From Candidatus Sumerlaeota bacterium (lineage in GTDB: Bacteria > Sumerlaeota > Sumerlaeia > SLMS01 > JAHLLQ01), in NCBI GenBank assembly GCA_021772755.1, contig JAJFLJ010000224.1:1-43861 (forward strand): a stretch of 43,861 nt of DNA. Direction: 5' to 3'. The notes beneath the pieces were generated by a model. The model did not search any database, had not been told where the DNA came from, and was given only the letters and a program-made list of their open reading frames with translations. Each line of letters begins with the position of its first letter. Within the stretch, counting starts at the first letter, position 1. Positions 1 through 43,861 of the stretch are shown piece by piece. The position numbers were made by a program, and so were the translations under genes.

Positions 1-214
1 CGGTGACGCTGCCGCCCGGCGAGTTGACGTAGATGTTGATGTCCTTGGCGGGGTCGCTGCTCTCCAGAAAGAGAAGCTGCGCCGTGACCAGGCTCGCGAC
101 CGTGTCGTTGATCGGCGTGCCGATGAAGATGATGCGGTCCATCAGCAGGCGCGAGAAGATGTCCATCGAGCGCTCGCCGCGCTCGGTCTGTTCCAGAACG
201 AATGGGACGTCCAT
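1..214 (-). CDS. clpP: ATP-dependent Clp protease proteolytic subunit (5' part; runs off the window edge)
   Basis: Minus-strand translation [71 protein letters not shown] is ClpP N-terminal sequence; start ATG at 214; truncated by window edge. Confidence 0.93.
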
Positions 215-216
215 GT

Positions 217-921
217 TCAGTTGCCGTCCTTTTGCGGTCGAAGTGCCTTGATCTTGCGGGAATCGACGATCTCGTCGACGATTCCGAACTCCTTCGCCTC
301 TTCCGGCGACATGAAGTTGTCGCGGTCGCAGGCGTTCTTGATTTCCTTCGCGGTCCGTCCGGTATGCTCCGCCATCAGGTCGTAGAGGCGCTCGCGCACG
401 CGGACCGTCTCGCGGGTCTGGATCTCGATATCGACCGAGGTTCCGCGGGAGCCGCCGCTGGGCTGGTGGATCATGATGCGCGAGTTCGGGAGCGCGTAGC
501 GTCTGCCTTTCGATCCCGCCAGCAGGATCACCGCGCCCATGCTGGCTGCCTGTCCGATGACCGTCGTGGAAATCTCCGGCTTCACGAACTGCATCGTGTC
601 GTAGATCGCCATGCCCGAGGAAATCACGCCCCCGGGGGAATTGATGTAGATGTTGATGGGCTTTTCCGGGTCCTGGCTCTGCAGGAAGAGCAGCTGCGCC
701 GTGACCAGGTTGGCGAGGCGGTCGTCGAACTCGCGGTTGATCAGCACGATCCGGTCGACCAGCAGGCGCGAGTACAGGTCGAAGACCCGCTCGCCGCGCT
801 CGGTCTGCTCGATCACCCTGGGGACGGGGATGGCGTAGTACTCGTCATCCTCGTCGTCCGTGTAGGGCGCCCGGATATCCAGCCTTCGCAGCTCCGCCTC
901 GACGTCCCGGTTCGGCCTCAT
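217..921 (-). CDS. clpP: ATP-dependent Clp protease proteolytic subunit, second paralog
   Basis: ORF 234 aa; [13 protein letters not shown] (catalytic Ser) and MIHQPSGG (catalytic His) motifs. Confidence 0.95.
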
Positions 922-2327
922 TCGTCCTCTGCCTGCGCCTCTCCCGTCGCTTCCACTTCGGTGATCTTCGCCTTGCCGACGAGAATGTCGTTCACCTTCT
1001 TGAGCCGCAGGTCCGCCTTGAAGCTCTCCAGGCGGTTCTGGGCTTCCAGGGATGCGCGAATCGCGAGGGGCTTGCGGCCCTGGGCCTCGCCGATGCGCTC
1101 GAACTCGGCCTGAAGGTCCTCGTCGGTCGTCTCGATCTCCAGGAAACGGCCGACCTGGTCGGCGAGGAGAAGATTGCGGGCCTCGACCGACGCGTCGGCC
1201 TGGGCGCGCTGAACGTAGTTCGAGAGGAAGTCCTCGCCCAGCTTGCGAAGCGAGGAGCCGTACTGGCGGAGCTGCTGCTCGGCGCGCTGAAGCGAACGGT
1301 TCGCGAGTTCGCGGACCAGCGTCGCCGGCACGTCGAAGGGAACGCGCTCGCGGAGGAGCTTGTAGATCCCTTCGACCGTCTGGCTGCGGCGGCGCTCCGC
1401 GCGGCCGTCTTCCAGTTCCTTGCGGATGTGCGCCTTCAGGTCGGCGAGCGTCTGGAAGTCCGGGGACACGTCCTTGGCCAGCTCGTCGTCGAGTTCGGGG
1501 AGGACGCGCTTGCGCAGATCGGTGATGGTGACGGCGAAATCGGCTTCGAACGGATAGCCGAGAGCCTTGGAGAGATCGACCTTCTTGACCTCGACCGTCT
1601 CGCCGGGCTTCGCGCCGACCATGGCGTCGCGAACCGCATCGGGCAGCTGCGCCTCGGGGGTCGTGGTGAACTCGATCGTCCGGGAGAAATCGTGGAGCTT
1701 CTCGCCCGCGTCGTCGGTGGCGACGACGCGCAACGCGGCGCCGTCGAGCAGTTCGTAGGCGGCGCCGTCGCAGGGTTCGAACGCCGCGTTCTGCGCGCGA
1801 AGGCCTTCGAGCTCGGCATCGACGTCGGCGTCGGTGACTTCGCCCTTCGTCACTTCGACGGCGAGGTCCTCGAGGACCTTTCCGTCGATGGCGATCTCGG
1901 GACGCACTTCAAGGAGAACCGTCACGTCGGCGGCGCCTTCGGCGTCCTTCCAGCCCTCGTAGGAGGGCTGGGCCAGCGCTTCGATACTCTGCTTCTCGGC
2001 AGCCAGTTCGGCCACCCGCGTCACCATGCGGCGCATGGCTTCGTCCTTGGCATTCTTGGCGAAGCGCTTGCGAACCAGGGCGATGGGGGCCTTGCCGGGG
2101 CGGAAGCCGGGCATGGCGGCCTGGCGCCGGAATTCCTTGAGGACTTCCTCGACCTTTTCGTTCACGGTCTCGGCGGGAACCCGCACAACGAGGCGAACGC
2201 GCGAACCTTCGAGGTTCTCCGATTCCACGATCTCGACCGGGATATCCTCGTTCTTCTTGTCGATCACGGCCGACAAGGTTTCGCCGTCCGCAACGGACGT
2301 CGTCTGAGACTGGGTTTCCTGTGACAC
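918..2327 (-). CDS. tig: Trigger factor (peptidyl-prolyl isomerase chaperone)
   Basis: VEKVEEVLKEFRRQAAMPGFRPGKAPIALVRKRF signature; GTG start at 2327 preceded by GAGGAG; 4-bp overlap with clpP. The longer ORF start (2621) is not supported. Confidence 0.93.
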   Translation of the reverse strand: MSQETQSQTTSVADGETLSAVIDKKNEDIPVEIVESENLEGSRVRLVVRVPAETVNEKVEEVLKEFRRQAAMPGFRPGKAPIALVRKRFAKNAKDEAMRRMVTRVAELAAEKQSIEALAQPSYEGWKDAEGAADVTVLLEVRPEIAIDGKVLEDLAVEVTKGEVTDADVDAELEGLRAQNAAFEPCDGAAYELLDGAALRVVATDDAGEKLHDFSRTIEFTTTPEAQLPDAVRDAMVGAKPGETVEVKKVDLSKALGYPFEADFAVTITDLRKRVLPELDDELAKDVSPDFQTLADLKAHIRKELEDGRAERRRSQTVEGIYKLLRERVPFDVPATLVRELANRSLQRAEQQLRQYGSSLRKLGEDFLSNYVQRAQADASVEARNLLLADQVGRFLEIETTDEDLQAEFERIGEAQGRKPLAIRASLEAQNRLESFKADLRLKKVNDILVGKAKITEVEATGEAQAEDE

Positions 2328-2517
2328 CGCGAGCTCCTCTGGAAAGGGTGCGACGAGATGCGCCGCCTTGAAATGAATGGACTTGGAATGCCGCGCGGGC
2401 CGGAATGCCCGAAACGGAGGCGGGGGTGTATCCGCAGGGCCGCTCGACCGGCAAGTGGAAAAAGCGAAGAAAACGAGCAAGTTTCCGCTGATCGCCCCGC
2501 AAACCGGGAGTTCGCGC

Positions 2518-2546
2518 TTGACAGGCCAGGGAGCCGGACCTTCACT
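2518..2546 (+). promoter_or_regulatory. Possible sigma70-type promoter upstream of rpsF
   Basis: TTGACA at 2518-2523, 17-bp spacer, weak -10 TTCACT; inside the divergent tig/rpsF intergenic region. Confidence 0.3.
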
Positions 2547-2635
2547 GCCGCGCCCTTGGCAGAGCGACTTCTGCAAGGGCATCCCTGTTCTCCCCGCCAG
2601 GGGCGAACCGAACCAGTCCAAAGGGAGTCACCGAT

Positions 2636-3214
2636 TTGACCAACCCAAAGAAGTACGAAGCAGTCCTGATCTTCGAGGGACAGTTCACCGAAGACCAGAT
2701 CGCCGAGCAGGTCACGAAGACCAGCGAGGTCATCACCAAGAACGGCGGGACCGTTCTCGGCAACCTGACCCTCGGCAAGAAGCGCCTCGCCTATCCGATC
2801 AATCGGCGCCGCGAGGGCATCTACGTCCAGATCGACTTCGAGACGGCGACGGACAACACGGTCCTCGCGGAGCTCAACCGCCACCTGCGCATCACCGAGG
2901 AGATCATTCGCTCCCTGGTGTCGGCCTCCGTGGTCGGCAAGTCGAAGGGCCGCGATCTCACGCCCGACGAAATGGCGCGTTTCCTTCCCCGCGGCGGCGG
3001 ACGCCGTCCCGGTGGCCCGCCCCGCGAGCGCTACGGCTCCTCGTCCGGCCCCCGCACGGGCGACCGCCCCTCCTACGCGCCGCGCGACGACCGCCGACCC
3101 GCCGAGGGGGCAGTTCCTGCCGCCGCCCCGGCTTCGGCTGAGGCACCCGCCGCGAGCGCCCCTGCGGCGCCTGCGGATCCCGCATCCACCGACAACACTC
3201 CTTCGACGACCTGA
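2636..3214 (+). CDS. rpsF: 30S ribosomal protein S6 with long Pro/Ala/Arg-rich C-terminal extension
   Basis: KKYEAVLIFEGQFTEDQI...RRREGIYVQIDFE...LRITEEIIRSLV; TTG start. Confidence 0.92.
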   Translation: MTNPKKYEAVLIFEGQFTEDQIAEQVTKTSEVITKNGGTVLGNLTLGKKRLAYPINRRREGIYVQIDFETATDNTVLAELNRHLRITEEIIRSLVSASVVGKSKGRDLTPDEMARFLPRGGGRRPGGPPRERYGSSSGPRTGDRPSYAPRDDRRPAEGAVPAAAPASAEAPAASAPAAPADPASTDNTPSTT

Positions 3215-3228
3215 GCGGGAGATTCGCT

Positions 3229-3693
3229 GTGGAACTCAACAAAGTCTTTCTCATCGGAAACCTGACGCGGGACCCCGAATCGCGGTTTCTGCAGAGCGGT
3301 TCGCAGGTCTGCAAGATGGGCCTCGCATCGAACCGGCGGTACAACTCCGGCGGCGAGAAGCGCGAAGAAACGCTCTTCATCGACGTGGAGGCGTGGGGCA
3401 AGACGGCCGAGCTTTGCAGCCAGTACCTGCGCAAGGGCAGCCAGATCCTCGTCGATGGGCGCCTGAAGATGGACCAGTACCAGACCAAGGAAGGCGAGAA
3501 GCGGACGAAGTACGTCATCGTCGCCGATCGCGTCCAGTTCGGTTCGCGCGCCGACGGCGGCCAGGGCGGCGGCGGCGGAAGCCGTTCCTCGTCCGGCGGC
3601 CACGACTCGCGCGTGGGCGAACGCGGTGACGACTACGCCGATGCCGGAATGCCCGGCAACGAAGGCGCGACCGAAGACGACCTTCCCTTCTGA
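3229..3693 (+). CDS. ssb: Single-stranded DNA-binding protein
   Basis: [20 protein letters not shown]..., Gly-rich linker, acidic C-terminal tip EDDLPF; GTG start. Confidence 0.96.
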
Positions 3694-3734
3694 ACCAGAC
3701 AATCCCCTCCCGAAATACCCCCGAGGTTTCGACA

Positions 3735-4091
3735 ATGACCGAAGAAAGAGCAACTCCCTCAGCACCAGCACCGGCGGCCTCTTCGGCCCCGGAACGCCGC
3801 GACGACCGTCGTGACGACCGCCGCGGCGGCCCCCGCGGCAGCGATCGCGGCGGAGACCGCGGCGGCCAGCGCCGCCGGCGCTTTCCGCGCCGCAAGGTGT
3901 GCTATTTCACCGCCACCGGCGCGGAGTACATCGACTACAAGGACGTCGCGACGCTTCGCCGCTTCATCTCCGACCGGGGCAAGATCATGCCCCGCCGCAT
4001 CACGGGCACGTCCGCGAAGTTCCAGCGGATGCTGACCACCGCCATCAAGCGCGCCCGCCATCTGGCGCTGCTTCCCTACGTCGCGGACTGA
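3735..4091 (+). CDS. rpsR: 30S ribosomal protein S18 with Asp/Arg/Gly-rich N-terminal extension
   Basis: [65 protein letters not shown]. Confidence 0.95.
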
Positions 4092-4121
4092 TCCGCCGGA
4101 AGATTCCCAGGAGCATCGATC

Positions 4122-4748
4122 ATGCGTATCGTTCTATTCAAGTCAGTGGACAATCTGGGCAGCGCCGGCGACGTCGTCGACGTCAAGCGCGGCTACTACC
4201 GCAATTTCCTCGGGCCGCGCGGCTTCGCCCGCGAGGCCACCAGGGCGAACCTCGCTCTGATGGAGTCGCAGAAGAACAAGATCCAGGCGATGGTGCAGCG
4301 CGAGCGTCTCGCCGCCGGCGAGGCCGCCGAGGCCCTTCAGGGCGTCGTGCTCGAGTTCGAGCTTCGCTCCAACGACAAGGGCCAGCTGTTCGGCTCGGTG
4401 ACGTCGATGGACATCGCGAAGTCGCTTGCCGACAAGGGGCTCGCGATCGACCGCCGGAAGATCGAAATGCCCGAGGCCATCAAGCTTCTCGGCACGTACC
4501 CCGTTCGCATCCGTCTCTACCCCGAAGTCTTCGCGGAAATCTCCATCACGGTCAAGCGCCTGCTGACGCCCGAGGAGATCGAGCACATGAAGGCCGAGGA
4601 GGAGCGCCGCGAGCGCGAGCGCGCCATCGCCCAGTCCGGCTCCGCCGACCACGCGGAGACCGAAGAAGGCGAAGGCGGGGAAGCGGAAGAGGTCCTCGCC
4701 GAAGCGGGCGGGGAAGCCTCCGAAGAGACCGCCGACCTGCCCGAGTAG
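4122..4748 (+). CDS. rplI: 50S ribosomal protein L9 with acidic C-terminal extension
   Basis: MRIVLFKSVDNLGSAGDVVDVKRGYYRNFLGPRGFA...LFGSVTSMDIAKSL. Confidence 0.95.
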   Translation: MRIVLFKSVDNLGSAGDVVDVKRGYYRNFLGPRGFAREATRANLALMESQKNKIQAMVQRERLAAGEAAEALQGVVLEFELRSNDKGQLFGSVTSMDIAKSLADKGLAIDRRKIEMPEAIKLLGTYPVRIRLYPEVFAEISITVKRLLTPEEIEHMKAEEERRERERAIAQSGSADHAETEEGEGGEAEEVLAEAGGEASEETADLPE

Positions 4749-4783
4749 TCGCGGCGACCGGCTTTCAGCACGACGAATCGGGA

Positions 4784-4819
4784 GAAAGGCGTTGCGGTTC
4801 CGCGCGCCTTTCCTTTTTT
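4784..4819 (+). terminator. Rho-independent terminator after rplI
   Basis: GAAAGGCG (4784-4791) / CGCCTTTC (4805-4812) stem followed by C and T6 (4814-4819). Confidence 0.8.
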
Positions 4820-4859
4820 CTGCCGCTATGTCGATCCTCGTGGAGGGTTTCCGTCCGAC

Positions 4860-5951
4860 GTGACCTTTAGCCTCATCGACCGGGATATGGCGGGAGAGTT
4901 CTTCCGGACCCTGGGTGCGCTGGTCGCTCTCCTGGCCATTCTGTTTCTCGCCGACACCCTGGTGGGGAACCTCTCGGCCATCGTCGGCGACAGCGAAGTC
5001 GGGTTCCACTGGCTTCTGGTGTACTACTTCCTGCGGCTGCCGAGCTTTCTCATCGAGATCGCCTCCCTCGCCGTCGCCGCCTCCATCCTCTGGGTCGCGA
5101 CCCGCAAGGCCCGCACGAACGAAACGCTGGCCTGGATGGCGGGAGGAGTCGCTCCCCGGCGAATCGCCCGGCCCTTGGTCCTGTGCAGCCTGGCGCTGGC
5201 TATCGCCAGCATCGGGGCCAACGAGCTCTTCGCCCAGCACGGCAGGCGGGAGGCCGAGCGCATCGAGGAGTCCATCATCGAGGGCAAGGACGTCACCCGC
5301 ACGGAGAATATCTACCAGCGCGGGAGCGAGAACCGCATCTACCTGATCGAGAGCTTCGATTCCGCCGCGGAGGAAATGATCGAGCCCACCGTGATCGAGC
5401 TCTATCCGGAGTCCAGGGCGCCCCGCCAGATCGTGCGGGCCGACCGCGCCGAGATCGCCGGCGGCAGCGGTCGCGACTGGGTCTTCATGAACGCCTCGGT
5501 CCGGAACTTCGACCGCGAGGGGCGCCTGGAGGGGTTCCTCCAGGAGAGCGAATACTGGATCGAGCTGGAGCCGAAACTCAGCACGTTCCTTGGGGAACTG
5601 GACGACCCGCGCATGATGTCGATGGCCGAGCTGCGCCGCTACATAAAGCTCATTGACGCGCAGGGGAAGGACACTTCCCAACTGACAACGCAGTTGCACG
5701 AGAAGCTCGCGATTCTCGCGGGAATCGCGGTGATCGGACTTCTGATGTGCGCGCACGCGATTTCGCCCCGGGCGGTGGGAACGATCGCCGGATTCGGCGG
5801 CGGGCTGGTCTGGATCGCCGCGTGGTACGGGGTGACCGTGTTCTTCCAGAAGGTCGGAGAGGCCGGTCTGGGAATTCCCCCGGTGCTCGTCGCGTGGTGT
5901 CCGAACCTGATCTTCGGAACGATCGGCGTCGCGATGATCTGGAAACGATGA
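4860..5951 (+). CDS. LptF/LptG (YjgP/YjgQ) family permease
   Basis: 363 aa; N-terminal membrane-spanning segments with ARTNETLAWMAGGVAPRRIARPL, periplasmic domain, C-terminal TM segments; typical YjgP/YjgQ layout. Confidence 0.8.
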   Translation: MTFSLIDRDMAGEFFRTLGALVALLAILFLADTLVGNLSAIVGDSEVGFHWLLVYYFLRLPSFLIEIASLAVAASILWVATRKARTNETLAWMAGGVAPRRIARPLVLCSLALAIASIGANELFAQHGRREAERIEESIIEGKDVTRTENIYQRGSENRIYLIESFDSAAEEMIEPTVIELYPESRAPRQIVRADRAEIAGGSGRDWVFMNASVRNFDREGRLEGFLQESEYWIELEPKLSTFLGELDDPRMMSMAELRRYIKLIDAQGKDTSQLTTQLHEKLAILAGIAVIGLLMCAHAISPRAVGTIAGFGGGLVWIAAWYGVTVFFQKVGEAGLGIPPVLVAWCPNLIFGTIGVAMIWKR

Positions 5952-6013
5952 TTTCGAACGAATAACGGAGCCGGGATCGCACCGGCCGGAAAAGAATCGC
6001 GGAGGTTCGAACA

Positions 6014-6871
6014 ATGCTTCTTTCGAAGCGCAAAAAGAAACGCACCGTCGTCTTCGTCTGCACGGGAAACACCTGTCGCAGCCCCATGGCCCAGGGGCTG
6101 CTGGAGAACTTCCTGGAGGAAAGCGGCGTCAAGCACATCGAGGTCAAGACCGCGGGCGTCATGACGATCCCCGGGCTGCTGCCGACGCCGGAAGCCGTTC
6201 AGGTCATGGACTCGGTCAAGATCGACGTGCGCAAGCACCGCAGCGCTCCGCTGACGCCGGAGATGATCCGCAAGGCGGACCTGGTGCTGGGCATGACGCC
6301 CTTCCACGTCCAGTTCGCCCTGCGCATGGCGGAGGACGCCCGCGACAAGACCTTCCTGCTGAAGGAATACACCAAGAGCGACCTCAAGAACTACCAGATC
6401 ACCGATCCGATGGGGGCGACGCTCGAGGTCTACAAGCGCGTCTTCCGCGAGATCAAGCTGGCCGTCGAGAAGCTCTGCGAGATGGACACGATTCTCGCGC
6501 CGGTGGACCGCCCCGTGAAGCACGAGAAGTGGGTGCCGCCGAAGCCCCAGAAGGCGGCGGCGCCGCAGCAGCCGAAGACCGCCACCGGCGGCAGGGCGAA
6601 GACCTCGCGCGCCAAGACCTCGAAGTCGAAGACCGCTTCGAAGAAGACCGCGACGAAGAAGCCCGCCGCAAAGAAGACCACCGCGAAAAAGCCGGCTGCG
6701 AAGAAGACCACGGCCGGTAAGACCGTGGCGAAGAAGGCGACCGCGAAGAAGCCGGCGGCAAAGAAGGCCGCGACGAAGAAGCCCGTCGCAAGGAAGACGA
6801 CGGCGAAGAAACCCGCCACGAAGAAGCCGGTGGCCAGGAAGGCCGCCACGAAGAAGCCCGCGAAGAAGTAG
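6014..6871 (+). CDS. Low-molecular-weight phosphatase (protein-arginine-phosphatase-like) with histone H1-like Lys/Ala/Thr/Pro-rich C-terminal tail
   Basis: VVFVCTGNTCRSPMAQG (CX5R) and ITDPMG (acid loop) motifs, then in one frame RAKTSRAKTSKSKTASKKTATKKPAAKKTTAKKPAAKK... Confidence 0.9.
   Translation: MLLSKRKKKRTVVFVCTGNTCRSPMAQGLLENFLEESGVKHIEVKTAGVMTIPGLLPTPEAVQVMDSVKIDVRKHRSAPLTPEMIRKADLVLGMTPFHVQFALRMAEDARDKTFLLKEYTKSDLKNYQITDPMGATLEVYKRVFREIKLAVEKLCEMDTILAPVDRPVKHEKWVPPKPQKAAAPQQPKTATGGRAKTSRAKTSKSKTASKKTATKKPAAKKTTAKKPAAKKTTAGKTVAKKATAKKPAAKKAATKKPVARKTTAKKPATKKPVARKAATKKPAKK
6593..6868 (+). repeat. Lys-rich low-complexity repeat encoding KTTAKKPAAKK-type units
   Basis: Imperfect tandem codons GCGAAGAAG/CCGGCGGCAAAGAAG encoding residues about 194-285. 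Confidence 0.9.
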
Positions 6872-6930
6872 GGCCATCGGCGGTTCGGGGCCTGTGTCCC
6901 GATTCGCTCGAATTTCGAAGTCGACGACTC

Positions 6931-6957
6931 TCGCGCCCCTTTCCGGGGCGCGATTTT
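6931..6957 (+). terminator. Rho-independent terminator
   Basis: TCGCGCCCC-TTTCC-GGGGCGCGA followed by TTTT. Confidence 0.8.
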
Positions 6958-7012
6958 CAATGTGCTCTGTTCGGAAGCGAAAAAGCTCTCGCGCAATTCC
7001 TCACGCGTTTCG

Positions 7013-10000
7013 CTATTCTGTCCGAAAGCGCGCCAGCCAGCCTTCCAGAATCGCGGCCCGTGAAAACACCGGGACGACTGTCTCGACGGGAAAGCCAAGA
7101 ACCACGACACTGTCCGTCGCATAGCCCGCGACGGTTCCGTTCTCGCCGTACTCGAAGATCGTTTCCGATCCCTCGGAAGGGGTGAAGGACTCGGGCTGCT
7201 CCACGCGGTAGATGGGGTCCTCGACGTTCGTTTCGGGATCGAGCCAGTCGCCGAACGCGAAGACGTTGGAGTCGGGGAAGTACTCGTCCTTCCACGGCGG
7301 CGAGGGCAGGTGGCGCGGCGCGTAGTCCGCGAAGCGCTCGTGCACGAGATTGAGGTCGCCGAAGCCGTTGGCTTCGTTGTTGGTGCGGACGCTGTTGATG
7401 TCGGTCGCGTCCTGGACGTAGCCGGCGATGCCAAGCACGTCGCGGGCGAAGGCGCGGCTCTCCTCGTTGGCGAGCGGACCGTCGATCAGGTCTTCGGCGA
7501 CGTACGCGCCGCTGACGAGCAGTTTGCCGCCATCGACGACGTGTCTGCGCAGGAGGATGCGGGCTGCGGCGTCGATGACTTCGAACTCGTGCGTCATGCG
7601 GTCCGGCGCGCCCGTTCCGTCGAGACCCGCGTAGGGCGCGATGGTCCGCTGCTCGCCGGCAATCCAGTCGATGAAGCCGTACCCGCGTTCGACCGCCCCC
7701 GCCGAGAACGCGGCGGCCGACGCGGAATCGAAGGACTGGCCGAGCCGGTCGAATTCGCGCCCGTGCACGGCGACATGATCGAAGAAGTTCCCGGGTTCGA
7801 GACGATCCTCCATGTTGCTGCGGCTCGCGCCGCGTCCGGGGCCTTCGAGATCGTTGTACCATTCGGCGCCGAAGTTGAAGTCGATCTGGTCGCCGCAGAT
7901 TCCGTAGTTGTAGCGATAGCCGACGCCGGGATCGACCTGGCGCATGAAGCCGCGCGTGTCCTCGGCATCGACGATCTGCGCGCCGCCGATGCGGTCGAAT
8001 CCGTCGACGACGAGAACCGGTTCGACCCCTTCGACGAAGCAGACGCCGACGATGGGCGCGGGCAGGGACTCTCCGCCGGCGTTGGCGGCGGTGACCTTGA
8101 AGTAGTGGTCCTCGCCGCTTTCGAGCCCGTCGATGACGATGCTTGCCGCGGGCGTGTACCGGCCGTTGTCGAACGCGCGTCCGTCGCCGCTCGTGTAGAC
8201 GATGTAGCCGTCGGGAACCGCCGTCGGTTCGAGGGGGTCGGCGACGGGGGTCCACGAGATTTCGGAGCTGTCGCGGTCGATGCTGCGCGCGTAGACGCCG
8301 GTCGGGGGAAGCGGCTGGATCACGGGCTCGTACCCGTTCGACCACGCGACGAAGCGCACGATGGCCTTGTAGATGGCGCGCGACATGTCGCGCTTGAAGC
8401 GGGGGTCGGTGCCGTACTTCATGTCGTTGAAATTGTGGTGCGAGAGCAGTTCAAGCAGCGCGGAGGGCATGTTCGGGCGACGCGACTCTCCGTAGCCCGA
8501 ATCCCAGAGCCGGCGCATCGCCCAGGTGCTGGTGTATTCCTCGCGCGCCGTCCTGGCGATCTCCGTGTGGATCAGCGACATGAGGTCGCGGTTCAGGAAC
8601 CGGCTGCGCCCGTCGGGGAAGGTGTCGTTGCCCTCGTTGTCGCGCAGGCTGTAGATGGAGAGCGTGCCGATCAGGCCGTCGGCGTCTCCGCCGGCATCGG
8701 TGTGCCAGCTCAGCATCGCGTCGATGGGCACGCCGAGTCCCGGGTCGGTGCGGTCGAGGTTCGGCCCGCCCGGCGCCCCCTGGATGTAGTTGGCGAACTC
8801 GCCGCGAGCCGTCACGTCCTGGTCGTAGTTCTCGTGAAAGTGTCGTTCGTTCTGGGGAGTATTGTAGACCGCGTCCGGCGGCGCGCCGGCGTACTGGGTC
8901 CAGTAGCGTGCGGCTTCGGCATAGCGCGGATGCCCGCTGATGAGATCGTCCGGAGCCACGTTCCCCATGCCGCCGCCGAACCGCACGGCGTCGGCGGAAA
9001 CGTACGTCGCGCCGACCGCGTTGGGCAGCGCGCCCTCCGAGGCGATGGTGACGCTGCCGGTCTCCTCGTTGGCCTCCTCCTCGAAGAAATACGTCCCGAT
9101 GTAGACCCAGGTGCTCCCAGCGACCTGCTGGTTGACGCGCACGGTCGTTTCGCCGCCCGCATGGCGGACGACGACGGGCACCGACGCGCTGTTGTCGGGA
9201 AGATGGTCCCACGACGCGTAGACGGCGTATTCCGCGCTGCGCTGGAGGTAGGGGACGAACGTCGCCGTGGCGGGGGCGTCCGGATCGACGCGCGCGCGGA
9301 CGGACGTTCCCATCGTGAAGGGCTCGTCCAGGTTTCGGAGCGCAACGGGCCGTCCGCCGAGCCAGCCGTCTCCGGCGAGTTCCCAGGCGCCGCCCTGCAC
9401 GTAGCGCGACTTCGTGGACTGCACGTCGTTGTCGACGATCGTCTCCGAAGTGTTGTAGTCCCGCTCCCGCGTCATGAAGACGAACGCGCCGGCGTTCTCG
9501 AGCATCGGCACGAGAAACGGATTGATGTAGGACTGCGTGTAGAGGTCTTCGACGATGGTGTAGACGCGCGCGCGCTGCAGCTGCCAGCGGTTCTCCTTAT
9601 GCCATGTCCATCCGTGAGAGGGCGACACGACCAGGTGGCGGCCGGCAAGGCCGCCGGAGCGGTCGGCCCCGGCGTAGTCGGAGCGAACGACGACGGGCCT
9701 GGCGAAGTCGCGCGGCATCGTCTTGACGGCCTGGTGGCGCCGGCGGATCGATTCGGGGGCCGTGACGTAGTCGTCGAGGGAGTACTCCCACGTTCGGTCC
9801 TGCCAGGACTTGCGGACGCCGATGCGGACCGGCGCCGGTTCCTCGCCGAGGGCGTCTGCGATGGCTCCGGAGAAGCGGCGCTCGATGTCGGCCTTCGATT
9901 CGGGGGTCCAGGGCTTCTCGCCAATGGTGTCGCTGACGAACACGCTCCAGCCCGCGCCGTCGCTCTCCACGCTTTCGACGTCCGTACGCGAGGGAATCAG

Positions 10001-10150
10001 CGCGTCGAAGTATTCGATGCCTCTCTGCGCGGCGATCAGTTCCTCGATGGCCGCCTTCGCGGAGGCCAGGCGATCGGAGCCCTCTTCCTGCGCGTTCGCC
10101 AGAAGCGGAATGGACAGCAGCAGGGCTGCCAGAATCGTGCGGATGGTCAT
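7013..10150 (-). CDS. Secreted N-acetylmuramoyl-L-alanine amidase (amidase_3-like) with inserted golvesin/Xly-like domain, FN3 domain and unknown C-terminal domain
   Basis: Signal peptide MTIRTILAALLLSIPLLANAQ; VSPSHGW, FMTRERD, LSWHTDAGG and LLELLSHHN motifs; YAVYASWDHLPDNSASVPVVVRHAGGETTVRVNQQVAGSTWVYIG; FN3-like PPTGVYARSIDRDSSEISWTPV. Confidence 0.7.
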   Translation of the reverse strand: MTIRTILAALLLSIPLLANAQEEGSDRLASAKAAIEELIAAQRGIEYFDALIPSRTDVESVESDGAGWSVFVSDTIGEKPWTPESKADIERRFSGAIADALGEEPAPVRIGVRKSWQDRTWEYSLDDYVTAPESIRRRHQAVKTMPRDFARPVVVRSDYAGADRSGGLAGRHLVVSPSHGWTWHKENRWQLQRARVYTIVEDLYTQSYINPFLVPMLENAGAFVFMTRERDYNTSETIVDNDVQSTKSRYVQGGAWELAGDGWLGGRPVALRNLDEPFTMGTSVRARVDPDAPATATFVPYLQRSAEYAVYASWDHLPDNSASVPVVVRHAGGETTVRVNQQVAGSTWVYIGTYFFEEEANEETGSVTIASEGALPNAVGATYVSADAVRFGGGMGNVAPDDLISGHPRYAEAARYWTQYAGAPPDAVYNTPQNERHFHENYDQDVTARGEFANYIQGAPGGPNLDRTDPGLGVPIDAMLSWHTDAGGDADGLIGTLSIYSLRDNEGNDTFPDGRSRFLNRDLMSLIHTEIARTAREEYTSTWAMRRLWDSGYGESRRPNMPSALLELLSHHNFNDMKYGTDPRFKRDMSRAIYKAIVRFVAWSNGYEPVIQPLPPTGVYARSIDRDSSEISWTPVADPLEPTAVPDGYIVYTSGDGRAFDNGRYTPAASIVIDGLESGEDHYFKVTAANAGGESLPAPIVGVCFVEGVEPVLVVDGFDRIGGAQIVDAEDTRGFMRQVDPGVGYRYNYGICGDQIDFNFGAEWYNDLEGPGRGASRSNMEDRLEPGNFFDHVAVHGREFDRLGQSFDSASAAAFSAGAVERGYGFIDWIAGEQRTIAPYAGLDGTGAPDRMTHEFEVIDAAARILLRRHVVDGGKLLVSGAYVAEDLIDGPLANEESRAFARDVLGIAGYVQDATDINSVRTNNEANGFGDLNLVHERFADYAPRHLPSPPWKDEYFPDSNVFAFGDWLDPETNVEDPIYRVEQPESFTPSEGSETIFEYGENGTVAGYATDSVVVLGFPVETVVPVFSRAAILEGWLARFRTE

Positions 10151-10245
10151 TGGTCGGGTTCCTCCGTGATCGACGGGCGGGGCCGCGAGAGGAACGCTGA
10201 GTCCCGCAACCGCCGGGCTCAAGTGACAATGTGGAGGAGCGCCGC

Positions 10246-10680
10246 TCAGGCGACGGGAAGCTGAAGGTCGCGAATCTGCCGGCCGAGGGTTTCGATGCTG
10301 ACGTCGCGGGGGTCGGTGCCCTGCGAGATGGTGACGGCGAACGCGGTGAGCATGGAGATGCCGAGCTGGATGCGCTCGTCGGAGGACACGGCGGTTTCGA
10401 GCAGCAGCCCGTGGCCGAAGGGTCCGCTCGCCGCGCCCATGCTGAGAGGCATGGCCCCGTTCGCGTCCTGATTGAGGCGGTAGAGCAGCGCCTCGTTTCC
10501 GGAGTTGGCGAGGAACTGGTGCAGTTCGTACGTCCAGTGCCCCTCCAGACGGCCGAGCGCGGAACGGATGCAGGTGGAGATCGTCGTCGGTTCGAAGTCC
10601 CGCGTCGCGCTCCAGATACGCACGTCGAGATCGTCCTCGATGGCGATGTTACAGGCCTGGACGATTCGGTCGGACGTCAT
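10246..10680 (-). CDS. Hypothetical protein (144 aa)
   Basis: ORF from MTSDRIVQACNIAIEDD; start overlaps the upstream stop by one base (TGATG). Confidence 0.65.
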   Translation of the reverse strand: MTSDRIVQACNIAIEDDLDVRIWSATRDFEPTTISTCIRSALGRLEGHWTYELHQFLANSGNEALLYRLNQDANGAMPLSMGAASGPFGHGLLLETAVSSDERIQLGISMLTAFAVTISQGTDPRDVSIETLGRQIRDLQLPVA

Positions 10681-11294
10681 CAGAACACCTCGCGCGTTCC
10701 GCCCTCGGACTGCATCCAGAGATCGACGGCGGACTTCTGGATGACGGGCATCAGCAGTTCGATGGCGCTCGCGAGGTCGTCGCCTCTCATGCCGGCGGGA
10801 AGGTGAAGGGGGAAGGGGACTTCGGCGACTCCGCACCGGAAGGTCGCGTCGGGGACGTTGGGGTTGAGGGAATCGTCCTCGTGCTGGAAGAGATCGAGGG
10901 TGACGCTGGCCGGGGGAATCTTCATGGCGAACGTCAGCTGGAACCCGACGCGCCGCTGGTAGACGTCGTAGTCACCGCGGATGGCCTTCTCGCAGGCGAG
11001 CCAGGGGAGGTCGCGGGGCCGCATTCCGCCGCGCTCGTTCATCGCTGCGGCATAGTCGGCGCGCATCGGGGTGGCTTCGATGGCCGTGCGACCGAAGCGG
11101 CCGCTGATTCGCGAGAAACGGCTGGCGCGTCCCGCGATCATTCCGGCGGCGGCGCTCGCGTGGGCCGCGACGCGCTTGCTGGAGACGCCGTGGATCCTGC
11201 GGAGCTTCGCGTCGTATTCCTCCGCCCGGTGCGCTTCGCGCCGAACGGTGTCTTCGGGAACGTTGGATTCGTCGTCGAACTCGATGTAGATCAT
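10680..11294 (-). CDS. Hypothetical protein
   Basis: ORF from MIYIEFDDESNVPEDTVRREAHRAEEYDAK; TGATG coupling to the downstream ORF. Confidence 0.65.
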   Translation of the reverse strand: MIYIEFDDESNVPEDTVRREAHRAEEYDAKLRRIHGVSSKRVAAHASAAAGMIAGRASRFSRISGRFGRTAIEATPMRADYAAAMNERGGMRPRDLPWLACEKAIRGDYDVYQRRVGFQLTFAMKIPPASVTLDLFQHEDDSLNPNVPDATFRCGVAEVPFPLHLPAGMRGDDLASAIELLMPVIQKSAVDLWMQSEGGTREVF

Positions 11295-11506
11295 CCGAGT
11301 CACGCTCCTGCGGTTTCGCGACCGGCGGGGAAAAAGAGGGAAAGACCCGCCACGCTGGATGCTATTGCGGGAAGGGACCGGGACCACGTCAATTGCTATT
11401 CAGGCTGTGAGGAAGTCTCCGCCAGCGTAACCGTTTTCTCTTGCCCTCGATCCGCGCCCCCAGACAACCGGGACGGAATCTCCCGGAAGCATCGAAACGA
11501 GCACCC

Positions 11507-14236
11507 ATGACGGCGAAGACCACCGCCCGAACACGCACCGTTCACTACGTCCTCAGCACCCATTGGGACCGCGAATGGTACCAGGCGTTCCAGGACTATC
11601 GCGAGCGCCTGGTGCGGCTGATGGACAACGTCATCGCGGGGTTCGACGACGGACGCCTGCGCGGCCCCTTCCAGACCGACGGGCAGGCGATCCTGCTGGA
11701 GGACTATCTGGAAATCCGGCCGGAGAGGCGGGCCAGGGTCGAACAACTCGTTCGCGAGCGCAAGTTCGTCGTCGGGCCGTGGTACGTCCTGCCGGACGAG
11801 TTCATCGTCAGCGGCGAATCCATCGTGCGCAATCTCCGCCTTGGCCGGGAAATCGCGCGCCGGTTCGGCGCGGAACCATCGGACGCCGGTTTCGTCTGCG
11901 ATCTGTTCGGCCACATCGGCCAGCTGCCACAGATTCTTCGGGGCTTCGGCATCGACAACGCGCTTCTCTGGCGCGGAGTGAACCACTACGAGACGCGCAA
12001 TTTCATCTGGGAGGGCGTCGACGGGTCCGACGTCGTCGCGTACGAATTCGCCAACATCGGCTACTGCGACTACGCGTTCAAGGTCCGCGACGCCGACAAG
12101 CGCGACCTGGAGTTCGACCGCGAGCGCAACCGCCGCCAGCTCCACGACTATATCGATCACGAGACGGCGCACACCGAGACCGACGCCGTGCTGCTGTTCG
12201 ACGGCGGCGACCACCAGGAGTGGGACCCGGAGGTCTACGGGCTTCTTTGCGAGACGATGGACTTGGGCGGGACCGGCTTCGAGGTCCGCCATTCCGATCT
12301 GGACGCGTTCGTTCGCGAGATGGTCGGACAGCGCGACCGGATCGCGAAGCGCCTGAAGGGGGAACTGCGCGAGACGGGCAAGGTGCCGGGCATGGCGGGA
12401 CACCAGATCCACGGCGTTCTCTCCAGCCGGGTCTGGATCAAGCGGGAAAACCAGGAGTGCCAGAACATGCTCTGCCACTGGGCGGAACCGCTCGGCGCGT
12501 TTTCAGCCCTCGCACTCGGCACGGAGTATCCGAAGGGGTATCTGGACGTGGCGTGGCGCTGGCTGATCGAGAACCACCCGCACGATTCGATCTGCGGATG
12601 CAGCATCGACCAGGTTCACGAGGACATGAAGTACCGTTTCAGCCAGACGCGCCAGATCGCGGAGTTGACGACGCGGGAAGCGTCGTACCGCATCGCCGCG
12701 AGCATCGAAGGGTCGCCGGCGAAGGACGAGGTCCGCGTCGTCGTGTTCAACCCGCTGCCGGTCGACCGCGACGGCCCTGCGACGCTTGAGCTGGAAATAC
12801 CGACCGACTACCCCGTCTTTCAGGAGTTCTTCGGATTCGAGAAGCTGCCGGTCTTCACCATCCACGGCGCCGACGGGGCGGAGATCCCGTTCCAGCGCGT
12901 TCGCCAGTCCATGGGTCGCAAGGGAATGCGCATCCGCCCGGCGAAGTTCCCCGACAACACCGTGACCGACAGAGTGACCGTCGCGCTTCCGCTCCGCATT
13001 CCTGCGATGGGCTACACGACGCTGACCGTTCGTCCCGCGACGAACCAGGAGCCGAAGCGCTATCCGATGGTTCCCTCGCTGGTCTGCGGCAGCCGCGCGA
13101 TAGAAAACGAGCTTCTGCGCGTCGAGGCCACTGCGCACGGGACGCTGACACTGACGGACAGGGCGACAGGCGAGACCTATGGAGACTTGCTGACGTTCGA
13201 GGAGCGCGCCGACATCGGAGACGGCTGGTTCCACGGGGTGGCAGTCAACGACGAGGTCTTGTATTCCTCGGCCTGCGCGTCGGACGTCTCCGTGATCGAG
13301 AACGGAAAGTACCAGGCCGCGCTGAGAGTTCGCACGACCATGAACGTGCCGGAGGAATTCGTCTTCGAGGGGATGGTTCGCTCCGCGCGGCGCGTACCGC
13401 TGGTTCTCGAAACGGTCGTGCGCCTTCGCGCCGGCTCCGATCACGTCGAGTTCGAGACCACGATCGACAACACCGCGAAGGACCACCGCGTCCGGGTTCT
13501 GTTCCCGTCGGGCGCGAAGACCGCGACGTGGCGGACGGACCAGGCGTTCGACGTCGTCGAACGCAACGTCGCGCTGCGCGCGGACAACCACGAGTGCTTC
13601 GAACTGGAGGTCGACACCAAGCCTCAGCAGTCTTGGTCGGGCGTCTTCGACGAGAAGCGCGGGCTTGCCGTCGTCGCCACCGGCCTGATCGAGAGCGCCG
13701 TTCCGGACGTCGAGGAGAGGCCCATCGCGCTGACGCTGTTTCGCGGGACCCGCCGGACCGTCAACACCGACGGCGAGCCGGAGGGTCAGGTCCTTGGCCC
13801 GATGACGTTCCGCTATGCGGTCAAGCCGTTGCGCGGCGCTCCGAACCGCCGCCGTCTGTTCGACATCGGCCAGGCCCTGGGCACGGGCCTGCGCGTCGTG
13901 AACATGCGCTGGCAGGATGTCGGCATTCACCGCCAGGGGACGGCGATGCCGGCCCAGGCCGGTTTCCTTCGACTGGACGGTGGCGCGGTGATGACGAGTT
14001 GCCGCATCGTCGATGGCGAACTCGAGGTGCGCGTTTTCAATCCCGAGACGACGAAGGTCGATGCGGCGCTGGACTGGTCCGGCAATCCCGAAGCGATGGG
14101 CAGATTCGAGTCCGTCGTCGCCGTGGATCTCGAAAGCAACCCCACCGGCAAGCCAGTGAGGCCCGACGGCAGGCGGTTCTCGTTCGACCTGGAGCCGAAG
14201 AAGATCGTCACCTGGCGGTTCCACCGCCAGGGATGA
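11507..14236 (+). CDS. Glycoside hydrolase family 38 alpha-mannosidase
   Basis: STHWDREWYQAFQDYRERLV, DLFGHIGQLPQILRGFGIDNALLWRG, HPHDSICGCSIDQVHEDM motifs. Confidence 0.9.
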   Translation: MTAKTTARTRTVHYVLSTHWDREWYQAFQDYRERLVRLMDNVIAGFDDGRLRGPFQTDGQAILLEDYLEIRPERRARVEQLVRERKFVVGPWYVLPDEFIVSGESIVRNLRLGREIARRFGAEPSDAGFVCDLFGHIGQLPQILRGFGIDNALLWRGVNHYETRNFIWEGVDGSDVVAYEFANIGYCDYAFKVRDADKRDLEFDRERNRRQLHDYIDHETAHTETDAVLLFDGGDHQEWDPEVYGLLCETMDLGGTGFEVRHSDLDAFVREMVGQRDRIAKRLKGELRETGKVPGMAGHQIHGVLSSRVWIKRENQECQNMLCHWAEPLGAFSALALGTEYPKGYLDVAWRWLIENHPHDSICGCSIDQVHEDMKYRFSQTRQIAELTTREASYRIAASIEGSPAKDEVRVVVFNPLPVDRDGPATLELEIPTDYPVFQEFFGFEKLPVFTIHGADGAEIPFQRVRQSMGRKGMRIRPAKFPDNTVTDRVTVALPLRIPAMGYTTLTVRPATNQEPKRYPMVPSLVCGSRAIENELLRVEATAHGTLTLTDRATGETYGDLLTFEERADIGDGWFHGVAVNDEVLYSSACASDVSVIENGKYQAALRVRTTMNVPEEFVFEGMVRSARRVPLVLETVVRLRAGSDHVEFETTIDNTAKDHRVRVLFPSGAKTATWRTDQAFDVVERNVALRADNHECFELEVDTKPQQSWSGVFDEKRGLAVVATGLIESAVPDVEERPIALTLFRGTRRTVNTDGEPEGQVLGPMTFRYAVKPLRGAPNRRRLFDIGQALGTGLRVVNMRWQDVGIHRQGTAMPAQAGFLRLDGGAVMTSCRIVDGELEVRVFNPETTKVDAALDWSGNPEAMGRFESVVAVDLESNPTGKPVRPDGRRFSFDLEPKKIVTWRFHRQG

Positions 14237-14269
14237 CGGAGCGGCCGTCACCTTCGTACTTGACCCCAC

Positions 14270-15106
14270 ATGACCGGGCTGGCTGTATACTGTGGAGTAT
14301 CGAAACCGCGTCCGAGTCGTTCGTTGCGACAGACCGCAGGGCTGAAAAGGCTGATCGCCGGGATGGCCATCGCGATGGCTGTTCAGGCTGCGTGGGCGGA
14401 TGTCTGGGTCATCACCTCGTTTCGTCCCGACACCGATGGCGATTGCGTGCCCGACGACCTCGAAGTCCTCCTGGGGCTCGATCCCAACGACCCCGACACC
14501 GATGGCGACACGATCCCCGACGGCGACGAGGACAGCGACAACGACGGCCTCTCGAACTGCGGCGAGGTTCTGACCGGTCTCGACCCCAACGATCCCGACA
14601 CCGACGATGACGGGACCGACGACGGCGACGAGGACACCGACCGCGACGGCCTCGGCAACGAGGAAGAGGAAGACGAAGGAACGGACCCCAACGACCCCGA
14701 CACCGATGGCGACGGCGTGCTGGACGGCGACGAGGTCGCCGAGAATTCCGACCCCCTCGACATGAACGACGTGCCGTCGGCGATGGCCGGCGCGCCGCGG
14801 GCCGCGTCCTCCGCGTTCGCTTCACTCATAAACAGGACCACCGCTCTTCCGCCTGCGGGAGTCGATGTGGCGTCCGGCGAATTCGTCACCATGCGCAACG
14901 TCACCACCACCATTCCATCGGCCGGTATCGACGTTGCGTCGGGCGAGTTCGTCACGATGCGCAACGTCACCACCACCATTCCATCGGCCGGTATCGACGT
15001 CGCGTCGGGCGAGTTCGTCACCATGCGCAACGTCACGGAAACACCCAAGGCGCCGCCTCCTGCGGCGATCAGCCCTTTCGTCAGTCTTGAAAACACTCCC
15101 CCCTGA
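14270..15106 (+). CDS. Secreted thrombospondin type 3-like (Asp-rich, probable Ca2+-binding) repeat protein, copy 1 (start may be TTG at 14324)
   Basis: Signal-like [62 protein letters not shown]...; C-terminal 22-aa repeats. Confidence 0.85.
14858..15037 (+). repeat. 66-bp near-identical tandem repeat, about 2.7 copies
   Basis: Units begin at 14858, 14924 and 14990 and encode G(I/V)[20 protein letters not shown]; the GTCACC junction recurs at 14900, 14966, 15032 (exact 66-bp period). Confidence 0.95.
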
Positions 15107-15116
15107 GGTGACAGCC

Positions 15117-16271
15117 ATGCGATTCCATCCAGCCATCGTATCGATTTCCGCCTGCTTCGCGGCGCTGCCTGCCGCGATTTCCGCCGGCCCCGCGTTCGAC
15201 GCGGGTTCCGACGGCTCCGATGGCGCGTTGTCCTTCGCGCCGAGCGTCACGCCTGTGACGATCGTCTTCGATCCCGACGACCTGGGCGTGGATCCAGATG
15301 GCGACGGCATCTATCATTTCACGACGATCACCGTCCCCGAGAACGTGACTGTGGAGTTCGACACGCGACTCGTTCACTGGCAGCCACAGCATTGGCTCGC
15401 CACCGGCGACATCGTGATCGACGGGACTCTCGATCTCGACGGTCACCCCGGGAATCCGAAGCTGGATCCCGACGACGTCCAGCTGCCGTCTCTTCCTGGG
15501 CCTGGAGGTTATCCGGGTGGTGCCGCTGGTGGGACGTTTCAGACGCAGACCACCGGATTCGGCCCCGGTGGGTTCGGCAGCGGAAGTCACAGCAACTACG
15601 GGAATATCTACCTCCAGCCACTGACGGGCGGTTCCGGTGGCGGCGGAGGAAACATCAATTCCGGTGGGGGCGGTGCGGGTGGTGGCGCGATCCTTCTCGC
15701 CAGCAGTACGTCGGTGACGATCGACGGGGGAGTGTTCGCTCGCGGAGGGGCCAGCTCGGGTGGGGGATTCGGCGCCGGCGGGGGCATTCGAGTCGTCGCT
15801 CCCCTCGTTGCCGGAACCGGTACGCTTAACACCAACAGCGGAAACGGGAGCCAGAGCGGCCGGGGCAGGGTCCGGATTGAGTCGATGACCGACGACTTCG
15901 ACGGCACTATCGTCGCCCATACCTACCGCCGCGTCGTTCTCATTCCCGAGACGTACTCGCCACCGGTATCGGGGATTTTCCCCCGGCTGCGGGTCACGTC
16001 CATCGACGGAATGGCCGTGCCATCGCCGCCGTTCGGCATCTTCGACATGCCGGATATCGAGCTGGACGAGGGCGCGCCCATCGTCTTCGAGATCGAGGCG
16101 TTCAACGTTCCGGTGGGAACGACCGCGAAGCTCTACCTCTTCAGCGAGAACAATTTCGACGAACAGTTCACTTCCACTCCGCTCGCCGGGACGCTCGCGA
16201 ATTCCACCGCGACCGTCACTACCGCCGTTCCCCAGGGCTTCGCCCAGGGGTTCGTCTACGCGAGTTGGTAG
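15117..16271 (+). CDS. Secreted Gly-rich surface-like protein, copy 1
   Basis: Signal peptide; FDAGSDGSDGALSFAPS, PGPGGYPGG, LTGGSGGGGGNINSGGGGAGGGAILLASSTSVTIDGGVFARGG; SD GAGGTGA upstream. Confidence 0.85.
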   Translation: MRFHPAIVSISACFAALPAAISAGPAFDAGSDGSDGALSFAPSVTPVTIVFDPDDLGVDPDGDGIYHFTTITVPENVTVEFDTRLVHWQPQHWLATGDIVIDGTLDLDGHPGNPKLDPDDVQLPSLPGPGGYPGGAAGGTFQTQTTGFGPGGFGSGSHSNYGNIYLQPLTGGSGGGGGNINSGGGGAGGGAILLASSTSVTIDGGVFARGGASSGGGFGAGGGIRVVAPLVAGTGTLNTNSGNGSQSGRGRVRIESMTDDFDGTIVAHTYRRVVLIPETYSPPVSGIFPRLRVTSIDGMAVPSPPFGIFDMPDIELDEGAPIVFEIEAFNVPVGTTAKLYLFSENNFDEQFTSTPLAGTLANSTATVTTAVPQGFAQGFVYASW

Positions 16272-16276
16272 CCGCG

Positions 16277-17212
16277 ATGCCGCGCACCTTGCTTCTCTTC
16301 GCTCTCGCGCTCTTCGCGGCGATCCAGGGACCGGCCGCCGCCGAGAGCGCGGCGACTCTGCAGGACTATTCCGCGGAGAAGATTCGCCTGGTCATCCGCG
16401 TCGACGACGTGGGGTTCAATCATTCGTCGAACATGGCGCTTCAGCGCCTGCTGGACGAGGGATGCGTTTCCGCCGTTTCCGTCATGGTGGTCTCCGACTG
16501 GCTCGACGAAGCGGTCGCCATTCTGAAGGACCACCCCGAAGTCAGCGTCGGCGTGCACACGACTCTGAACTCCGAGTGGAAGCTGTACCGCTGGGGGCCG
16601 GTTCTTCCGGCGGACGAGGTCCCGACGCTCGTGGACGAATGGGGAAAGTTCTTCGGCACGCGGGCGGACCTGATGGCCAACGGCCCGGACGTCGACGAGG
16701 TTGAGAAGGAGATTCGCGCGCAGATCGATCTCGCGATCGCGAAGGGCCTGAACATCTCGTATATCGACCATCACATGAGCGCCGCCGTGGAAACGCCGGA
16801 GATGCGCAAGCGCTTCGAACTGATCGCGGCGGACTATGGAGTCGTCATTTCGCGCTACTTCGGCGAGCGGTACGAACCGGTCATGTACTCGGTGCCGCCC
16901 GAGGAGAAGGCGGACTTCTTCGTTTCCGAAATCGCGAAGCTCGAAGAGCCGGGGCTCTATCTCGCGGTCGCCCATCCGGGAGCCGACGTTCCTGAAATGC
17001 AGGTCCTCCGCGATCTGAACGAAACGGGGCCGGCGAACATGTCGCAGCACCGCCAGGCGGAAACGGATGCGCTTTGCGATCCCCGTCTCAGGGCGCTGCT
17101 CGACGAGCGGGGAATCGAGCTCGTCGGCTACGACACGCTGGGGGAGAGGTTTCGCGCCGAGATGTACCGCCCCGATGGAACGCCGATCTATGGCGCCCCG
17201 GCGAAACCCTAG
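16277..17212 (+). CDS. Secreted ChbG/HpnK (YdjC) family polysaccharide deacetylase-like protein
   Basis: Signal peptide MPRTLLLFALALFAAIQGPAAA; RVDDVGFNHSSNMALQRLLDEGCVSAVSVMV, VGVHTTLNSEW, SYIDHHM, LAVAHPG. Confidence 0.8.
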   Translation: MPRTLLLFALALFAAIQGPAAAESAATLQDYSAEKIRLVIRVDDVGFNHSSNMALQRLLDEGCVSAVSVMVVSDWLDEAVAILKDHPEVSVGVHTTLNSEWKLYRWGPVLPADEVPTLVDEWGKFFGTRADLMANGPDVDEVEKEIRAQIDLAIAKGLNISYIDHHMSAAVETPEMRKRFELIAADYGVVISRYFGERYEPVMYSVPPEEKADFFVSEIAKLEEPGLYLAVAHPGADVPEMQVLRDLNETGPANMSQHRQAETDALCDPRLRALLDERGIELVGYDTLGERFRAEMYRPDGTPIYGAPAKP

Positions 17213-17309
17213 GAACGCGTCCTCCCCCATTCTTTGGGCCTTGACACGGAATACGGCATTGGATGCTGGTAGCCCCGCATCACGATAGAACGTTCGGGAG
17301 CGTGCCTTC

Positions 17310-18098
17310 TTGCCGCGCGTTGCCACTCTTGGGAAGCTTGTCCTGGGGACCGTACTTCCGGCGCTCGTTCTGACCGCTCCGGTTCGGTCCGACGTTTGGG
17401 TAATCACATCCTTCCGTCCCGACTCCGATGGCGACTGCCTGTTCGACGATATCGAGGTCTTGCTGGGGCTGGACCCCAACGATCCCGACAGCGACGGCGA
17501 CACGATCCCCGACGGCCAGGAGGACACGGATGGCGACGGGCTCTCCAACTGCGGCGAAATCGCCGCCGGTACGGACCCGGGCGACACCGACACCGACAAC
17601 GACGGAACGGACGACGGCGACGAGGATTCCGACAGGGACGGTCTCGACAACGAGGACGAGGAGACGGAGGGCACCGACCCCGGCAACCCGGACACCGATG
17701 GCGACGGGTTCAACGACGGCGACGAGGTCGATTCGGATTCCGACCCCACCGACCCGCAGAGCAAGCCCGACCTCGACGCGACGGCGCCCCGCGTGATCGT
17801 CGGTGGAACGTTTGCGGTGGTCAACACGACGCCGACGCTTCCCGCCGTTTCCGCGACGGCGGTCGCCGGTGCGTTTCTTTCGGCGGTCAATCTCACCGAG
17901 ACTCTTCCCCAGTCGCCCGCGAACGCCGTCGCCGGGGAATTCCTTTCGATCGTCAACGTCGCGGATTTCGACCGCGAGGGCGCGGCGGCGACGGTCGGCC
18001 CCTTCCATTCCATCGTCAACACCACAACCATCGACCTGGATCCGGCACCAGCCTCCGTTGGTCCGTTCCTCAGTATCGAAAACACCCCTTTGAGGTAA
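17310..18098 (+). CDS. Secreted thrombospondin type 3-like repeat protein, copy 2
   Basis: [56 protein letters not shown]...; paralog of 14270..15106; TTG start. Confidence 0.85.
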   Translation: MPRVATLGKLVLGTVLPALVLTAPVRSDVWVITSFRPDSDGDCLFDDIEVLLGLDPNDPDSDGDTIPDGQEDTDGDGLSNCGEIAAGTDPGDTDTDNDGTDDGDEDSDRDGLDNEDEETEGTDPGNPDTDGDGFNDGDEVDSDSDPTDPQSKPDLDATAPRVIVGGTFAVVNTTPTLPAVSATAVAGAFLSAVNLTETLPQSPANAVAGEFLSIVNVADFDREGAAATVGPFHSIVNTTTIDLDPAPASVGPFLSIENTPLR

Positions 18099-18105
18099 TC
18101 GCACA

Positions 18106-19287
18106 ATGAGCATCAGGCACGCGTCTTTCGGTCTTCTCTCGCTTTCGCTCCTCGCGTTTCCATTGTCCGTGATGGGTGGAGCGCCATTCGACTGCGGTTC
18201 GGACGGCTCCGACGGTGCGCTGTCCTTTCCCCCGAGCGGTTCGCCCACGACCGTGATCTTCGATCCCGCCGGCCTGGGAATCGACTCGGACGGCGACGGC
18301 ATCTATCACTTCACCACCATCACCATTCCGCTGAATGTGACGGTCCAGGTTCGCGCGCCGTACGTCGGGTGGCAGCCGATCCACTGGCTGGCGACGGGGA
18401 ACATCGAGATCGCCGGCGTTCTGGACCTCGACGGCGACGCGGGGCACGCGGCGCATTCCACGATCTTCCATACCCCGTCGATCCCCGGACCGGGCGGCTA
18501 TCCCGGCGGCATCGGCCAGAGCCAGCATCAGACCGCGACCGCCGGTCTCGGGCCCCAGGGCGGAGCCGCCAATTCCTCGAGCGGGGCGCATCAAACCTAC
18601 GGGAACCTCTTTCTGCAGCCATTGACGGGCGGTTCCGGAGCCGGCGGCGGGTTCGTGAATCCGCAGGCCGGCGGCGGTGCAGGCGGCGGAGCCATTCTGC
18701 TGGCGAGCAATACATCGGCGAACATCGCGGGAACCGTGCGCGCACGGGGTGGCGCTCCTGGTGCGGGCAACGGGGGTGGTTTCGGCGCCGGGGGTGGAAT
18801 TCGCATCGTTGCTCCGACGATCTCCGGAGGAGGCAGTATCAATGCCGGTGCAGCGGTCGCCAGTTCTCCGCTCTACGGACGCGTCCGGCTCGAAAGCTTT
18901 GCCGATACGTTCACAGGGGGCATAACAGGACTTCAGATTCGCCGCACCACGCTCTTGGCCGACACCTATACGCCACCGGTTTCCGGATCGAATCCAAGGG
19001 TCCGCGTCGCCACTGTCGATGGCGTGGCCGTTCCCTCGACGCCTTTCGGGTCCTTCGAAATGCCCGACGTGGAAATCGACGACGGCGGTACGATCACGTT
19101 CGTGATCGAAGCCTCCAACATCCCCGTCGGAACGGTGGTGAAGCTCTGGCTCTTCGGCGAAACCAGCATGACCCAGACCATCGACTCGACGGCGACCATC
19201 GGGACGTTCGAGAACTCGACGGCGACGGCGACGGCGACGCTTCAGCAGGGATTCACCCGCGGGTTTCCGTACGCGACCTGGAACTGA
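18106..19287 (+). CDS. Secreted Gly-rich surface-like protein, copy 2
   Basis: APFDCGSDGSDGALSFPPS...LQPLTGGSGAGGGFVNPQAGGGAGGGAILLAS; paralog of 15117..16271. Confidence 0.85.
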   Translation: MSIRHASFGLLSLSLLAFPLSVMGGAPFDCGSDGSDGALSFPPSGSPTTVIFDPAGLGIDSDGDGIYHFTTITIPLNVTVQVRAPYVGWQPIHWLATGNIEIAGVLDLDGDAGHAAHSTIFHTPSIPGPGGYPGGIGQSQHQTATAGLGPQGGAANSSSGAHQTYGNLFLQPLTGGSGAGGGFVNPQAGGGAGGGAILLASNTSANIAGTVRARGGAPGAGNGGGFGAGGGIRIVAPTISGGGSINAGAAVASSPLYGRVRLESFADTFTGGITGLQIRRTTLLADTYTPPVSGSNPRVRVATVDGVAVPSTPFGSFEMPDVEIDDGGTITFVIEASNIPVGTVVKLWLFGETSMTQTIDSTATIGTFENSTATATATLQQGFTRGFPYATWN

Positions 19288-19320
19288 CGCGCCGGACAGC
19301 CGGCGCGCCGCCGCAGTCGG

Positions 19321-20382
19321 CTACTCGATCCTGACGCCCACCGTCTGCGTGTCGTTCCAGCGTCCGCCCATCTTGATGCGCGAGGCGCCGATTTGGAACC
19401 GTCCCGCCGTCGGGCGGCTCAGTTCGATCTCGTAGATCACGAGCGCCGCCGCCGAGGCCGTTCTCTTCGGAGCCGAGACGACGAGCCCGTCGATCACGCT
19501 GAAGTCGGGAAAGACGATGTCTTCGAGCGCGACCGCTCCGGCGCCGGGGCCGCGAATCGTCAGCTGGTAGGTGAACGGCGCGCCGGGGGAGACGGACTCC
19601 TCCGCGATGCGGGCGGTGGCGAAGATTTCCGTGCCCAACACCTCTTCCGGCGTGGGAAGCTCGATGGGCTCGGCGCCGTACTGGCGAATCCGTTCGCGAA
19701 CGCGCTCGCTGAACTCCTCCCAGGGAAAGTGATCGCCGGGATCGCTCTTGTTCCAGGGCTGCACCTGGTAGTGCCCCACCAGCCCGTGGCCCGTGAAGCG
19801 CTTGTTGTCGTCGTCGATCGCGATGCTGTAGGGACCCTCGTAGGCGGTGCCCTCGGGATGATAGGCGGGAATCTCCCACTTGACGCACAGGTACGCGCAG
19901 AGCTCGACGAGCGATTCCAGAAGCTCCGGCGTCCACGTCTCCGGACGGCTGCTCCATCCGGCGCACTCGATGCCGAACGCCCGCCCGTTATAGTACGTCT
20001 GCGTGTGCGCGACGTCGGACTCGTTCACCATCTGGCAGATCTCGCCGTTGCGGCCCATGACGTAGTGGGCGCTGACGTTGCGGTCGTTCGCCTTGAAGTA
20101 GTTGATGACGCCCCGGAAGTTGTTCTCCTGGTTTTCCACGTGGGAGAGCTCCTTCTTATAGCCGCCCTCCGTTGTGTGGATGACGATCGCGGTCACCGAC
20201 TCGGGGGTGCGTTCGCCCTTTCGGAACGGGCCCGCCGGAACCCAGGCCATATGCGGTGGCGGCGGAGAGGGAATCTCCCACGCCCAGTCCGCCATCGGGT
20301 CGCTTGGCGCGGAGCGGTGCGCGCATGAACTGAGTCCCGCAGCGGCCAGAACGAACGCTGCGAGCAGAATCAGGTGTTTCAT
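19321..20382 (-). CDS. N-acetylmuramoyl-L-alanine amidase (amidase_2/AmpD-like), lipoprotein
   Basis: Lipobox LSSC after a signal peptide; VTAIVIHTTEGG, SAHYVMGRNGEICQMV, AFGIECAGW, FTGHGLVGHYQVQPWNKSDPGDHF. Confidence 0.88.
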   Translation of the reverse strand: MKHLILLAAFVLAAAGLSSCAHRSAPSDPMADWAWEIPSPPPPHMAWVPAGPFRKGERTPESVTAIVIHTTEGGYKKELSHVENQENNFRGVINYFKANDRNVSAHYVMGRNGEICQMVNESDVAHTQTYYNGRAFGIECAGWSSRPETWTPELLESLVELCAYLCVKWEIPAYHPEGTAYEGPYSIAIDDDNKRFTGHGLVGHYQVQPWNKSDPGDHFPWEEFSERVRERIRQYGAEPIELPTPEEVLGTEIFATARIAEESVSPGAPFTYQLTIRGPGAGAVALEDIVFPDFSVIDGLVVSAPKRTASAAALVIYEIELSRPTAGRFQIGASRIKMGGRWNDTQTVGVRIE

Positions 20383-20445
20383 GTGAATCTCCCTCTCTCG
20401 GGAATTGGGTTCTGAAAGGTGGTCTTGCGGGACGAACGGCGAATC

Positions 20446-21960
20446 TCAATAGCAGCCCCAGTACGTTCCCTCCGGAGCCTCGCCGATCGTGTCCGCCTTG
20501 AAGTTGTCCGCCCGGGTGCCGAGGATGTTCGCGTTCGTGGCGAAGAACTCGTGATAGCCGATGCCGCAGACGCCTGCCGCGTGCGTCCCGTCGGTCGTTT
20601 CCAGAACCGGCTGCCCGTCCACGATGAACGCAAGGGACGAACCGACGGCTTCGATGCGGAGCTTTCGCCACGCGGTGCCGGTCATGAACAGCGGTGCGGC
20701 GAGCAGATCCGACGGAACGCCTTCGACCGTGCGCAGGCACTGCACCCGGCCGTTCGACGAGTCCCACGTCAGCGAATAGCCGTTCGCCTCGATGCCCGCC
20801 GAGGACTCTCCCTCGAACAGGCCATTTCCATCGTCCCGCAGGAAGATGCCGACGCGTTCGAATCCGTCGGCGGAAAGTTCCGGACGGTACTGGCAGTAGA
20901 TGTCCGCTTCGACGAAGTAGTCCTGCGCCTTGACGGACCCCACGCGCGCCGTGTCGATTCCCCCGCTCGGATCGCGCACCAACAGAACGAAGCCGTCGCC
21001 GCCCGGCGAAGCGGGGGAGAGCGGGACGACCGTGTGGGTGGCGAAGCGGTCGGTCCACGAGTCCAGTTCGCGACCGGTGGAGGGAAAGCCGTCGGCGAGG
21101 GGAAAGCCGGCCTCCGGCGCGATCGGATAGCGCGGCGACGCCATCGCGCCCTCGTCGCTCAGAATCGCGGAAAGAACCGGGTGGGCAAGGACCTCCTGGA
21201 CCGTCGTCGCTTCGCCATCGAGGATCATCTCCGAGGCGACCAGGCGGATGCCGTGGCTGTAGTCGGCGTACGTGTCGCCGTGCCCGAGATAGAGCGGCTG
21301 GATCGGATTCCCCGCGAGATAGTGCCAGCCGTAGATCGCCACCCTGTTCGCGTACTGGGGGAGATAGAGCTGCGGCGTGATGACGACGTCCTTCTTGTGG
21401 CCAGCGGTCAGGTTGCCGCGCACCGCGGAAATGGCGTCGAGCTGACCCTCCACCGTCACGTTGTGTGCCCAGAAGACCGGCACCGTCGTCATCGCGGGAC
21501 TCGGCGGAATCGGCGACGGCGCGATCTTCGTCTGGGCCGCGGTCCAGACGAGATTCGTCATGCGCCGCGTGGTGAGAACCGTCCCCGTCACGTCGGCAAG
21601 CCGCTGCGCCAGAATCGGCGTCATCGGCGTGCGAAAGAAATCGTCGTCGCTTCCCACGCCCAGATAGTCCGGCAGCACATGGATCGTCGCCTGGTGCGGC
21701 GTCTGCCCGATGTTCGTCTGGAACGTGACGGGCTTGAACGTGCGCAACCATTCGGGGACGTTGCCGGAGGAGATCGCGGCGCAGATGGCGTCCTCGCGCT
21801 GCGCGCGCGCCAGACTCTCGATCTGGGTCTTGAATTCCGAGCCGGTCGGGGCGTTGGGATCGCGGGGCGGAAGGTCGATGATGGGCTGGGCGGAGAGCGC
21901 CGATCCCAGAAGGACCGCGAGCGCGATGCCCGGAACGAAGAGGTGGCGGGAGATTATCAT
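20446..21960 (-). CDS. Secreted protein of unknown function with a possible LamG/DUF1080-like C-terminal module
   Basis: Signal peptide MIISRHLFVPGIALAVLLGSALSA; C-terminal VQCLRTVEGV...WRKLRIEAVGSSLAFIVDGQPVLETTDGTHAAGVCGIGY resembles a beta-sandwich carbohydrate-binding fold. Confidence 0.75.
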   Translation of the reverse strand: MIISRHLFVPGIALAVLLGSALSAQPIIDLPPRDPNAPTGSEFKTQIESLARAQREDAICAAISSGNVPEWLRTFKPVTFQTNIGQTPHQATIHVLPDYLGVGSDDDFFRTPMTPILAQRLADVTGTVLTTRRMTNLVWTAAQTKIAPSPIPPSPAMTTVPVFWAHNVTVEGQLDAISAVRGNLTAGHKKDVVITPQLYLPQYANRVAIYGWHYLAGNPIQPLYLGHGDTYADYSHGIRLVASEMILDGEATTVQEVLAHPVLSAILSDEGAMASPRYPIAPEAGFPLADGFPSTGRELDSWTDRFATHTVVPLSPASPGGDGFVLLVRDPSGGIDTARVGSVKAQDYFVEADIYCQYRPELSADGFERVGIFLRDDGNGLFEGESSAGIEANGYSLTWDSSNGRVQCLRTVEGVPSDLLAAPLFMTGTAWRKLRIEAVGSSLAFIVDGQPVLETTDGTHAAGVCGIGYHEFFATNANILGTRADNFKADTIGEAPEGTYWGCY

Positions 21961-22061
21961 GCCTTGAAGGTATCCGGACGCGGCCAACGCAGCAAGCGCA
22001 GAAACGCCCTTCCCTGCGCATCGGGCTTGTTCCCCCGGCAGAGGGTCGCCCCAATGGGGCC

Positions 22062-23549
22062 ATGCGCTCCCGAACCTCCCGAAGTCCCCGGCTCTGGCTG
22101 GTCTGGCCGATCCTCGTGCTCGCGGCGGGGCTCTTCTACCGGGGTCCGGCGCCCTGGCATTCGAACTGGGACAATTTCGCGTACCTGGACGCCGCACTGA
22201 CGGGAAAGGGATTCGTTCCGCTCGGTTTCGGGCGGCCGCTCTTCTGCGGCATCGGCAAGGTATTCGCCCCCTTCTCGCGCAACATGATCCCGGCGGACCC
22301 CTTCGCGATCTACCGCGTCTGGTCGGGGATCGGCGTTCTGTTCTTCGCGGCGAGTCTCGCCCTGCTTCTCCGCGCGCTCGCACGGCGCTTCGGAGATGCT
22401 TCCGCACTGGCGTTCGGAGCCTTCTGCGTTCTGCACACCGAATCGCTCGAGCTTTGGATGGAGGTCTGGCCCGAGAACTGGGCGCGCGCCCTCGGGTTCG
22501 TCTGCGTGTCCTGCCTGCTGGTACGGTCGCACCGCCGCCGGACGTGGCTCGCCGCATCCCTGGCGGCGGCCCTCGCGATGGTGTGGATCAAGGAAACCGC
22601 CGTGCCTTTCGTTCCCGGGCTGGCGGTGATCGTGTTCGCGACGCAGAGTGGCAGCCTTCGCCGGCGGTTCGCCGTCGCGTTCGGCTGGCTCGCGGTCGCG
22701 GGTCTCGCCGGCGGGCTCTTTCACCTGGTCACGCCCTTCCTCGTCGATGGTCTCGCCGAAGCCCAGCGCGACTGGCTCGCCTATCAGTACAAGGGCGACG
22801 AAGCCGTCGTGCCCGGACTCGACCAGATCGTCGCGAACACCAACGAGATCGCACGGACGCTCTGGCTTTCCCCCTGGCACGTCGCGTTCGCCGGTGCCGG
22901 TCTCGCGTTCGGCGTCGCAACGCTGGTTCGGCGGCGCAGCTTCGACGCCGTGTTCTGGACGGTCGCGTCCGCCTGCACGATGATCGCCGGCGCGTGGGCG
23001 TTCGTGACGGTTTCCGGAGCGACCATCGGCATGGCGCGCTACTCGCGCGAGTTCGCTCCCGCCTTGGGAATGCTCGCGATCGTTCCCCTTCTGCCGAGGG
23101 GCGGTTCCGCCCGGCGCGCCACCACCGGACAGCGCGTGTTCGCTGTCGCGATGGCCGTCGTTTTCGCCGCGACCTTCAATACCGGCCAGATGCGATGGCG
23201 CACCGAGAGCGAAACCAACGACTACCGCCGCTATCTCGCGATGCAGACCCTTCGCTACGAGCCCATCGCCCTGATCGCGGGCAACGACGCCTGGGCCGCC
23301 CACTTCGTCCAGTCCCACACCGTGTCGGGACAGGAGAACCACCGCTGGGCGATCCTTTGGGGGACGGAAGCGGACGGCTTTCCGACGCAGGCCTGGATCG
23401 ACGAACAGCAGGCCGCCGGGCGCCGCTTCGCCGTCCACGATTCCGTTCCGCCGCGCGCCGGTCTCTCGATGGAGGAATACTGCGCGCGCCTGCCCGGAAC
23501 CTACGCGCAGCACACGTCGGGGTGGACGATTCGCCAGTCGGCTGAATAG
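22062..23549 (+). CDS. Polytopic membrane protein, GT-C/PMT-like glycosyltransferase
   Basis: 495 aa with about 10 hydrophobic segments; WDNFAYLDAALTGKGFVPLGFGRPLF. Confidence 0.65.
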   Translation: MRSRTSRSPRLWLVWPILVLAAGLFYRGPAPWHSNWDNFAYLDAALTGKGFVPLGFGRPLFCGIGKVFAPFSRNMIPADPFAIYRVWSGIGVLFFAASLALLLRALARRFGDASALAFGAFCVLHTESLELWMEVWPENWARALGFVCVSCLLVRSHRRRTWLAASLAAALAMVWIKETAVPFVPGLAVIVFATQSGSLRRRFAVAFGWLAVAGLAGGLFHLVTPFLVDGLAEAQRDWLAYQYKGDEAVVPGLDQIVANTNEIARTLWLSPWHVAFAGAGLAFGVATLVRRRSFDAVFWTVASACTMIAGAWAFVTVSGATIGMARYSREFAPALGMLAIVPLLPRGGSARRATTGQRVFAVAMAVVFAATFNTGQMRWRTESETNDYRRYLAMQTLRYEPIALIAGNDAWAAHFVQSHTVSGQENHRWAILWGTEADGFPTQAWIDEQQAAGRRFAVHDSVPPRAGLSMEEYCARLPGTYAQHTSGWTIRQSAE

Positions 23550-23558
23550 TGGAGCGCC

Positions 23559-25367
23559 CTACAGTCCGCTGCGCGGAACCTCGACCTTCACGGCGAGGCG
23601 GTTCTCCTCGTGGATCATCCGCAGAATGCCCTCCGGCAGACCGGCGGGATCGTTGCGATAGTGCTCGCGCACGGAGTCGATCAGCTCGCGCGTGACCTTC
23701 TTGTGGTGGCGCTTCTTCAGTCTCGCCGCGATCTGCCGCGCCGCGAGCGCCGGATCGCCCAGCGGATGCGCGTCCGCGAGAATCTCCGGCAGCAGCGCCG
23801 GGTCGCCCGGAAGCGCACCGGCGGACTCCGCCTCCGCGATCAGCGCCGCAGCCTCTCCGTCGTGCGACAGAAGGAACAGTATCCAGGGGTCGAGCCTCGC
23901 ATCGGAAAGCCACGACACGTCCAGTTCCGCGCGCAACACGTCGAGCGCCTTCTCGCTCTCGAGCATCAGTTTCAGCGCGAACCGTTCGGTCGGATCGAGC
24001 GGCGCGCGCTGGGGCGGCCCGGGCTCGTCGGCGCGATCCTCGTAGCGCGGACGCTTCTCGGCGGAGATGCGCTGGATCGTTCGCAGCACCGCCTCGCGCG
24101 GCAGCGTCCCCAGATACGTCAGCAGGCGGTTCAGACCCGCCGCGCGCTGTGCCTCGCCGGCCATCGCGTTCAGGAGCGGCGCGGCCTTCTCCACCAGTTC
24201 CGCCTGTCCCGCGAGCGTCGCCAGGTCCTCCGCCTTCGCGAAGATATCCAGTGCGAAGTCGAAGTACTCGCGCGCGGAGTGGACCAGTGCGGCGAGCGCG
24301 TCGGCGCCCTCGCGCTGCAGGAACGTGTCGGGGTCGTCCTCCTTCGGAAGAAGGATCACGCGCGTGTCGATGCCCGCGCCCAGGAGCGCCTCGCCCGCCC
24401 GCAGCATGGCGTTTCGCCCCGCGTCGTCGCCGTCGTAGAGGAACACCACGCGCGAGGCATAGCGCTTGATCAGCCGCGCCTGCTCCGGCGTCAGCGCCGT
24501 GCCCAAGCTCGCGATCGCCTGGCCGAACCCGTAGCGGTGCGCCATGATGGCGTCCATGTAGCCTTCGGTGACGATCGCGTACCCGGTGTCGCCGATGGAC
24601 TTGCCGGCGACGTCCAGGCCATAGAGCGTTCGTCCCTTGTGATAGAGCGGCGTTTCCGGCGAGTTGAGATACTTGGCGTCGTCGGAGTCCTCCGCCAGGC
24701 GGCGCCCGCCGAACCCGACGACGCGTCCCAGATGGTCGCGAATCGGAAAGATCAGCCGGTTGCGCAACCGGTCGTAGACGGTGCCGCGCTCCTCGTGGCG
24801 CTTGCAGAGACCCGCCTCCACCAGGATGTCGTCGCTGTATCCCTGCGCGTTCGCCGCCGTCTTCAGCGCCGCCCACTCCGCCGGCGCCGCGCCCAGAGAG
24901 AACTTCTCGGCGAGTTCCGGCGTGATCCCGCGCTTCTCCATGTAGGTGCTCGCGACGGGATGGCGGTTGCCGGTCAGGTTGGCGCGATACCACGTCAGCG
25001 CGAAATCGTTGACGGAATGCAGCGCGCGCCGGCGCTCCTCGTCCCCGTCGCGGGGGCCCGAGCGCGGCCCCGCGGCCGGCAACTCGATGCCCAGGTCCTT
25101 CGCCAGATCGCGAAGCGCCTCGATGAACTCCAGCCGCTCGGTGTGCATCAGGAAGTCGATGACCGACCCGCCGGCCTTGCAGCCGAAACAGTGGTAGATG
25201 CCCTTCGACGGAACGACGTGGAACGAGGGCGTCTTCTCCTTATGGAACGGGCAGAGGCCCTTGTAGGAATTCCCGGCCTTGTGGAGCGCCACCGTCCGCC
25301 CCACGACCGCCACGATGTCGGCCTGTTCCTTCACCTGGCGGATGACGTCTTTGAGCGAGGGGGCCAT
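23559..25367 (-). CDS. dnaG: DNA primase
   Basis: CHC2 zinc motif CPFHKEKTPSFHVVPSKGIYHCFGCKAGG; TOPRIM AIVTEGYMDAI and VVFLYDGDDAGRNAM. Confidence 0.96.
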   Translation of the reverse strand: MAPSLKDVIRQVKEQADIVAVVGRTVALHKAGNSYKGLCPFHKEKTPSFHVVPSKGIYHCFGCKAGGSVIDFLMHTERLEFIEALRDLAKDLGIELPAAGPRSGPRDGDEERRRALHSVNDFALTWYRANLTGNRHPVASTYMEKRGITPELAEKFSLGAAPAEWAALKTAANAQGYSDDILVEAGLCKRHEERGTVYDRLRNRLIFPIRDHLGRVVGFGGRRLAEDSDDAKYLNSPETPLYHKGRTLYGLDVAGKSIGDTGYAIVTEGYMDAIMAHRYGFGQAIASLGTALTPEQARLIKRYASRVVFLYDGDDAGRNAMLRAGEALLGAGIDTRVILLPKEDDPDTFLQREGADALAALVHSAREYFDFALDIFAKAEDLATLAGQAELVEKAAPLLNAMAGEAQRAAGLNRLLTYLGTLPREAVLRTIQRISAEKRPRYEDRADEPGPPQRAPLDPTERFALKLMLESEKALDVLRAELDVSWLSDARLDPWILFLLSHDGEAAALIAEAESAGALPGDPALLPEILADAHPLGDPALAARQIAARLKKRHHKKVTRELIDSVREHYRNDPAGLPEGILRMIHEENRLAVKVEVPRSGL

Positions 25368-25456
25368 GGGAACTCCGGTGGGAAAACCCATCGGGCCCCG
25401 GGCCGCCGGTCGCAACAGAACTCGGGGCGGCTCCGGAGACCTCGATCGGGGGTTCG

Positions 25457-26002
25457 CTACCGGACGGTCATTCCCGTGGCATCGACGATGAGAATCGCAT
25501 CGCCGGCCTCGCGGACCCTGCCCTGAACGGTGACTTCGGAACCGGGCGCGAGTCCGTTCCTTCCGCTCAGGCTTACATGGAGCGCGTTGCCGTCGGAATC
25601 GACGACCTGGACGGTGGCGCTGTTGGCCGCGATGGTCTCGCCCGGGACACAGCATGCGTCCCAGGGCGTGCCGCACTCGTCGGCGCACGCCGGAGCCTTC
25701 GCGGCGTCGGCGAGGAGGAAGACCGCGCGGTTCTCGACGAACGGTTCGCTTCGGCCCCCGACATGGCCCGTGAGGACGATGTCGTCGCCGGTCTTCGCGC
25801 TCGCGCGCGCTTCGGAAACGGAGATGGCGCCGGCCGGTTCGGCGGCCAGAAAGAAGCCGTCGGGCAGAGCCGGCGCTCGCCGGGCACCTTCCGCGGCGGA
25901 TGGAGCACTCGCTTCGGTGTTCGGCCTTTCGGCGGATGTGTCGCCGCAACCATGCAATGCGATGGCTGAGACGAGGAGAAGGAACGACGCTGTCTTTCTC
26001 AT
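25457..26002 (-). CDS. Lipoprotein with OB-fold-like domain and Cys-rich CADECGTPWDACCVP motif
   Basis: MRKTASFLLLVSAIALHGCG (lipobox); DDIVLTGHVGG...SEVTVQGRVREAGDAILIVDATGMTV. Confidence 0.7.
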   Translation of the reverse strand: MRKTASFLLLVSAIALHGCGDTSAERPNTEASAPSAAEGARRAPALPDGFFLAAEPAGAISVSEARASAKTGDDIVLTGHVGGRSEPFVENRAVFLLADAAKAPACADECGTPWDACCVPGETIAANSATVQVVDSDGNALHVSLSGRNGLAPGSEVTVQGRVREAGDAILIVDATGMTVR

Positions 26003-26031
26003 GATGCTGTCCTTTCGGAGTTCGGTCGAAT

Positions 26032-27198
26032 TCAAAGTGATTTGAGTGCTTCGGGAATCGGCATTCGCAGGCAGCGCAGAGCGGGCGGCAGGGTTCCGAC
26101 GATGCCGAGGAGGAGGCCGGCCGCTCCTCCGGCAACCAGAACGACGCTGTTCACGCTGAGCTGAAACACGCCCATCGAATACGAAACGGCGGCGCCGTGG
26201 AGAGCGAATCGCGCCACCGCGATGGCAAGAAACACGGCGATGGAGGAGGCGATCAGCGCCTCCTGGACGAGGCTCGCCACGATCGCCCGGCGCGTGTAGC
26301 CAAGCGACTGAAGCATTCCGATCTCGCGCACCCGCGCGGCGAACGCGCTGTAGAGAGTATTGAGTCCGCCGAGAATCCCGGCGTTCGCGGCCAGAATGGC
26401 AGTCGCCCAGATCATGACCTGAATCGGACGGTAGAACCGCAGCAGCGAGGCGTAGTAGTCGGCTTCGCGCACGACGGACAGTTCCAGGTCCACGCGCATC
26501 TTCGTGAAGGCATCGACGTCGGCGAACTCGGCGCTTCCCAACCGCGCGACGACGCAGGAGAGGCCGTCGCGCTTCGTGGCGACCTGCAGGTCCGTCAGCG
26601 GCATCCAGAGTTCGGCGTCCATCACCGTGCCGCGCGCCTCGAAACGGCCGACGACCGTCCAGGGCTCCCCTTCGAACCACAGGGACTCGCCGATTTCCAG
26701 CGCCGATTCCGGCAGGCCCATCTTCTCCGCGGCGAGGCTTCCCGCGACGATCTCATTCCCGCCGGACCGGGGAGCGCGGCCCTCCACGATCTCGACGCGC
26801 TCGTGGACGAGAAACGCGCCGGGAGTGACTCCCCGCACGACGGCGCGCAGTTCCTCGGGCGAATCCTCTTCGGCGAAGAGAATCAATGCCGAGAGGATTT
26901 CCGGCGAGAGGTGCGCCACGCCTTCCGTGGCATGGATGCCGGGAAGGCTGGCACTGAGGATCCCCGGAGTCGTCGCGGGAATCTCACTGCGCTCGATGCT
27001 CTCCTCGCTGCCTGCGGCGAGCAGAATGACGTTGCGCGAGTCGTTGCGAACGGAAAGGGACGAGCGCATGCCCTCCACGAACGCTGCTGCGGAGACGACC
27101 AGCAGGACGACGAGCGCGTTGCCCAGCAGGATCGCCGCGAAGCGCCGCGGAGACCGTCCCAGGTTGCGAACCGCGTAGTCGAACGGAAGAAGTCTCAT
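26032..27198 (-). CDS. FtsX/MacB-type ABC transporter permease
   Basis: 388 aa; FDYAVRNLGRSPRRFAAILLGNALVV, REIGMLQSLGYTRRAIVASLVQEALI. Confidence 0.88.
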   Translation of the reverse strand: MRLLPFDYAVRNLGRSPRRFAAILLGNALVVLLVVSAAAFVEGMRSSLSVRNDSRNVILLAAGSEESIERSEIPATTPGILSASLPGIHATEGVAHLSPEILSALILFAEEDSPEELRAVVRGVTPGAFLVHERVEIVEGRAPRSGGNEIVAGSLAAEKMGLPESALEIGESLWFEGEPWTVVGRFEARGTVMDAELWMPLTDLQVATKRDGLSCVVARLGSAEFADVDAFTKMRVDLELSVVREADYYASLLRFYRPIQVMIWATAILAANAGILGGLNTLYSAFAARVREIGMLQSLGYTRRAIVASLVQEALIASSIAVFLAIAVARFALHGAAVSYSMGVFQLSVNSVVLVAGGAAGLLLGIVGTLPPALRCLRMPIPEALKSL

Positions 27199-27199
27199 G

Positions 27200-28342
27200 C
27201 TATACCGCCCTGAACGCTTCCGCCGTCGAGAGGCGCGCGGCCCGTGCGGCGGGGAGCAGTCCGGCCCCGATGCCGATCGCGATGCAGATGGCCAGCCCCT
27301 GGGCGACGGTCGGAACGTCCGCCTGGACGACCACGCTGAGGCCCTCGACGGAGAAGGTGAACTTGCCCAGGGCGGACACGCCCCACGCGACCGCCACGCC
27401 CGCGATGCCGCCGAGCAGGCTGATTCCGAGACTCTCGACGACCACGAGACGCGCGATCAGGTGCTCGGGGTAGCCGAGAGTGCGCATCACGGCATGGTCC
27501 TTTACGCGGTCCTGGACGGAGAGCGAGATCGCATTGGCGACGAGCGCGAAGATGGCGACGAGACTCCCGATACCGAGCCATCCCGCGAAATCCACCAGTT
27601 GCACGATGTCCGTCACCGCACGCGCGACGAACGCCTTCTCCGAAGACGTCCAGGTGGGAGCCTGCGAGTTCGCGAAGGCTTCGTCGATCCCGGCGGCCAC
27701 GGCGTCCAGCTGTCCGGGGTCGGCGACTTCGACGTTGAACTGGGTCACGATGCCCTGCTTGTTTCCGGCGGCCCTCTGAATGAAGTCGAGGTGGACGTAG
27801 GCGACGTTCTGATGCTGCGGATCGTCGGATGCGAGAATGCCGGCGATGCTGACCGTAATGCCGGCGGCGCTCAGACGGTCGCCGACGCCAAGTCCTCTTC
27901 GCTGGGCGAGGCGCTCGCCGACGACGGCGGCGTCGTTGCGGCGCGTCCACTCGGAAATGCCTCCCGCCAGCATCTCGAAGTCGGCGTCGCGAAGCGCCTT
28001 CTCCTCCACGCCTCTGAACGTGACGACGTCGAGGGAGGCACGGCAGCTGTTCACGACGATCCGCATCGGAGAGACGCTCCGGACGCCGGGAATTTCGGCG
28101 ATGGCGCGCGCGTAGTCCTGCGGAAGCTCGCTGGTAAAGGGGCAGAAGCGGTTCTCCCGGTAGACGACGAGGGTCGTTTCGCCGGCGGTCTCCCGCGTGG
28201 CCGAAGTCACTCCCGAGTGCATCGCCTGTACGGCACAGAACAGAAACATGGCGGTCGCGATTCCACCCAGCGTGAGGAGTGAGCGGGCGCGGTGGCGCAC
28301 GATGTACTTTCCGACCAGGGGCGCCATGCGGGCTGGTATCAT
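27200..28342 (-). CDS. FtsX/MacB-type ABC transporter permease, second
   Basis: VGKYIVRHRARSLLTLGGIATAMFLF, DHAVMRTLGYPEHLIARLVVVESLGISLLG; 4-bp overlap with the ATPase gene. Confidence 0.88.
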   Translation of the reverse strand: MIPARMAPLVGKYIVRHRARSLLTLGGIATAMFLFCAVQAMHSGVTSATRETAGETTLVVYRENRFCPFTSELPQDYARAIAEIPGVRSVSPMRIVVNSCRASLDVVTFRGVEEKALRDADFEMLAGGISEWTRRNDAAVVGERLAQRRGLGVGDRLSAAGITVSIAGILASDDPQHQNVAYVHLDFIQRAAGNKQGIVTQFNVEVADPGQLDAVAAGIDEAFANSQAPTWTSSEKAFVARAVTDIVQLVDFAGWLGIGSLVAIFALVANAISLSVQDRVKDHAVMRTLGYPEHLIARLVVVESLGISLLGGIAGVAVAWGVSALGKFTFSVEGLSVVVQADVPTVAQGLAICIAIGIGAGLLPAARAARLSTAEAFRAV

Positions 28343-29031
28343 AGCGGCGCCTCGGCGGGCTGCTCGGCGAGGCGCCCTTTTTCCAGGTGAAGCGTTCGGC
28401 CGGCGTACGCCGTCGCGTGCGGATCGTGCGTGACCATCATGAGCGTGCATTGCATTTCGACCGAGAGGGAGCGCAGGAGACTGAGAATGTCGTGCGCCGA
28501 CGACTTGTCGAGGTCGCCGGTGGGTTCGTCCGCGACGATGATCTTCGGCTCGGTCACGATGGCGCGCGCGATGGCCACTCGTTGCTCCTGTCCGCCGGAG
28601 AGCTGGCGGGGATAGTGGTCGTGGCGGTCGGCGATTCCGACCATGTCCAGCGCCCTGGAAACGCGCTCGTGGCGCTCCTTGCGCGAGAGGGAGCGAAGGA
28701 GAAGCGGCAGTTCCACGTTCTCGTACGCGGTCAGGACGGGCACGAGGTTGTAGAGCTGGAAGATATAGCCGACGTGTTCGCGGCGCCAGGCGGCCAGCGC
28801 GGACCGCGAGAGCCGGGCGACGTCGGTGTTCCGGACGCGAAGCTCGCCGGACGTGGGGCGGTCGATCCCGGCGATCAGGTTGAGCAGCGTGGTCTTGCCG
28901 CTGCCCGAGGGACCCATGAGGGCGAGAAACTCTCCCGCTTCGACGTCGAGATCCAGCTGGTCGAGGGGTGTGATTTCACGGTCGCCGCGCTTGTAGGTTC
29001 GCGTCAGTCGGCGGCATTCGATGAAAGCCAT
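28339..29031 (-). CDS. ABC transporter ATP-binding protein (MacB/LolD-type)
   Basis: Walker [10 protein letters not shown], signature [14 protein letters not shown], Walker [13 protein letters not shown]. Confidence 0.95.
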
Positions 29032-29032
29032 G

Positions 29033-30496
29033 TCAGTTCCCCTCCCCGGGGCGGACGCGGACACGCAGTCCGGGTTCGAGGTTTGCGGCGGGGGAGACGA
29101 TCAACAGGTCGCCGGGATTCAGACCCGTCCCGATTTCGCGCCAGCCGTTCTCCTCCGCACCTGTCGCGACGACCGAGCGGGGAAGTGCGATTCCTTCGCT
29201 GCCGTCGAACTTCGAAACGACCCATGCCGTGTCCCCGTCGATTCCGGATGCCGGAGCGTAGACCGAAAGAGCGCCGGTCGCCCGGCGTTCCTGTCCCGGT
29301 GCCGCCGATGCCAGGAAGCGGACCCGTGCGAGCATGTCCGGTTTCAACTCCGGAGCGGGGTCGTCGAGCGCGACCTTGACCTCCAGCGTGTTCTTCTGAA
29401 TGTCCGCGAGATTCGTGATGCGCGTAACGGTTCCCTCGAAGGAGCGGTCGGGAAGAACCTCGATCACGACCTGCGCGGTCTGGCCGACGCCGATCTTCGC
29501 GGCATCCGCCAGGGGAACGTCGACGCGAACCTGGAGGCTCGCCGGATCGTAGAGCTCCGCCACCCGCGCCATCTGGGCGTCGTCGGAGGCCGTCATCACC
29601 ATCGAGCCCGGCTCGACGAGCCGCCGCATGACGAGGCCGTCGATGGGGGAACGGATTTCCATGCGCCGAACGCGCAGCCTCGCCTCGTCGGCCGCCACGC
29701 GCGCGATGTCAAGTCGCCGGCGTTCCTCGGTCCGGAGTTCGAGACGCTGTCGGGCGGCGGTTTCTTCGGCCTTCGCGCGGTCGAGCTTCGCCTCGAGTTC
29801 TCCGATGCGGCTGCCGACGACCCGGGCCTGCGCCGCCTGCGCGAGTGCGGAGGCCTCCGCCGCGTCGTATTCCTCCTGCGACACCGAGCCGTGACCGACG
29901 AGGTCCTTTCTGCGGTGGTGGACCAATTCGGCCTTCTTCAGGAGCGCCTTCTCGACGTCCAGTTCGGCGCGAGTCATCTCGAGGACGGCCTGCATCTCGC
30001 GCACGGAGGCGGCGGCGACGGCGGCCTGTCGCTGCGCTTCGATATTGGCGTCCCAGGCTTCCCCGGCGGCGCGCAGCTCGGCTTCGGCGTACCGCAGCTC
30101 GAGAATGGCATCCTCGTCCACCAGGTGCGCGAGGACCTCTCCCTTCGCAACGCGGTCGCCTTCCAGGAAGAGGACGTCCTCGACGATACCGGCAGCCAGA
30201 GTCGCCGCATAGACGGGGAAGGGACTGGGCTCGATCCAGCCCGCGGCCTGCACCGTGACTTCCCCCTTCCCGCGGGCTTCGGTCGATACGGCGCGTTCGG
30301 AGGCGGCGCGCTCGACAACGGGAATGACTTCGACCTCGACTGCGGGAGACAGGCTGGCCACCAGGGACCCTGCGAACAGGGCCAGGAAGGCGAGCAGAAT
30401 GCCAAGGGGAAGCGCCACGCGCGTCGCCCAGCGAAACGGTGGCACAGGAATATCGGGACTTTCGCCGACTGGCGAAGCCGGACGGGATGCGCTCAT
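29033..30496 (-). CDS. HlyD/MacA-type periplasmic adaptor (membrane fusion protein)
   Basis: Single TM segment, long coiled-coil hairpin, IRSPIDGLVMRRLVEPGSMV, beta-barrel region. Confidence 0.9.
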   Translation of the reverse strand: MSASRPASPVGESPDIPVPPFRWATRVALPLGILLAFLALFAGSLVASLSPAVEVEVIPVVERAASERAVSTEARGKGEVTVQAAGWIEPSPFPVYAATLAAGIVEDVLFLEGDRVAKGEVLAHLVDEDAILELRYAEAELRAAGEAWDANIEAQRQAAVAAASVREMQAVLEMTRAELDVEKALLKKAELVHHRRKDLVGHGSVSQEEYDAAEASALAQAAQARVVGSRIGELEAKLDRAKAEETAARQRLELRTEERRRLDIARVAADEARLRVRRMEIRSPIDGLVMRRLVEPGSMVMTASDDAQMARVAELYDPASLQVRVDVPLADAAKIGVGQTAQVVIEVLPDRSFEGTVTRITNLADIQKNTLEVKVALDDPAPELKPDMLARVRFLASAAPGQERRATGALSVYAPASGIDGDTAWVVSKFDGSEGIALPRSVVATGAEENGWREIGTGLNPGDLLIVSPAANLEPGLRVRVRPGEGN

Positions 30497-30594
30497 GGAA
30501 GGGCGCCTCCCACGCGGAATCCGTCGATTTGGAACATGCGAGCACCTCTCTGTCGAAAAATGGAACGACTACCCGAAGTGGGCCGATGTTCCAA

Positions 30595-30993
30595 TCAACA
30601 GAGAAGAACCTGAAGCAACAGATGGAGGGCGGGTCGGGGAACGAGAGGAGTGACGGCCTCTTGCTTGTCGGCGACCGCACGCGACCGATACGTCCAGTCG
30701 GAGAAATCGACGACGTGACGGACGGCCATCACGGTCCGAACGGTATGGAGCCTGTCGGGCGAGGAGGGGAACCGCGTGTCCGGGGAAATCGAACAACAGG
30801 CTTTCGGGCAGATCTGCTTGTCTTCGCAATGGACCCTGTTCACGGGTTCGGCTGGACAGCAAAGGCTCTCGGACTTCGCGGGGCCTGCGTCGCTTCCCGG
30901 ACAGCAAGCCGCCGAAGCAGCTTGGAGGACACCCGCTGCGACGAACACCAGGGCCGCCAGCAAGCTCATCGCTCTGGTTCGCATGAGGTTCAT
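30595..30993 (-). CDS. Small exported Cys-rich protein
   Basis: Signal peptide MRTRAMSLLAALVFVAAGVLQAASA then ACCPGSDAGPAKSESLCCPAEPVNRVHCEDKQICPKACC; upstream of and co-oriented with the efflux genes. Confidence 0.65.
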   Translation of the reverse strand: MNLMRTRAMSLLAALVFVAAGVLQAASAACCPGSDAGPAKSESLCCPAEPVNRVHCEDKQICPKACCSISPDTRFPSSPDRLHTVRTVMAVRHVVDFSDWTYRSRAVADKQEAVTPLVPRPALHLLLQVLLC

Positions 30994-31398
30994 GCCAACA
31001 CCGCCGCAGCGACGGCAGCAAGGTCGCGGAACCGTAGAATCCGGGTAATGTGCTTTCCAATGAACGACATGAGACGGGCCACCGCGACGATCCAGCGGTT
31101 TCCACGACACTGCGAAAGTTCGGTTGGCGGGTCAACCGCACAATCTATGCGCCGGTCCTCTGTCCGGCACGATTCCACCGGCACCTTCGGCGCTCTGGCC
31201 CGGCGCTGCAAGGATCCGAGACGGTTTGCCGCACCGTGGGAACCGGCATCGCCGACCCACTCGCGGAAGGCGAGGTCGGAATCGCCCGCCTGCGGTGTGA
31301 AGCGGTCTCGGGGGCGGCAGATCGAACTTGACGTTCAGCCCGGTTGGGCGCTTTCCCGGGGGGAATCCTGTCTGTCCCGAAAGGCCGCCCCCTCTCCC

Positions 31399-32601
31399 AT
31401 GACGACCATCCACCGGTTCCTTGGCCGGTTGCTCGCCGTGGCCGCGATGCTGGCCCTCGGTGCTCCGTGCCCTGCCGCCCGCGTGGGCGACGTCCGGCTG
31501 GGGCGGCACGAAGGGTTTGTGCGGTGCGTGATCGAGACCGACTCGAAGCCGAGTTTCTCGACGCGGAACACCTCGGGGGCGGACGGAACGGTGGCGGTCG
31601 ATCTGCGGAACGTGACGAGTGCCCCGGCGACGGTCTCGATGCCGGAGGACACGGGCTTCGTGACGGACCACAAGATCGAGCTGTTTCGCGACCAGTCTCA
31701 GTTCCGTCTCTACCTGCGGACGAAGGGTCAGGTCCGGATCGAGACGATGACGCTCGCCAATCCCTGGCGGCTCGTCGTCGATCTGCACGAGGACTTCGCG
31801 GCGGCGGCCGCTCCGCCGGCGATCCTGTCGGACGGCTTTCGTCCGCGCGTGATCGTCGTCGATCCCGGCCACGGCGGCAAGCACCGCGGGGGAATCGGCA
31901 AGGTCGATGGACGCCAGATCACGGAGGCGGAGGTTTCGCTGCCGGTGGCGTTCGAACTGGAGAGGCTGCTGGCGGCGGACCCGATGTTCGTTCCCGTTCT
32001 GACCCGGCGGCGCGACGAGTACGTCGGACTGCGCGAGCGCACGCGCATCGCCGAGCAGGCCAACGGAAACCTCTTCCTTTCGATTCACTACAACGCCGGT
32101 CCTCCGTCGTCCGGCAGCAGCGCGCGCGGCATGGAATTCTGGATATGGAGTCCGAAGGAGGTGGACAGCGTCGCGACGAAGTACCTCCTGAGACTGGACA
32201 ACGAGGAGGGCTCGGACACGACGATCACGGGTTCGAGCAGCAGCGCACGGTCCGTGCTGAGCAGGATGCTGCTGGATTCGCTGGAGGAACAGGCGCTCGA
32301 ATCGAAACGGCTCGCATCCTCCCAGGAGCGCGCGTTCCTGACGGACAGCTATTTCAAGGGCGACTATCGCGGGATCAAGGACGGGCGCTTCAAGGTGCTG
32401 GAGAACTACAACATGCCCTCCGTACTCGTCGAAGTCGCGTTCCTCAGCCACCCCGCAGAGGCGCGTCTCTCGGTGCAGAAGGAATTCCAGCGCCGCGTCG
32501 CGCGCCACATGTACAACGGCATCGTCGACTACTACATGAGGACGGACGAGGGGTTCCGCGCGGCGCGAACGAACCCGCGCGCGGCCTTCGCGGGAAAGTA
32601 G
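31399..32601 (+). CDS. N-acetylmuramoyl-L-alanine amidase (AMIN + amidase_3)
   Basis: AMIN-like N-terminal domain; VIVVDPGHGGKHRG, LTRRRDEYVGLRERTRIAEQANGNLFLSIHYNA, PSVLVEVAFLSHPAEARL. Confidence 0.93.
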   Translation: MTTIHRFLGRLLAVAAMLALGAPCPAARVGDVRLGRHEGFVRCVIETDSKPSFSTRNTSGADGTVAVDLRNVTSAPATVSMPEDTGFVTDHKIELFRDQSQFRLYLRTKGQVRIETMTLANPWRLVVDLHEDFAAAAAPPAILSDGFRPRVIVVDPGHGGKHRGGIGKVDGRQITEAEVSLPVAFELERLLAADPMFVPVLTRRRDEYVGLRERTRIAEQANGNLFLSIHYNAGPPSSGSSARGMEFWIWSPKEVDSVATKYLLRLDNEEGSDTTITGSSSSARSVLSRMLLDSLEEQALESKRLASSQERAFLTDSYFKGDYRGIKDGRFKVLENYNMPSVLVEVAFLSHPAEARLSVQKEFQRRVARHMYNGIVDYYMRTDEGFRAARTNPRAAFAGK

Positions 32602-32602
32602 C

Positions 32603-34363
32603 TCACTCCTCCGGCGCTTCCGACAGGGCGAGGGTCCGGGTGCTCAGATTGAAGTTCCGGAACGCATCGGCCACCGGATAGAAGACGACCTTCCCAACCT
32701 GCATGAACGGCACGCCGTCCTTGTCCGCGAAGACCCGGATGACGACGATTTCCGTGTCGTCCTCGCCGAAATAGCGAAGCACTCCGACAGGCTTCTGGTC
32801 CTGAAGTACGGCGGGGTCCTCCCACTCCAGGTCCTCCGACGCGCGCAGGAACGTTTCGACGGCCTGTCCGGGGGGAACGCGAACGCGGCCGTCGGCCAGG
32901 CGAACCTTCCAGACGCCGGACTCGTTGACGACGTTGTAGACGAGATTGGTTCCGAGCGAGTCGAAATACGTCAGCTCCACCCGGCGAACGCGTTCCGCGA
33001 AGGGTTCGGCGACCCGGCGGTCCTGAAGGTCCTTGCGGAAGACGAAAACCCGGTGGAAGTCCTCGGCACGAATGGTTCCGGCGAATCCGTCCTGAAGGCG
33101 GAGCAGCCACTGGACGCCTTCCGTCGTGTCGAGCTTGCCGGCGGCGAAGCCCTCGGTCGCGCCGTCCGCCATTTCGATCTCGATGCGGAACGTTCCGTCC
33201 CGCACGCCGGCTTCGCGTTCTCCTGCGCCCGCCAGTCCGCCGGCGGATCCCGCGCGCAGTTCCGAGATGGCGTCGATGAAGGCCGAGAGCTTGCGCGGAT
33301 CGATCCGCAGGTCCGGGGACTCCTCGAAGTACCACTCCCCGCCTTCTTCGTCGCGTACGAGATTCGTCTCGGTGTTTCCCGCAGCGGTCCGAATCCGCCT
33401 CCAGTTCTTCGGCGCGTGCCAGACGAAACGGCCCGTGACCCACGCCTTCGGCGGCTGGAGCAGATCGGCGACGTATCGCGTGCGGATCGTGAGAACGCCG
33501 GGTTGCGTCGAGGACCGCGCGAACCATTCGTCCCCCTCGCGTTTGCCGAGCGAGAGCGCTCGCGCCCCTTCGTTCGCGTCGAGTTCGACCGTCAGACGCG
33601 GGCGTTCCAGTCCAAGCGCCGCCGTGCTCGACGTGGGTTCGTCGTCGATCGTCGTCGCGGGGGCTTCGGAGAGCGTCGCGAGAACGCGTTCGACGAAACG
33701 CGTGTCCGCCGGCGCGCCCAGTTCCTGGATTTCCCACGGCACGGCGAAGCGGTCCGACCGCACCAGCGTCGTGCTCCCGTCGGGCGTTCCGACGGTGAAG
33801 GACGCGACGCCGTCGGGGTCGAACCGCAGGATTCTCCGGTCGCGCAGAAGATCGAGGTCGCGCAGCGTGTGGCTGCGCACCCAGTCGCCCACGGCGAAGA
33901 CGCGGTCCTCGCCCTCCGTCATTCCGTAGATGCGCCCGGGGCGGTTGGCGTCGCCTCCGAGCATGATGGTTTCCTCGACCGCTTCGCCGGCGACGTTGCC
34001 GAAGACCGTGATGACGGGCGACGGATCGTCGAGTCCGTAGGGGGCGAGGTCCTTCGCGGCGAACCGTTCGACCTTCTTCGCGCCCATCAGGTTGTCGATC
34101 ATCGCGCCGACCTGGACCCTGTCGGCGGGAACCTCCACCGGTTCGACGAGCCACCAGACGTCGCCGTCGCGCTTCTCGAGCACGAACCGCCCGTGCACGT
34201 TCTCGAGCTCCACGCGCGTGGCGTCCACCGCGTCGAAGTAGATCAGGCGCGCGTCGCGAACGTCGGTGATCGCGCTGTTGCGCACCATGTTGCGGTCCGC
34301 CATCCAGAGAAGGAACATGGCGGCCATTGCGAGGGCGGCGATCAGGGGCTTGCGCGGACTCAT
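32603..34363 (-). CDS. DUF4340 domain-containing protein
   Basis: N-terminal TM segment, VELENVHGRFVLEKRDGDVWWLVEPVEVPADRVQVGAMIDNLMGAKKVERF; directly downstream of the Gld-like ABC genes. Confidence 0.85.
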   Translation of the reverse strand: MSPRKPLIAALAMAAMFLLWMADRNMVRNSAITDVRDARLIYFDAVDATRVELENVHGRFVLEKRDGDVWWLVEPVEVPADRVQVGAMIDNLMGAKKVERFAAKDLAPYGLDDPSPVITVFGNVAGEAVEETIMLGGDANRPGRIYGMTEGEDRVFAVGDWVRSHTLRDLDLLRDRRILRFDPDGVASFTVGTPDGSTTLVRSDRFAVPWEIQELGAPADTRFVERVLATLSEAPATTIDDEPTSSTAALGLERPRLTVELDANEGARALSLGKREGDEWFARSSTQPGVLTIRTRYVADLLQPPKAWVTGRFVWHAPKNWRRIRTAAGNTETNLVRDEEGGEWYFEESPDLRIDPRKLSAFIDAISELRAGSAGGLAGAGEREAGVRDGTFRIEIEMADGATEGFAAGKLDTTEGVQWLLRLQDGFAGTIRAEDFHRVFVFRKDLQDRRVAEPFAERVRRVELTYFDSLGTNLVYNVVNESGVWKVRLADGRVRVPPGQAVETFLRASEDLEWEDPAVLQDQKPVGVLRYFGEDDTEIVVIRVFADKDGVPFMQVGKVVFYPVADAFRNFNLSTRTLALSEAPEE

Positions 34364-35937
34364 CCCATTCGCCTCCGTGCCGTCGTGTAAGTCAGTCCCG
34401 CGACGATCAGGCCGAGACTCATCAGCGCCAGGACGCCGATGATGGTCCAGAAGCGCGCGTGCGTCATGGTGAACGACGAGGGCGGCAGGATGCGCGGAGG
34501 AACCTGGAGCCGGTCGTCGCGCGTCGTCATCCATTCGACGGTTCGCAGCATCAGGACCGCCGACTGGTCGCCGAGATACTGGTTCGTGACGAAGTCGCTG
34601 TCGCCGAAGACGGCGAACTTCGCCGTGGTGCGGCGGGTGCGGCGCTCGGGCGACCACTCGGAAATGACGGCCATGGTTTCCTGGCGGCGCTGGTCGGCCG
34701 GCGGGGGAGTCACGCCGTTCGGCGCGTAGACTTCCAGCGGGTGTTTCGTCCAGGAACGCGGCGAGGAGACCAGCAGAGGCGACGCCGTCACCACGCGCGC
34801 GGCCTGTTCCGGTGCGGCGTTGACCGGTCGGGCGAACTTCATCGGCATCGCCGCGCCGTTGCCGGCCGCGAGAACCGGATGTTGTCCCGCGTCCGCCACG
34901 GGAACGAGCGAGGCGTCGCTCTTGCCTCCCGTGTCGTCCAGGACGATCTGGTTGGGTAGGGCGATTCCCGCTTCCGCAGCCAGCGCGTTGAGATTCTTGA
35001 AGTCGCCCCGCGCGACGGGATCGAGAAGGATCAGGACCGCGCCGCCCTCGGCGGCGTACTCGCGCAGCATCTCGACTTCTATCTCCCCGAAATCGACTTT
35101 CGGCCCGGCGATGATCACGATGGCCGCGTCGTCCGGAACCGCCGAGAGCGACGACAGATTCACGTCCACCACCGGCATGAGCTGGCGCTGAAGGATGTCC
35201 GCGATTTCGGAGCACGACGTGTCCGGCGCGTTCGGAGCGCGGCCTTCCAGCGGGCGGATGGGGGTTTCGCCCTTGCCGCGGGTAAAGCAGATGCGCTCGT
35301 CGCCGCCGCGCTCGAGACGAAGGATATTGTTCGTCAGGACGTTCTCGCGGTAGCGGTCGAAGGGATCGAGCGCAAACCGCTGGACGCGACGCTCGGTTCC
35401 GCCTCCGCCGGACTCGATGAAGACCTCGCCCGGATAGACGCCCGATTCGTCGAATCGGCGCGCCGTTTCGATATCGGCTGCGGGATCGAGAACGCGAAAG
35501 ACGATCTGGTCGGATTCCCCCGCGTACAGCTGGAAGAATTCCATCAGTCGCGGATGATCGGCGGGGCGGGCGAACGCGGTGATCTCCACGGGGCGGCTCT
35601 GCGAGGAGAGCAGCGCGCGCGTTTCGTCCGACAGAGTGTAGACGCCATGCTGGGTCAGATCGTACGTGCGGTTGTGGTTCGCGAGAATCAGATAGAGGAA
35701 GACCGCCGAAACGACGACGAAGAGGGAGTACGCGATGGATGCGACCGAGTCGCGCAGGCTGCCTCCCTCCTGGCGAAAGAGCCCGAACAGCACGACGGCG
35801 ATGGCGATTCCGCCCATCGCCAGAAGCCAGCCGGGAAACGCTCCGATGGCGATGCCGGTGGCGAGAGTGACCGCCAGCATCGCGAAGCCGATGCCGGGAA
35901 CCAGCAGCTGTCCCGCAAGACCCGCGCGACGCTTCAT
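34360..35937 (-). CDS. GldG-like ABC-type substrate/auxiliary component
   Basis: YDLTQHGVYTLSDETRALLSS, Gld-type periplasmic domain, C-terminal TM segment. Confidence 0.85.
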   Translation of the reverse strand: MKRRAGLAGQLLVPGIGFAMLAVTLATGIAIGAFPGWLLAMGGIAIAVVLFGLFRQEGGSLRDSVASIAYSLFVVVSAVFLYLILANHNRTYDLTQHGVYTLSDETRALLSSQSRPVEITAFARPADHPRLMEFFQLYAGESDQIVFRVLDPAADIETARRFDESGVYPGEVFIESGGGGTERRVQRFALDPFDRYRENVLTNNILRLERGGDERICFTRGKGETPIRPLEGRAPNAPDTSCSEIADILQRQLMPVVDVNLSSLSAVPDDAAIVIIAGPKVDFGEIEVEMLREYAAEGGAVLILLDPVARGDFKNLNALAAEAGIALPNQIVLDDTGGKSDASLVPVADAGQHPVLAAGNGAAMPMKFARPVNAAPEQAARVVTASPLLVSSPRSWTKHPLEVYAPNGVTPPPADQRRQETMAVISEWSPERRTRRTTAKFAVFGDSDFVTNQYLGDQSAVLMLRTVEWMTTRDDRLQVPPRILPPSSFTMTHARFWTIIGVLALMSLGLIVAGLTYTTARRRMG

Positions 35938-36707
35938 GTGCGCCACCTCGCGGATTCCAGCACTCTCGTCGCAAGAAACAGGAAGAGTCCGGCGACGATG
36001 GCGAACCACGCGACGTCCACCACGGCGACGTTGCCGGAGAGGAAACCCTCGATATGCGACATGACGGTCAGGTGCTTGGTGATCAGGATCAGGTTCGCCA
36101 GGGAGAAGGACTCGGCCAGCTGCGAAAGGATGATGAGTCCGAACAGGAACACGTAGCCGAGCACCGCGGCGACGACCTGCGAGTCCGTCAGGCTCGAAAA
36201 GAAGATGCCCAGCGCCGTGTACGCCGCCGCCGAGAGCAGCAGCGCCGCGTAGCAGGAGAGCACGACGGGCCAGTACGGGTCGCTGATCCATTCCGTCAGG
36301 ATGGGAAAGACCAGCGTGCAGCCGATGAACAGCCAGAGCGCTGCGGTGTTGGCGACGAATTTGCCCAGCGCGATGCTCCACTCCCCGGCGGGCGTCGTCT
36401 GTAGCAGACTCAGCGTCCCCATGCGGCGTTCCTCGGCGATCGACCGCATCGTCAGCATCGGCGCCTGGACCATCAGAAAGTAGTGGATCACCCAGAAGAG
36501 GTCGCGAACGACCGAGAGGGTGATGTCGGAGGAGATGTCGTTTTCCTGCCGCATGGCGGGGTTCGAGAACCCGATGACGAGTCCGATGTAGACGAGCGCC
36601 GCGGCCAGGAAGAAGACGCCGCTCAACACCCAGAACAGCGGCGTGCAGACGAGCTGGTGGAATTCGCGCCGCGCGATTCGCGCGGTATGCCGGAGGAAGT
36701 TCCTCAT
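35934..36707 (-). CDS. ABC-2 type permease (GldF-like)
   Basis: ARREFHQLVCTPLFWVLSGVFFLAAALVYIGL...SIAEERRMGTLSLLQTTPAGEWSIALGKF. Confidence 0.9.
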   Translation of the reverse strand: MRNFLRHTARIARREFHQLVCTPLFWVLSGVFFLAAALVYIGLVIGFSNPAMRQENDISSDITLSVVRDLFWVIHYFLMVQAPMLTMRSIAEERRMGTLSLLQTTPAGEWSIALGKFVANTAALWLFIGCTLVFPILTEWISDPYWPVVLSCYAALLLSAAAYTALGIFFSSLTDSQVVAAVLGYVFLFGLIILSQLAESFSLANLILITKHLTVMSHIEGFLSGNVAVVDVAWFAIVAGLFLFLATRVLESARWRT

Positions 36708-37636
36708 GCCGCTTCGTCCGCCTTGCGAACGGCTTCCAGAAAGACCTCTTCGAGCGAAGGGCGAATGGCCGCCAGTTCCACCAGGTCCATTCCGCGCTCC
36801 ACGATGGCGCGCGCGATGGCCGGCTGGAGGGAACCGTCCGACTCGACGACCGCTTCCGCCGTGCCGTCCGTCTCTTCGGCGCGAACGGTTCGAAGCCCCT
36901 CGACGGTGTCGAGCGCCGCCCGCAGGTCCTTCGCTCCGCCCCGAACGCGAATCCGCAGGCGGGACGCGTCGCCGGTCCGCCGCAGCTCGTCGATCGATCC
37001 CTTCGCGACGATTCTGCCTGAGTTCAGAATCGCGGCGTGCGTACAGACCGCCTCGGCGTTGGAGAGGATGTGCGTCGAGAGAATGACGGTTCGCCTTCCC
37101 CGCATCGCGGCGATCAGGTTTCTGATCTCGCCGATCTGGCGCGGGTCCAGACCGTTGGTCGGTTCGTCCAGAATGACGACCTTCGGATCGCCCAGCAGGG
37201 CCTGGCAGAGCCCGATGCGCTGGCGCATGCCCTTCGACATGTTTCCCAGCAGGCGCTTTCGGGCGTACGCCATGCCGGTCTCGTCGAGCACGCGGTCGAT
37301 CTCGCGCGCCACGTCGCGGGGGGGAAGAAGCTTCATCTCCGCCATGAACTTCAGATAGTCGTCGGCGCGCATCTCGGGATAGCCGGGCGAATCCTCCGGC
37401 AGATAGCCGATCATCCGGCGGACCTTCTGATGCTCGCGCGCGGAATCGAATCCGCCGACCGTGCAGCTCCCCGCCGTGGGGCGCGAGAGCCCCGTCAGTA
37501 TGCGCATGGTCGTCGTCTTGCCGGCGCCGTTGGGACCGAGAAACCCCAGGACGTCGCCCTCCTCCACGCCGAAGGTGACGCGGTCGAGCGAGCGCAGGCT
37601 TCCGTAGTCCTTCGTGAGTTCGCGAACGTCGATCAT
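36704..37636 (-). CDS. ABC transporter ATP-binding protein (GldA-like)
   Basis: FLGPNGAGKTTTMRILTGLSRPTAG, NMSKGMRQRIGLCQALLGDPKVVILDEPTNGLDP. Confidence 0.93.
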   Translation of the reverse strand: MIDVRELTKDYGSLRSLDRVTFGVEEGDVLGFLGPNGAGKTTTMRILTGLSRPTAGSCTVGGFDSAREHQKVRRMIGYLPEDSPGYPEMRADDYLKFMAEMKLLPPRDVAREIDRVLDETGMAYARKRLLGNMSKGMRQRIGLCQALLGDPKVVILDEPTNGLDPRQIGEIRNLIAAMRGRRTVILSTHILSNAEAVCTHAAILNSGRIVAKGSIDELRRTGDASRLRIRVRGGAKDLRAALDTVEGLRTVRAEETDGTAEAVVESDGSLQPAIARAIVERGMDLVELAAIRPSLEEVFLEAVRKADEAA

Positions 37637-37658
37637 GCAGGGCGCTTCGGTGCGGAAA

Positions 37659-38501
37659 TCAGAGTCGGGCCACGATGCCTTCGACAAGACGGCAGAACTC
37701 GTCGCTGACATGCTTGCCGATCTCCATGACCTCTTCGTGCGTCGTGACGACCCCCGTCTTCAGCACATGGGAGTTCGTGATGGCGGAGATGCCGAGAACG
37801 CGCGCGCCCGCGTGCACTGCGGCCGTCGTCTCCGCGACGGTGGACATGCCGACCGCGTCCGCCATGGTCCGGTACATCTGCACCTCGGCCTGCGTTTCGT
37901 AGGTCGGCCCCGTCAGCGCCAGATACACGCCTTCGTGCAGACGAATGCCTTCGGTGCGCGCGGTCTCGCGCGCCAGGGCGAGCAGCCCGGGATCGTACGG
38001 CGCGCACATGTCGGGAAAGCGCGGACCCGTCTCGTCGAGATTCGGCCCGACGAGGGGGTTGCGAAACTGGAGATTGACGTGGTCCTCGATCAGCATCAGG
38101 TCGCCGGGCCTGAACGTTCTGTTCATCGCGCCGGCCGCGTTGCTCAGGACGACCGTCTTCACGCCGGCCATGACCAGCGCCTGGAGCGGCAGAACCGTCA
38201 GCCGCACGTCGACTCCCTCGTAGACGTGCTTGCGCCCGCTCATCAGGACGATGCGGCGGCCTCCCGCCCTGCCCAGGACGAGCCGGCCGGCGTGACCGAC
38301 CACGGTGCTCCGGGGAAAGTTCTTCAGCTCGTCGTAGGACGCGCTGTCCGTCTCCGTCATGCGCTCGGAGAACGCGCCGAGCCCGCTCCCGGCGACCACC
38401 AGTACGTCGGGGATGTCGCCGAACCGCGCCTTCAACGCGTCCGCGCATTCGCGAATCGCCGCCAGGTGCTCTTCCTTGGTATCGAGAATGGGAGCCGTCA
38501 T
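37659..38501 (-). CDS. Purine nucleoside phosphorylase (trimeric type)
   Basis: VVAGSGLGAFSERM, VGHAGRLVLG, SNAAGAMN, LTGPTYETQAEVQMYRTMADAVGMSTVAET. Confidence 0.93.
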   Translation of the reverse strand: MTAPILDTKEEHLAAIRECADALKARFGDIPDVLVVAGSGLGAFSERMTETDSASYDELKNFPRSTVVGHAGRLVLGRAGGRRIVLMSGRKHVYEGVDVRLTVLPLQALVMAGVKTVVLSNAAGAMNRTFRPGDLMLIEDHVNLQFRNPLVGPNLDETGPRFPDMCAPYDPGLLALARETARTEGIRLHEGVYLALTGPTYETQAEVQMYRTMADAVGMSTVAETTAAVHAGARVLGISAITNSHVLKTGVVTTHEEVMEIGKHVSDEFCRLVEGIVARL

Positions 38502-39268
38502 GCCTTCGCTTCCTTGCGGTTGATGGCGGAGCCGCTGGCCCCGTTCGATCCGTCGGCGAGTTTGCCCCGCAGACGCCAAAGCGTCAGGAAGCCCTTGCCG
38601 ATCTCCATGCTGGAAATCTTGGAGTGCCCGGCTCTCCGGTCAACGAACACGATGGGGATTTCGCGAACCACCGCGCCGCGGCGCTGGCAGATCGCCAGCA
38701 GCTCCATCAGGCAGCTGTATCCGTCCGAGGTCACCGCGTCGAGATCCAGCTGGCGAATCAGCGCCGACCGGTAGCAGCGGTAGCCGCTCGTGCAGTCCCG
38801 CGCGTTCAGGCCCAGGATCGAGCGCGCCAGGGTGTTCGCCCCCCAGCTCAGCAGATAGCGGTGCGGCCCCCAGTTCCGAATTCCGCCGCCCGCGATGTAC
38901 CGCGAACCGATGACGAGGTCCGCGATCTGGGCCATGTGCATGATCTCGCCAAGATGGCCGGGGTGGTGCGAGAGATCGGCGTCCATCGTCAGCAGGTGAC
39001 GGTAGCCGCGTTCCAGCCCGTAGCGGAAGCCGGCGATGTAGGCCGTTCCCAGACCGAGCTTCCCTTCGCGTTCCAGCAGGTGCAGCCGTCGGGGATGGCG
39101 GCGCATGGCCCGGCGAACGATGTCCGCCGTGCCGTCCTGCGATCCGTCATCCACGACCAGAACGTGAACGCTCGCGGGTTCGGCGAGCAGCCCGGTCATC
39201 AACCGCCCGATGTTCTCCGCTTCGTTGTAGGTCGGAACGATGACGAGCGCATCGCCGGTGGTCGTCAT
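38498..39268 (-). CDS. Polyprenol/dolichyl-phosphate mannosyltransferase (GT2)
   Basis: VIVPTYNEAENI, VLVVDDGSQDGTADI, LLTMDADLSHHPGHL, RRAGHSKIS. Confidence 0.92.
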   Translation of the reverse strand: MTTTGDALVIVPTYNEAENIGRLMTGLLAEPASVHVLVVDDGSQDGTADIVRRAMRRHPRRLHLLEREGKLGLGTAYIAGFRYGLERGYRHLLTMDADLSHHPGHLGEIMHMAQIADLVIGSRYIAGGGIRNWGPHRYLLSWGANTLARSILGLNARDCTSGYRCYRSALIRQLDLDAVTSDGYSCLMELLAICQRRGAVVREIPIVFVDRRAGHSKISSMEIGKGFLTLWRLRGKLADGSNGASGSAINRKEAKA

Positions 39269-39337
39269 GGGCGAACCTCCGCGCGGCGGCGGACGACGCC
39301 CGCGACCGTTGCGGGAGGGATCGGCGTGCTCACTCCG

Positions 39338-39787
39338 TCAGGACTTCTTCTTCCAGTTGGTCACGTCGTCCTCAGTGCCCTCCTGGCCGTCGGGGCCGTT
39401 GCTCCAAAGGTCGAAGTCCTTCTTGTGGTCGCCCGGGGAACGGTAGTTCAGCGGATTGTTCCACGCGTCCGTCGGCGCCACCTCGTCGTCCAGGTACGGG
39501 CCGTCCCACTGCGATTCGTTGATGCTGCTGGGTTTTTCGATCAGGGCGTCGAGACCCTGGCTCGTCGTCGGAAACGCGCCGACGGTCAGCTCGTAGCGCT
39601 TCAGGGCGGTGCCCGTATTGCGGATCGTCAGGTCCGTCGCCGCGATCTTCGCCTTGTTGGACTGGCCCGTCAGTTTCGGGACGGCCACGGCCAGAAGCAC
39701 GCCGATGATGACCACCACGAACATGATCTCGATGAATGTGAACGCCCGCCGTCCGGGGCGTCCGAACGTCTTGGGGAAATTCGTCAT
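39338..39787 (-). CDS. gspG: Type II secretion major pseudopilin GspG
   Basis: Prepilin motif RRAFTFIEIMFVVVIIGVLLAVAVPKL; PTTSQGLDALIEKP; DLWSNGPDGQEGTEDDVTNW. Confidence 0.88.
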   Translation of the reverse strand: MTNFPKTFGRPGRRAFTFIEIMFVVVIIGVLLAVAVPKLTGQSNKAKIAATDLTIRNTGTALKRYELTVGAFPTTSQGLDALIEKPSSINESQWDGPYLDDEVAPTDAWNNPLNYRSPGDHKKDFDLWSNGPDGQEGTEDDVTNWKKKS

Positions 39788-39881
39788 GCGGTCCGCCTTC
39801 TTCTCTCAAGTGCCCCGCCTCTTCCGGCGGGGGTGAAACACTGGGGGATCGCGGCCCGGAGTGGCAAGCCTTTGCCGGGCC

Positions 39882-40331
39882 TCAGTCCCGCCGATTCTCC
39901 CCGTCCCCCGGAAACCCGACCTCCGGCCCCTCGCTCCAGTTTGTCACCTCGTCCCCGGTGCCGTCCTTCCGGTCCGGTCCGGCGCTCCAGAGGTCGAAGA
40001 AGACGCGGTTCTCCCCCGGGGCCTTGTAGAGGAAACGCGTCCCCCAGCCGTCCCGTGGCAGGTGCGGCTCGTTCAGGTATCCGGCCCGGTTGGCGCGCTT
40101 GTCCTCCAGCAGGGCGCCGAGCCCCTCCTGGTTCGTCGGAAAGCGGCCGTGGTCGCGCTCGAAGGTCTGAAGGGCCGCGCTGATCGTTCTGATGCCGGTG
40201 GCCGTCGTGTTCCGGCGGACGATCGTCATCTGGCGGGTGACGGTCGTCGTCACGAGGGTGGCGAGAATTCCGATGATCACCACGACGAACATGAGCTCGA
40301 TGAACGTGAACGCGCGCTTTTGCCGGATCAT
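39882..40331 (-). CDS. GspG-type pseudopilin, second paralog
   Basis: KRAFTFIELMFVVVIIGILATLV; PTNQEGLGALLEDK; DLWSAGPDRKDGTGDEVTNW. Confidence 0.85.
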   Translation of the reverse strand: MIRQKRAFTFIELMFVVVIIGILATLVTTTVTRQMTIVRRNTTATGIRTISAALQTFERDHGRFPTNQEGLGALLEDKRANRAGYLNEPHLPRDGWGTRFLYKAPGENRVFFDLWSAGPDRKDGTGDEVTNWSEGPEVGFPGDGENRRD

Positions 40332-40425
40332 GGCGGGTTCCTCCTGCCGGGATGGGTCGCTCGCGGAACGCGGGCGCCCTTTCCCACAGGGCAAGAGGCG
40401 GGCCAGCGGGGGCCCGGGGCGGCTT

Positions 40426-41850
40426 CTACAGGGTCGGGTGGGCCGTTGCGGGGCGACCGCTCTGGATCTGGCGGGTCAGGTAGCTGACGATGCTCGCCAT
40501 GTTCGGATCGGTCTCGATGGCGCTCTTGATCTTGCGGCACGCGTAGATGACCGAGGTGTGGTCCTTGCCGCCGAACTTCGCCGCGATGTCGGGAAAGCTC
40601 AGGTCCGTCATCTCGCGGCAGAGGTAGAGCGCGAGGTGGCGCGGCTGGCTGAATTTCTTGGACCTGTTGCTTCCCAGCAACTGCTGTTTCGAGATCGTGA
40701 AGTAGTCGCACACGGCCTTCTGGATGTCTTCGATGGCGATGCGCCCCTGGGGCTGGCCGGTGATCAGGTGGCCGAGCACCTCGCGCGCGACTTCCATCGT
40801 GATGGGGCAGTCGTGCAGCCCTGCGTAGACCTTGATGCGCTTGAGGGCGCCTTCCAGCTCGCGCACGTTGTCGCGAATCCACTCGGCGATGAACGTCAGG
40901 ACGTCGGAGGGCACGGCCAGCGTTTCCTGGCGTGCCTTCTGCCGCAGAATCGCGATTCGCGTTTCGAGGTCCGGCGGCTGGATGTCGGCGATGACGCCCC
41001 ACTCGAAGCGCGAGCGCAGGCGCGTCTCCAGCGTCGCGAGATCGCGGGGCGGGCGGTCGCTGGTCAGCACGATCTTCTTGCCGGCGTCGAAGAGGGCGTT
41101 GAAGGTGTGGAAGACCTCCTGCTGCGTGCGCTCCTTGCCCATCAGGAACTGCACGTCGTCGAGCAGGAGAAGGTCCACGTTGCGGAACCGGCCGCGGAAC
41201 TCCACCGAGCGCTTGTGCTGGATGCTCTCGATGAAGCTGTTGATGAACTGTTCGGAGGTGACGTAGAGAATCCGCGTGGCGGGGTTGCGGCGAAGATGCA
41301 CGTGCCCGATGGCCTGCATCAGGTGCGTCTTGCCGAGACCCGAGGGGCCGTAGAGGAACAGCGGGTTGAAGGCGTTGCTCTCGGGGTCGCTGACGGACTG
41401 GGCCGCGGCGTGGGCGAAGCGGTTGCTCTCGCCGACGACGAAATCCTCGAAGGAGTAGCGGGGGTTGAGACGCGGAGACGGGAACGCCTGGTCGGGCACC
41501 GTCGCGATCATGGCGGAGTGGTCCGCGACTTCGCGCACCGGAAGCACCGCGGCGCCGGAGCGGTGGTTGTTCGAAACGTCCTCGATGGTCGTTTCCGGGC
41601 GGACGATCACGCGCACCATGAAGTCGCCGTCGGATTCGCCGGCCAGCGCCTCGCGAATCGCGTCGAGATACTTGCGGCTGATCCACCGGCGGTAGAAATC
41701 GCTCGTGACCGAAAGCAGCAGGGCGCCGTCCTGGGGATCGACGCCTTCGAACGCGACGGGTTCGAGCCACGCGTTGAACTCTTCCTCGTCGAAGGAGGAG
41801 CGCAGCCGATCCAGAGTCTTTTCCCAGATTCCGGCAGTCACCTGAGTCAT
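40426..41850 (-). CDS. dnaA: Chromosomal replication initiator protein DnaA
   Basis: NPLFLYGPSGLGKTHLMQAIGH, VDLLLLDDVQFLMGKERTQQE, FGGKDHTSVIYACRKI. Confidence 0.97.
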   Translation of the reverse strand: MTQVTAGIWEKTLDRLRSSFDEEEFNAWLEPVAFEGVDPQDGALLLSVTSDFYRRWISRKYLDAIREALAGESDGDFMVRVIVRPETTIEDVSNNHRSGAAVLPVREVADHSAMIATVPDQAFPSPRLNPRYSFEDFVVGESNRFAHAAAQSVSDPESNAFNPLFLYGPSGLGKTHLMQAIGHVHLRRNPATRILYVTSEQFINSFIESIQHKRSVEFRGRFRNVDLLLLDDVQFLMGKERTQQEVFHTFNALFDAGKKIVLTSDRPPRDLATLETRLRSRFEWGVIADIQPPDLETRIAILRQKARQETLAVPSDVLTFIAEWIRDNVRELEGALKRIKVYAGLHDCPITMEVAREVLGHLITGQPQGRIAIEDIQKAVCDYFTISKQQLLGSNRSKKFSQPRHLALYLCREMTDLSFPDIAAKFGGKDHTSVIYACRKIKSAIETDPNMASIVSYLTRQIQSGRPATAHPTL

Positions 41851-42137
41851 GAAGTACCGCCCCCGGTTTTTTGGAAGAAAGTGAGCCGAAGCACCTGTAA
41901 CGAGCGATGTCAGGTATCAGGGTCGCGGCGTGGCCTGCAAGGCTTTTCGGAATTTCGCCCGGAGTGGGGGATAAGCATTGTAACCCGTTTATTATCAGCC
42001 ATGCGAGGCGAGGCCCTTGGTGGTCAAAAGGCTGCGGAAACCACCCCTTTCCCCAGGCTCAAGTCTTCTCTTTTCAACTTTGTACGAGTGGCGAAAGGAT
42101 CGGTGAAAAAAAAGCTCGGGAAACCCTGTCCAGCCGA

Positions 42138-42181
42138 ATATCACGGGAATTTCACGGGCCTTCTACGGGCCCGCTACAGCC
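42138..42181 (+). repeat. Degenerate 11-bp direct repeat x4 upstream of dnaA
   Basis: ATATCACGGGA / ATTTCACGGGC / CTTCTACGGGC / CCGCTACAGCC. Confidence 0.7.
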
Positions 42182-42292
42182 CTCCGGGCTCTGGTCCTTG
42201 GACGGCCTAGGTCGCTTCCGGGGTCGAAGGGGGCGGGCGGCAGTCAGGCGAAGGTAGGTCGCATGGAGAAGTGATCGAGAGGTCGTTCCGTT

Positions 42293-42308
42293 GCCCCCGA
42301 AAGGGGGC
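42293..42308. repeat. Perfect palindromic hairpin with GAAA loop
   Basis: GCCCCC-GAAA-GGGGGC. Confidence 0.95.
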
Positions 42309-42314
42309 GAACTC

Positions 42315-42511
42315 GGGTAGCCGCAGGTGAGGCCAAAGGCCGATCCTGCGGTATGCCGGCAATGGTGCTGCGGCCCCAATGGGGCCGAACCATGCGGACT
42401 TCGCACACGACATCGAGAACGCGGTTCGCCTCCTTCGGAGACGCCCCTTAATCCGTCGCTTTCCGCAGGTTCCCTCGGCCCTGTCGGGCCTTCGCTCACC
42501 TGCGGCTACCC
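42315..42511. repeat. REP/BIME-like element: two composite hairpins in inverted arrangement
   Basis: 17-nt perfect inverted repeat GGGTAGCCGCAGGTGAG (42315-42331) / CTCACCTGCGGCTACCC (42495-42511); copy 1 CCGCAGG..GGCC AAA GGCC..CCTGCGG (42321-42351); copy 2 CCGCAGGT..GGCCC TGTC GGGCC..ACCTGCGG (42463-42505). Confidence 0.85.
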
Positions 42512-42814
42512 ACAATCAGCCGCGTTCGCGGCTGTCTTTGGGAGAAGGAACGCGGGCTCCTTCGGGGGACTACCGAAGGAAGATGGTGACAGCATGAGCC
42601 GATCGCGCTTCACAGCGGATCGGGACTGCCGGGAATCGCCCCGTTTCCCATAGTAGGGACATCCATGCGGGGACCCCTGGGCTTGCCCGCAACGCACGGG
42701 AACAAAGCCAAGATGCGCCCCCGTGCGCGCAGGAGTTCGGGTAACGCTTGCGGCAAGGTCGATATCCAGGATGATCGCCGCTGGAAATTCCGAAGCATCC
42801 AAGGAGACATCGTC

Positions 42815-43861
42815 ATGCCCCCCTTGCTGGACGGACTCGACGAGACGTATCGGACGGATTTGGAGCGGATCACGGCTCCCATGACGAAAATCTACAATGC
42901 CCTGCTAAGGAGGCTTTCAAAGGCGGCCTCCGAGGAAGAGTACTTCGAGATCTACACGAGATTCGCGGTGCGACAGACGGGGACGGCACTCATATTCGAA
43001 GGGGCGCTCCTGGAGTGCGACATGGAACACCTTCCCCGGATCGGCTACTACCAGTCACCCGTGGTCTATTTGGCGTATGTGTCGGAGAGCGCGTTGCGAG
43101 AGGAGATGAATTCTGGTTCTGAATTCCTGCGTGAGAGGCGGGCCAAGGTCGCGTTGTCCCGGACGGACGAAGATCTCGACGAGGATCTCAGTTATTCGAT
43201 ATACTACGGTCTAGTGACTAATTTCTGGGGCCTCCACCTGTATGAGGAATCCCTGCGGGAGGAGGTCTTCAACGACATCTTCTTCAATCCGAAACGAACT
43301 CCTTTCGGAGACATATCGAACGCCAAGTCCGACGGAATGGATGCTCTCCGGCGCGCCATCGGAATGCTGATGCTCGACCGGCCCGCTCCCGCCCGCTCCC
43401 TGATCGAGCAGCTTGTCAAGTGGTACGGTGACGGCGATTCCACCTCGGGAAGCTACCCCTTGAATCATCTTCTCGGCAAGCCGTACCCGTATCACCTGGC
43501 CTTTATGGTCGATTGCTGGTATCGGGCGAAGCTCGCTTCGGACAGATCGGAGCAGCGGGATTGGGCCCAGAAGGCCATGAAGTTCCAGTTTCTTGCGCGG
43601 TCCAAGTGCAGGGCACACTACAGCTCGATATATCGAGCCGGCTCGATCTCCCTGGGTCTTTCGTTCGCGATCGAGTTCGATCTGCATCCGGAATGGGTCA
43701 GGTTGGTGCTACAGGGGGACCAGGAATGCGTTCTGGACTCGAATCGCGCGGCTTACCTCCGCGCCCGCGAACTGAACGTCTGGAACCGCACGCCGGACGC
43801 AAACTGGCCGTCCAGCGACCACGTTCTTAAACTAGGTAGCGAGATTCGCACTGAGATGGCC
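42815..43861 (+). CDS. Hypothetical protein (3' truncated by window edge, at least 349 aa)
   Basis: Open frame from ATG 42815 to the window end with SD AAGGAG at 42801: MPPLLDGLDETYRTDLERITAPMTKIYNALLRRLSKAASEEEYFEIYTRFAVRQTGTALIFEG...; absent from the ORF track because no stop is reached. Confidence 0.75.
   Translation, partial: MPPLLDGLDETYRTDLERITAPMTKIYNALLRRLSKAASEEEYFEIYTRFAVRQTGTALIFEGALLECDMEHLPRIGYYQSPVVYLAYVSESALREEMNSGSEFLRERRAKVALSRTDEDLDEDLSYSIYYGLVTNFWGLHLYEESLREEVFNDIFFNPKRTPFGDISNAKSDGMDALRRAIGMLMLDRPAPARSLIEQLVKWYGDGDSTSGSYPLNHLLGKPYPYHLAFMVDCWYRAKLASDRSEQRDWAQKAMKFQFLARSKCRAHYSSIYRAGSISLGLSFAIEFDLHPEWVRLVLQGDQECVLDSNRAAYLRARELNVWNRTPDANWPSSDHVLKLGSEIRTEMA

Follow-up and report, generated by a model that had tools for sequence, protein, structure and literature searches.

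Firmicutes are the group in which arginine phosphorylation is best known, and HrcA and CtsR, the usual heat-shock repressors, are known targets of the kinase McsB. The arginine phosphatases YwlE and PtpB of Bacillus and Staphylococcus have an LMWPc fold, a general-acid Asp, and the P-loop CTGNTCRS, whose Thr directs both enzymes to phosphoarginine (pArg) over phosphotyrosine (pTyr) (PMC8001253). Disordered Lys/Ala/Pro repeat tails of H1-like composition are found in the KPAA-tail proteins AlgP and PhaF and in chlamydial HC2.

We analyzed a 43,861-nucleotide stretch from the genome of an uncultured Candidatus Sumerlaeota bacterium (contig JAJFLJ010000224.1), hereafter the window, whose gene at 6014-6871 can be compared with both groups. 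Its product shares with YwlE and PtpB the LMWPc fold, the general-acid Asp, and the P-loop CTGNTCRS, including its pArg-directing Thr; McsB and ClpC are encoded in the same genome, and glyA (and rpiB) lies downstream in some families. Unlike YwlE and PtpB, the Sumerlaeota protein has a basic tail and a basic N-terminus and reads DPM where YwlE has DPF, its nucleophile is lost in sister lineages, and its host phylum has LPS export genes. The tail resembles those of AlgP, PhaF, and HC2 in its disorder, repeats, composition, and Pfam HC2 match but is joined here to a phosphatase in place of a helical or granule-binding domain. We explain the locus, with about an even chance of being right, as encoding a nucleoid-tethered arginine phosphatase, orthologous to YwlE, of a McsA-McsB-ClpC/ClpP pathway in Sumerlaeota.

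The phosphatase gene and its assignment

The gene is a single unbroken open reading frame of 285 amino acids on the forward strand (6014-6871, stop codon included), as originally predicted, with GGAGG about 8 nt 5′ of the ATG and, at 6931-6953 (+), a terminator-like hairpin that is a consensus match only. An Rfam search found no RNA elements near the gene. A short basic N-terminus, MLLSKRKKKRT (6014-6046), aligns with similar sequences in families f1, f2, and f13 and is followed by the LMWPc domain (residues 12-154, 6047-6475; Pfam, E 2.6e-29), in which VCTGNTCRSPMA and ITDPMG are both present, as the original prediction had it. The P-loop CTGNTCRS (residues 16-23, 6059-6082) has the nucleophile Cys16, the specificity residue Thr20, and the phosphate-binding Arg22 in invariant columns, and the DPM motif (6404-6412) places Asp131 at the general-acid position, with D131 and P132 invariant and kept in the class alignment. 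The window protein thus keeps the catalytic Cys, and a CX5R P-loop, a DP(x) general acid, and the LMWPc fold, the defining features of the LMW-PTP family, are found by sequence, Pfam, and an AlphaFold2 model whose pLDDT is mostly 95 to 98 in the domain and 51 to 68 in the tail.

In comparisons with PDB sequences and structures, YwlE arginine phosphatases come out closest in both sequence and fold. In the phosphatase tree, several backbone branches of which are weak, the class clade is split with support of 100/100 from the classical PTP paralogs of the same genomes. The other LMW paralogs read in the class genomes are classical or ArsC-like, and the classical ones are short. The tree, the best PDB matches, and the P-loop agree on a YwlE-type protein and disfavor a classical LMW-PTP; NCBIfam scores for arsenate reductase fall far under their cut-offs. 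The specificity Thr, which had been singled out before, is in place at the PX5 position of the P-loop, and the window enzyme probably takes phosphate off arginine.

The ortholog is single-copy in 31/39 genomes of the class, including all 20 good ones. Its upstream neighbor in the window, an LptG/LptF-type LPS export permease gene (4860-5951, +), is also upstream in relatives from f1, f5, f11, and f13. In f5 and f13 the phosphatase gene lies between lptG and glyA, with rpiB there too in f5, an order that we take to resemble ywlE-ywlF-glyA of B. subtilis. Linkage to the ribosomal operon was rejected as a functional clue, with none beyond f1 in the neighborhoods read. At two loci from Akkermansia and Verrucomicrobia (L042 and L093), an LMW phosphatase frame runs on into RpiB-like sequence, an extension of 577 to 584 amino acids; these frames are perhaps YwlE-RpiB-GlyA fusions.

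The McsA-McsB-ClpC/ClpP gene set

A link between the phosphatase and pArg-dependent ClpCP degradation was the most speculative part of the original prediction and has become its strongest. On another contig of the same genome (C164, locus L143), mcsA (with a UVR motif), mcsB, and clpC are consecutive on one strand, and the tandem clpP genes were confirmed in the window, one at 217-921 (-; Pfam) and the other at 2-214 (-), truncated where the window begins. The McsA-McsB-ClpCP gene set is therefore complete in this genome, and the search for a McsB-like kinase, proposed earlier as a check, found one with McsA and ClpC beside it. The McsB best match is the protein-arginine kinase 6fh1 (E 5.4e-69); its score against NCBIfam NF002194, 331.8 bits, is under the strict equivalog cut-off of 385. 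Wherever they are covered, McsB sequences of the class retain NEEDH and the C(P/I/T)(T/S)N loop with its Cys. The N-domain of ClpC matches those of solved ClpC structures. In total, mcsB is present in 34/39 class genomes and occurs together with the phosphatase gene in 29; both are present in 20/20 good genomes. PF00217 was negative in every named control genome, including B. subtilis despite its known McsB, so the McsB call rests on direct matches to solved McsB.

Firmicute-type CtsR was found in 0/39 class genomes, a search in which L. lactis alone of the controls was positive and B. subtilis was negative. B. subtilis is known to have both PF00217 and CtsR, and the silence of this control may mean that its copy lacks the operon or that the initial screen misses it, so the controls call for caution. 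HrcA was likewise found in 0/39 class genomes. CtsR and HrcA were accordingly set aside as DNA-bound targets, neither being detected in the class. In Bacillus, the RD of the McsB C-terminal RDxxRA motif serves as the pArg receptor, and this motif is changed (RG, GD) in G020 and G026 of f11 and in G021 of f12. These are two lineages that have also lost the phosphatase Cys. Adjoining clpC of the operon is a gene for a 158-aa histone-like protein with KARKGAKK repeats (L143:3872-4348, +).

Spread across a phylum that has LPS export genes, a complete McsA-McsB-ClpC/ClpP-YwlE set would widen the map of arginine phosphorylation.

The basic tail and its candidate partners

The Lys/Ala/Thr/Pro tail (residues 174-285, 6533-6868, +) is predicted to be disordered and is encoded by a degenerate tandem array (6628-6861) whose third-position GC equals that of the domain (0.93). 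Both the presence and the H1-like composition of the tail were as described originally, with a Pfam HC2 (histone H1-like nucleoprotein) match at residues 180-283 of 42.4 bits against a cut-off of 40; the length was underestimated, being nearer 110 residues than about 90. The NCBIfam HC2 score is 30.4 against a cut-off of 135, so the window protein is not an HC2 ortholog. The search for this architecture in related genomes, suggested with the original prediction, recovered LMWPc plus a basic C-terminal tail in 31/31 class orthologs, with tail lengths of 28 to 196 residues where measured, which rules out a frameshift or assembly artifact. Tail sequence drifts fast while composition is kept: at 95% domain identity to the G001 ortholog, the tails differ by 45 residues in length. 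A Lys-rich tail was seen in 0/80 relatives outside the class, a sample collected with FVCTGNTC and other window peptides and thus biased in the P-loop, not directly in the tail. Paper searches pairing McsB with Planctomycetes, or YwlE with nucleoid and DNA binding, turned up nothing on tailed phosphatases.

The consistency of the tail bears on a reading that we regard as quite improbable, in which the protein is an ordinary LMW tyrosine phosphatase and its tail, lacking a specific role, reflects a lineage habit of disordered low-complexity extensions. Ribosomal proteins bS6, bS18, and bL9 of the window do have unusual extensions, and another protein of the same genome has a Lys/Ala-rich N-terminus, but the tail is universal among the orthologs while the classical paralogs read are short, and neither the YwlE-type P-loop nor the co-occurrence with McsB fits this reading.

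Sister proteins bear on the nature of the partner. In f6, AT-hooks score above the Pfam cut-off in three stretches each of the orthologs at L033 and L034, and 20,000 shuffles never reached the RGRP[PR]K count of L028, L033, and L034. These motifs make the sisters similar to AT-hook proteins and favor DNA as their partner, whereas AT-hooks are absent from the window protein. DNA tethering of the window protein is our inference from its HC2-like tail together with the AT-hooks of its sisters. The tail could instead bind RNA, polyphosphate, or nothing specific. An anchor of polyphosphate or of ribosomes/RNA in place of DNA has, in our view, a low probability: AlgP, whose KPAA tail is similar, associates with polyphosphate granules (PMC9239181), and ribosomal protein genes lie close to the phosphatase gene in the window, but the AT-hooks of sister tails point to DNA and the ribosomal neighborhood was not seen outside f1 in those read.

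Under the nucleoid-tethered phosphatase explanation, McsB would tag proteins for ClpCP by phosphorylating arginine, and the H1/AlgP-like C-terminal tail would hold the phosphatase on the nucleoid or a similar polyanion. Sitting on DNA, the tailed phosphatase would erase phosphoarginine from DNA-associated proteins, which might be spared degradation, or regulators might be reset. The eraser's chromatin-type tail suggests that the place of mark erasure matters.

Replacement of the catalytic cysteine in sister lineages

The original reading of a tethered pArg phosphatase is supported in part, by the YwlE type, the Thr, McsA/McsB/ClpC, and the class-wide tail, but it had not foreseen that the catalytic Cys is replaced in 11/31 orthologs, by Ser in four genomes and by Asp in seven. 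Among the 20 orthologs that keep Cys, the P-loop is CTGNTCRS in 13 (the window's included), CTGDTCRG in 5, and CTGNTCRG and CTGDTCRN in 1 each. The Ser P-loops are STGNICRS (2, f11) and STGDTCRS (2, f4 and f12, one genome each), and all seven f6 orthologs have Asp (DTGDNCRC in six and DTGDTCRA in G033; one P-loop tally took in B. subtilis YwlE and left out G033). The phosphate-binding Arg, the Asp of DP, and the tail are kept in the Cys-less orthologs, as are the NEEDH motif and Cys loop of McsB. On the marker tree, at least 4 nucleophile changes are needed, with f12 beside the Cys-bearing f3 (100/99) and the placement of f4 weak. The phosphatase tree groups f4 with f12 (91/87), so that 3 events are possible, although its P-loop columns were left in and could favor this grouping. 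Cys was lost in 3 to 4 separate events. The domain is under purifying selection (dN of ∼0.02 against dS of ∼1), to a similar degree in Ser, Asp, and Cys pairs, with dS saturated in some.

Because sister lineages have lost the nucleophile, the conserved function is not always catalysis, and hydrolysis is not universally required, given 11/31 orthologs without it. Judged from sequence, the property conserved class-wide is a tailed phosphate-binding domain alongside the McsB system, not the Cys. The Cys-less orthologs may be phosphoarginine readers or users of another nucleophile. A solved YwlE C7S mutant, 4kk4, bears a phosphorylated active-site serine according to its title, and the Ser variants may therefore take up a phosphoryl group once; for the Asp variants, turnover via an acyl phosphate is chemically thinkable. 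Like PTP-family pseudophosphatases, these proteins have a replaced catalytic Cys and a fold still under selection; unlike them, they are bacterial, of LMW/YwlE type, and have a candidate partner kinase, and the Asp that replaces Cys might be chemically competent on P-N bonds. The repeated natural replacements provide ready-made variants for probing YwlE-type readers or other nucleophiles.

It is conceivable, though rather unlikely, that binding is the conserved function throughout, in which case the DNA-bound protein would read or trap phosphoarginine; it would be a pseudophosphatase in f4, f6, f11, and f12, with the Cys an extra in f1. Ser variants could then hold pArg proteins, and Asp variants could become phospho-Asp by accepting phosphoryl from the high-energy P-N bond. 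The retained Arg, DPM Asp, tail, and McsB active-site motifs, the minimum of 4 changes on the marker tree, the equally low dN relative to dS in substituted and Cys lineages, and the phosphoserine of 4kk4 all suit such a reader, as does the lack of a second YwlE-type paralog among those read in these genomes. It sits poorly with the retention of Cys in 20/31 orthologs and of the full CTGNTCRS in 13, the window's among them, and f4 and f12 are each known from one genome. We give little credence to a DNA-bound phosphoarginine switch, in which the Asp of f6 would take the pArg phosphoryl, in the manner of a response regulator supplied by an arginine-phosphorylated donor, the Ser of f4, f11, and f12 would trap it, and the mark would be read out on the chromosome.

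Most likely, the window protein is an active and tethered arginine phosphatase, both properties being predicted. What can be read directly from the DNA is the domain with its specificity residue, the kinase-unfoldase operon, and the class-wide tail; from these we infer pArg hydrolysis, DNA binding, and the substrate choice of the tailed phosphatase. Against this explanation count DPM in place of DPF, the McsB score below the equivalog cut-off, and the failure to find CtsR or HrcA, and further the conservation of tail composition rather than sequence, the Cys-less orthologs, and a window protein without AT-hooks.

A second odd LMW protein of the same genome is split by a contig gap between the end of C50 (L003) and the start of C51 (L004:1-894). 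It has an LMWPc domain with FVSSECICRAP, in which the catalytic Cys is apparently Ser, and a DnaJ domain in the other half; other f1 and f2 genomes also have LMW frames of 360 to 418 amino acids. In the window, the unusual extensions on bS6, bS18, and bL9 (2636-4748) are Ala/Pro-rich, Arg/Gly-rich, and acidic, and a predicted protein at 14270-15106 has Asp-rich calcium-type repeats with three near-identical copies of a 16-residue segment.
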